From Diploscapter coronatus (taxonomy: Eukaryota > Nematoda > Chromadorea > Rhabditida > Rhabditidae), in contig OZ038422.1 in NCBI GenBank assembly GCA_964036155.1, positions 39,889,201 to 39,953,200 of the forward strand: a stretch of 64,000 bases of DNA, in the 5' to 3' direction. Position numbers and translations under genes: made by a program. This document shows, one piece after another, positions 1 through 64,000 of this stretch; position 1 is the stretch's first letter, and every line of letters begins with the position of its first letter. The notes under the pieces are model-generated. The model saw only the letters and a list, made by a program, of their open reading frames with translations. It had not been told where the DNA came from and made no database searches.

Positions 1-1724
1 GACAAATCATCCATTTTTGATCGAGTGAATCCCTGAAATGAAGCTTCTTTTCAAATTGGCCGAAGGATGAAATCGATGAAACAAGGACGAGAAAAGACTA
101 GAAAAAGAGTGAAAAGATGCAGAGGGGAATGAACAGTGTCGCTAGGCGGCACTGGCGGGAAAAGGAGATAGTAGGGGGAAAGGCGGAGAGATTATAGAAG
201 GAGAGTGAATTAGATATAGTGAGCCTCTAACAGTTAAGAAGTTTCTAGTCAAAAGAATCGCAAAAATACGCTGCTCGAAATGAACACATTTTGGCAAACT
301 TCAAACTGTGTGGAAACAGACAGACACAAATTACGGCCTGATTTCTGGCACAGAACCATTTTATTAGATTTATCGTCGATCTAGATAGGTTTTTGAGACA
401 TTCGGAATTTGAAGGGTACTTCCTTCCTAAATTATTGCGAAAAAGAATAAAAGAAAGTTCACTAATGATTTACTGGAAAAATATAAGCAATCTTGAAATC
501 TTGTTAAAAATAGAAAGAACAAGATAAGTATTGTGAATGACCGACTACTTGAGACTAGATGCATGCACGTGTGCGATCCAGGTAGTCAGCAACGTTTTTG
601 CCAAAATTCCGGAACCTTAATATCAAAAATAGCAAAAATTTTCGTTCATAATCGATTTTTCTCTTTATTTTTAGTCAATTTTGATTTATATGTACTTGTA
701 TTTCAACCATAACGTCTTCTATCTATCACTGGAACCTTAGGTCCGACTTTTCCGGACTTCAGGACCTTAGAACCAAAACTTTTCTTTTAAAATAAAGCTC
801 TTTTAACTCTTACATTAAAAATTAAAATTAGTATTCATAAATTTAGATTAGCTTTTAGGATTGAAAATAGTATTTATATTTAGAGTCCCGAGTTTCGTCC
901 CCTTGCAAAAACGTGGTGTTTGAAGGGGGAAAGTTACCAATAGTACTGCTTTCAGATCTTTATTTGCTAGTTTTCTAGTTTCCTAATAAATAATAAAAAA
1001 TGACACCTGACAGAAGATGCAAAGAAAACTTTTGCTATAAAAGACTTTCGAAAACAGTTTATTCTACAAAAATGGATAGAAATATCCTATAAAATCTTAT
1101 AGGTCCTGTAAGGTCATCCAACTACACTTATTTATTGTCTTGATTCATTGCCTGAAATCGCGTTGCTGTAGTACAACAGTGCTTCAAACATACGGCATCG
1201 TTTTAACCACGTCTTAACTATGGAAAATAAGGGATTTCAAGTGTTTTCGGAAAAAAGTCGTAGGGGTCTTATAATTATGAACAGCAGTGTAGATCCCGTT
1301 CAATTCTACGTCATTCGGACTTGCTAGACTACGATGATAAATGTAAAGATAACTTTAACCCAAAGGCTTTTTCTGACGTGATCACGATACACCTCCAAAA
1401 TCACCTGTATAATCAATGAAGAGGAAATAGTGCATGAAAAGATATAGAAAATAGAGTGGCCCAAAAATCCATTTACCAAATTCTTTACCCTTTTCATTCA
1501 GTTCTCAATGCTCGTCTTCCATGAATGGTCATTTTTCTTTTTTTATTTATTTTTCAGCTTCAATTGTATATTTCCGACACGAAATTTCAGCTTGATATGC
1601 CATTAAAACAGGGTTACATTCGCTTCTAAATCATGAATCGCAGACTTTCTCATTCAATCGATACCCTTTTACTATTTCCACTTTTAAATAATACTATGCT
1701 GATTGTTTAGGTCTTTTGATAAAG
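1..1724. other. Gene-poor 5' region; part of inverted duplication
   Basis: I see no coding exon here. Bases about 1375-1640 are near-identical to the reverse complement of about 12940-13200, the upstream flank of the HSP70-kelch gene. This stretch is therefore the outer end of the inverted duplication and probably carries promoter sequence shared by the two kelch genes. An unpaired acceptor (TTTAG) ends at 1710, 14 bases before the first start codon, which would suit trans-splicing. Confidence 0.55.
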
Positions 1725-2989
1725 ATGTTAGCCAATCTACCAGTCGAAATGATACTGCTGATCTGCGAATATCCCGAATTCAAGGACCTGGGACAATTGG
1801 CCTGGACTAACAATCGAATGATGCGAATAATCAAGAGATATCTGCCGATGGCACTCGAAAGGACATTTTATTCTATCGTAGGAAAATAGTTCTTGTATGA
1901 GCGAGAATTAATTTTCATATTTAGTGCCTTATGAAAAAGACGATTTTAGCGAAGGAAGAATTTGTCTGTTTGATTCGCATACTAATTCTGTTGAGCAGAT
2001 TGCGAGATTTACTAAATATCTAGAACCATATGAAGTAGCAACTATAAAAGATAAGGTAGATTATTTTATTTGGCATTGCCAATTTTGTAAATTTTAGATT
2101 TTCGCAATTGGATTTTGTAGCAAATCGCTTGAAATATATGACTTGAATACTCGACAAATCACTAGAGGTAACATTACAAAGGCCAATATATTGGTTTAAT
2201 TTTATTGCATTCTTTGTAGGGCCAGATCTTCCTGAATGGCGTGGAGATGCATCTGTGGCTTATTACAAAGACAAATTGTATTATTTGGGTGGAAAGGGTC
2301 CTAAAAGATGGAGAAATACGAATCGAGTTGATGTAAGAAGATCGAATGAGAGTTCATAAAATAATTCATTCAGGTTTTAATAGATGGAAAATGGCAAACA
2401 GGGCCTGCTTTTCCTCTTTTAATCAGTGATGTTCGAATAATAACATGCGATGGAATTTTATACGGTTACATTATAACATATTCATTATTGTAATTGGATA
2501 TTCAGTTATTGACGGTTATGATAGTAGAAAGATATATCGATTATCAGACGATGAACGGGAATGGATTGAAGTTGGAGAGATTCCCGAAAAACGAAGTTCA
2601 TTCGGAGTTGCATCGCTAAATGGAAAGATTTACATAACGGGAGGATGGAAGTCGTTAATACTGTATGATAAATAATGTATCATTACATATTTAGGAATGG
2701 TTATGGAGTATTATTAAAAGAATCCTGTCTGTGTTTCGACCCCTCAGCTTCGGTTGATAGTCGAATTTCTCGAATCGCTGATACGAATTATGCAAGAGAG
2801 GATTATTCCCTAGTTGCTGCCAATGATAAATTGTATGCAATCGGAGGGTGAGCTGAGATTTTGCATATTTTTACACGAAATATTTGTTAATTTAGATTTC
2901 AAAAAAGGAGACGTGAAAATTTCTGTAATTCAATCGAGGAATACGATCCACAAACAAATAAATGGCGAGAAGTGGGAAAAGTAACATAA
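1725..2989 (+). CDS. F-box plus kelch-repeat protein, possibly frameshifted
   Basis: Exon 1 (1725-1877) encodes an F-box: [19 protein letters not shown], then a helix rich in Arg, Lys and Leu. F-boxes bind SKP1 in SCF ubiquitin ligases, and kelch propellers usually hold the substrate. The exons from 1923 onward encode kelch blades ([31 protein letters not shown]) with clean GT-AG introns and a TAA at 2987-2989. The first exon ends in phase 0, but the next exon is open only if one base is supplied, so the F-box and kelch parts are out of frame by the obvious splice. A 54-codon F-box reading frame would stop at TAG just past the donor. The kelch half is a close inverted copy of the C-terminal half of the HSP70-kelch gene at 9451-12297. 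The gene may be a recent chimera, a pseudogene, or use a splice I did not see. The kelch part itself has no internal stop. Confidence 0.6.
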
Positions 2990-3137
2990 AATAAAGCTTG
3001 ATTATAATAATCTCAGATTTCATATTGTAATTTTATTCAATAAAATGTAAAATAATTTAATTTCAATGCACATGGTACAGACAACTCTCGAAGACATCCA
3101 AAAGTGATGAGGGATAATTGTAGCTGAAATAAATATT
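1850..3137 (+). repeat. Left arm of kelch inverted duplication
   Basis: This is the partner of about 9303-10590. Coding and 3' flanking sequence are both conserved, so the copy arose by DNA duplication, not retroposition, and looks fairly recent. Confidence 0.85.
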
Positions 3138-4071
3138 CTTTAAAGTATTTTATTTTTAAAATTCTGTAACCAAATTCAATATTTATTTTTTATAGCAATT
3201 TCGAAGTAAAATTTCAAAATATATACCAGAAATAGTCAATCGATTTCTTGTGAACATTTGTTGAACGTATTCAAAATATAATAGTGTTCATCAACAGCAT
3301 CAATATTAGAATATTTTTCTTATTTTCTTGATGTTTCACTGAAATAGTCGCTGTATTTTCTTCTCAGTCAGTCTCTTTTTCAATGCCAGATTGATGATGA
3401 GCCATTTTCATGGGATCGATCTATTTAGTTTCAGTTCAACACCTTTCAATACTTGTTAAATTTATTTCATCATTTTTCCACTATTAATCTTCATTTTTCT
3501 TAATTCGAAATATCAATGCAAGAATGTTTAAGTAAACGTAAATTTGAACTTACGATCTCATTTGAATGAACAGTCTATATAATCGACACGAAGTTTGATC
3601 CTAATGATAGGGACCGCCAAGCCCCACCCCTTTGTCTTGATTCAAGAATGTCCATAGCTGATAACCCTTTCGATTATCGCCAATTTTTTTTTGCTTTATC
3701 TGTTTTCATAACTGATCGGTACCTACTATACAATTCGATACCGCTCTTTCACGCTGTGATATCGATTTACTGATTGGGATGTGAAAAAAAAAATCTGCAA
3801 ATGCGTGTTAAATTACGATAATGCTAATATTTTGACTTACAATTAGAAGAAAAGAGGTACGTGAAATTTTTAAAACTTTCCCTAATTTCCCTGAGCTTAC
3901 CATATTCTTTTTGAAAACGGACTGTTCTACGCACCCGAATTGACTATTCTAATGGAACAGATTTCTTTTAAAATGATTTTTCAGGCGCTTTTCCTTATGA
4001 AATTATATATAAGAGGTTAATCGAACAGCACTATTCTCATAAAATCTTTATTTACAAATAAATTTATTTAA
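2990..4071. other. Intergenic spacer with repeat copies
   Basis: No gene is seen. Bases 2990-3137 match, inverted, the 3' flank of the HSP70-kelch gene (about 9303-9450), so the duplication runs past the stop codon. Bases about 3882-4023 recur in direct orientation at about 7862-8003. Confidence 0.5.
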
Positions 4072-6671
4072 TTACAAAGTATTCCAGAATGTTATGACTT
4101 CTTCATCAGTGTACTTCGCCGCAGCGTCTGTGTACATTTTGAGTTTCTTTTCGAAATTCGCCCAATAGAACGCCTTGCTCAGTCGTAGATCTTCAATGTC
4201 TTGGTACAATTGATATAGCTGAATCAAAATATCATATTTTTATTTTCGAAAATTCGATTTTTTTACTCTCTGTCCAATATTTTTTATTTTTTTGATTTGA
4301 GCTTGACATTTTTCAACCAGTTTTCGTTCATTGGGTTTCACTTTTTCCTGAAATATAAGTTTAATTTTTAAAATTGTAACCTTTTAAATCTATATCTTTA
4401 ACTATAAATTATTCGAGGCTTAGCCTTTGAAATAACTTTCCAATTGGAGACCATATGTTATGTGTGAAAGAATGTTTCGTAAGAGAGCGAGCTAATTTGC
4501 CTGCGTTATTTTGCGTACGTCGTATGTAATGTTGGGTATGGTTTCTCAATGTCAAACATTGCTTGAAATTAGAATGTATACCCAGAATTCCTCGACTTCT
4601 TGTGGAGACTTCTTCTTATTTAGCCTAGCCTCCTCAGTCTGGATGGACAAATCTTTGATTCCATTCATGATTTCATCGACCGTCTTCGTGTCATCGCACT
4701 CCATCTTCCTCTTCGAATTCACTGCATTCGTGAATTTGGGCGTCCAAGTCGCGTGTCGTTGATGGTAGACTTTGGCGCTATTGAAGATAATTTGAGTTCG
4801 CTTTCCAAATGGAGTGTCTCGGTCCGTGTACTAAATTTAGATTATTTACTTATTTTTGAAGAGAAACTTCCCTTGTTATTGTAATAAATCTTTCTTCTAA
4901 CTTTGTAGTAAGCATTTCGAAGATGAGGAAAAAGATTATTTTTTTCCTGTTCCATAATGCAAAGTAAATTCCAATATTCACTTTTTCAAATCATTGGCTC
5001 TAAAAATCATAACTTACGATAGCACTGGGGAACAAGGAGTCCCACATCAAGAGGTCCTTGTCGGAATAAGGATCGACTGCTTTTTTGAACAATCGAGCAG
5101 CCTCTTCCGTCGAGAAGGTCTCGTAGAATTTTCTCGAAATTCGCAACTCCATTATGGCTTTGTTTATTTCGCGAACCTAGAATGTAAATTAAAAAAAATA
5201 TATATATCTTCATTAACCTACGCTATTAGGAACTTCCTTTTGATTGAATCGTTTCATTCGTTGGTTGACGAATTTGATGTAATCTTCTTTCGATTTCCTA
5301 GCCTCCTTCTAAATAGGATTTTTTATATTGCGAAAATTAATGAAACCTGATTGATATCACTCTAACTCACCCATTTATTTTCCAACTCCTCATTCGACAA
5401 GATTGTATCCGAAGTGGCTTTCAACGCATTGAAGTAATTGTCTTTGAGCATTTTCAGCTTGATATCGTCTGGCTTCTGCTCGAAGTAGACAATTCTGTTG
5501 TCGTTGTTCCAGAAATCCGCCCTGGACGAGGGGACGTTATTATTCTCGTTGAGGAAATTCTCGACCCAGACTGAAATATGAAATTTCATTTCAATTATGA
5601 AAAGATCAACTTACAATTGATCATCTTGTCGCGATAGATGAGCTGTTTTGGCTGAAATTTAGAACATTTCATTGATTGATAGCTATTGCTCATTTCCCTA
5701 TGAATGACATAATCTTTGAGGGAATATAACACAAAGATATTGTGTAGGGCTTAGAGATAGTAAGGAAACACTCGAGATTCTTCTCCTCCATATCATGACA
5801 CTCGGTAATTCAAGTTTCGGTAAAAAATATTTTCATTCTCGTATTCCACCATGATTATCTTGTTCCTTTACTTACACTAGTTGTTTGAGATGATTCTGAT
5901 TCTGATTCTGATTCTGGCGTAGTCGTTTCCTCTAACATTGTAGGTTCTGTTGTTCTCTTCTCTACTTCATGTTTCAATTGAATGTAGCGAGTTAGTGAAG
6001 ATTCAGAAAATTTCCTGAGCATCCGTTTCAACTTGTTGAGGACGTATTCTTTATCCAATTCGAGCATGTCTTGCGAAACTTTCAGCTGTTTAATCTGGTA
6101 CTCTATTTCACAGACCTAAAATAATCCAAAATTACATCATTTTTCTATATTCAAACCTCCTTTGGAATGTCCGGTTTAATCAAACGAAAACTCCACTTCA
6201 TATTCATCTCGAATAGTTTCGTATAAGATGGTATTTGAGGTGACTAAAATTGAAAAAATAAAGTCTTTCACAGATGAATTCCTAAATACTTACGAAAATT
6301 TGGTCGTCTGTTAAACCATATGCTTTGACGCCGAGTTCCTTCTTCATCACTGGCAACATCAAGGCTTTTATCTCTTGCAATTTCTGTTCATTTGTACTGA
6401 ACATGTTATTCGAGATCCAGAAAACTCTTCGAATCACATCGTAGTTTTCTTTTAGCAATGAATCGGCTGAGCTACCCAAGTGAATGAACTCCTTGGATAA
6501 TTCTAAAAATTGTCGAATTAATATCTTTAACTTGAATCATTTCCATCATTATATTTTTAGAAACATTAACTAAATAGCATTACCTGTTGCAATATTGTGA
6601 ATTGTCGTTTCTTTATCAGAATATGCGGTTAAAAATTTGCACAGTATGAGTAGTAATATTTTCAGCGACAT
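4072..6671 (-). CDS. Secreted, helix-rich protein of unknown family
   Basis: The start at 6671 opens a classic signal peptide: a Lys, then a Leu/Ile-rich core, with a likely cleavage after TAYS. About eleven exons with matching phases follow, giving roughly 520 residues. The mature chain is rich in Lys, Glu and Leu and looks mostly helical. It has almost no cysteine and no membrane segment after the signal. A Thr/Ser/Glu-rich linker with repeated Glu-Ser pairs lies near 5880-5960. Two C-terminal segments resemble each other (MELRISRKFYETF and EDLRLSKAFYWANF), suggesting an internal repeat. An acceptor just upstream of the start fits trans-splicing, and TAA is at 4072-4074. I do not recognise the family. 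It could belong to one of the rapidly evolving secreted helical families of worms, but I see no diagnostic motif. The gene sits between the two arms of the kelch inverted duplication and is bracketed by a direct repeat. Confidence 0.7.
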
Positions 6672-8078
6672 TGTGAAAACTATTTGAAAACTGAAAAGAA
6701 ATGTGTACTATTATTTGAATCAATTAAAAATATAGTGGTCTAGCGCAGTGGTTGTGTGTTACTGCCTGCAGCTAGGGCCCAAGCTCGCCTCCCGCTCCTC
6801 ACCCAAACCAAAGAGTTTAAGAAATGTTGGTAGCGAGTAAAACCACGAAAAATTTACTAGAATCCCTCGACTGTTGCACACAACAATACTGTCTTCAGGA
6901 CGGGCCACTAGTTCTGTGTGACTAGGATAGATCGACTTTCCCGTCACGGACTGAGGGTAGCCAACCCCACCTAGTGAGAACAAGGCTAAGAGATTGTTTT
7001 CATAAATAACTATAAATTGATATAAGAATGACAGAGGAAATAAACCCAAACGTATAATTTTAATCTGAAATTATAACTACAACTCGAATAAATATTTGAA
7101 ATAGGAAAACATTCATTATAGAGATATCTCAGTTTGAAATGACTAATACGTGATTTTGGCTTCCAATGGTATTGATTGAAAATGATAGTAAGCATTACCA
7201 ATGAGGTACTAATATTTTAGATTTACACATTTCGTTCTGACAGAATTACACATGATTATGGCAACGTTCGTTACAATTTTTTTTAACGAAATCCTCACTT
7301 TTTCACAAAACTCCTTCCTTAAATTTTATTATCGTCCATTTTGTGAATATATGAAGAATTTACAACAGCTATTTACATTTATACCATTAGATTTTGTATT
7401 TGTAACAATTGCTGAACATTTGACTGCCTACTCTTATGCTTGCATGTGATATGTTATCATAGTTGTCTACATAATGCCATTTTGAATTAAAATTTTTATT
7501 GAGAAAATAATTGAAATTTGAACTCTAAGATTACATAGCGTATTACGACAAAGTAATCAATTTCTACAAAAATATACCATTTTCTAATCACAGAATTTGT
7601 ATGATCATCTTCGAATTTAAGAGTGATTGTCAGGAAAAATCAAAATGTTAACAAAGGGTGCGGAACAGGGGTTCGTTAAGTTGGCTGATTTTTAGAGCTG
7701 AATTGTAGAAACCCCTTCTGGGTATCAGCAAAATACTGATTAGTAACTAAGTAATCTTGGAGAAGCCAAAATTGTCAGCATCTATATCTAGTGAAAAGAA
7801 AGGGCTGACGGTCACTGCCTATAGATTACTTCCCTGTCGGAAAATTTGTTCAACTTCTTGAGGTTTTCCTGAGTTTACCATATTTTTTCTAAAACGGATT
7901 TCAGATTCGTGTTCTACGCATCCGAATCGACTATTCTAATGGAATAGATTTATTTCAAAATGACTTTTAGGGAAAATTATGTATAAGAGTTAATGAGAAT
8001 GAAATGAGAAATTTGAATTTCATAAAAATTGACTTTTCGAATGAATGAAAATTTCATTTCATTACCTAACCTGCTCGA
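6672..8078. other. Repeat-rich spacer
   Basis: No convincing exon is seen. The stretch holds a tRNA-like segment near 6733-6800 and, at about 7862-8003, the second copy of the direct repeat that also lies at about 3882-4023. Confidence 0.4.
6733..6800 (+). repeat. Possible tRNA-derived SINE relic
   Basis: The segment contains TAGCGCAGTGG, close to a polymerase III A box. A weak B-box-like stretch, AAGCTCGCCTCCC, lies about 40 bases on. It does not fold into a proper tRNA by eye, so a decayed SINE head is more likely than a working tRNA gene. Confidence 0.25.
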
Positions 8079-11000
8079 ATGCTGCCTCAAGTCTCGAAGA
8101 CAGTGCTGCGAAGAGTGCGGTCCGTTGAAAGAGTAAGTCCGATTGTTTGATCCCGAAAAGCAAGAATATCACGATGAAGGAAAATGGAAAAACACAAAAG
8201 TACACAACTCGAAAAATAATGTTTTTTCTTTCAAGAATTGTACATTTTCGACAACTGCTATATATCGTAATGACGGGATGTCGTGCGTAATATTACTATA
8301 TGACCCTTTTTTCTATATGACGGGAGATTCTGCCATATCTTTTCCCATACTATCCCACCTTACCCTAAACTAAAGCACACATCCTCTTCCGTCATGTAGT
8401 AGAAAAACGCGCGCGTCATTTAGGCTCACAACATATAGTAATTGTCTGCATTTTGCAAATTCTCAAAAATATCTTTTTTTCATTTCTACAGTACAGTCGG
8501 TCCCGATCCCGAAGCGTGGAGCGAGAGGCAAAGACGGCGAAGACTGCCGAGCAGGGCGAGAAGAAGATGGGCATGGGCGAAGTGAGCGCGCAGCTGTTCC
8601 CCTCTGCCAGGGAGACTGTCGAGTTCGCACATAAAATATGTAAGCCCAACAAAAGCGGAAGTTTCCATTTTATTCGAATTTCTCTGATTATAGAATTTTT
8701 TACAATACAATATAGAGAAAATAAGTTTTGATCTAAATTTTTAATTCCTATCGCTTTTTTCTTATCCACAATATCATATTCAGTAACAATCAAAAACAAC
8801 GCTATTAGCCTGTGCACTCCATTTGCACGAAATAAAAACAGCATTAATATGACGTGGTCCCGCTAATCATCGAAACTAGCCGGATCAAAAATTTCAGAAA
8901 GACCCAGGTCTGGTTTTAGTGGTTTCTGACTATTCTGCCCGAAAATCATCATTCTGGGCTTTTCCGGGATTGTGCACTTTTTGGAAAACACATTCTGAGA
9001 GAGTCGAACTTTCGAAAATGGCCACTAATTACCGTACTTTCCGGAATAACTCACTCCGGAGTGAACATTTTTGAGGGGTGTGTTAACATAAGTTGACCAA
9101 TTTTCAATATACTATCAATTATTTATTGCTTTTCTTGAATTTATTCGACCGAAGTTGAAACAATTAAACTTTCCGATAATGACATTGTCGCAAATAATGG
9201 AGAGCAAATGACAGATCAGGGCTGTCTGAAGTTCGAAAAAGATCGAACTTGAACTTCCAGACAGTTCGAAATTTAGTTTGTGCAACTCTGATTAAAAAGA
9301 ACATTTATTTCAGTTACAATTTTCCCTCATCACTTTTGGATGTCTTCGAGAGTTGTCTGTATCATGTGCATTGAAATTACATTATTATTTTACATTTTAT
9401 TGAATAGAACTTCTATATGAAATCTGAGATTATTATAGCCAAGCTTTATTTTATGCTATTTTTCCGACTTCTCGCCATTTATTTGTTTGTGGATCGTATT
9501 CCTCGATTGAATTACAAAAATTGTCACATTCAAGTTTTTGAAATCTAAAGTAACAAATATTTCATAAAGATATGCAAAATCTCAACCCACCCTCCAATTG
9601 CATACAATTTTCCGTTAGTGACAATGAGCGAATGTTCATATCTTCCATAGTTCATATCAGCGATTGGAGAAATTCGACTGTCAATTGGAGCTGAAGGGTC
9701 GAAACACAGACAGGATTTTAATACATCACTACTACTAAATATATAATAATGCATTATTTATCATACAAAATTAACGACTTCCGTCCTCCAGCTATGTAAA
9801 TTTTCCCATTTAGTGATACAACTCCGAAAAAGTGTCGTCTTTCTGGAATCTCTCCAATTTCAATCCATTCCCGTTCATCATCTGATAATAGAAATATATT
9901 TCCACTATTCCATCCATCGATAACTGAATATCCATAATTACAATAATGAAAATGCTATAATGTGACCGTATAAAATCTCATCGCATGTTATTGCTCTAAC
10001 AGAACTAATTGGAAGAGGAAAAGCAGGTCCTGTTTGCCATTTTCCATCTATTAAAACCTGAATGAATTATTTTATGGATTTTCATTAGATCCTCTTACAT
10101 CAACTCGATTCGTATTTTTCCATGTTTCAAAATCGTATCCACCCACATAATACAATTTGTCTTTGAAATAAACTACAGATGCATCATTACGCCATTCAGG
10201 AGGATCTGGGCCTGTAAAATTCCTTGACTCGATCATTCATGGATTTGTTGAACAGACCTCTTGAAATTTGTCCAGTATTCAAGTCATATATTTCAAATTC
10301 CTTTTTATATCCGTCAATTCCAAAAATCTAAATTCTAAGAAATTATTTCAAGTAACGAACATAAGAATTTACTCTATTCTGTGTAGTTGCTCCTTGATAG
10401 GTAAAATAATTTCTATTAAACTTTGCAATATTTTCGACAGAATAATTCTGAGAGTCAAACAGACAAATTCTTCCTTCATAACTATCATTATCAGTCTTAT
10501 AATCCACTAAAAACTTCAAGTAAAACGACTTCATTATCCTTTATAATATTTTACTTACAATAGAATAGAATTTTGTTTCCATTATTAAACGATATATTTC
10601 TATCGACTTTTAAAGAATTATCAAACTCCTGTCTTAACTCATTCATAGAAATGCTAATCAAAGGCAATGCATTCTCTTTCTAAATATTTAATTATTTCCT
10701 TTTAAAAAATCTTCATACTTCAATGGCATTAGCAACAATTGCTGCTCCGTAAGCAACGGCTTCGTCTGGGTTTATATCGAATTTTAATTTATTCTTTCCG
10801 AATTTTTCTGCTAGTTTTTGCTGTAGAAAAGGAATTCTGGTCATTCCCCCAACCAAAATCTAAAAAAATAAATAAGGATGCAGGAAATAATCAAAAGTAA
10901 TTATAAATATACCACATGATCGATTTGTGATGCTTTTAATTGTGCTGTATTCAGTACATTGTCCACCTGATGCATGGCCTTGTTGTACAACTCGTTACAT

Positions 11001-13700
11001 AGTTCGTTTAATTTATTCGAGGTCATGGCAACGTTTAGATCTAACTCATCGTTTATGTCGATCTAGAAATAAACTATGATATGAAAATTCCGATCATTAG
11101 TTTACATGGATATTGTATGATGAAAGATTGAAAGAAAGAGCTTCCTTTCCTTCTTTACAAGCAGCGCGAAGTCGTTTTATCAGTTTTGGCTTATTAACAA
11201 TATCATAGTTCGACGACGATTTAGCGAACTCATCAATGGAATATTTCATTATTTTTCCATCAAAATCCTGCCCGCCTAAGTTAATGATATGTTTAAAACT
11301 TCTATTGATCTATTTCACCTAATTGAGTATCTCCGCCAACAGCCTTTACTTCGAGATTTTTGTCTTTAATCTCAGCGATACTTATGTCAAGAGTACCTGA
11401 AAAGTTTCTATAATTTCTCATTAAAATACTACAAATCAACCTCCTCCGAAATCGAAGATCAAAATTTTCGAATTCTCGAATTTCTTTTTGTGATTGTAGG
11501 CGATTGCAGCCGAAATGGGCTCTTCCAGTAAATATTTCAATTCGAGTCCAGCCAATTCAACGGCTCTCTTCGTGGCAACAATTTGATTTTCTTGAAATAA
11601 AGCAGGCACTGTGACAACTGCGCCGGTCACTTTCGTTGAGAGATATTTCTGCATCAAATTGTTTTTAAAATAGATTTTCTACAAGCCTGACCTCAACATT
11701 TGCTTTCAATTTCTTCAAAATTTCCGCCGAAACTTCTTCAGGTTTAAGAAACTTCTCATTAGCAGTTCCTTTGTTCAAGACATAACCAGCTTTACTCTAA
11801 ATATATCACTCTAAAATTAATTCTAACAATTTTACATTTCTCGTATCAACGTTAAAAGTCCATAATTGTCGACTTTCAGCGTTCGGCAAATCATGCAAGA
11901 ATTTCCAGCCAATTAGTCTTTTTGAATCTTCAATAATTCTTTATTTTTATGATCTTATTCCTTCTAACCGTATAGAATATTCGTCACATCTGTGTTGCAC
12001 ATTAGGCCAGGATTCCCAACGAGAATTTCTGGTTCACAATATGCAACTACTGAAGGTATCGTAGGCTTTCCTGAATATGATAAAACCCAAATGAAGAATC
12101 ATTCATAAAAATTTCTTATCCAACAATCTTATAATCGATATTCAATAAAAAAATATTGAATTATCTTGAAAGTGATGTATTTTCGAATAATAAACTTTCC
12201 ATTTACCATCTTCACTAATGATTGCAACAGGTTTGCCATCCTCGATGATAGAAACACACGAATATGTCGTACCCAGATCAATGCCGATATACACCATTTT
12301 TATTCTTTAATTTTTAGATAAAAATTTGTACTGATTTAGGAAATAAAGTCTGCATTCATGCGTAAATGAGTAAAAAATCAATAATCAAGTCAATGATCAA
12401 TAACTTGAGACAAAATAAAAGTGAAGAAAATTTGATATATGAAAATTAGCGCGCGTTGCTTGAAAAAGAATAGACGATATTTCATCGATTCAAAGAATAA
12501 CTTTGCCGACTATTTTAAATTGCGCAATGCGCACTACGCATATTAGAATTCGTGCATCGTTTATATTGTCGAAATTTATCGGTCATTAACAAGTCATTAG
12601 GAACAAGAAGGCAAACTTAGATTGAAGGAGAATTGATAAGAGAATAGCGATATCGAATATTTTGCGAGAAGAATTCTTATCATAATATAAAATTAATAAT
12701 TTTGGCAAATAAAGGGGGTTTTAATTGGTTGAACAATAATCTGCTCAATTTCGAATGCCATCTCGCATTCAAATGAGACAAGTTCAAGAGAAAAAGAGTA
12801 AGAAGTTTTCATTTTAATGAATATTAAAAGCAGAGCTGTCTGAAGTTCGAAAAAGATCGACCTTTAACTTAAATCGGAATATGACAATTTGAGGGAAATG
12901 AATATTGAAAAAGTAAACCGAATTTTTCTCTTTAAAGCAATGATTTAGAAGTGAATGTAACCCTATTTAAATGACATATCAAGCTGAGATTCCGTGTGGG
13001 AAATATATAAATTGAAGCTAAAAATAATTGAAGAAAAGAAAAATGACTATTCATGGAAGACGAGCATTGAGAGCTGAATGAGAAGGATAAAGAATTTGGC
13101 AAATGGATCTTTGGGTCACTTACTCGGTATTTTCTGTATCTTTTCATGCACTATTTCCTCTTCATTGATTATGCAGGTGATTTTTGGAGGTGTGTCGTGA
13201 CCATTTTCGAAAATTCGGCTCTCTCAGAGTGCGTTTTCCAAAAAGTGCACAATCCCGGAAAAGCCCAGAATGATGATTTTCAGGCAGAATACAGTCAGAA
13301 AACCACTGAAAACCCGACCTGGAGTCTTTCTGAAATTTTTGATCCGGCTAGTTTCGATAATTAGCGGAAACGCGTCATATTAATGCTGTTTTTATTTCGT
13401 GCAAATGGAATTGATAATTAAATTTTGAGAAAAATAGAAAACCAAAAATCGGCTTAGGATTACGGTTAGCGATTTTACATTTCTTCCCCCTTTCGCGTGA
13501 CCTGATTTGATCTGTACTGATTGTTGATAAACATGAGACAGTGCTTATTGAAACGACAAAAATATTCAACTTTTTACGAGTTATTGATTTTTGAAGGCAA
13601 AGCCCTCTCGACTGAAGACTCAACTGATTTGGCGAAGACGGAAGCAGGTCCGAATGGAAGTGCGAGTGGAGGTCAGCAGAAAGAGAACTCCTCGAGCTGA
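8079..13700 (+). CDS. Small basic protein with mitochondrial-type N-terminus (3 exons)
   Basis: Three exons join in phase: 8079-8132 (ends phase 0 at GTAAGT), 8492-8639 (phase 1, donor GTAAGC) and 13597-13700 (acceptor TTGAAG, ending TGA). They give about 101 residues. The N-terminus [18 protein letters not shown] has the Arg-rich, acid-free look of a mitochondrial targeting helix. A Ser-Arg run follows, then [20 protein letters not shown], and a polar Ser/Gln tail. The exons are GC-richer than their surroundings, like other true exons in the window. I do not recognise the family. The second intron is ~5 kb and holds the whole HSP70-kelch gene on the opposite strand, flanked by inverted repeats. 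The weakest point is the last junction, which rests on phase agreement and composition. If that link is wrong, exons 1-2 and the last exon belong to different genes. Confidence 0.5.
8818..9022 (+). repeat. ~205 bp inverted repeat, left copy
   Basis: This segment is the reverse complement, at roughly 85% by eye, of 13201-13409. A shared block reads CTGGGCTTTTCCGGGATTG here. The two copies flank the HSP70-kelch gene within the large intron of the gene at 8079-13700. Confidence 0.8.
9222..9264. repeat. Short hairpin repeat
   Basis: CTGTCTGAAGTTC at 9222-9234 pairs with GAACTTCCAGACAG at 9251-9264, leaving one bulged base. The left half recurs at 12836-12860 on the other side of the HSP70-kelch gene. 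Confidence 0.6.
9303..10590 (-). repeat. Right arm of kelch inverted duplication
   Basis: The kelch exons, their introns and about 150 bp of 3' flank match, inverted, bases about 1850-3137. Intron positions are the same in both arms. Both copies even share the small intron that begins at GTCGTTAAT. Confidence 0.85.
9451..12297 (-). CDS. HSP70 nucleotide-binding domain fused to kelch propeller
   Basis: The start at 12297 opens [17 protein letters not shown], the phosphate-1 loop of HSP70. The rest of the ATPase domain follows: [31 protein letters not shown] (phosphate 2), [26 protein letters not shown] and [11 protein letters not shown]. After about 380 residues, where a peptide-binding domain should begin, a phase-0 intron (about 10682-10719) joins [19 protein letters not shown]. 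The protein then runs in frame into kelch blades ([31 protein letters not shown]) and stops at TAA 9451-9453. The total is roughly 700 residues. No HSP70 substrate-binding domain or EEVD tail is present. Every junction is GT-AG and in phase, so this is not simply two adjacent genes. If expressed, it would be an ATP-driven module carrying a kelch binding surface, probably in the cytosol as no signal is seen. It lies antisense within an intron of the gene at 8079-13700. Confidence 0.85.
12834..13200. promoter_or_regulatory. Upstream flank of HSP70-kelch gene, duplicated
   Basis: Bases about 12940-13200 match, inverted, about 1375-1640 upstream of the F-box/kelch gene. The two kelch genes therefore share upstream DNA as well as their 3' halves. 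This region may contain the promoter of both. No specific factor site was recognised. Confidence 0.5.
13201..13409 (-). repeat. ~205 bp inverted repeat, right copy
   Basis: This is the partner of 8818-9022, with block CAATCCCGGAAAAGCCCAG. It lies just before the last exon of the gene at 8079-13700. Confidence 0.8.
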
Positions 13701-13928
13701 GCAATCGAGCAGAAGCAGAATAGGCAGACTGCCAGTCAATACGCATTCTTATCGAGAGACGAACGCCCTTAAATCGATCCCTCCGCTTTGCGAACGATTC
13801 TCAATAAATGCTGAAAAACAAATTTGGGTCTTTGAGGAGAATCTTGAAAATGGCAAAAATGTATGATAGTTTTCATTTCTAGTTATTTTCTTCCTGTGTT
13901 TTCTAACTTGCTCTTGGCATTTAGTCAT

Positions 13929-14165
13929 AGGAATGAAGCACTCAAACTGGTGGATGAGATAAAAGAAGATAAAGAAAGAATCAAAGAAATCGCGAGAAGA
14001 AAAGAAAAAGACGTACACAGAGAACTCCTAGACAAATATTACACACAGGCGGAAAGTGGAGTCTGGAAGCAAAACGCAATTGAGCGGGGCGAGGCTGTTG
14101 CACCAACAATTCGACAAAGCAGCTATATTCTGATTTGCCAAGAAAATGACTCCTTCTACCGATAA
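13929..14165 (+). other. Open, charged coiled-coil-like ORF of doubtful status
   Basis: After a possible acceptor (CATAG) the frame reads EALKLVDEIKEDKERIKEIA and continues highly charged to a TAA at 14163-14165. It overlaps the first codons of the SMYD gene in another frame. I found no phase-compatible partner exon, so it may be chance or part of an alternative upstream transcript. Confidence 0.2.
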
Positions 14166-16965
14166 CATCCCAAAAAAGGAGGATGAAATCTCTTCTATTC
14201 ACTCTAGGATCAAGGTTTGTTAACTTTTTTAAACATTTTTTACTAAAGTGAACATTTTTGGGGGGAAATGAACACTTTTAGGAGATATTTCTTGCGGCGG
14301 AAGTTTTTTGGGAAAAATTATAGAAGATTCATTTTTCGTCGAAACTAACCTGTATTTTTCAGATTTTCGAGCACCCCTTCGCCACCCAAGTCATCAATCC
14401 GAAAGCCGACCAGTTCTGTTCGCATTGCATGAGAGCACCAGTACAAGGAGAGAAACTACTGAAATGCTCTGGGTTTGTGCAATCTTCCTGCCGAAAATAG
14501 TTATTTCTGACCTTCAGGTGCAATTTTGTCAGATACTGCAGCAAGGATTGTCAAAGGTTGGGGTGGAAAATTCATCGACCGGAATGCAGGAGGCTGAAGG
14601 CTGTCAGATTTTTCAATATTTGACTTTTTACATAGTTTTTTTTAGAGTTTCCCCAATCTTCCCCTAACGGAAGTCCTGTTCCTATCGAAAATCATCGATC
14701 GGCTCATTTTCATCGATCTGAACGGAGACAAATACAACTGGCAGAGAGAAAGGCCCTGGTCTTCTCTAGTTGATCACAAGGAAGATATCAGGTATCAAAA
14801 ATTATCACATTTCACTTTTCAAAAGCTATTTTTAGGAAAGACGAAAATAAAATGGAGCATTTCGAGAAAGTATACAAGAAAATGGAGATTTTCCGGAAAG
14901 AGGAAATGATCGATAAAGAAAAATTCTTCGATATTTTCTGCAAAGCCACGATCAATTCGCATTCGATCCATACGAATGCCGGGACGGAAGTTGGGATGGC
15001 TTTGGATTTGGGTAATTGGATTTCGATTTTTTATCCCTGAAAAATCAACAGTTTTGGCAAGCTGCTCAAAATTCCCCTCTTTACCAAAACTATTGCGCCT
15101 CTAAATTGTATGAACTTTTCAGAAATCTCAACGTTTAGGCATTTCAAAATACAACCACTCCTGCCGCCCCACCTGCTCAATGGTATTCGACGGCTACCGA
15201 GTCTGTCTTCGACCCCTCGTGCCAGGTGTCGACGCCTCTGATGTGACGCAGGCCTTCATCAGTTACATCGACGTGGGCAGGAGCAAGTTCGTCAGAAGAA
15301 GGGATCTCAAAGTCAGATGGTACTTCCATTGCGAATGCACTAGATGCAGCGACAAGGAGGATGACTATTTGACTGCCATAAAGTGCTCCAATCCCGCTTG
15401 TGATGAACCGTTGGTAAGCTTTATCATGATCAAGGGGTTCTCGAAATTTCAATTCCAACTTCAAGAAACCAGATATCAGAATTTCAAGCCTAAAAATCTT
15501 ATCCTGAATTTTCAAAGTTTCAAATTTGCGAAAGAACACCGCAGTGATCTCTATTGAAGAAGTTGAGGAAAACTTTAGATGACTTCCGAAACCGAAGAGC
15601 CCTGCTACATTCAATGTCCCAAGTGCAAGGCAGTCATCGAAGAGGGAAAAGTCAAAGAAGCACAGGAACTAATGAGATCGCTGCCTGCTGCATTCGACCC
15701 ACAATGCCCGGCAGAAGTCGTTAGTTTTGAAATCAATTACCAAAAATGTCTTTTTTACCGTAAATAATCAGGTTTTAGGAGCGGCTACCGAAAGAGGTTT
15801 TCTATCAAAGTTTTAGATTAGAAATAATACCTGAGTTGAAAAATTCCCAAATATGAATGACTTAAAATTTCCCAAAATAAATGAATGAATGAATGAATCG
15901 AAAGAACTCGATACCAAAATAACCCCTATCCAATTACTCTATTCCTTCATAAAATCCTTTTCAATTTTTTTAAATTGTAAGAGATACAAAATTTTTAGAT
16001 ATCCGATAAGCTGAGGCAGGCAGAGGAGGTTCTGCACCCAACAAACGTCTATGTTTCCCGCTTGAGAACTGCGCTTTTCCATGTTACTGGCACTTTGACC
16101 ATGAACAATTTGACCAGCATGCACAAGGAGATCTACACTAACTACAAGAGGTGAATTGACAAGAAAATTTGTAGTATTTGGATAATTCATGTTGATAAAA
16201 AAAAATTCTTAATTCTTCAAAATTTCACAAGACAACAATTTCTAGATGCTTCCCCCGTGCCGACAGACATGTTGGTTATCAACTCCTGCACATAATCAAG
16301 TCTCTGATTGAAAAGGGAAATAGAGAAGAAGTCAGTCGTTTTTCGATAATTTTTCATAGAAATTTCAACGTTCAGGCGATTTCCTATGCATTCGATGCAA
16401 TGAATATCTTCGAAGTTTGCTTTGGATTAGATCACCCTTACTATCTGCAGACGCTCGCGTTGTGGACTTTCTTGGATCAAAAGGTGATTTCCATGAAGAT
16501 GATCTATAAAAAGGGGTAAAATTACTGAAATCGAAGAAAAAACGTAGCATCAGAGTAAGGGCCCGTTCATACTTAGTTGCATGCAACTTGCAATTTGCGT
16601 GCAACTCGGCGAAATAGTATGAGAAACGCGGAGAGTGGCCAAATTGCAGCAAGTTGCATGCAATTTTGTCCATTCATTCTCTCTTCATTTTCCGCGCTAT
16701 TTTGAGCGAGTTGCAAGTTGCATGCAACTGCAACTAAGTATGAACGGGCCCTAAAATATGATGATTTCAAAAATCCTAGTGTTTGCAGACAGACAAAACG
16801 GACGAAGAATTGATTTCTCTGACTCACTTCGGCGACAATCGGCCAGTGGACATCGTGTCGCTGCTCAAACGGGCCAACATGCTGCCTGAGAAGGAGATGG
16901 AAGGCGCTGCCGGGAACATCATCAAAAGCGAGTCTGAAGCGGCAGAGAATAAGGAGAATCAGTGA
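14146..16965 (+). CDS. SMYD-family SET and MYND domain lysine methyltransferase
   Basis: Eleven exons join in phase to give 507 residues. The MYND zinc finger is complete: FCSHC, LLKCSGC, VRYCSKDCQ, HRPEC. The SET core follows with ISKYNHSCRPTCS (the NHSC pseudoknot motif), FISYIDVGRS, and the post-SET cysteines FHCECTRC. A helical C-terminal domain with TPR-like repeats ends the protein (EEAISYAFDAMNIFEVCFGL). The acidic tail finishes at TGA 16963-16965. Family members methylate histone or cytosolic protein lysines using S-adenosylmethionine. One oddity is that the usual N-terminal GxG cofactor loop before the MYND finger is not encoded in the first exon (14146-14214). Either an upstream exon is missing from my model or this protein has lost it. 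Intron 10 carries a Harbinger-like MITE. A (TGAA)n tract lies in the intron near 15882-15897. Confidence 0.88.
16556..16754. mobile_element. PIF/Harbinger-like MITE in SMYD intron
   Basis: The element at 16559-16751 (193 bp) starts GGGCCCGTTCATACTTAGTT and ends with its inverted complement (AACTAAGTATGAACGGGCCC). It is flanked on both sides by TAA, a 3-bp target duplication typical of PIF/Harbinger. The terminal repeats extend about 40 bp and include GCATGCAAC palindromes. There is no coding capacity. It lies wholly inside intron 10 of the SMYD gene. Confidence 0.85.
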
Positions 16966-17151
16966 TGTTATGTTTTGTTTGTTGATTTTTTCAAAATTCA
17001 ATACCTGCGACCGCATTTCTCATTGTCTTTCCATTGTTGAATTGTTTTTGGCCCAATAAATAAACAATGCTCTACAACATTTTATTTGCAAATGCGATAA
17101 AAATGGCAAGAAATTCTAAATTGAAAAATCTAACAACAAAGCCGAATCCAA

Positions 17152-18758
17152 TCAAGTCGGCATTACAAGCGGAGCACCTTCAGATTCTTCTGGCTGATCC
17201 TTCTTCAGTGTAATCACGCCATCTTCGATATTCTTCAAGTATTCGTTCCAAAGTTTCGCCACGACTTCACAACACACAATTTCACTAGTGTGTCCGTTGA
17301 TCATTTTCAAGACCTGGACTTATCTTGAGAGATCGATGATAAAAATTCGAGCTAACCATGATAGTATCAGGATTCATTCGATTTTCGACAAAGTCTTGGA
17401 GCAGCTCTCGAAAACTGGCATTCCTATTCTCATGAAGCTTCTCGTTCAAACTCATTTGAGCTGTGCTTTGAAGAAATCTCAAAGTGGATCTTCATTGATA
17501 AATGTCAATATAAAGTTTACTCTCTGATGAACTCAATTCGAGGCTCGGGCGACCAAATGTTTTTGATCAATTTGTAAGTGTCCAGAGCTGAAATGCATAG
17601 AACGATTGCGAACCACCAATAGAGAAAGAGGAAGATCTTCTCGTTGAATCTAAAAACAAAGTTTCAAAAATCCAGACACCTAAAACTCACAGATTCATCA
17701 CAAGAACACATTGGATCGAGTATCGCTGTAAATTCCCAAGAATTCGAACTTGGAAATCACAAAGGGCAATTCGCGGGAAATTTCCCGTCTCCTCCCAGTT
17801 GTTTCCGGAAACGAGATCGTTCAGCATTCTGACGCCCCACTTCGAGTCGTTTTGACCGAGGAACTTATTCGTCATGAAGAACTGCCCAATCAGGTTGATC
17901 ATAAAGATGAACTTCGTCAGAATGTAGCTGCTGAAAATTTCTATTTTCGTCGAAACCCTTCAAAGTGACGTGTCGAAACTACAAGATCTGAGACTTCCTT
18001 TAGAGGAAATAATCATATAAATTACAAAATGACCTACTTCTTCAACGCCGTTCCATGACTGAATATAATTCTTCGAAGTTTATCAACCTTCCTGCACTTG
18101 CATCCGAAATACGTCCTTTCCATGACGATTCTCGGCCGTGAGTGATTTGTAATGTGCTTGCATATCACATCCACGTGCTTCGATCGTTCTTCCAATGACT
18201 CTGATTCGGCCTTCTGTGCTATCTCCACGAGCTTCGTGACATTGATGCCAGAGCTTGTACTCAATTTGCCCCAGATAATGGCTGGAATGTAGAAGAACGC
18301 TGCTTCCAGGGCCATGATGAAAGGGGCCCATTGATAGTAGATCAGCTGCTGTGAAATTCTTTAAAGAAATCAATGATAAAAAATTTCTGATCAACTTACC
18401 GCTGTTCAATTGACGTGGGCAAGTCCTTCTTCGGGCTTGACCAGTAAGTATTGTAGACCTGAAATATTTTGAAAAGATAGCAAGTTTTAGGAAGGAATCA
18501 TTTACAAAGCAATAATTCTCCGCATACTGTTCCCACGCATGGATGAAATGCTTTGGGGTCCAGCATTGCAGAGGATGGCCCACGAATTCGAGAGCCGAGA
18601 TCATAATGGAACAGGAAACGAGCACGATGGTTGAGTAATAGTAGTTCAGTCGATCCGTACCAAGGTCATCCAGTCTTTGAAATTTATCTACATTTTCAGA
18701 ACTGAGAGAAGTCTTACCTCGGTTTGATTGCGCTGAAGGCATTCGCTAGTAAATTCAT
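17152..18758 (-). CDS. Innexin gap-junction channel protein
   Basis: The start at 18758 gives MNLLANAFSAIKPRLDDLGT. An extracellular-loop cysteine follows in HPLQCWTPKHF, then the innexin signature IYYQWAPFIMALEAAFFY. Later come the second-loop and TM4 motif GNFPRIALCDFQVRILGN, then SIQCVLVMNLFNEKIFLFL. Four hydrophobic membrane segments are visible. Innexins form gap junctions and hemichannels in invertebrates, and both chain ends are cytosolic. Introns have TTTCAG-type acceptors, and an acceptor 19-20 bases before the start fits trans-splicing. The C-terminal tail is acidic and ends GAPLVMPT then TGA at 17152-17154. It is convergent with the SMYD gene, with only about 185 bp between stop codons. 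Which innexin paralogue it is cannot be told by eye. Confidence 0.93.
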
Positions 18759-21286
18759 GCTTCAATGAGTGGATCACTGAAAATAGCAAAAATAAATTTG
18801 AAAGAAGCTATGACTTCTTGAAAGCCAAGGCAATTTTAGATGAAACCGGTGAATGAGTTTGAACTGCATAAAATTGAAAAAAAATCACAAATGACATAAT
18901 TGATTAGAAATAAGGGAAAATGATGGAGGAATAACTAATCTGAAAATACAACAATGATGCCAGTGTCGAGAAATGTAATCAGAGATAATCAATAGAAAGA
19001 ATGAGAAATGGAGATGTCATGACAACAAGCAAACATAGCGAAAACCCATAGACGAAATATGAAAAAATCGGCGAGAAGTGAGTGGCGCAGAGCACTTGAG
19101 AAAGTGCCTCGAAGCCAATTTTCTTGATAATGATAGCGTACTGTCTTTTGCCACACATTTGTTTGACTAATGTATCTCTGTTAGCATACGTCTTGTATCC
19201 CTTAATAGTTTGTATAACATTTCGCATGGATTTTGATTCACTCAAGAATCTTGTGTGAATATTGTGCAATTGAAAGTTTGATGAATGCAAGTTCGTTAAG
19301 AACTTTCATCAATTCGAAGATAACGGAACAACTTTTATGAATTCCACTCATCAAAGTTCAGTAAAGTATATCGCTGAATTCAAAGTTATCACGCAATATC
19401 TTTATGTTATATTTATACTTATTCACTGTGTTGAAGTAATTTAAGTAGGTCTTGAGAATCACAAATTAATTTTCTCAGATATAAATTAATTTCGAATTTA
19501 GAGAACTTATTGGGTGAATTTGCACAAATCCCTTCATCATCATCATTGAATTTTCTTTCTCAATTTTTCCTCGGTGGTATTATTGAATTAAGTGGATGAC
19601 CATATGTGCTGAGAGTCGGGGTGTCACTAATATTGGAAATAGCCCTGAGGGGAAAATGAAGCGATGCGCAGCTTACATCAGTCAGTCCAGCTGACCAAAC
19701 ACACGATTCTTCTGCTGCTGCTGCTGCAGTTGCTCTTCTCCGACTGACTGCATGACTGTCCGCGGTGCTAACTTGTGCATTTCACTGTACAGCGAGATTT
19801 CTGACTACTGGCTGCAGAGCCTGCAAGTCCACTAATAATCCAAGCTGGACTTCACAATATAGATGAAAGTGTTCGGAAATCAGTAATTTGAAGAAAAAAA
19901 AATATATATATAAAACTATCATGTCTAACCTACTTATTTTGAATGACTACGTAAAAAAAACTTTTAAGAATTATTTAAAGTTTAGGGGGAATAATCACAT
20001 AACTTTGTTTGCAGAAAAAACGATCATAAACACCGAAATATTTTTATTCATTTTCAAAATTTTCAGAACAAACATCAAGAGACCTATTGGGGGTTAAAGC
20101 TGATTGCCAATAATAAAAAAAAATTTCAATAAATAATAATTGCGGAAATGATTATGCTCATAGGTGATTGGAGACACGTTATGATGGACTAATTGATATA
20201 AATGCGAGAAAAATGAGATGAACTGAAAGTTGTGAAAGCATAGAGGAGATGACAATTTGCATCAAGCGAGATACATGAACGATTCAATCAATAATGGAAT
20301 GTTTCCCAAAGTCAAATTATTTACAAAACCCAAGATACTTTACAATACGACATGATAGACGGATAAACTATACCATTTTATTCCAACTTATCTTGAAATG
20401 AGGTTCAAATGTAGGATAAGATAAGTGGAACTAAAATGATAGGTAAGATAAATAGCCTAGAATTTCCAATAAAAGTAAATTTTATGTGAGCAACACAGAC
20501 CTTTTCCTCGTTTTCTATATTTCCCTAGCCAATTCCATCATTTCACAACTCCCTTTTTCAAAGTGTTCATCATTGCGAGTTTTTATCGCCATTCAAAAAC
20601 TCTTCATTCTTCGTTCTTTCTTCAGCTAATGGTCATTACCCATTTTTTGCCCGTGTATATGTTCATGGGCCTCCCTTCCGCGCAGGTGTTCTTTCCTTTT
20701 TCTCAGCGACCCTTACTTTCTCTTGTTTTCCTTGAAAAGAAGGAATAAAGGAGAGTTCTTGCGCGCAACTTTCCCCGGCAGTACTTTTGGATCGTTTTTA
20801 CCTCTTTCATTCGATTTGTCTGTGTCTTTTGTGCCTCTTCAAGTCGCTGTCTCTCTCGACAATCAAAACCTTTTTCGGTAAATGAGGACGCGCAGCAAGC
20901 AGATGGTACGGTGTGTCTTGTCTCCTTGCCTGCTTGTCTGCTTGTCTGCCTGTCAGTCGCAGGGCAGGTGTCGAGGCAAAGTCCCCGAATGACTGTGAAA
21001 AAGCGAGACTCGAAAAGGGTTTGTAATGCGCATGTAATTTCACAACAGTGAAAGTTGAAAGCGAGTCTCGAAAAGCTGCATTTTCAAATCCACTTCCCCA
21101 AATGGGAATTTCCTGTTGCTACAGTAGCTTTGGACAAAAGACCTGATCTCCTTTCTCAACACTCCAAATGGCAACATCTGTTTGCACTGTAGGTAATAGG
21201 AAAAGGAGAGTAAGACCAAACTTGGCAGGTCAAAAGGACTTGGACCGTGCTGCTCACACATATTCAAACGAAACCATTAAAAACAT
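18759..21286. other. Intergenic region, innexin promoter and ztf-11 downstream
   Basis: No supported gene is seen. It includes CTG repeats (about 19716-19736) and a TGCTTGTC-type tandem repeat (about 20927-20952). A 103-codon minus-strand ORF at 18979-19290 lacks any recognisable motif and is not called. Confidence 0.5.
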
Positions 21287-25381
<4,095 letters not shown>

Positions 25382-28300
25382 TTTCACGACACAAGCAGAA
25401 TCGGACTAAAATGAATGAATTTTAATAAAAAAAATGGATGAATTTTCCAGAAAAGAATAAATGAAGGAGAGTTATGCAATAAGAAATATTGGAAAGTTCA
25501 ATAACTTTTCAGGCAAAATAATAATGATAAAAAAATGAGTGAACCTTCCAAAAAGCCAAATAAATGAGAGTTATGCAATAGCACTCGTCACATTTGAATG
25601 TCCTTCCATATGAAACTAGGAAAAGTGAAAATTCGGGAGGATATTCTTCCGAAAGCGACATACATCTCCAAGGAGAATGAGCAGAGAAAAACTGCTCAAT
25701 TAGAATATTTTGCAGTGCTAAGTGAGTAAAGTGGAGATATCGCATAAAACTCATTGTAATATTTCAAATTTCAAAGGAGGGAAAGGGAAGTATTTTGAAA
25801 CTCGAAATAAGGACTTGTGTTAAAATCCAAGATTAGTGTGAAGTTTATAGGAGAAATAAAGTTTTTAGTGAAGTTTATCTTTAAATCCTAAAATGAATGA
25901 ATTCAAAGTTCTTCTTAAGAGAAAATTTCAAAATGCCAAAACCACAGTAGAAAAGTGAAATGAAAAGTATGGTGAAAGCAGTTTTGCGTGAGTGTGGAGA
26001 GACGAAAGGAGTGGGGAGAGTAGTTGCCTGAGGCTCGAAGTAGCAAATAAGGGAAGGCGAGGGGCGGGGCCAAACCAAACCAAAAAAAGAGAGGAGAAAG
26101 TGGAGGAGAGAAGCGAGAGGCGGAGTCGAAAAACTAATAGAAATGCTCTGCTCTAAAGTGCTGGCCTGGATGCTCTGACCGCCGGACGGACAGGTGGGGA
26201 AATGGAGAAAGTAAGCTGCAGGAGGAAGAATGACACTGTACATATACGGGAAGGAGGAGGATGCATGAGATGAGAGGTCACATTCATTGAGAATATCAGA
26301 GGGAAAAGAAATGGATGTGGTAATAAAAACATAAAAATAGACGCGCAATTTCAGAGTCATTAGGACAAATATTCGGATTTTGATGATCAGAAGGTCAATG
26401 AGACGAGGAAATAATTTGGATTTTGAACAATTTTTAATAAAAGTACACTTTAAGAGTTTCTCATTTCCAATCGAGATTTAAACTGATAATAAAATTTCTG
26501 GGATAAAAAATGAAATCAAAATTGGTTCTTCAAATTTTATGATCCAAACCAGGAGAAATTCTTAGAAAAGTATAAACATTGAAAGTATATCAATTTTCTT
26601 GTCAATTATAGGGCCATCTGCATCTAAATCAAGTGCAGAATATGACGGAATTAGGTCAGTGGATTAGGCAGATTTTTGCAACAACAAGTCATCATGTCCT
26701 ACTCAAATCTGCCATTTGTCAACGCAATCTGTGCAGTTTTGCAGCGAAAATGGAAATTCGGAGAAAACTGCAGCAGCCGGCCTTAGGGCCCTACTTGAGA
26801 TTTGAAATTAGACAAGCCAAAAGGGGAAGACTAGCATTTACTCATTTCGTGCCCTGTGTGCCTGACTCTTCCTTAGTCCCCATTTCACAAGCCCTGATTC
26901 AACCACTTTTTGAGTCCTAAAATGGAAAGCGAGGAAAATGCACAGCCTGAAGACAGAAGAAAGGCAGATGGCTAAGAAAATGTGAAGCTCCTATGCACCA
27001 ATCACTTTCATCCTTGTTCTTTTAGAAAATCTTTGAAAAACTGGAAATTGCGAAAAAGGTCAGGTTTTTCATCGAATCCAACATTTCTTTTTCTGAAAAG
27101 AGCGACTTTTTCAGCAAAAAAAGCCAGAAAATACTGCTCAAAAGAAATTCGACAGATAAATGGAAGTGTTCTAAGCCTACAAATGAATTCTCCGAAATAA
27201 GAGGCTTAAATTTATCGCTTTCAATTAGTTTTAGATGAAAATATCCCTTATTTTGGCTTAAGTTATCAGTCCTCAAGCATTCAAGCAGCATTATTCTGTA
27301 GTCCCTCCCCTCCCTCTAACTCTATTCTCTTGCCTTCCCCCTCTCTTCTTCCTAACGGCAAACTTTTGGGCGGATAGCCAATAGACAAGTGCTGCTGCTC
27401 TCAAAGTTTTCCAGCCAATAGCAGAAGAGGAGAAGCTTGAAAAAACCAAGAAGTTAGGGGAAAGAGAAAGAGGCACTGAAATTCAGAGCGAAGAAAAGTG
27501 CAAACTCTAGAATACTTGGCAAAATACGGTAACTTTCACAACGTTTTTAGAGTAATTATCTAAAAAAAAAACCCCCCCTAAACTCGTTGTAAATGCATTT
27601 TCAAGAAAATAGCACAAGAAAGATGAATAAAGAGGTTGAATTTTTGGAATGGATCTAAAGTTCAAGTTCATTCGACTTCAAATTCAAATTTCAAGACTTT
27701 GTGTGTGATATCTACTTTCCTTCCTTCATTCTCCCCTACTAAATTCGCCTGCAAAACAGAAACTTAATACCAGCCTCCTGGCTCTGGCAATTTCAATCTA
27801 TCGGGGCCTTGGTCCTTGCCTCTTCTCACTCCTTCTTCCTTACCAAGTGCCTTCTGACAACAGGGCTGCCTTCAAAAGACTTGACGAGCTATTTCATTTC
27901 GACTTTCTTCAAATTTCCACTTAAGGGGCTAACATGGGAAAAGCTTACGCGGGAAAAGGGCCCAATAAATTGCAAAATACCGCGAGAAAGTCTCAAGAAA
28001 AGAAAGATGTCAACTCGAAATGCAGCGAGTTACCGTAGTCGGCTGAATTCGCGAATTTGAAGTGTCTATAGTGGGGATTGACGAGATTCTGCGTGATTGT
28101 CAAGCCAATTTGAGTGAAATGTCTTCCCTTTCCTCATCCCATTTGCCCATTCTACCAATTTGCAGTTGTTTTTTCCAATGGGCTTCGAATTGTAACAGCT
28201 TTTTCCACTTCCCTTCGCTTTCTTTCAGTCATCAAAGACAAGCGTCTTGATGGATGTGCTTCTATCAAAAATGTTGGAGACTTACCCAAAGAAAAACAGA

Positions 28301-31300
28301 ATTATCCCAGACGGTTTTCTTTGCCTATATCTTTCATTATTGGAGAGAGCATGAGAAAATTTTGTGCAGCAACCAAATGTTTCTAGAGCCTAAGAAATCC
28401 TGAAAAAAGTCGAATACCAAATTCACGCCCTTTGTCTAATTTTTTCCTTTTCCCAACTAGATTTTCTATTTAGCCGAAAAAAACTCCTGTGAATTAAATA
28501 CGGTAGCCAAAGCAATAAAATGAATAGTTAGTTTGATGGTTGTGAAGCTCTTTAGAAGATACAAAATAAAGGAATAAAACTGCAAAATGCAGGAATGAAA
28601 TTTGGAGGAAAACAATTTTCGGGAGCAAAAACAAAGTAGTCGAAGAAATGACGAGCAAATAAGCCAGAAGGGGATATCTCATTTTCTCCAAGTAAACGTA
28701 ATCTTTACTTTTATGAGTTGGCAAATTCGAAAATCTTCATTCTTTCTCATTCGCAAACTCATTACATCAGCCAACATAACTAAGCCATTTCAGTTGGAAC
28801 CTTGAGTTTGGAGCTGAACGCAAATAGAATATTCTTCTCGGGAACAAGCCAGGATTTACATTTTCAAATTTCAAAAGGCAAAGACAAAGTCTTGCCCACC
28901 CTCTACTTTGACTGATGGCATTAAAATCGTGAGCAAAATGGAATGGCCGAGTAAATGAGAAAATGAACAAAGTGAGCTGCAGCATAATCAAGAACTGAAT
29001 CCACATTCAATCTGGAATGGAAATGCCTTGCCAAAGCGCTCCCGCCTCACTTTCAATCTCGTCTAACTTAACTTGCCCCCTGCTTTGTGCATCAATTCAC
29101 CCCGCTTTTTCCCATTAGTCATTTCATTAACCAAGAAGACAAATTAGAAGAGCACAAAGTGAAGAAGCTGAAGCTGAAACAGACTTTCTGAATTCCTTAT
29201 ACTTAGATAGAAGTAATTAACCGAAACTTGCAGTTTTCAAATGAATCTGAAAATCGAAACTCAGTCTCAAAACTGATTGCTATCTCCATTATCAATCCCC
29301 ACTTTATCCACTCCACTCAAAATAATAGCTAATTTCCCAAATCCTCCTCTCACCGCATAATTTTCACATTAATAATCCCGTTCAAAGTGCTACGAGAAAA
29401 ATGGATATCCATCTTCCAAGAATGAAACGAGAAAACTAAAATATTTCCTGTGAATTTTTGCAAATTGCAAGATTCTGGTTGAATTCGAGTTACCGTATTC
29501 CCCATTAGAAAAAGTCACCATTATTTCTTTGCCGAAAAAGTAATCAGAATGAAAGATGTTTTTCGTACCAAGAAAATAAGCCGCTTACAGCTTTTACCTG
29601 AATAAAGGCATTGTATCCATGGCTTGATTAGACTCATTTAGGCCTTTACCGGGATTTTGAGAGAGGGCTGTAAAGAGTGCTGCACCTGTGCAGTGGCTTA
29701 TCCGAAAGCAAGTATCTGTCATTAGGTTCATTCGAGTCCTTCCTATCTTTGACCCAATCTCTCTAATTAGAAACTCAGAAAGGGAAAGATGGTATCGAAA
29801 ATAGTCATTTTAGGATTGTTTGTAAAATTCATTCTCATTTTTAATGATCGTCAACTTTTATAAAAATCACTAGAAAAAAGTGGATGAATTTTATAAGATC
29901 TTGAGGGTAACTCGTACAAAAAACCCTATTTTTGCTCCGGCTTAAAAGGTTAGAATTTTCCTTTTTGAAGATGATAGAAGAAATCATGAAAACTATGGAA
30001 TTAAAGAATGGAAATAAGAGTGCGCACTCATGTTCTATACAGCAGTTGTCAGAATTGTCGAAATGTCCTTCCTTCCCCTTTCCTCGCTCATAGTCAATAT
30101 CATATGCCCGCTACGGTGTCCATTCCGAACATCACGCAAAGCCGTCATCTTCCCCTTTCTCCTCTTTCTTTGCCAACATGTTATTATTATTATTCTGCAC
30201 TGAACAATTAGAAATCGCATCCCTATGTCAGTTTGTTTGAAAGAAAATTTCAAAGAAGGGGTATGATAGTTGACTGGAAAAGGAATATTGGAAAAGTTAT
30301 GTAGTTCGAAAATCTCAGAGATGGAATTTTGGAAAATCTACAAGATTCTCAAACCTTTTTTTTTCCAAAAATAGCCTTTCTTTCTTCCACTGTTTAATAT
30401 TCTCTCACAAGTTTTGAACTCTGTGAACTTTCTAAAATAATATAAAGAAGGCTGCTTGATGAATATGAATTATATAGGGCTACTTCGAAATTAGCCCTGA
30501 ATAAGTTGGAGATATTTTAGATGCAAAAATGGAGATAGACACTCTTCTTTGTGACTGGCAACTCTACGCCATTTTAATGTTGTTCTTTGCGAATAAAGAA
30601 GCGAATGAAGATGGGGACTTTAAATTGGCTTTTGTCTCTCCCAAATGCAGTTTTAGCAGCCAGTCTGTCAGTCCTACTCTATCCAACTGTCCTTTTGCCT
30701 TTCTGTGTCTCAATATCCACGTTCCCCTCTCATTCCTCACTCGATTCACATTTGCATGGAGAAAAATGCGCATATAAAAGGTGAGGAGAAAACACTAGGA
30801 GAAGAAGAAGTGAATTTGGAATTGACAATTGACAAATGAGTAATTCGAACTGGGAAATGGGGAGTTCAATTATTGACAGAACTTTAAGAAATATAGCAAA
30901 TTCTCTAGAAGTTGATGTCGTTGAGAATAAAATTTATTTTAAGGATGCGGGGAAAAATGCGCAAAAGCTTTTGAATTTGACGCATTTCTAAAGAAAAATA
31001 TGCCCAAGATTAGATGGATTTCCAAATTTTTGAAAATAGAAACACGACATGCAGAAATTCAAAAGGAATGGACAGTTAAAGTAGTGGGGTTTGGTGTATA
31101 GTGAAATGATGAAATGTGACTCCTCTTCCCCTTATTTTAGTGATCAAATTCTCGGCCAACCGTAATGAGCCTCATTTTGCCTGTCCCTGTGCAGCCTCAT
31201 GCCCATTGGGTTTGTAGTCCATCTCGTCCCTGTCTGGTCATTCTTCTCTCTTCTTCTGCCATTTTTCAGCCAACTTCTGCTAATTATAGCTGTCGTTGTT

Positions 31301-32034
31301 CGATTCTGAAATTGCAACTAAATCAGTTCCAACTAAAATGCTCGCAACTGTACTCTGTCCCTAAACGTCAGAAAAACCTTTTCCCTCTCCAATTTTTATA
31401 CTATTTTCTATTCTTTGCTACAAATAGTATGAAGAAACGAGAAAATATCTTGCTCCTTTACTGCAGACAACTAATGTGCATAAAACAAAAATGTGATGGT
31501 GAAGCACTACCAAGACATGCATGATTCGGCAAAAGCAAAACTCGAAAAAAAAACATCAATAATTTAAATATTTAATCAAAAATAATCAAGTGACCAATAA
31601 ATTTCTCGAAAACCCGCATAGGAGTGCAACTTCCATTTTAGAAATAATGAAATGTCGAATAAAACACGAGTGGGGAAAGTGGATGAGGAAAAAATGAATT
31701 TTGGGAAAAATCCAAGTTCTGTCTCGTCACTGATAAAAATGAATGTTTTGAGATATCTTCATATTCTTAGATCTTCAGAAAGGGACCTGACCGCGAGGAT
31801 TACTCGGTTTCTGTACCCAACCTCCTCCTCTGCCTTTGCGTCTCTGCTGTGGCGGACCTCCTGTAATCAGGTTTACGACTTTTATTTTTCTTCATTTTTG
31901 GATTTTGAATCTAATTAAAATCCTTATTTTTGCATTTTTATTGAAGTTCGAAGTTATTCAAGAGTAAGATACAAAGATGAGACAATTCCTGAAACCTGTT
32001 TTCTGGCTATCAATTTGTTTGACGATTTGAAAAA
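25382..32034. other. 6.6 kb gene-free region upstream of ztf-11
   Basis: I see no family-recognisable exon on either strand. Open frames are short and biased to low complexity. Most likely it is cis-regulatory DNA of the zinc-finger factor, possibly with untranslated first exons. An acceptor (TTTTAG) lies just before the ztf-11 start. Confidence 0.5.
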
Positions 32035-33641
32035 TTAGTTGCATCGTTGCATGCGAATTCGTATAGGATTTGTTGGGGGAAAAGATTCCCTCCCTTTACT
32101 TTTCGTATGCAACGTTGTGTAACTGGTGCAACTATTTTTCCAGGTTGCCATTTGTTTCAAAATCTTATTTGCAATTTTCTGAATTGTCGCACCTCCATGA
32201 TGCCCTCCCATGTGGGCCGTGTTGTAGAACATCGAGCCGCTCAGGCCGTGCATCATCGGCAGATCCATCTGCTCATTTCGGACCACGTTCTGTAAATTCT
32301 TCATTTTTTGAAAGAAAGTCATATTTCTGACTAGACTAGAAAAACCAGAATAACAGCAAGTGTTTGTTATTGATTTTGACTTGAAAATAGAAAAAAAAAG
32401 ATTCTAACCTCCAAATTTTTCTTCGCCGAAAGAATCATGGTCTCCATCTCACGCTCCTTTCTACGACAGTCTTTGAATTCGGTGTCGTGTCTGCAAAATG
32501 TGATTTCATTTTCATTCAATTTTTATTGAAATTTATGAAGTGTGAAAGTGAAGATTTTTTTAAATCGATATTTTGTACACTCACTCATCGGCTACGTTAT
32601 TGAAACGTTTCGCAGTGTTGTTCGCATTCTGCAGCCATTCGTCCACCGTCTTCGCTATGCTATTGATTTCCTCGCTGCGAACGTCGCGTGAGGCAAAGTC
32701 GTAGATCTGGAGAATTTTGCCTTGGTTTTAAACAACTTTAAGCACTTTTCTAATATCCATGATGAATGCATTCCATCCAAACATTATCTCCTCATTTTCC
32801 CCAATTTGAAAGAAAGTACTCAAAAGCTTGAATTTCAAAATAGAAAAATCTTACTTCGACCAAATTGCGCATGGAGTCCATTTTGCCGCTGATGAATCCC
32901 TTGTAGATGTTCTCAATGATGAGATCCTCAACCTGCCTGACCGTCGACAATCGGAGTTTGGGCATCAACTGGTCGTACTTCAACCAGCGTTCCTTTGAAG
33001 CATAGGAAATCAGCGACAGGGCGCGCAGCTTGTTCAGAGCCGATTCGTCGAGGGGCACCTGAATATTTTATTCTTCAAACTCTCGAGAATTATTTGTTGG
33101 TTGTTTTTTTTAAATAAAATTTCAAACCTCCTTAGAATCATCCTCCATAGTCCCGTAAGCGAACAGAAGCAGCGTCTTGTAGACCAGAGGGTTCGTGTTC
33201 TGGAGCTGTTGAATCTGCAACAGAGCAATCACGAAAATTGCAACTTCGAACTTATTTTTGAGTCTGGGAACGATTTGTAAGAAAATTCAAGAGGGTATCC
33301 CGCTTTTTTTTTTTGCAGATCGCCCTAGAAAAACTCAGCAAATATCAAACCGCGGTTAGCCGCATACAACGAGAATGTATCTTATATGAAAGGAGAAAAA
33401 GAGCGTGTCTTCTTTCCATCTCGCGATAAGACATGCCGTTTCATTTCGTGCGACTAACCGCGGTTCGAAATTTTCCAAGTCAGCCTAAAATCATTTTCCT
33501 TTGAGGACAGACCTGAGGGACTTGAAGAAGGGGCGCAAAGTTGATGACTTGCGGATGGGCGATGGCCTTTTCGACTGCAGTCACTGGGGAAGTCTGCGCT
33601 TCTTTCAGAAATTCATCAACAGGCATCAAATTTGCCTGCAT
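32035..33641 (-). CDS. csn-7: COP9 signalosome subunit 7
   Basis: The start at 33641 gives MQANLMPVDEFLKEAQ. The PCI domain has LVYKTLLLFAYGTMEDDSKE, then LNKLRALSLISYASKERWLK, then VRQVEDLIIENIYKGFISGK. These follow human CSN7 closely (LLNLFAYGTY, LTIVSLAS, LEDLIIEAVY). The signalosome removes NEDD8 from cullins. The C-terminal helix exon (EFKDCRRKEREMETMI) matches the CSN7 tail. The last exon adds a His/Gly/Met-rich stretch and runs to a stop at 32035, longer than usual, so a further intron or an earlier end is possible. Upstream, an acceptor at 33652-33653 sits 11 bases before the start. The gene follows SDHAF4 by 164 bp, as in an operon. One intron carries a palindromic repeat. Confidence 0.88.
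33341..33472. repeat. Inverted-repeat element in csn-7 intron
   Basis: AAATATCAAACCGCGGTTAG is mirrored at the other end by CTAACCGCGGTTCGAAATTT. About 85 bp of partly self-complementary sequence lies between. It looks like a small MITE, but the target duplication is not clear. Confidence 0.55.
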
Positions 33642-33651
33642 TATGCTAATT

Positions 33652-33653
33652 CT
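33652..33653 (-). promoter_or_regulatory. Likely trans-splice acceptor of csn-7
   Basis: On the minus strand GTTTCAG ends here, ten bases before the ATG. No donor or upstream exon is needed, since SDHAF4 ends only ~150 bp away. This fits spliced-leader addition to a downstream operon cistron. Confidence 0.6.
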
Positions 33654-33805
33654 GAAACGTTTCAAAGGTTAGCATAAAATCAAAAATTCCAAAGTTAGAA
33701 GATATTCAATTGGCTTAAAAACCAATATGATCTGATAAAAAAGCATAAAAATAAAAATTATAAATATTTATTTCGAATTCGAAAATTTTTCCTGCTCTAG
33801 GATTT

Positions 33806-34249
33806 CTAGAAGTCAGTAACCCGTCCTTTCCTCTCCCAATCGCCATAGCGAGTCGGCTCCACTCCTGCAGGGCCGCCAACTTCCCCAGTTTTCGGATTCA
33901 CGCCTCCGGGATGTCGAGGCAGATGCGGGTCCGAGTAGGGCTTGTCCTGGAAATGCAAAAATTCTTTGTTAACTCTTGTTTCCTGGAGGAATCACAATAC
34001 CTTCGTCTTTTTTGAAGAAATGTTTCGGAAGAAAAAGAAAAGCAATTGAGCGCTTCAAGAAGCAGTTGTTCTTTTCTTCAAGTTTTATAAATAATTTCAA
34101 CCCACCTCCTTTTCATCCAATTTTCCAGTCGGCGTCTTTTTCTTGACGATTTCTTCTTTGGACGGGAAGGCATTTTTGGGCGATTCATTGCAGAAACATC
34201 GAACCAACAGTCGCTGACCGACTCTTTGAGCGATTGAAAGTCGCAGCAT
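33806..34249 (-). CDS. sdhaf-4: Succinate dehydrogenase assembly factor 4
   Basis: This small two-exon gene starts at 34249. The N-terminus [19 protein letters not shown] is Arg-rich like a mitochondrial import signal. The C-terminus carries the family hallmark: [19 protein letters not shown], then [19 protein letters not shown] and TAG. SDHAF4 (DUF1674) binds flavinylated SDHA in the matrix, protects it from oxidation and helps assembly of complex II. Length is about 100 residues, normal for the family. It sits 147 bp after PSMG4 and 164 bp before csn-7 on the same strand, so all three probably share one pre-mRNA. Confidence 0.95.
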
Positions 34250-34252
34250 TTT

Positions 34253-34254
34253 CT
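34253..34254 (-). promoter_or_regulatory. Likely trans-splice acceptor of sdhaf-4
   Basis: TTTTCAG on the minus strand ends three bases before the ATG at 34249. Confidence 0.6.
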
Positions 34255-34396
34255 GAAAACCAAGATTTTCGAGGAAAGTTTGAAAATTCTCGCAGATAAT
34301 TTCTTGGTTAATCAACCAAGTTCTTGAAATTAACAAAAAATTTTGAAGGAAATAATTTATCGACCCGTTTAATTAATGTTGATGATAACCTTGAGA

Positions 34397-34998
34397 TCAA
34401 TCAGAAGAAGGCGGGGTTTTGAGGAATTTGCTGAGTTGCGGCAGAAGGACTCCATACAGCTCGTTCCAATACTCCGCATCCTCCTCCTGCAAGTCGGTCG
34501 AGAAGAACACCTACAAAAAAAATTATGAGAAATTGATAGATGGTGCCTTTCATTTTTCTTCGAAAAATCATACATTCAGATTTGCAAGAAAGCAACTGCA
34601 GTTGTAAATTTCAGGGAAAGTTGTAAGTCTGCATACGTTTTCAAAGCCGCTTCAAGACATAATCTCTTAATTTCTACCTGCTGAATGCCCAAATTCTTGG
34701 TGAGTCTGAGGGTGAGCGATTTGACGAATTCGCGCTGGCCGCCGGGACCCTCAACGAGCATCGTGAAGAGCGGAAAGGCGGCCAGACCGAGGCTTTGGAT
34801 CGACCTGAAAATATTGACAAGTTAGTTTGAAAGTTTTCTAAAATTTCGATTTTTTTGGAAAAGATAGTGATTTTTCAAGAATTTGAAAGTCCACCTTTCT
34901 CCGATCCAAATCCAGGCAGAATCTGCTAGCGAATAAACGTATCCCTGCAGGTGCTTTTCTTTGAAATCCACAGCGAAACTGTGAAATGTCGTATTCAT
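34397..34998 (-). CDS. Proteasome assembly chaperone 4 (PSMG4-like)
   Basis: Three exons start at 34998. FHSFAVDF opens the protein, then SLADSAWIWIGE, matching the family's DSLFLWVG core. LGLAAFPLFTML and FVKSLTLRLTKNLGIQQVFF come next, and the chain ends at TGA 34397-34399. Length is about 125 residues, normal for PSMG4. With PSMG3 it helps build the proteasome alpha ring in the cytosol. Resemblance to human PSMG4 is moderate but collinear throughout. It is the first of three closely packed minus-strand genes, and an acceptor at 35008-35009 precedes its start. Confidence 0.8.
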
Positions 34999-35594
34999 TT
35001 TTCGAAGCTGAAAATCTGAATAAATTGGCAAAATTCAGAAAGAAACGACTAAGATATGATAAAGTCTCTAAACTTCGATAAAAATCAATAATTGAACAAG
35101 TTGACAGCAATTTTTATCACTAAAACTCTTACTCTTTATCCCTCAGAACTAGATGGTCTTTTTAGAAAATTACGATATTTCTCGATAATAAAGAAGTCAG
35201 ATAACCCCGAGAGAAATTTAGAAGAATGAACGAAATCAAAGAAAGAAACGACAACTTCAAGAAAAAATCTGCTACTATGAATGAAAAGCTGAATCGTACT
35301 TTCAACAAACGAAAAGATGAATTAATCAAAATTAGAATAAAACTTCGATAGATAACTAAAATTTGCTCTAGAAAACTACGAAGAAAGGAGAGGGGCAGGA
35401 AACTTACCGAAGAAAAATGGAAGGATGGGACTGGACAAGAAAAATGGAGAAGAAAAGTGGTGGGCAGACAGAATTTGAGCAGATGATTTTAATGCGCATC
35501 GCAATAAAAATTGATAATTATTAGAAAATCGTTAAAATCGTCTCGTCTTGGCCCTTGTTCTGCCTTGCCGCGTCCTTTCCACTCCACTCCAACT
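34999..35594. other. Spacer between CYC1 and PSMG4
   Basis: No gene is seen. It contains the acceptor at 35008-35009 (TTTTCAG on the minus strand), nine bases before the PSMG4 start. At ~600 bp the spacing is larger than the 150-bp gaps downstream. Confidence 0.5.
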
Positions 35595-37716
35595 TTAGTG
35601 CGAAGGTCCATTTCCAGTTCCACTCGGCGGCTCTCGACCCTTCACCTGAAATGAACAAAATTTCAAAAATGAACGGGAATCCCCCAAGTTCAGCTTTAGC
35701 TTCACTTTACTAAATGAAAATTTGAAGTTTTTCTCTTCGATTTCACCGAGTTGAGCATTTAAAATTATAAAGGTTAATGTTTTGATTTTTTGGAAGCTGA
35801 TGTGAATTAAGAGCATATTTCGCAAGACAATTTGACTAACCGTTTTCCATGCGAATTTCTGTGATTTGATAATGCTCCACGTGTAGCGCTTGCTGTAGAC
35901 AGCGATCAAAACCACTACTGGGAAAATGGCCAAAATCTGAAAATTTATCAAATTATTCCTTTCAATTAAAAAGAATTTTATGAATCCTCTTTACATCTTT
36001 CCTAGTCACTATGCAAAAAAACGTGTTTTTGAAATTCAATTTCTAGATTATTCGGCTTACTGCAATTTTCATTGTTTTCTGGAAAATAACGGAAAAATGA
36101 GAAAAGGGTGGGGAACTACAAGTGGCCAGAATATTCCTCATAAAAATTGATGAAAAAAACTCGCCTTGAGAGCCCATTTCTTCCTGGTGTCGTGGAAGGG
36201 CTCAGCGCACCAGCGCATGAACGTGGCGACGTCCTTTGCCTGCTGGCTCTGAGTGGCTGACGTGCCGTCCTTGTACTCGATACCCTCGTCGAACAGCTGC
36301 TGCGGCATCGAAATCACTCCGCCCGCGAAGTACGGATTGTACGCTTTGCCTTCGTCGATCTGCAAAATACATTGTTTTAGTTTTGATACAAAAATAAATA
36401 CATCTAGTTCATTGTTCAAACTTTCTAAATTCTTCTATCCAATCTTCCTCAATTCCTTTATTTCCATAACAGCTCAGAAAGGTAAAGAATTATCTATATT
36501 TTGAAATGTAGGGGGAATGCTTTTAAATTCTTGGCTTTGTTTACTTTCTAAAAAAATCCGAGAAGAAATGAAAATACCTTGATACCAGCAGGCGGCTCGA
36601 AATAGCTGGTGAGCAGTGCGAAGATGTAGTCATCGCCGCCGTGCCGAGCCAGGGACATCAGCGACAAGTCGGGCGGGGCAGCGCCGTTGTTTGCCGCTGC
36701 GGCTGCCTTCTTGTTCGGGTACGGATCTGCAAAAATTCAATTTTTTAAAGCAATTCACAACTTGGAAAGTTGAATTTTTTCCTATTTACCATTTATTATT
36801 CCGTTTCAAAAGCCATCATTTTTAAAAAGAATCCTATATAAAATTTGCTATTTTCACTTTATACAATCTATTTTCTTAGGAGTAAATTTTATCGTTTTAA
36901 TAAAACCGACTTGGAAGTTTATCCGTAAGAATGCCCGGCCTCTGGATTGGAGCGCCCTTGTCGTCGATGTCGTTGATCAATGCCTCGGCGGCTTCTGCCT
37001 TTGCTTCTTCCTGGAAAAGTCGATTTTTATTTTTTCGGAAATTCGATGGAAACCTCAGTCATGATGGTGTCGACGAAGTGACGATAGTGGATGAATTTCA
37101 TCGAGTGGCACGCGGCGCACACCTGCTTGTAGACTTCGTAGCCGCGACGGACGCTGAAGATAAACTTGAAAATTGAAATTTTTAGCTTTTCTTGAAAATT
37201 CATCAATCATTATGCTTCAGTAAGAATAAAAACGAAAATTTATGGTTTTATAGAAACCCTAGACTTTTATATCCATTCCAAATTTCTGCACAATCATCGA
37301 GTGCTTTGTGCAGCAAGTGAGTGTTCAATAAAGAAAGCAAAGCTTGAATTTGAAGAGAAAAGACTCACGAAGCGATGTCTAGCGACTCGAAGATGCCGTT
37401 GTGGTTCCAGGGCAGATGGTAGGGATGAACCTGGTCGGCACTGGCGTGCACCGAATTCTCCAGTGCATAGACGAGTGCGCCCGCACTCCCAGCGGCTATC
37501 GCTCCTCCGACCCAAGCAGCAGCTCGCTGAAAGATAATTCTCATTTTATAGGAATTTTTAACTCCGATTTGAACTTCATCTTCGGCGTGAAATTGAAGTC
37601 GAGTTCATTTTTATGTGGAGTTGAAAGGAAAGTATTAGCGATTTCAATTTCGCTTCTTTTACTTATTTTTTGAAACTTACAGAAACTGGTCTGGCCGCCA
37701 TCGCAGCTCTCTGCAT
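35595..37716 (-). CDS. cyc-1: Cytochrome c1, complex III heme protein
   Basis: The start at 37716 gives [12 protein letters not shown], an Arg/Ala mitochondrial presequence. A hydrophobic bipartite segment follows ([20 protein letters not shown]). The covalent heme motif is VCAACH in [19 protein letters not shown]. Then come [31 protein letters not shown], and [20 protein letters not shown]. The axial-ligand region is [14 protein letters not shown]. The single C-terminal membrane helix is [20 protein letters not shown] with the anchor [13 protein letters not shown], and the stop is at 35595-35597. It passes electrons from the Rieske protein to cytochrome c in the inner mitochondrial membrane. 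All key residues are present. It lies in the minus-strand housekeeping run. Confidence 0.97.
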
Positions 37717-38284
37717 CGTTCTTCTAGCCGCGAGTCTACCTGAAGTTATTTTCGTTGTTTTTCAGAAATTCTATTTTATGAATGACAAAAATCGCGATAA
37801 ATTAAAACCGAAAAATGATAAGATATCGTGATACCGAAAATACGGCAACCAATGAATAAAAATGGTCAGAAATTTGAAGAGCACTTTCAGGAGTTTATTA
37901 TTTCAGAATTTCGTAAAAGGATAAAATAATTGAGAATGAAAAGCAATGTTTCAAGCACCGCTGATGGAGTTGAACGCAACGCGCTTAGCGCAAGCAACGC
38001 TACATTCGCGCGTTTTAACGTCCTGCCCACTAGAAATGTTTAGAGTTCTTATCAAATGCAAAGGCTTTACCCATTTTTCGCAAATTCAAATTCATTAACT
38101 ACATTCTAACCCATCTTAAAAATAGTATTTTGGAAAATACACCAGTTTTCCCACAGAAAAATCTAATACCCTTTTGTTTATTTTTAGAATTCGTATATTT
38201 TCCGAATCCCTGAAATGCCCTAAAACTTATCACATGATCAATTTACCTGTCTTGATATTTCAACCTGCCTCTAAACTCATTAAT
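37717..38284. other. Spacer upstream of cyc-1
   Basis: No gene is seen. The reverse strand has an acceptor (ACTTCAG) about 25 bases upstream of the cyc-1 start. Confidence 0.5.
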
Positions 38285-39841
38285 TCACTTGGCCTCATCA
38301 ATGCACCTCAGCGCATCCTGTAGCGTGCACTGCAGCAGCGCTTTCAAATGCACCGCTTCTGGAGTGCTCAAGTCCAATTCCCGTGAATTTTCCGACTTCT
38401 CGTCGACTTTCTCTTCGCGCTCTTTCAGCTGAACGAAGTCCGCGATTTGGGTGGTCATTTTTTCGAGGATAGTGCGTCTCACGATTTGCAGCATGGGGAG
38501 TTTGATTCTGAAATGGAATTTTGATTTTACCCTTTGTAATCCACACGTACATCAATTTGAATTCTACACCTACCTTTTTAGGAGTATGGAAAAAAAAGGT
38601 GTGGAATACATAGTGCAACTTTATTTATATTTATAACATTCTCGTTGTATCTAATTTGCGAATTATTTTTGAATACCTTAACAAAGCCTGTCTCTTGGCC
38701 ATCAGAAAGAGCGACGAGTAGTAGGCACAAGCAGCGAATGGGTCATCGTAACGGTGATCGGCAAAAATGCCCCAAATCGAGCCGAGTTCTGCGGAAAAAG
38801 AGGACAGCTGAATATTATGGGCAAAGGAATCGATCAACACGGCAGTCCATTGGGGTTCGTATGGGAGACTGGCCTGAAAAAAAAACGTTCCGAAATTACT
38901 TGTAGCTTTTTCTTTGGAATACAACAAATAATTTTTCGTGATGCTGAAACACAGAATGGAAATCACCAAAGATGCAAATTTTAACCTAATTGAAAATAAG
39001 CAATACCTTGGATTTAGTAATTTCGAAGCAGAGTCGCTTGATGAAGATTGGCTGCGTTTGGACGTCGAACTGCCTGTAGACGATGTTGTAGAAATTGACG
39101 ATGCACTGCTGGCCGGATGGGTCGACTTTGTTCACCCACACATAGATGTGGAGGAACACATCCTGAACTCTTCTTTCAGATAAAAACCAATTTTCATTGA
39201 TCTTTTATTATAAATCAATATTTTTCTTGTCAGTTTTATAATTATGAAAACGAAGGCTGTTCGGAAGTTCAAATTTGAAAAATTCAAAGTCGGAATTTAT
39301 TTTTTCACTACCAGGAATCTGAATCAGAATTCCGAAAACACCAACACCTAGCGGAAACTAACTGTTGAATCGTATCTTTCCACTCACCCACATGACTTCC
39401 AAGTCGTCTCGTCTGAGCGTCCTCTGCACGGCATGTTCCTGCACGGATCTGACGAGCACCAAAAGCAGCGAATCCTCAAATCGGCCGAAATTGTCGATCT
39501 TCAGAAAGCGAACCAGCATCCGAAGCAGCGCGTCGAAACGATATTCTTTCGAGTAGGGAGAGGCGAGTTGAAATTCGTTCCTGTTTGCTGACTCGAGTAC
39601 TGAAAATCACGTCGCCTTTTCTCAGGACTATGAAAATGGAAAATTGCACTTCGACTTTAATAAATTGTAAATTTCAACTTCAACCCCAGAAATAATGGAA
39701 GTTGATAAAGTTACAAGTTACTTGTTTTATGTTTCATCTAAACTCACACGTGCAAGTGTATTGTGGATCGATGCATCGTTGTGCCGCTTCCAAAATATTT
39801 CTTGGCTGTGGTGGCTTCATCTGCTCTGAATCGGAATCCAT
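38285..39841 (-). CDS. Unrecognised helical protein in housekeeping run
   Basis: Five exons join in phase, from ATG 39841 to a stop at 38285-38287, giving roughly 310 residues. The N-terminus is MDSDSEQMKPPQPRNILEAA. Helical segments follow with regular Leu spacing, such as YRFDALLRMLVRFLKIDNFG, DVFLHIYVWVNKVDPSGQQ and GSIWGIFADHRYDDPFAACA. A charged coiled-coil-like tail ends the protein (KEREEKVDEKSENSRELDL). There is no signal peptide or membrane helix. Clean splice phases and steady composition make it a real gene. I do not recognise it; an alpha-helical-repeat subunit of a nuclear complex is one possibility. The acceptor TTTCAG ends nine bases before the start. Confidence 0.75.
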
Positions 39842-40166
39842 TTTTTTTTCTGAAATCAGCACAATTAGAAAAATTCAAGCGATGAAAAATAAAGAAATCC
39901 ATGAATGGATAGTGAATAACCAAATATTAGTGGAAAGAACAAATTTGCAACAACAATTTTATTATTCTTAAAAATGTTCTCCGAAAGAAATAAGATACCG
40001 AAAGCCAGGACCGAATGAAAAATCGTGAAGAAAACGATGATAAAACCAACAATGAGTGAAAATAACTGTCAAGATGAAGGTTGTAAAATTCACCCATTTG
40101 CCAAAAAATATATCAGCAGGATAAAAATAAAGTGGGTGAATTTTACCACCGATTTCCAAGATGTAT
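39842..40166. other. Spacer after eIF2 beta
   Basis: About 325 bp without coding signal. It holds the eIF2 beta 3' end and an acceptor for the next minus-strand gene. Confidence 0.5.
39850..39851 (-). promoter_or_regulatory. Likely trans-splice acceptor of unrecognised gene
   Basis: GATTTCAG on the minus strand is followed by eight A residues and the ATG at 39841. Confidence 0.55.
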
Positions 40167-41591
40167 CTATTTCGCAGTGGATTGAGGGATCGCCTCTGCA
40201 GCCCTCCTGGCGGCAGCTCTCTTTCCGACCATCGCAGTGAATCCCGACTTGATGGCCTGGACGGAGCAGCGAGAGCCGCAGGCCTGGCACTGCAGGAAGA
40301 ACAGACGAGTGTCCTTCGTCAGAAGGGTGTCCGAGGAGCGACACGTGTGGCACATCACGTATTCTTCTGCAAGTTATTTCTTGTATTATTTATCGCTGTT
40401 TCATATTTTTGTTCTTTTTATCTACTCGCTAAGATACAAATAATACAGAAAGAAAATAGTTCTTCAAAGCAAGACTGTTTTCCGAAAAAAAAGCGCTTTC
40501 TTTTACATAAAGAGCCTAAACTGACTAATGTATTTCCTGAGGACGCTCTCGAAGTGTTTCTGCTGGAATCTGCCCTTGACGATGAGGCAGTTGTTGCCGT
40601 CGATCGAGCCAGTGGTTCCGAGCTCCGCAAGCAGGAACTGCAACACGTGTTTGTCCTGTCGCTTCATCAGTTTGCAGATCTCCGCGAAGTTAGAGAACGC
40701 CGTCTTCTTGCTGCCTGCTCTTTGCACCTAGAAAATCAGACTATTCAATTTCCTATTTTTAAAAAATCAGAAATGATAATTCTGAAGTAAAGATGAAATT
40801 TCATTAACTTTTTTATATTTTCCAAAACGAGAATGGAAAAACACCTTTTAAAAATGTGATAAAGATAAAGTAAAGTTTTCTTCAAATTATCCAAAATCTG
40901 ATCGGATTTTTTCTTTCAAAAATTTCACCGTTTTTGATGTTAGTGAAACGAACCTCAGGCGGTTTCATAGCGAATTTCTTCTTCTCGCCGGCCAAATCGG
41001 GATTCTTCTGTCTCATGATCTCGAAGACGAGTTGGAGACATTCCTCGTAGGTGTAATCCGCCCAGGGACGGCTAGCGTCTATCAGATTCGAGAGACCCAG
41101 ACCTTGGGCTGGAATTTTCAATTTTTTAAAATTCGCCCGGAAAAATGTCTTACGAAGAGCGGCTTCCTCGACCTTCTTCTCCTCTTTGGGTTCTTTCTTT
41201 TTCTTCTTCTTTTCGAGGTTCAATTCAGCTGAAAATAGATACTTCAAGGAATTCAACTATTTTCAGAAAAAAGTAACAGGAATAGATTTTAATTAAAAAA
41301 ATATGAATTTTGTTCGTTTGTTCTCAAGATCAGGAACATCAAAACTTGTTGTTAGTTTTGAAATTTTAAAAGTCCAAGTTTGTGATCATTCTTTTTCTTA
41401 ATTTTCTGACCCATTTCATCGTTGGCCTGCTCGACGCCCTCATTCGCGGCCCCTCCGTCGGCCTCCGCATCGTCCTCCAATTTGATGGGCTTTTTCGTCT
41501 TCTTCTTTTTCTTGTCCAAATTCAATTCCTGAAGAAATATTTTTGTTTTTCAAATAAAAAAAATTAATTTCACCAATTCATCGTCGGCCAT
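40167..41591 (-). CDS. iftb-1: Translation initiation factor eIF2 subunit beta
   Basis: The start at 41591 gives MADDEL. Two Lys-rich boxes follow in successive exons ([18 protein letters not shown] and [13 protein letters not shown]), separated by an acidic linker. The conserved core is [51 protein letters not shown]. The C-terminal C2-C2 zinc finger is CHTCRSSD with CQACGSRC, then GFTAMVGKR, and the stop is at 40167-40169. The subunit joins eIF2 alpha and gamma to deliver initiator Met-tRNA to the 40S subunit. The Lys boxes bind eIF5 and eIF2B epsilon. Many orthologues have three boxes; I count two here. It is divergent with PPAN, with a MITE in the shared promoter. The symbol is the C. elegans name, assigned by family. 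Confidence 0.95.
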
Positions 41592-42225
41592 GATTGCTAC
41601 CTACTGACTTCGATTGATAATTTAGAAAATTTGTGATCGATCTGCAAACTGAAAATGAAAAAGAAAACCTTATGAACAGACCTAGGGAGCACTTTCGTCA
41701 GACGAAAAAATCTATGGGGGTAGGTCGCAGAGGGGAATTTTGTATGGCGAGGTAGGTCGCGAACTTGAACGCTTACGTTATTGATTGATTAGAGATACAA
41801 AAGTCTTACGAAACTATATAGGGGTAGGTCGTAAGGGGTTTCTGACGATAGTCCTCTCTAGGACTGCTTATGAAATTATATACGAGTTTAACAGACGAAA
41901 AATAGACAAAAAAATTGTGAAATTAACAATTCTGACGAACGTTTTTTGAAGCAATGATGTAAGACGAATTCAATAGACATCAAGGCGCAGAGGTTCTTGA
42001 GTTCGTCTTCAAGATTCAAAAGTCAAAAATATTTCATGAAAAAATAAATCGAAGAAAAATGAGAAAGCTGCCGACGGTAATGAATTTTCCCAAATCTACT
42101 TCATGTAAGTCACGCAATAAACGCAGAACGCATGGACCACTCAAACTATTTTTTCTTCGAATTTTTTTCATAATTTTTATTTTTTAATGTTTTTTCTTCA
42201 AATATGCTAATTTCCAGGTGATTCA
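41592..42225. other. Shared divergent promoter of eIF2 beta and PPAN
   Basis: This is a 634 bp spacer between two divergent translation/ribosome genes. It includes the 190 bp hAT-like element at 41677-41866. TTTCCAG ends at 42217, eight bases before the PPAN start, and looks like a trans-splice acceptor. Confidence 0.55.
41669..41874. mobile_element. hAT-like MITE with 8 bp target duplication
   Basis: The element at 41677-41866 (190 bp) begins CAGACCTAGGGAGCACTTTC and ends CTAGGACTG, the imperfect inverted complement. It is bounded by identical 8-bp copies of CTTATGAA at 41669-41676 and 41867-41874. An 8-bp duplication with CAG termini is the hAT superfamily pattern. Three GGTAGGTCG units lie inside. 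There is no ORF. Confidence 0.88.
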
Positions 42226-44685
42226 ATGAAGAAGCACAGGGGAGCCGTGAAACAGCCAAAGCACAATTCGACAGAGGAAGATGGGGTGAGTTCTCTCGAG
42301 TTTTGGTGATTTTTAAAAGTGAAATCTCAGGAAAAATCACAGAGGAAAATCGATAAGGATTTGGCCAAGTTGAGGAAAAAAACCGCGGAAGAGCACAAGG
42401 AAAAGGAGTTGCTCAAGTAAGCAGAAATTTCACATATTTCCTATCGAAGCAAGAAAAATTCATTTTTGCAGATTCTGAAATCTGAATTTTAATTTTTGCA
42501 TTTCTTAATTCTGATTTTGAACCTTAAAAAACTCAGAACCAAGGGGAAAATTATTTGAATTCTGAACACTAAAAATTAAAGAAAGATTTCAAAAATTCCT
42601 AAATTTTCCAGACAGCCCCACTCATTCGTGATCCACCGGGGCAAAGTCGGAAAATTCATCAAGTCCCTGGAAACAGATTTGCGTCGCGTGCTCGAACCAA
42701 ACACGGCCAAGAACTTGAAAGTGCTCAAGAAGAACAACATCAAGGACTTCATCGTCAATGGAGCCGTTCTGGGCGTGAACAACATGCTCGTCCTTACTCT
42801 CAGTGACAATGCTGCTCAGCTCCGGTTCATCCGATTCCCACAGGGACCCACACTGACTTTTAGAAGTGGGATTTTTGTTTTATCTTTTTAGAAGAGTTTA
42901 TGTCCCTTTCAGTAATATTTTTACCTACAAACTTTATAAGTTGCAGGGAAATATTGGATTGAACGATAATTTGTTATAATTTTTATTATTTTGTAACTCA
43001 AGTAAAAGTGTAACACAAATTATTGCTTGACTTGTAAATTTTTGTGGGAAAATGTTGAAAAATTCAGTAGTGGAGTACACTCTGGCGCGACACGTCATTT
43101 CCTCTCAGAAACGGCCCATCGCATCGGACAAACTCTTTACGCATAGTCCTCTCGTCGTGATGAATGGGTTCAACGATGATGCCTCGAAGAGACACTTGCT
43201 GCTGACGCAGAACTACATTCAGAACATGTTCCCCTCCGTCAATGTCGACGCTATCCAGTTGACCAATCTGAAGCGATGCGTTATGCTCCATTACAATGAG
43301 GAAACCGATACGATTGAGTGGAGACATTAGTGAGGACTTGTGAAAATTTAAATCTATAAAAGAATAATAATAGAATCACGAAGTTCGAAAGAGAAAAGTA
43401 AGAGTTTATTACGAGTAGACATTTGTTAGAAATTTTTAAATATCTGAAAAATAACTACAAAAATCTCGAAAGATTAAGTATTCAGGGGGAAAAAGAGAAA
43501 TTCGACTCATTTCAGCGCAGTTCGAGTCGTTCCCGCTGGACTGAACAAATCGACGATGAAAATCGTGGACGCGCAGAGGAAAATGTCCAAGGAACCGCCC
43601 GACCTCTCGAGATACAAGGACATTTCGGACTACATTCTCAAGTAGACATTTTTAACTGTTTAGATAATTTAAATTTCTGAATCACATTTATTTGTAAATT
43701 TATATTTCCATTTTCTATTTTCTGCAATAATTTGGATTGATTTTGCTAATTTCAGTGCCGGAAACCTGAGTGAAAGTGAATTCGAAGGCGATCAGGAACA
43801 AGTCGAGTTGCCGCAGGACGTGAGCAAGGACACGGGATGCAGGCGTGGGGAAACCAGCAATGTTCGACTCTACGAAATCGGCCCGAGACTCACTCTGCAG
43901 CTGCTCAAAATCGAGGAAGGAGTTGATGATGGAGAGGTGATTTTTTAAATTTCAAAATCGTCTGTTTTAAAAAGCTCATTAAAAATATTCAATTTTTCGT
44001 TTTAGATTTTTTCTTTGATTTTTATTTTTAATTTTCAAGGTCCTCTACCACAAGTTCGTCAAGAAGGACGTCAAAGAACTCATCGAACTGAAGGAGGCTC
44101 TGCCAAAGAAGAAGTCGGAATTTTTTTTCGAGAATTTTTAAGATTCAAATTTTCAGGAGAATGAAGAAGAAGATGGAGCAACAGAATGAGCATCGTGTCA
44201 TTCAGCGATTGAAGGCCGTCAAAGAATCTCAGGAATATCAAGTAGACTATTTTTGTAAACAAAAACTTGAAATATCATGAAAATCATAGCTGAAAGCACG
44301 AGCCATACCTAGATTTATTATTCTCAAGTTCTGATTTTTTTTTCTTTCAGAAAATTGCAGCTTTTTAGGAGCATAGTGTTAACAAAGATGAAGGAACACA
44401 AATTTCCAAAAAAAAAAAAAAAAAAAAGTCGTAAATTTTCAGAAAACGAAAGAGAAGGAGATGATCAACGAGTTGGCTCGCAGACAGGCTGCTGTGATGG
44501 GCGAGGAGATCACGATGAACGACAAAATGCAACAGGGCAACGAGCAGAAGGATGAAGACGAACAGGGACACGAAGAACAGGAACAGGGACAAAGGAAGTG
44601 GAGGAGAGGAGGACAGAAGAGGAAGACTGAGGAGAATGGAAGAGGAAAATTCAAGAAGTCAACGAAAAGAGCCAGACATAAGTAG
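42226..44685 (+). CDS. lpd-6: Peter Pan / SSF1 ribosome biogenesis factor (Brix domain)
   Basis: Nine exons join in phase to give 456 residues, ending at TAG 44683-44685. After a short basic head, the Brix domain starts HSFVIHRGKVGKFIKSLETD. It continues RRVLEPNTAKNLKVLKKNN, RFPQGPTLTFR, SDKLFTHSPLVVMNGF, NYIQNMFPSVNV and RHYAVRVVPAGLNKS. An SSF1-type tail follows with ILNAGNLSESEFEGDQEQ and GETSNVRLYEIGPRLTLQL. The C-terminus is Lys/Glu/Gln-rich and basic, as expected for a nucleolar protein. PPAN/SSF1 acts in 27S pre-rRNA processing and 60S subunit assembly. An A19 run lies in the last intron (44409-44427). lpd-6 is the C. elegans name for this family. Confidence 0.95.
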
Positions 44686-46400
44686 AAACGTTTGGTTAGT
44701 TAATTTGTTGTTTCAGGTTGATTTGAAATTTTTTGTCAAGAATCAGATTTTCGTAGAAGTTTTCGAGCGTGTATGGCTTGTGCACAGAAGCGAAGCTTTT
44801 TGTAGCAAAAATATCGGGAAAGATGCTTCATTATCTTTGTTACAAAACATTTCACTTCCCCCTACAATGTCATAAATCCGAAATTTTCAGACTTCTCAAA
44901 AAGTGATCTCGGAAATATTTAGATTTTTTCCAGATGTTTCGAGTTATTTTAATTTTGAAGAACGAAATCCCAGTTTCTGACAGAAATTTCACGTCAACCG
45001 CTCATCACTATTATTGTTGGAGATTTATACTTGTTGTTACTTTTGTTGAATAAATCACATTGTCGTTTCTTGCGAGGTCTTTTCCGAGAGATTGATCGGG
45101 GCGAAAGACGAGAAAGATTGATAAATCGGAGAATTGAGTGGAACGGAGAGCAGAGGAACTGAACACGGGGATATTGGATTCCAATCCACAGCCCGAGTAA
45201 ATGGCTACTTGGACTATTAGTTTCTCATTTTCTCATCTGCCGGGCTGTTGTCCAAGTCAACTGATCTATCAGATGAGCCGAGAGAATTGGGAATTGACTA
45301 TCGCACCGCTTTGCACCAATGAGATACGATCATTTATATTTATCACCACATTCTGCAGATTTTTTCTCCCATATACCATCGTCCTTAGGAAAAGGATGAC
45401 ATTTACAACAACAAAAAAATAGACGAAATCGTCAATCTAAATAACAGAACTGTTAATTTCATTGTGCTTTAGCGTGATGACGTTTACAAATTTTAATGAC
45501 AATCCGGTGACAAGTCCAAATGTGCTCGATTTTGACCCCTGTCATTTGTTGTGTCCTCGTCTCAATATCTGGATGAAGGATGAAGTATATTGAACTAAAA
45601 AAGATTTAGAGGTGAAGCGGGAGAGAGTGGGATATCTCTGTGAGGGGTTGAGGAGGGTGATAAACAAGAGGGGGAAAAGCCTGTGTGCATGGCTGCCTTT
45701 CCCTTCTTGCTTGCTTCAGGGAGCATCTCTTTATATCCCTCTTGCGTATGACCATTGCCACCTGCGGAAAGGGGGAAAAGAAGCAGGAATCCGGCGGAGA
45801 TACAGCAGACAACTCGGTGTAAATGTCGAGAAGGAGAAGAAATGAAGAAATGATAAGATGAAAAGGGAAAGGGGTCCCTACGAATCTGAAGGAAGGCAGG
45901 CAGGCAGGCAGAAAGGGAATAACAGGAGAAATAGAGGGGGGAGCAGCTGCATGCCCGACTCTGAGTCCTGAGTCTGAAGGAGAGAGTGGGAAGAAGGGAG
46001 AGACAAGACTATCGATTGCCGGGAGCAACACAAGGTTCTGTCAGTCTTTACGCCTCTCCAATTGTCACTCTCTCTAGCCGATTTTCTGCCTGAGGCGCAC
46101 GCGATTCGCCCTGCCTCGCCTTCTGTCTTCTTCATCCAAGAGCACCGACCGCCATTCCCATCGACACAAAGTGTTTTTCATCACTCCGAGTCTCTTCTTG
46201 TCGCGATCCGAATCGATTTTTACCCCCACCCCATTTTGATCGTCACTTAATTTCCACCCCCTCCACCGTCCTGACGGGATTCAGAATCCCCTCACCCCCA
46301 ACAACAACAACGACGACAACGACGACGACGACGATAACGACGCGAACGAAGCTGAACAACAACGGCGTGGAGACGGAGTCCAAGTTCAAGCGAGGCCGAG
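44686..46400. other. Intergenic region upstream of tropomodulin
   Basis: No gene is seen. It contains (GGCA)n near 45894-45914. The end, about 46298-46345, is a CAA/CGA triplet tract, probably in the 5' UTR of the distal tropomodulin first exon. Confidence 0.5.
46298..46345 (+). repeat. CAA/CGA triplet repeat in leader
   Basis: An imperfect run of CAA, CGA and ACG triplets lies 55 bases before the distal tropomodulin start codon. Confidence 0.6.
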
Positions 46401-49400
46401 ATGAGTCGGTCTGAGTAAGTGCGAGTGGAATGCGATGTGGGTGGCAATTTGGAAGATACACGGCCCTAATATTTTCCCAGCCTCGCCTATCATCTTCATT
46501 TCCTCTTATACTATTTTCTCGAGTCATACTACACGAGTCGTGTATTTTCCATTTGGTCCCGTTGATTTATGTAATTGGCTGTTTATCGTTCGTCTCGGGA
46601 TCCTGGCAGGACAACTTTATTCGTTAATTCGCAACTAAACTACAGTCGAGTTCGAAATCTCGGAGGTTAAAAATAGGCAGGCAGGCTGAAGGAATGATTG
46701 ATTTTTGTCACGTCTCTCCTTTCAACCGCACTTTCTCTCCACTTTTATTGATCCTAGCATATGTTCTTGCATACCTCTGATATCGGAATTTCAAAAAGTA
46801 GCAATAATAAACAGGATCAAAGGGCAAGTATCGATCGATCTTTATGGAAAAGTTCCAGGCTCTAATATCAAGTAGAGACTTTTTCATCAGCTCTGTTGTT
46901 CGTCTATCTTTCAGACAAAATTAAGGGATTTCTAAGAAAGATAAGCAAGAAATGACGCGAAAACCTAGTGCATCCGTCAAAATTAATCGATAAGAACTTC
47001 ATACATCCGAGATTTTCGAATTCAACGGTACAAATTATTTACAAAATACTTCTCCCTACCAAGATCCCGTTTATTTTTAAACCACCCTTTCGCTATGAAT
47101 GAATGAATAACTTTTCGCACTTCCTCCTTCTCCTATCATCGAAACTCGAGTTTGTGTACCTATTTTGAATAGCGAAGATCACATGGAATGCTTCTCAAAA
47201 AGCGAAAGAGAATTGGGGTTAGCGGTGCGAAACTATCGAGCAGAGCAAATGAAGGAGGAAATGCAGAGAAGGAGAAATTGAGAAAGTTCATGGGAATACA
47301 GCAAAAGCAGCAGAGACAGGCAGAGAATGTTGACATTTTGAGGAGAGGATTGAGCAAAACAGTGACATATTTCGGGGAATTGAGAGGAAATAAGATAAAA
47401 ATCGAGAGGAATGGGGAGGGGGTGCGGCCTGTATCTCTCTGTCTGCGCGCTCTCTCCCTTTCTCGACCGTCTCCATTCTATACAGTCTCTAGCTCTGTCC
47501 AGCCTCTGCGCTCTCCTCAATCCCCATTTTCTATCATCCATCCTCTCTATCGAGTGCCGGCTGCCTGTAGCGGCTTTCTCCAATTCGTTCCCCTCCCCTT
47601 CCCTTCCCTTCTCTTGCTTTCCCCGCTGCCAAATTCTTTCCATGTCTATCTAAAACATTTCCAATTCGATCCTAATCGCGAATTTCCATTTTTGGCCGAA
47701 AATGACGGACACAGCGGTCGAAGAGACGGAGACCGCCGCGGAGCAGGTGGTTCCGCCTCCCATGTTCCCCCGATCAAGGCTCTATCACAGGTCACAAACC
47801 GAGTCTATTTTTGGAAATCGAAATTAGTCGTGACATTACTACATGACAAAAATCAATACATAGCTTTGAAAGAATGGCCTTCTCTTTTATGCATTACTTT
47901 GTCAAATTTTATGACTTTCATGTCGTATAACGTCCCGGTAGATCCAAAACGCCGTCCATTTTCAATCGCTTTACACAATAGTGCATTAGATATCGATTGA
48001 TTTGTTAGTCATTCTTGATTGTGTGTCTATGTCTGAATAATGTGTTGATGTGAACAAATATGGAAGGGGATGACGAAATACTCGATTTCAGCTACTATTC
48101 GGAAGAACAGACGTTCAATGTTCCGTCCGCCAAAACCCAGGTCGGCAACACTGTCGCGCCGCACAAAGTCTACAGCAAGGGACTCAAAGTAGGAATTTTA
48201 CATTTGACAATTTGTCATTTTACCATTTTTATTTAATTATTATTGCCTGAATTACTCTATTTCTTCCTCATGATGATGTTTTCTTCTCAAGTTTAGATAT
48301 TTTTTTATTCTTATCAACCTGAATTATTTTTACTATTGCATTCGGTTCTATGGACTAGTTTAGCATAGAATGAGTCAAATTTTATACTAGCTTTGAAAAT
48401 GAAAAGCTGTGCTTCTGAACTCATCAAGTACTCAATCGTGGTCACATTTTAGCATCCTCTTTTCTCGTTCAGCGCACTTATCTCTTCAAATCTTCTACTT
48501 TTACCTTTTCCTTTCTAGTCTCATCTTTTCATCTCTTTCAAAATTATCCAGCTTTTGTCCAGAAAAGGCTCCAAGTGTTTCTCATTTCGTTCTGCTCGTG
48601 AGTCTCGAATCTCTCCAATTCCATTTTGGAATTTCTCCAGTTCTGCGCACATTTTCACATTTCTTTCTGCTCGTTTTGTTGACAACCCACTTCTTTCTCT
48701 CACTCCTTCACTTCACTCTTTCCCTTTATGTTCCATATACGAAATTCCTGTAATGCGACAATCGAACTCAATTCAATAGGGCTCTCAATAAGGAAAATAA
48801 ATACCAAACCGATTCACTATACAAATTTAAATCTATTTTCTGAGGAATAAGCAAGAGAAATGAGGAATGAAGAATGCTGACAAGATGATAATTCTAATTT
48901 TCAGGATCTCGAAGATGGCGACATCGAATCGCTGCTGTCGAAGCTGACACCCAATGAAATGGAGGAATTAAACAATGAAATTGATCCTGATGTAAGTATT
49001 TTTACTTCTTGATAAACTCATCATTTTTATGCTTCATCGAAATTGACGATCTCTACAAATTCGTGTTTTATTTTGATCTTCATGAATTTTCAAGTTTTCA
49101 TTCTTAACTTATTTCTTTTCATTCGGAATTCTGAGTATTCTTGGATCATCTTTTCTCCACTATATCCAAATCAATCAACTTATTTCTGTTCATTTCATTC
49201 ATTAATTTATGAATACCCTTTCTTCACTATATCCCTATCAATCGATAATCCTCATCCCGGATCCGTCTGCTCGCGGCTCTTCGCTTTTTCCTTGGCAAAT
49301 CCAATGAGAAGAGAGACTCCAAAGACAAACAGAGAATAGAGCAGAAGAGAGAATAAAGGGATAAAGCAGAGAGTGAGTGGGCAGTGGAGTGCGGAGAGAC

Positions 49401-52225
49401 TGACATTTTGGCATTATGCAAAGCAGCACATCTTTTTTTCTTGCAGAATTTATCATTTGGTTGACATTGTTCATTTTCTAAATGTTTACTTTCTGAATAT
49501 TCGTTTGCTGAATTGTCGTGTTCATGTTTTCAACTTTCATACTCTATAAGCCTGCGATTCTCTATTTTTATATTTGCAAAGTTCTTAATTCTCTTTCTAA
49601 ATTTTCATTTTCGAAAGTTGAACTTGAAAGAATACATGGTCAACACAGCCTGTTCTCCTAAATATTAATAGTTTAAATTTTCTCATCTCAGAATTCCATG
49701 CTACCTCCTTCGCAGCGATGCAAAGATCAGACGACGAAAACAGCGACGGGACCGTACAAACGAGATAATCTGCTCAAGTTTCTCGAGGACAAAGCCAAAA
49801 GCGAGAAGGACTGGGACGACGTTGTGCCATTCGCTGCTGGGCTGAAGCGAGGAAAAGTAGGGGCAATTTTTGTCATTTTTAATCTTCCACAAAGATTCAC
49901 ACATCATCGCAGGAAAAAAAAAACAAATTGAATTTTGCAAATTTAGGTCTTCGTAGAACAGGACGAGAACAAAAACACGAGGGATGGAATGGAAATGCCC
50001 ATACAAATTGATATGGACGATGACGAGGTTGGAACTTCCTGTTGTATTTATGAGTTTTGCAAAACTACCCTAATTGTATGAAAAAAACACGCATGAACAA
50101 GTGACTTTTTACGAAAAGTGTTCTTTTATAAATGATTGTTGATTTGAGGAATTGTCCTGTGCACTCGTCGAGGCACCCGAGCGTGATCTCGTGGATTTGG
50201 CAGGCATCCTGGGAATGCACAACATTCTCAACCAGAACCAATTCTACAACGCACTCAAAGGCAGACCGCAGGACGACAGCACAGGGACTACTTTTACGGG
50301 TTAGACTTTTAAACAGCTTACTATACCAAATTAGATTAGATAGGATCTAAACTATGACCATTTGGGAGCTGGGGAATCTCTAACAGAAGTGTGCGATTTG
50401 TAGCAAAATATATACGAAAATTTCTCGCTAAATTTAGTTAAATCTCCCAACTTGTGTTAAAATTCGTTTCCAGAGGCGATATTTTAAAGTTCAAATTAGG
50501 GAAACTTGGAGAGTTTTAAACTCAAAACTCCGTCCAACGACGCTAATGCCTATCATTTTGATCGACTAGAAATTCCAGGTATCATAAAAGCGTACGAACC
50601 AAAGCCAGTGCCAGATGAGCCGGACAACGAGACGGACGTGGACGACTGCATCACGCGGCTGCAGGCCGACGACCCACAGATGAAGGAGATCAATCTCAAC
50701 AACATGAAGAGGGTTTCTAAGGTAAATCAAATTTAACCGATTTTCAAAATACCCTACTTTGAACCTTTCTTCTACGAGTCAGAAAAGTGCAAGAAGTTTC
50801 AAAATTTCAAGAAGAATTTCCTAATTATGCTATTTGTTTTCAGGAACGAATAAGGACGATGATAACAGCGGCCCGAAACAGCAAACATATCGAGAAGATC
50901 TGCCTCGCTAACACCGCAATTTCCGATTCCGAAGCCAGGGTACGCAATCTTTTAAAAATGAAATTACAAAACACGCTATTTTCGCTTCCGATAAAGTTCT
51001 ACGCGCTTTTAGGTGCCAATTTATCAAAACATTCTATTTTCGCATGTTAGAAGGCATAGGCAATGCGCAAATATCGCATTTGAATGGTCTGTAAGCCAAG
51101 AAAGTGCACTCCCCCATTCCTCTGTTTACTCTTCTATTTTAATTCTCCCGCGCTCGGTGCCATTCCAAAATAGTTTTCGCCATTCGATCAACTTTTTATT
51201 CAAACCGCAATACATTGTTTGAGTTTTCAAGTAAAGTAAGGGCTTTGTGAATTTTCAAATTCGAAACCAAAAGTTTGGGCGGTTTAACAATGTCTGTTTG
51301 CCGATGAGATTAGGGTCTTATGAAGTTGACCCAGAGTTATGCAAGAAAACAGTTTGGAAACATGAAAAATTTAGTAAAATCTAGAAGAAATGCGAAAAAT
51401 TTCAGGGTTTGATAGATCTGTTGGAGAATAACACGTCGATCAAGATGCTTAACATCGAATCCAACTTCATCACCCCCGAACTACTGGCCAAACTGCTGCG
51501 AGCCACCCTCAAAAACCAATCACTTATTGAATTCAAGGCTGAGAATCAGGTAATTTGATTTTGAGTTGGGCTGGAAAATTGAAATCTGAAAAGTAGAAAT
51601 TTCGCCTAGTAATTATTTTGACTAGGAAGACCGATTTAATTTTGAATGCCCAAAGTAGGAATATTTCTGATAATGTTTTGAATTGATTAATCATAGACGA
51701 AATCATTGTTGATAGTAAAATTAATTTCGAACATCTCAAAAAGTTAGAAGTCCGCTTATCCTCATTTCGAATGAAATGGACAATATTGGAATGTTTCAGA
51801 GGCAATCAGTGCTGGGCAACCAGATCGAGATGGACATGATGCTGACCGTCGAGGAGAACGAAGCCCTGCTCCGGGTGGGCATCGCCTTCCAGTCCATGGA
51901 AGCCAGGCATCGAGTCTCCGAGGCTCTCGAGAGGAATTATGAACGAGGTTGGTTGAATTGCCATTCCGATCAAATGAATTCAAACATCTTCTTCGAAAGT
52001 TAGAGATACGAGGAATAGAGAATGCAAAACTCTTCCTTCGACAAAGTTACTCCCATCTAGCTTTCTTCGTAGTTGTTGGTTCTTTCGTTGATTGCATCGC
52101 TTTCACAAGAGAAATATGTTGATTTGAAAAAAGACTAAATCAACTTGATTGAATTGAAATTAGAAAAAAATATAAATTTTTCAGTTCGATTGCGCAGACT
52201 ACAGAATAAGCAGCCCGGAGCCTGA
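46401..52225 (+). CDS. unc-94: Tropomodulin with three alternative first exons
   Basis: Ten common exons run from 48092 to TGA 52223-52225. They encode DGDIESLLSKLTPNEMEELN, NEIDPDNSMLPPSQRCKDQT, ATGPYKRDNLLKFLEDKAKS and VVPFAAGLKRGKVF. A leucine-rich repeat cap follows (ISDSEARGLIDLLENNTSIK, LNIESNFITPELLAKLLRAT). These match the tropomyosin-binding and actin-capping parts of tropomodulin. Three first exons each end so that the next base completes a codon in phase 2. They are 46401-46414 (MSRS then GTAAGT), 47702-47790 (MTDTAVEETETAAEQ) and 48060-48091, which simply reads through the acceptor (MEGDDEILDFS). Predicted lengths are 388, 413 and 394 residues. The protein caps actin pointed ends in muscle sarcomeres and epithelia. 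Separate starts suggest tissue-specific promoters, as with the known isoforms of C. elegans UNC-94/TMD-1. Confidence 0.93.
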
Positions 52226-54221
52226 TTGTTCCTCCTGCATTTTGCAGCTCAATTTCTGCCATCTTCTTCGAATATATCGCTTTTGTGTCTTATCTTCATC
52301 GTTATTATCATCGATATATTATCAATCAAAACTCGTATCATCACTCAATTAGGTCACTAGAGGCGATGTAGCTTTTCGAAAAAAAAAATGTGTAAAAATT
52401 ATTCAAAAAGTTTAAAATCTGTACATGTCTCTCCTCATATGGTTTTCTCATTGTTATTATCATGATGATTGATTTGCCTTATTCAATTTCAGTAACGTTT
52501 TGTTATCTATGATTGATGCGCGCCTTCCTAATCGTAAGCATGAGGTTTCTTGAAAATTCGATCGTCCAAAAACTGTATTTGGAAAATTCGCTGAACTTTC
52601 TCTTTCGTGATTTATTCGTCTTAAAAAGACGAAATTTCCAAATTCATTGTTTCTGAACTTTATGAATTTCCCCAAAGAATCCACTCTATAAACATAAGCA
52701 TGATAATCTTCTGCAATGCATTGGTTCTGTTCTATATATTTTCAAATTCATCGTGTCTTTAAAAATATCTGTAAACGATTCGTTTCTATGATTTTTCGAA
52801 CAACTTATTCAAAAATGCTCCAACCAGTAAACCTCTATCCAAATATTTAGGATTTCCCGGTCATTTCGTTGTTCTGGGATATTTTCTGCTGTATCAGTTG
52901 CAAAAATCGAGTCTTCCTTATTTTTTCTGAATTTTATTTTTAAGCGACAAAAACTTTGAATGTGATCAATTTTGTAAACTTTTCTTATTTTCCTTATTGT
53001 TGAAGTTTAGTGAAACGATGTTTCGATTTGGATTATCTATTTGAAAAATACAACTTATCTCAGCACAGCCTAATCTAATCTATCCAAATATCTATTATTA
53101 TCAACCTTTTATCATTTCTCCAGAATCAACAATCAACCGAGTGTTTCTCGTGTAAAACCTTATCTTCGAAAATCTTTGATTTATCTTTATTTTATATGGT
53201 ATATGCATTGTGAGAAAATAAAGATTTTCACATTGAATGTGCTCAATTTCATGATAGAAAAATAATCTTTGACTACTTAGAAAGTACACAAGAAAATCCA
53301 AAGCTGTATACGACTATCGTGGAAAAAAATCTAATAATTTTCTTTCTAATGGTTTTTATCTTGCTTTGCAATTTTAATAACTTTGTTTAGTGTTGTGTCT
53401 GAGTCTAATGAATTCAATTAGATTTCTCGGATTCTATAGAGCAAGGGAAGCTACTGAATTCGAAAGGAAAATGGAGAAAATAGCGAATGAATTTGAGTTT
53501 TACAACAATTGGAGAACTATTTACAAAATTTCGCAGAGATAAAAACTTTGAAGAAGCCCGTTAGAAAAATTAAATTTATAGTTTTCTTCTGAATAAACCA
53601 TGTCCAAAGCCAACGACGATGAATCTCTAGCTGGTTCATGAATAAACGAATATTATGTAATTTGAATATAGGAGCAGGAAAATTTAGAAATCGTGGAAAG
53701 TAAGGTAGAAACATTTTATACGGCAAATAATTGAAATTGAATTGAGTTTTAGAGGTAATTATAAGCTTTATAGAACTTTTAGAATATAATAATTTGCACT
53801 TGAATATCGCGAATATCTTCTTGTGAATAGAACATTAGAATATGAGCACCGCGGTCTTTTCTTAGAGACAGTCTGTGGATCCATCTGAATAGAACCTTCA
53901 AATTAGTCAAATTTTTCAAAAATAAAAAAAAAAAAAAAACAAAGAAGCTTTACTAATTCATACTCGCAACTATTTTCACTATATTCAACTTTATAAGATG
54001 GAAGAGAATAATTGTAATACTAGTCTGGTATAAATTTCAGACTGATTTTCATTTGCGAGTCAAAAATGCAAGTCCAACTGTATTATCTGGGAAATTTCAG
54101 ATAAATTATCACTGAAACTCACGTCGCTCATTCAAATGAAACGATATTGTATAATTCAAATCCTTTTTTCGAAAACCGACATTGTCAAAAATAAAAACTG
54201 TAAACTAGCCTTGGCTTCTAT
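52226..54221. other. Tail-to-tail intergenic region
   Basis: No gene is seen between the tropomodulin and PWWP-gene stops. It is AT-rich with scattered poly-A and presumably holds both 3' ends. Confidence 0.5.
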
Positions 54222-57200
54222 CTAGTGGAACATAGGAATGTGCGCCGTGGATGCGGTCCAGGTCTGATCTGCCAAATGCGCTCCATCCTGGTCGCCAGCC
54301 AGGGCGGGCAACTTTTGAAGCAGACCGAGCAGCGGACCCATCGCTCCCATCAACGAGTCCATCAACAGATCTAACGCGCCGTTCACCGTGCCTTGTTCGT
54401 CTGCTCTGCAAAGTTTATATTCTTAGAAGATTGTTTTTTGTTTTGTATTAAACAAATTATACAGTTAGAACTTAATCAAATTCCAAGGGGGAAACATGTT
54501 TGTGAAGATGAGATGTATGAGCCTTTAAATGCATTTGATTACGAAAAGAATTAAATTATGAATTTCAAAATCAAAATTTAGTTATAGAAATCAGAATTCA
54601 GAAAGCGTCATTATCCATGAAATTTAAGGAAAAGTTTTTGATTATTTTTCCTCCTAAAATTTCACCTCGTAACAGCAGCGCTTCTGAACGCCTGTGACAT
54701 GAGCCGGAATGCAGCGGCCGAGTCTGCGGCGGCAGTGGCGATTTCTCTGAAACGTCAACCCTCCTCGAAAATTCAAACTTTCAAATTTACCTTTCCGGAC
54801 TGCAGTCGACTCGTCTCTTCTCGGCCAGCCACCATCTCGCTCTTCTCTCCAATGCGCTCGGTTTGAATTCTGCCTCTTTTTCCGTTATGCTGATATCTGA
54901 ATTGTTCTTATTTAGCAAATAATTTGAGATTTAGAAATTACAAAAGAAATAAATAAGACTAGAGAAAATGTCGGAAATCGTCTCTTCCCACGTTATTATT
55001 CCTTCCTACTTTCGCTCTTTTCGATCCCTAACTGTAAATCCCATCGCTTTGTTGTTTGTAACTACTGACAATGAGATAATATCTTGGAATTTTAAGGTTT
55101 TGAATTTTCTCACCAACAGGCTCCCCTCCCATCTGAGTGCTGGTGAGCACGGTCGAAGTCACTCTCCGCACTCCCAAATTCCGCTTCGTGTAGGCTTTAT
55201 CGTCGTACATCACAGGCTGATTCTGGTCGTAGAGTCTTTTCTGGAACGTTACAAATTCTGGCACATTCCGAACAGAGCTCACTTGTAGAGCAATAACGCT
55301 AATATATATTGTTTTCAGTTAGTGTTGCAAATTTCAAAATGTGATTTTCATTTAAAAATAACCTTAGCCGACGATTCCTCATCCGGACTTCCCAAAGCCC
55401 GTTTCGTTCCTTTGGCGAGTGCAATGCGCGGCCCGGTCGTCTGGGGTACAGGCGTGAATTTGGAGTCCCTGATCGGCTTGCGCAGTTTGATGCCATGCAC
55501 CTCGGACTTGGGAGGGCGGCCAACTCTTTTCTTCTGGAATTTGCAAATTTGCACAACTTTTGTCCTACTTTAAACATCATCCATTTATACAGCATGAAAA
55601 TATGGCTAATTGTTTGTTTTGCGCAGAAAGTCACCACTTTCAAGATTAGTCTGGTTCGCTGTAAAAATGCATAGTAAAATTCTCGAATATGAAGAGAAGA
55701 AAAATGGATACTTTTGAAAGAAGGTTATATTTTTTCGACTATCTGACCAACCTGCTGCGATTTGTCAGGCGAATTATCGAACGTCTTGCCGACATTGTAC
55801 TGTTTGGTCTGGATGCCACCTGCTCGCTTGCCCGATCTGCCTCGCTTGACGATGTCCTCGGGAATCTCGTCCGTCGGCTTCACCCAGCCGTACCACTTTC
55901 GGCACTTCTTGTCCACGCAGCGCCATCGAAAAAAATTTCATTCCCATGAATCATTTAGAAAATTTCAACTTATGACGCTTTCTCTTAGAAATTTTATCAG
56001 ATTTATATCTTGACCTTTTAAAAATGTCTACTTTTTCTGGTTTTTAAAAATTCAAACATTTATTTTCATGTTTTTAATGTTGCTTTTCCAAACCTGTGCC
56101 GATTTGCCCCGCACATTTGTGGTCTCACAAGTCCGTTGCAATGGCTGCAGTGTCTCTGCCCGGTGACCATCGAAATCGGAGGCGTCTTTTCCACTTTACT
56201 GAAATTTCAGGAGATCAATTTGCTTGAAAAGGCCAAATTTTACTATGTCTTGGGCCTTCCATTCGACCGTTTCCCAATGAGATGTGGCTGAACGATGCCT
56301 GTCTGCGAGGACGGCTGCTGACTGTGCGCGTTGTAGCTTTGTGCGGGAGTGTTGTTGTGCATCTGCATTGGAGGAGGAGTGGGCGAGAGACGCTGCTTCA
56401 TCTGAAGACACATTTGTTCATAAAATGGAAAATTTTATGGCTCCTTGGAAAATGCGTCAATTTGTATCAGTATTTCCTCATCTTCAAAGTAATGACGTTT
56501 CAATGAGAAAATTTAGTTCCTTTTTTAAAGTTAGCATTTTTATCGGTTTTGTTTCCTTATCAAAGCTTTGTACTTTTCAATAAAATCAAGATTTCATTGA
56601 AAATCTCCGACCTCATGCTTTCTGGGTCTGACAGGTCGTTTTGGTTCGTCTGAAGCGGTAGATACCGGACAGGCCTCAGCGAGCGTGTGTAGAGCACTTC
56701 TCTCCACGGAATCACTTCCTCTCGGAGAACGAATGTCGTAGTTGTCCTGATGATCCGAATGGAAGTAGGGATCGGGTTTGAGTGGCTATTTTGTTAAATT
56801 TATCAAATTTCGGAAAATCATAATTTTTGGTGAATATATATACTTTACTATTAATTCCGTGTTGTGGCTGTGTTTCTCGAATTGTATTTTTCCTTCAAAT
56901 TATACAACTCACATCATGCAGCATATGAGATGAAGCCCCTTCGGGAGAACGCAGGAAATCATTGGAGTAGAATTGGTTGCCACTATACGAAGTCGAGGGC
57001 ATGTCCGTGGCGTAGGAAATATTCTGTTGTCTCCGAGGGCCGGGACAGCCCTTGTGACGGCAACTTAAAGGATATTCATTTAGAAATGCATCATGGGTTT
57101 CATTATTCGAATTTTTCATAACTCCCTTTTCCCTTGATCTTACTCGTTTCATACTTTTGTAAACTGTGAGTTTCAGCTTCTTCACCTATTTCAGCCTCAT

Positions 57201-59142
57201 ATATTTTATCCATTTTTCTCTTCCGCCTGCTATATTTCCCAGAAAAGGGTAAAGAGTACAAGGGGCCATCATTTCTCGACTCACATCATCTTGTTGTTGT
57301 ACTGCCTGAGCTCTGTTCCACAACTTTCGCAGAATTGAGGGGCAACTGCGAATGACGGGGGGAGAGGGGGCGTCCCGAGCTGGTCACCACGGTGATCCTA
57401 CAAAGTCATTATTTTCAATCAGGAGAAAATCCACGATTTTTCTTTTTATTCGTTCAACAACTAAGAAACTTCCTAACCAAACTGCTCTCCGAAGACAAAT
57501 CGTCGATCTGCTTCATGAACTCCTTGATGTCGAGTCCGCTAATCATTTCGAGATTCTCCGAAATGCCAGAATATCCCGAACAGGAAATGTGTCTGAAAAT
57601 CCTTTGTTATCTAAAAGTATTCAGGGGGAAAATCGAACCGATTCCGTCCCATACTGCTCACACTGCCGCTGGCATTCCGCGTCCTGCCTCCACTCCCGAA
57701 ATTGATGAAGTAGTCCTCGTAGACGCGAGAAGACGAGTTGCGAGTTCTTCTTGATTGACTGAAACTATTAACCTTTCAGAATAATTAAAAAAAAGCAATT
57801 ATGAATCTAAGATTGTAAGAAACAGTATTTTTAAAAAATTTGCATAAGATGTACAATTTTTATTTGTGAGAAAAATAGAGCAAAACCAACCCGCCGTTGT
57901 TGCCCAGAAACGTGTCTTGAATGAGCTTCACGGACTGAAACTTATTGCTTTTATTTATAAAGGAAAATAAAACCCACGTCATTTCCCTCCATCAAATCGG
58001 CGTAGTTGAATCCGCTGATTTTGCTTTTTTTGGATCCTGCAGAACTTTCCGAATTCAATCTTTTCTTCTGCTCTCTCGCAGCACGTTTCTGCATCTGCTT
58101 TAGTGCAGAGGCAGCACTATCGGCACGAGATCTGAAAATTTGAATTTCCTGTAAAAATAAACCAAATTTTCGACCTGCTTTCACTAGCAGAGCGCTTTCT
58201 GAACTGTTCGAAATAGGCCTGTGCAGCTTCGTAGCTCCGGGTGCTTGTCGTTCTCTGTCGCATCTGTAAAATTATCGTTTTTTTCTCGAAAAATAAAATT
58301 TTAGTTCTTCATTTTGAAAATGTACGCAATAAAATCAGTAAATTTTTCAATTTTCAGTGTCCGGGCCCAGGAAACTCTCGGAACCTTCTCTCGGTTGCGA
58401 GATTCCTATAGGAAGGGGTCAGCGAGCCTCGTTGGTCCAGGCACAGGGAAAGTCAGCTAGTTTAAACTTACAGGCATGTTGAGAGATGGTGATTCCCTCT
58501 GATCGATGGGGAATGCCGGATCGACTTCTCCCGGCTGCGAAATGCCCGCCGCTAAGCGGATTTCGTTAATCGCCTCGTTGAAACCCTAAAAAATATATAG
58601 ATAAGTGATGAAAAATACAGCAAAATGAGTAACCTTGTGTTTCCTGCTGACTTCGAACTCGTTGCGATTGTCCAAATAGGGACAGCAATCGGGCAGCTTC
58701 ACGTACGCAGTCTCCTTCGTACCGAAGAACATCACGGGCAAACGACCACGCGGAACGTCCTCCGTCACTTCCATCACCTCAAAATTCGTTCTTGATTTGA
58801 AGAGCATTTTTAGTTCGCGAGATTCAGACTATTTCCTGTCTCTAACCGTGTTGCAAGTCGTGAATGTGACCCCCCCCCCCCCTTTTCAATTTCGAGTATT
58901 TCGAACTTTTAATCCTTCTATAAGTCTGAACTTTTGTAAACCTTAGATGGCCTCTTAAAAGTAAAAGAAAACTCGAAAATTTGTGAACTTCTTGGACTTT
59001 TATAAATTGCATTTTAAAGTGAGAAAGTCGGAAAACTAGCTACCTGTGCAGGCCATGGAGGGAATCCCTTCATGCGCGCCCAGATCAACTGGTTTGTTTC
59101 GAACTGCCGAACCTCTTGCGTCGAATCGACTTCCGACTTCAT
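54222..59142 (-). CDS. PWWP-domain protein with Cys-rich modules and AT-hook
   Basis: The start at 59142 gives a PWWP domain: QLIWARMKGFPPWPAQ, then RGRLPVMFFGTKETAYVKLP, then a Lys/Gly-Phe helix (HKGFNEAINEIR) as in HDGF/LEDGF. PWWP domains read methylated histone H3 and DNA. Downstream exons encode a charged RS/coiled segment (ALKQMQKRAAREQKKRLNSE) and a Cys pair CESCGTELRQYNNKMM with CRHKGCPGPRR. Next is a second Cys module, RHCSHCNGLVRPQMCGANRH, joined to WRCVDKKCRKWYGWVKP. An AT-hook follows (KKRVGRPPKS), then a basic helix (ALERRARWWLAEKRRV) and a hydrophobic tail (ALDLLMDSLMGAMGPLLGLL). TAG is at 54222-54224. The junctions near 57460-57740 are uncertain. I do not recognise the full architecture; a nuclear, chromatin-associated role is inferred from the domains. 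An acceptor 10 bases before the start fits trans-splicing. Confidence 0.78.
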
Positions 59143-60794
59143 TTTTGCTATCTAAAATCGAAAATAATTAATTCCGAGAAAATGACGCCGAACAGGCTCA
59201 AGTCACGAGGTTTTGGAGGTCATTTTTCAAAACTCAAGAGGAGAGGTGAAGTTGGAAATTTTTAGTTTCGGGCTACTGAATTCTTTCTCCAGAACATTAG
59301 CGCAAAGAAATAATTCAAGAAAATCGACGAAAAATAAAAATAAATAAACTTTTAGCGGATCGCTAGAAAATACCAAACGAAGCCCGGAAAAGTGCGAGGT
59401 AAAACGCGGACGAATCTGATGCCAGACAGCTGACTTTCGTCTGATTGAGTGCGCTTGGGTGGGTGGGAAAAGAGGGGAAGGACGCCGAATTTCGCTGCTA
59501 ACAGTCGAAATCAAGAGAAGGAAAAATAGCGCGAATTTGAGAGAAATCGATAAATAGAAAAAAGCGCTGCTCAAGATAACAGTTTTATGGCAATCGCTAT
59601 TTCACGGCACGCCGGCCGGCACGAAATTTTTTCTATATTACAACGCGATTTTATGGTATTGAGAAAGAAACGACTATTTCAAATCGTGCCGCCATATAAT
59701 GCAAATATCATGCCGTAGCGCGCCGTCCGTGCCGTACTTTAAAAACCGTTCAATTATGTTCACATTCAACGTTAATTCAGTGTAGGAAGCTTGAATTAGT
59801 GATATTTTGACTGTTAGCTCAGCGACTCGACAATTATGAATAGGGAAAATATTGGGGAAAAGGATAAAAAGAAAAGGTAATCAAAATACGATCACAACGT
59901 ATAATTGTTAGTCGTCTAAAATTCTAATAAAATTTCGAAACAAGTCGTTTATTCATGAATTTTAATAAGAAAAATGAGATCGAAATGTGTGTTTGGATGA
60001 AGCCTTGCAGAAACATTTGAAAGGCCGCTTCTTTGCTCTTATTGATAATAAAGAAGATAGAACTTAATTAAGGACAAAGTTCAGTAGTTGCCCGTCAATA
60101 ATTAGATAATTACTCAATTAGATAATTAGCATAATTACAATAATTACTTATTCTATTTTTGGTGTCGTTCAATTAAACATGACCATAAAAATACCCGTTT
60201 CGAATAAAAATCAATCGCAGAAATAAAATGATCGAGTTTTGTAAGTCAGTACATTCTCAGATTTATCCCACTTTGAAATTCTTTTGAAAAATAAGATAAG
60301 GCTGTACATTAGTGGGAAAATTGTACTAACTCAATTTTTAGTCTCGTTCAAAACAATTATAGGTCGCCTTCATCTTTTGTCAATGCCAACGAGATTTGAG
60401 AAAGTTAATTTCAAGAAAGATAGTGTGAGGCATTTACAAAATCTGACACGGACCATACAGTAAACCACCATGCACTTGATGAATCCGATGGTTTGTTTTG
60501 CTCTGTACAAATTATTGATCGATTGTCAAATTGTCAAATTTCTCAACGAATTGTCAAAGAGTGTAGAGGAATGTCAATGGAAGGCATCGACTGCCGAGTT
60601 GCTAGCATTAGTTTTCTCTGTAATTCATTTTTCTCTATTTGAGAATAAACTCGTAAAGACGCTTTTTTGGGAAATTTCATGCAGTTTATACACGATTCAC
60701 TTGGGAAATTTTAGAAGTTTTTCTTAAAAAATGCACTAATCTTTCAGTGTATGATTTACGTTCGGAATGATTTTTTTCAATAAATCTTATAATG
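59143..60794. other. Intergenic region between PWWP and globin genes
   Basis: No supported gene is seen. It contains an inverted-repeat element at about 59606-59743. A plus-strand 85-codon ORF at 60470-60727 shows no motif. Confidence 0.45.
59606..59743. repeat. Possible small inverted-repeat element
   Basis: ACGGCACGCCGGCCGGCACG at the left is matched imperfectly by GCGCGCCGTCCGTGCCGT at the right. Another CGTGCCGCC lies inside. It is GC-rich in an AT-rich spacer. The target duplication is not clear. Confidence 0.4.
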
Positions 60795-63700
60795 TCAAAC
60801 CTGTTCATGATGCCCCGCTTTGATTTTCTCGATCGCGAATGCGACGATCAGAGCCCACCCTTTTCGGACTGGCTCGCTTCTGCACCGTTTATCGCCCCAC
60901 TCCAAAGTGCAGTCAATGATGGTCTCGGCTAAAGTATTCCATAGTTTTCCTGAAAATTCAAATATTTTCTTGTCGAATTCAATCAAAAATACCTGTCAAT
61001 TCTCCCCTGAGAATGCGCGCGTGCACTCTGCCGACATTCATCAACTCCTCCACAACGCCATCCAAATTGTCCAGGTTTTCGACGATCTGAGAAATTCTCA
61101 ATCTATTTGAAATGTTGGGGTGCCCATTTTTCTTATTTTAAAATTTCAGCGCTTTTTTAATTTGATTAGTTTTAGGAAGAATGAAAGTTTACCTGATCAA
61201 TAAGTTCAGCCATCGCCTTGCTGTGGGCCTTGACAAAACTGTCGTGATTCGAAAATTTCGGGGGCAGCGGAACCCGACGAATCTGCTCTTTTACCTGAAA
61301 GTTTAAGGTGAAACTGATTTTTCGAAAATTCAAACCATAGGCAATTTGAAGCACAATCTATGAAAGATAGAGGATCCAATGACCGTGGGACCTTTGGAAG
61401 TGTAGACCTGTCGCCATAAGGAGCGGATCAGGTGGATTTGAGCCATAGTTAGGGGAATCAGAGTGGTGGAGGAACGACGACCCGACATCGAGTGGGCTGC
61501 CTGAAAACTCAATTCATTTCGAAATTACAAACAGACTTCTGAAAACGCGCGACCTGCAAAAGATAATATATCTCATCGAAAAAGAAAAAGGTGTGCTCTT
61601 TTCCTCTCTCGATATGTCATACTATTTTTCTGCAAATCGAGTTTGAGAAGTCTGAATAGAAATTGTAAGAGAATATAAGAGTGAAATATCCTGGATATAA
61701 AGGAAGCAAGGACTGTGCACATTCAAATTTTCAAATTGCCGAATTGATAGAGTAAGAGTCAATCCAGTTGCGTCAAAAACTAGAAATGTCACCCTTTAAA
61801 GAAAATCATTGTTTGAGAAGAGGGAAGAGGCTTTTCTCTCCTAAACCCCATCCCTCTAGTTAAATATTATTTCTACAATCTGCAAAATTGAAGATTTTCA
61901 AGTGCCACCCATGTGTTCATGTGATTTGCTGCCTACCTGTACATTGCTTTGCCTGCGTTGAGCCAACAGATTTTGGCGCGCCTTTTCACTCGCCGACTGC
62001 TTGCGTGGACTCGCTGTCGAGGAGGTATCTTCGTCAAAGCTGAGTGACTGAAAATCAAAATTTTAAGTCGGAGATTTTTTTTAGGATAAATGAATAAAAT
62101 TTTTTGTAGTTCATAAAGATTGCCATTACAGGTTCACTTCGCTTCGGCTTGAATTTAGTTATGAAGCTATTCTTTGAAAGTAGTCAGGAAATGCGTAGAA
62201 TTGCTAAAGATTGCCACTTGAACCTTACTACAACCCAAGAAAATTTCCAAGTTCAGCTTCCGAATAAAATAAAGTTGAGGTTTATTGATGAGGTAAAAAA
62301 TCAACCACTTCTTTGAGATAGTCCTTCATCTGATATATCCAAATTAGCAGAATAGCGCTTGGCAAAGAGTAGAAATCGTGAGCAGAATGGTAGTGCATTT
62401 GGATGATTTCTCAAGTACAAGTTGTCTCACTCTTGACTACAAAATGAATGAGTGAAGGAACGATTGAGAAGATGAAGGGAGTAAACTACTGGAAATTCGA
62501 TATCCATTGGTCAACTAATATAGGATGAAAAACAAGGCAAAGCAAGAAAATACTGGACAAAGCAGGTTGAATTGCAGGGGAAAAGTAGAAAGTTGTATGA
62601 GAATGGGATTGACACAAAATAAAGCCTTTGCAAAAACGTTCTATGTTGTAAAGATTGCCATTTTTTGCATTCTCAGAATTGTACACTTTCATGAAAAAAT
62701 GGGAGATTTTTCCATCGAAAAGGGTAAAATCAGCGCTATAGTTATGACCTTCATCTCGAATTCAGAGTTCATTGGTCAATTTTCATAATCTTAAAAAATG
62801 ACCTGTTATTCATTGTTATGAGATTTCTTATTTCAAAATGTTGTAAATTAACTAAGAGGAAAGGCAATCTTTAGAATAAAACATGAAAACTCACAAGTCT
62901 ACCCAAATCCTTGAGTGGTTGAAGCTGTACTTCAGGAATGGTGTCCATGGGTCTGTTCGAAATGATCGACTGGGAGCCAGCCCCACTGCCCACATCGCTC
63001 GTCTCGCTTTTGCTCATCGACGTCCACTCGATTTCCGGAGGCGGCAGGGGTGAAGATCGGAGGGTTTCTGAGTTTTTATCAAGCTAAAATCGAGAAGATT
63101 TCCTGGGGGTAAATAAATTTTCTTCGTCTTGGAATTTCCAAGATCACAAAAGTCTGCCAAAATGGAGGGAAAATTTGTTTGTTCAAAAACTGAATATTCA
63201 CCATCAAATCGTTTTTAGAAATTTTGGATTCTTTGAAAAACAAGCAAGATTTTCGCTAGAATAGCTAGGAAAACCTACCCATATCCTGTATCCTCAGATC
63301 GGTGACGGACTCGAATATTAGACGGTGAGGTTCCTCTTCTTCGAAAGAGACCCGAACCTGAAAATAATAAAATAACGAAAATTGATGATAACCCAATTTT
63401 GCGTATGAATATACGCAATCCTGAGCAGACTTCTAAATTTAGTGATTGCTCGATCAAACTTAGAAGAATGAAGGAGGGAAAAGGAGGACAACAGAGCAAC
63501 TCATAAGGAATGCATTGAGAGAAAAAGAAGAAAAGTTAGAAGTAAGAAAGCAAGTGATAATTGAATGAGACGCAGAAATGCATTTGAACATTGCTGTTTG
63601 TCGAGCTCGGATAACCGAGTTTGCAGCAGCAGGTTTCATTTTAGAGCCGGAAAATTTCACATTCAACTTCATCAAAACCCTGGCTTTTTTGCAGAAAATT

Positions 63701-63968
63701 AACATCTGCTTATGAAAAAGAAAGAATAGACCATACGAAAATCAGATTGAATGAATTATTCTAGCCTATTTCTCGTAGCTATTCTTCAACATTGAATGAG
63801 ATTGTTATGAATCTTTAGAGGTGAAAATTCAAAGTCAGATGCTTATGAAGCATAAACATGGCGACTGAATCGCTACATAAATTTCCCCGATTTCATTTCG
63901 CATTTTTCAAAAACATAATAAACTGGTTTGAGCTCCTCGGCAATTAAACTGCTGCTGGCATTATTCAT
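60795..63968 (-). CDS. Globin-domain protein with long N-terminal extension
   Basis: The globin fold is at the C-terminus: LTMAQIHLIRSLWRQVYTSK, then DSFVKAHSKAMAELIDQIVE with a likely distal His (E7). The proximal His (F8) follows in NVGRVHARILRGELT, then WNTLAETIIDCTLEW and KGWALIVAFAIEKIKAGHHE. The stop is TGA 60795-60797. Exons upstream encode a polar Ser/Pro/Glu-rich extension of over 100 residues (SETLRSSPLPPPEIEWTSMS, DEDTSSTASPRKQASEKARQ). The proposed first exon starts at 63968 (MNNASSSLIAEELKP), 32 bases from the window edge, so more 5' sequence may be missing. Nematodes have many such globin (glb) genes, several thought to be neuronal oxygen or redox sensors. Heme-contact His residues are present, so heme binding is expected. 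Confidence 0.85.
61551..61633. repeat. Segment resembling the csn-7 intron repeat
   Basis: The block with AAAAAGGTGTGCTCTTTTCC and CTCTCGATATGTCAT loosely resembles the inside of the inverted-repeat element at 33341-33472. It may be a diverged relative. Confidence 0.25.
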
Positions 63969-64000
63969 CGTTCGAGAAATGCTATAAAATTTCCGAAATC

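What the first reader, a model, noticed from the sequence alone, without database searches (positions are those of the whole stretch)
9451..12297. HSP70 ATPase domain fused to a kelch propeller
Seen directly: an intact HSP70 nucleotide-binding domain ([35 protein letters not shown]) is joined by a phase-0 intron to kelch blades in one reading frame, with no substrate-binding domain. Known HSP70s carry a beta-sandwich and lid here. I know of no described HSP70-kelch protein. The fusion suggests an ATP-cycled kelch adaptor, perhaps delivering clients to a ligase or regulating a kelch interaction.
Basis: partly seen in the sequence, partly recalled or inferred. Interest (0 to 1): 0.88.

Follow-up and report, generated by a model that had tools for sequence, protein, structure and literature searches.

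The report
Hsp70 ATPase–kelch fusion in Diploscapter-type nematode
A nematode gene joins the ATP-binding half of a heat-shock chaperone to the propeller of an F-box-kelch gene family, and it has relatives in Diploscapter that may have been counted as ordinary chaperones.

Summary
On the minus strand, 12297-9451 can be read as one intact 682-aa protein in 17 exons: an Hsp70 nucleotide-binding domain (1-379), a linker of ~40 residues, and a kelch propeller, with no substrate-binding domain.

It is not a one-off. Deposited Diploscapter pachys proteins include relatives. Of 22 D. pachys proteins listed by a search with residues 1-400, 13 carry at least a piece of the same kelch and 2 show an SBD. 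Most of these models are fragmentary. The non-canonical NBDs lie on one side of a 100/100 branch.

Origin: an F-box-kelch copy in the same window (1725-2989) shares the fusion locus's 5' flank, kelch exons with all six introns, and 3' flank. Between these, the F-box exon stands where the Hsp70 exons stand.

Mechanism (inferred): catalytic residues are kept, but the arginines for J-domain contact and domain relay are replaced. In a relative's model the linker has low confidence. This fits a loosely tied ATP-binding module on a ligase-type target binder better than an ATP-cycled adaptor.

My searches found no published HSP70-kelch protein. A published 59-gene Diploscapter Hsp70 cluster may be this family. 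Expression and function are untested.

The parts
9451..12297 (-). HSP70 NBD-kelch fusion gene, 17 exons, 682 aa (my model)
   Evidence: 16 GT-AG introns, open reading frame; domains
10719..12297 (-). Exons 1-9: Hsp70 nucleotide-binding domain, residues 1-379
   Evidence: catalytic residues kept
10680..10718 (-). Phase-0 junction intron, 39 nt
10559..10679 (-). Exon 10: linker (KENALPLIS...) and, by eye, first propeller strand (KILFY)
   Evidence: a PLI motif at this place in 12 of 22 non-canonical D. pachys relatives; low-confidence linker in the model of relative P0033
9451..10506 (-). Exons 11-17: kelch propeller (six blades by eye)
9296..10477 (-). Kelch exons plus 3' flank shared with the F-box-kelch copy (1951-3141), 81% over 1206 columns
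12940..13203 (-). 5' flank shared with the F-box-kelch copy (1379-1634), 88% over 265 columns
   Evidence: a piece of it also matches D. pachys F-box-kelch model P0148 at 15 of 16 residues
1725..1870 (+). F-box-like exon of the second kelch gene
   Evidence: PF12937 E 8.7e-4, below the curated cut-off; 36-43 of 46 residues identical in 11 chosen relatives
1927..2989 (+). Kelch propeller of the F-box-kelch copy; six introns matching those of the fusion gene in place and phase
8818..9025 (.). Left arm of an inverted repeat around the fusion locus
   Evidence: pairs with 13197-13409, 92% over 213 columns
13197..13409 (.). Right arm of the inverted repeat

Best explanation
This is a member of a family of hybrid proteins known here from Diploscapter. 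In its locus the Hsp70 exons for the ATP-binding domain stand where an F-box exon stands in a sister F-box-kelch copy of the same window (shown by alignment). Most likely the propeller still binds the kind of target that the F-box-kelch proteins bind, while the missing F-box means that it cannot hand the target to an SCF ligase. The Hsp70 part keeps an ATP site but is probably no longer driven by ordinary J-proteins and has no peptide clamp. So the protein probably acts as a competitor or re-router for targets of the F-box-kelch proteins, with the Hsp70 domain as a loosely tied nucleotide-binding or docking module (inferred). Anatomy and kinship are about 0.9 likely; replacement in the direction F-box to Hsp70 about 0.7; the competitor or re-router function about 0.35.
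For: Open 17-exon gene. NBD and kelch domains. Of 24 D. pachys Hsp70-type proteins from three searches, 15 carry kelch sequence and 2 an SBD. Non-canonical NBDs on one side of a 100/100 branch. The F-box-kelch copy in the window shares both flanks and all six kelch introns. D. pachys has further F-box-kelch proteins, and one model (P0148) carries a piece of the same 5' flank, which favours the F-box form as the older one. Between the two kelch copies dN/dS is 0.36 to 0.68 by four methods. The window protein keeps D10, T13, K71, E175, D199 and T204 and lacks R155 and R171. The R167-D35 contact of DnaK is described as critical for J-domain stimulation (PMC13012618, passages), and DnaK-R151A as defective in both signalling directions and in refolding (PMC4595643, passages). 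The linker of relative P0033 is modelled with pLDDT under 50.
Against: No expression, binding or ATPase data. The kelch tree is unresolved (0 starred branches, 16 of 33 pieces used), so neither number nor direction of swaps is proven. The F-box exon of this window's copy and its next exon do not join in frame as I read them, so that copy may be broken. dN/dS between two copies cannot show that both are constrained. F-box-like matches score below Pfam's cut-off in this window and in all 7 of 10 scanned relatives that have one. Most kelch pieces in the D. pachys models are single blades. Some relatives have a second NBD and no kelch found. R167A of DnaK can be rescued by a changed J-protein. Low pLDDT in the linker may also reflect the shallow alignment (35 rows).
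Confidence: 0.6

Rival explanations
1. ATP-cycled kelch adaptor: the NBD cycles with J-proteins and exchange factors and changes the propeller's grip on its client.
For: ATP-site residues are kept. A hydrophobic PLI motif follows the NBD in the window protein and in 12 of 22 non-canonical relatives, near the place of the Hsp70 linker. A compensating J-protein change can rescue loss of R167 in DnaK.
Against: R171 kept in 2 of 22 and R155 in 3 of 21 non-canonical D. pachys relatives, in none of the kelch-bearing ones; 6 of 6 comparison proteins keep both. No LLLD-type linker in the window protein. Low-confidence linker in the model of P0033.
Confidence: 0.12
2. Family of decaying or selfish copies without function, spread by duplication.
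For: Several copies. The F-box copy's exons do not join in frame as read. Inverted repeats around the locus. Many deposited models are fragmentary, and P0001 has lost several ATP-site residues.
Against: Seventeen exons open with all splice sites present. dN/dS 0.36-0.68 between the kelch copies. Across 22 non-canonical relatives E175 is kept in 22 of 22, D199 in 21 of 22, K71 in 17 of 18 and T204 in 18 of 19 with a residue. A published branch-site test on Diploscapter Hsp70s reports purifying background and some positive selection (PMC6872716 section 8).
Confidence: 0.17
3. The kelch propeller docks the Hsp70 domain to a specific partner so that Hsp70 co-factors are recruited or titrated there.
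For: The NBD aligns with solved Hsp70 NBDs, and the model of P0033 matches Hsp70 structures. Human HSC70 binds neddylated SCF and the COP9 signalosome (PMC11894141, abstract).
Against: Nothing tested here shows that co-factor sites are kept; the J-domain contact is replaced.
Confidence: 0.2
4. Two neighbouring genes, or an assembly or gene-model artefact.
For: No transcript was seen. Some D. pachys models look like mergers (P0001, P0004).
Against: The frame runs from the NBD through the linker exon into the propeller, and 13 of 22 D. pachys models from the residues 1-400 search also carry kelch sequence after the NBD (P0004 also before it).
Confidence: 0.04

Closest known systems
Cytosolic Hsp70/Hsc70 (PF00012)
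   Same: Whole NBD with ATP-binding motifs and catalytic residues; about 42% identical to the canonical P0140 NBD.
   Different: No substrate-binding domain or lid, no LLLD linker, J-domain and relay arginines replaced, kelch propeller attached.
F-box-kelch proteins of D. pachys (for example WR25_24107, WR25_14352)
   Same: Same kelch type; the copy in this window has matching introns and shared flanks.
   Different: Hsp70 exons stand in place of the F-box exon.
Diploscapter 'Cluster III' Hsp70 genes (PMC6872716)
   Same: WR25_05901, tested there (isoform J), falls with the non-canonical NBDs here (isoform E, P0045).
   Different: Treated in print as Hsp70; 'kelch' does not occur in the main text. 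The cluster's member list was not seen.
HSPA13/Stch (recalled, no call)
   Same: Hsp70 NBD without an SBD.
   Different: No kelch.
KLHL (BTB-kelch) ligase adaptors
   Same: Kelch propeller similar to KLHL chains.
   Different: No BTB or BACK domain found.

Membership tests
Hsp70 chaperone | Nucleotide-binding domain with phosphate and adenosine motifs | tested here: met
Hsp70 chaperone | Substrate-binding domain | tested here: not met
   Pfam match ends at profile position 375 of 599; no BLAST match to three SBD queries
Hsp70 chaperone | Arginines for J-domain contact and domain relay (R171, R155) | tested here: not met
   Y and I in this protein
Hsp70 chaperone | ATPase and refolding activity | not testable with these tools
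   needs protein
F-box-kelch (SCF substrate receptor) | Kelch propeller of the same subfamily | tested here: met
   179 of 261 aligned residues identical to the F-box-kelch copy, six shared introns
F-box-kelch (SCF substrate receptor) | F-box | tested here: not met
   none listed at E up to 0.1 in the fusion protein
F-box-kelch (SCF substrate receptor) | Binding to SKP1 | not testable with these tools
   needs protein
BTB-kelch (KLHL) | BTB/BACK domains | tested here: not met
Diploscapter Cluster III Hsp70s | NBD grouped with named members | tested here: inconclusive
   WR25_05901 groups with it; the member list was not seen

The most novel reading that the evidence does not exclude
Diploscapter uses one kelch propeller as a swap cassette. 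Different front ends (F-box, Hsp70 ATPase, protein kinase) have been put before the same target-binding module, giving an expanding set of hybrids that compete for or re-route the targets of an F-box family. The genus's reported 'Hsp70 expansion' is then largely an expansion of non-chaperone hybrids.
Probability: 0.35. Interest if true: 0.78.

Novelty: new variant of a known kind. Interest (0 to 1): 0.62.

Why it matters
If real, it puts an Hsp70 ATPase to use without a chaperone clamp, and it shows at DNA level, within about 12 kb, a locus and its sister that differ by the front domain. It also bears on a published reading: a 59-gene Diploscapter Hsp70 cluster was taken as convergent heat adaptation with positive selection at its root (PMC6872716, section 8). 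Of 22 D. pachys Hsp70-type proteins listed here, 20 show no SBD, although many of these models are fragments. If the cluster is this family, selection at its root may reflect loss of the clamp and a new partner domain, not better chaperones. Both points can be tested with existing genomes and simple biochemistry.

Tried and rejected
Heat-shock elements upstream: none in 12298-13200 (no two-unit site, no three-unit site with up to one mismatch), so I do not claim heat induction. Kelch tree to count fusions: 16 of 33 pieces (those of at least 100 aa) gave no starred branch, so nothing is claimed from it. Inverted repeats as ends of a mobile element: I saw no clear target-site duplication by eye, so this stays an observation. 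The PLI motif as a kept Hsp70 linker: it can be aligned to LLLD or to the following PLS, so it is not used as evidence of coupling. Whole-genome counts: the genome tool did not complete. I did not submit the window's spliced protein for folding because it is not a plain translation of the window; I folded the returned relative P0033, which ends in the fifth blade by eye. Foldseek on that model listed Hsp70-type structures in its 50 rows and no kelch chain, so it does not test the propeller.

Full report
Observation. On the minus strand, 12297 to 9451, sixteen GT-AG introns of 39 to 136 nt can be removed to leave one open reading frame of 682 residues. I set the splice sites by reading the frames and by fit to Hsp70 and kelch sequence; there are no transcripts. 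Pfam finds HSP70 at residues 4-378 (profile 2-375 of 599, E 2.6e-105) and Kelch_1 (E 1.3e-29) with other kelch models. The NBD aligns along its length with solved Hsp70 NBDs, and the rest with kelch chains, designed ones and KLHL proteins among them. I count six blades by eye; Pfam gives three Kelch_1 stretches that pass on their own.

Relatives. A search with residues 370-682 returned 30 proteins; the four best are D. pachys proteins with both PF00012 and kelch domains. A search with residues 1-400 (the NBD and 21 linker residues) listed 120 of 7993 matches. Among the 120, 22 are D. pachys proteins; BLAST finds kelch sequence in 13 of the 22 and an SBD in 2 (P0061, and a short match in P0064). 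Of the 13, only P0002, P0003, P0004 and P0033 hold more than 100 residues of kelch; the others hold one or two blades, which may be gene-model loss or real loss. Over all 24 D. pachys Hsp70-type proteins from the three searches it is kelch 15, SBD 2, neither 7; that set is biased towards kelch because two of its queries held kelch. Of the seven, P0045 and P0058 have a second, divergent NBD, and P0059, P0031 and P0032 have further NBD pieces. The models are automatic; P0001 and P0004 look like mergers.

Tree. With 33 NBD rows (the window, 23 D. pachys, 9 others; P0159 left out as a fragment), the window and 21 non-canonical D. pachys rows lie on one side of a 100/100 branch, with kelch rows spread through them. 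The root is only a midpoint, and P0001 and P0032 have long branches. The window's NBD is 92% identical to P0019 over 379 residues and to P0014 over 289. The fusion is therefore either old within the group or was made more than once; I cannot tell which.

Origin. The window holds a second copy of the propeller at 1927-2989 on the plus strand, preceded by an F-box-like exon at 1725-1870 (PF12937, E 8.7e-4, below the curated cut-off). Eleven relatives that I picked, ten from D. pachys and one from an ENA record, match that exon at 36 to 43 of 46 residues; nine of them bear the UniRef name 'F-box domain-containing protein'. Of ten D. pachys proteins scanned, seven have an F-box-like match, all seven below the cut-off. 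BLASTN between the two loci gives two blocks: 1379-1634 with 13203-12940 (88%, 265 columns) and 1951-3141 with 10477-9296 (81%, 1206 columns). The 5' block has only these two copies in the window apart from a 22-base match. Between the blocks one locus has the F-box exon and the other the Hsp70 exons. The six introns inside the propeller match in place and phase, 0, 1, 0, 1, 2, 2. Of 261 aligned residues 179 are identical; dN and dS are 0.20 and 0.39 by NG86, 0.20 and 0.51 by YN00, 0.19 and 0.52 by ML, 0.19 and 0.28 by LWL85. A piece of the shared 5' flank is also translated in a D. pachys F-box-kelch model, P0148, 15 of 16 residues against 13169-13122. This favours the F-box form as the older state but does not prove it. 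Against a clean story: as I read the frames, the F-box exon of the window's copy ends in a phase that does not fit its next exon, so that copy may be broken. P0021 shows a protein kinase domain followed by one blade of the same kelch (44 residues). P0004 carries kinase, kelch, NBD and kelch pieces in one partial model and may be a kinase-kelch gene merged with an Hsp70-kelch gene.

Mechanism. In an alignment with four canonical Hsp70s and the two SBD-bearing D. pachys proteins, the window protein keeps D10, T13, K71, E175, D199 and T204 (Hsc70 numbers, recalled) but has I for R155, Y for R171 and E for N174. R171 is kept in 2 of 22 and R155 in 3 of 21 non-canonical relatives (one row has a gap), in none of the kelch-bearing ones; all six comparison proteins keep both. 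Among the 22, E175 is kept in 22 of 22, D199 in 21 of 22, K71 in 17 of 18 and T204 in 18 of 19 rows with a residue; P0001 has lost D199, K71 and T204. R171 corresponds to DnaK R167, whose contact with the J-domain's HPD aspartate is described as critical for stimulation; the same paper notes that a changed DnaJ rescues DnaK R167A (PMC13012618, passages seen), so a co-evolved J-protein is not excluded. R155 corresponds to DnaK R151, whose alanine variant is defective in both signalling directions and in refolding (PMC4595643, passages seen). The correspondence of the numbers is from memory. AlphaFold of the relative P0033 on 35 aligned sequences gives pLDDT 80.4 and pTM 0.68: NBD mostly above 90, residues 383-453 below 50, propeller part mostly 70-90. 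Low confidence in the linker may mean disorder or too few sequences there; P0033's linker is longer than the window's. Foldseek's 50 listed matches are Hsp70-type structures. Kept ATP site, replaced relay residues and a probably loose linker speak against an ATP-cycled grip and for a propeller with a loosely tied nucleotide-binding module. That it competes for or re-routes targets of the F-box-kelch proteins is my inference from the shared propeller and the missing F-box. No heat-shock element was found in 12298-13200.

Literature. A search for Hsp70, kelch and 'domain fusion' gave one unrelated paper (listing); Diploscapter with kelch gave two (listing only, not read); two broader searches showed no such protein in their listings; passages of one review from them concern KEAP1 (PMC13149161). 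Most subscription papers are not in this library, and the D. pachys genome paper is not held. PMC6872716 (abstract, section 8 and passages seen) reports a 59-gene Diploscapter Hsp70 cluster, positive selection at its root and on WR25_05901, and an interpretation as heat adaptation. 'Kelch' and 'substrate-binding' do not occur in its main text; its supplements and figures were not available. WR25_05901 (another isoform) is P0045, which lies with the non-canonical NBDs and shows no SBD and no kelch. That the cluster is this family is likely but not shown. HSC70 was reported to bind neddylated SCF and the COP9 signalosome (PMC11894141, abstract), a possible functional link, not evidence.

Verdict. 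By sequence, a real, open domain combination with relatives in D. pachys, not described in the papers searched: a new variant of known kinds. It should not be filed as an Hsp70 chaperone (no SBD) or as an SCF receptor (no F-box). Its function is open.

Noticed in passing
1725-2989 (+): F-box-kelch copy whose first two exons do not join in frame as I read them; possible pseudogene or unusual splice.
   Followed up: partly
P0021 (WR25_11372), P0004 (WR25_13422), D. pachys: Protein kinase domain before the same kelch: one blade in P0021, a longer stretch in the partial model P0004.
   Followed up: partly
P0045, P0058, P0059, P0031, P0032, D. pachys: Related Hsp70 NBD together with a second NBD or pieces of one, and no SBD or kelch found.
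   Followed up: partly
8818-9025 and 13197-13409: Inverted repeat of about 210 bp, 92% alike, on either side of the fusion locus.
   Followed up: partly
about 8500-8640 and 13597-13700 (+): Possible exons of a plus-strand gene on either side, so that the fusion gene may sit nested in its intron; by eye.
   Followed up: no
about 14350-15560 (+): Reading frames that look like a SET/MYND-type protein, by eye.
   Followed up: no
P0158 (WR25_15031), D. pachys: F-box-like start joined to a ShK domain in the deposited model; probably a gene-model merger.
   Followed up: no
P0063, Panagrolaimus davidi: Two Hsp70 NBD-like units in one protein outside Diploscapter, by eye.
   Followed up: no
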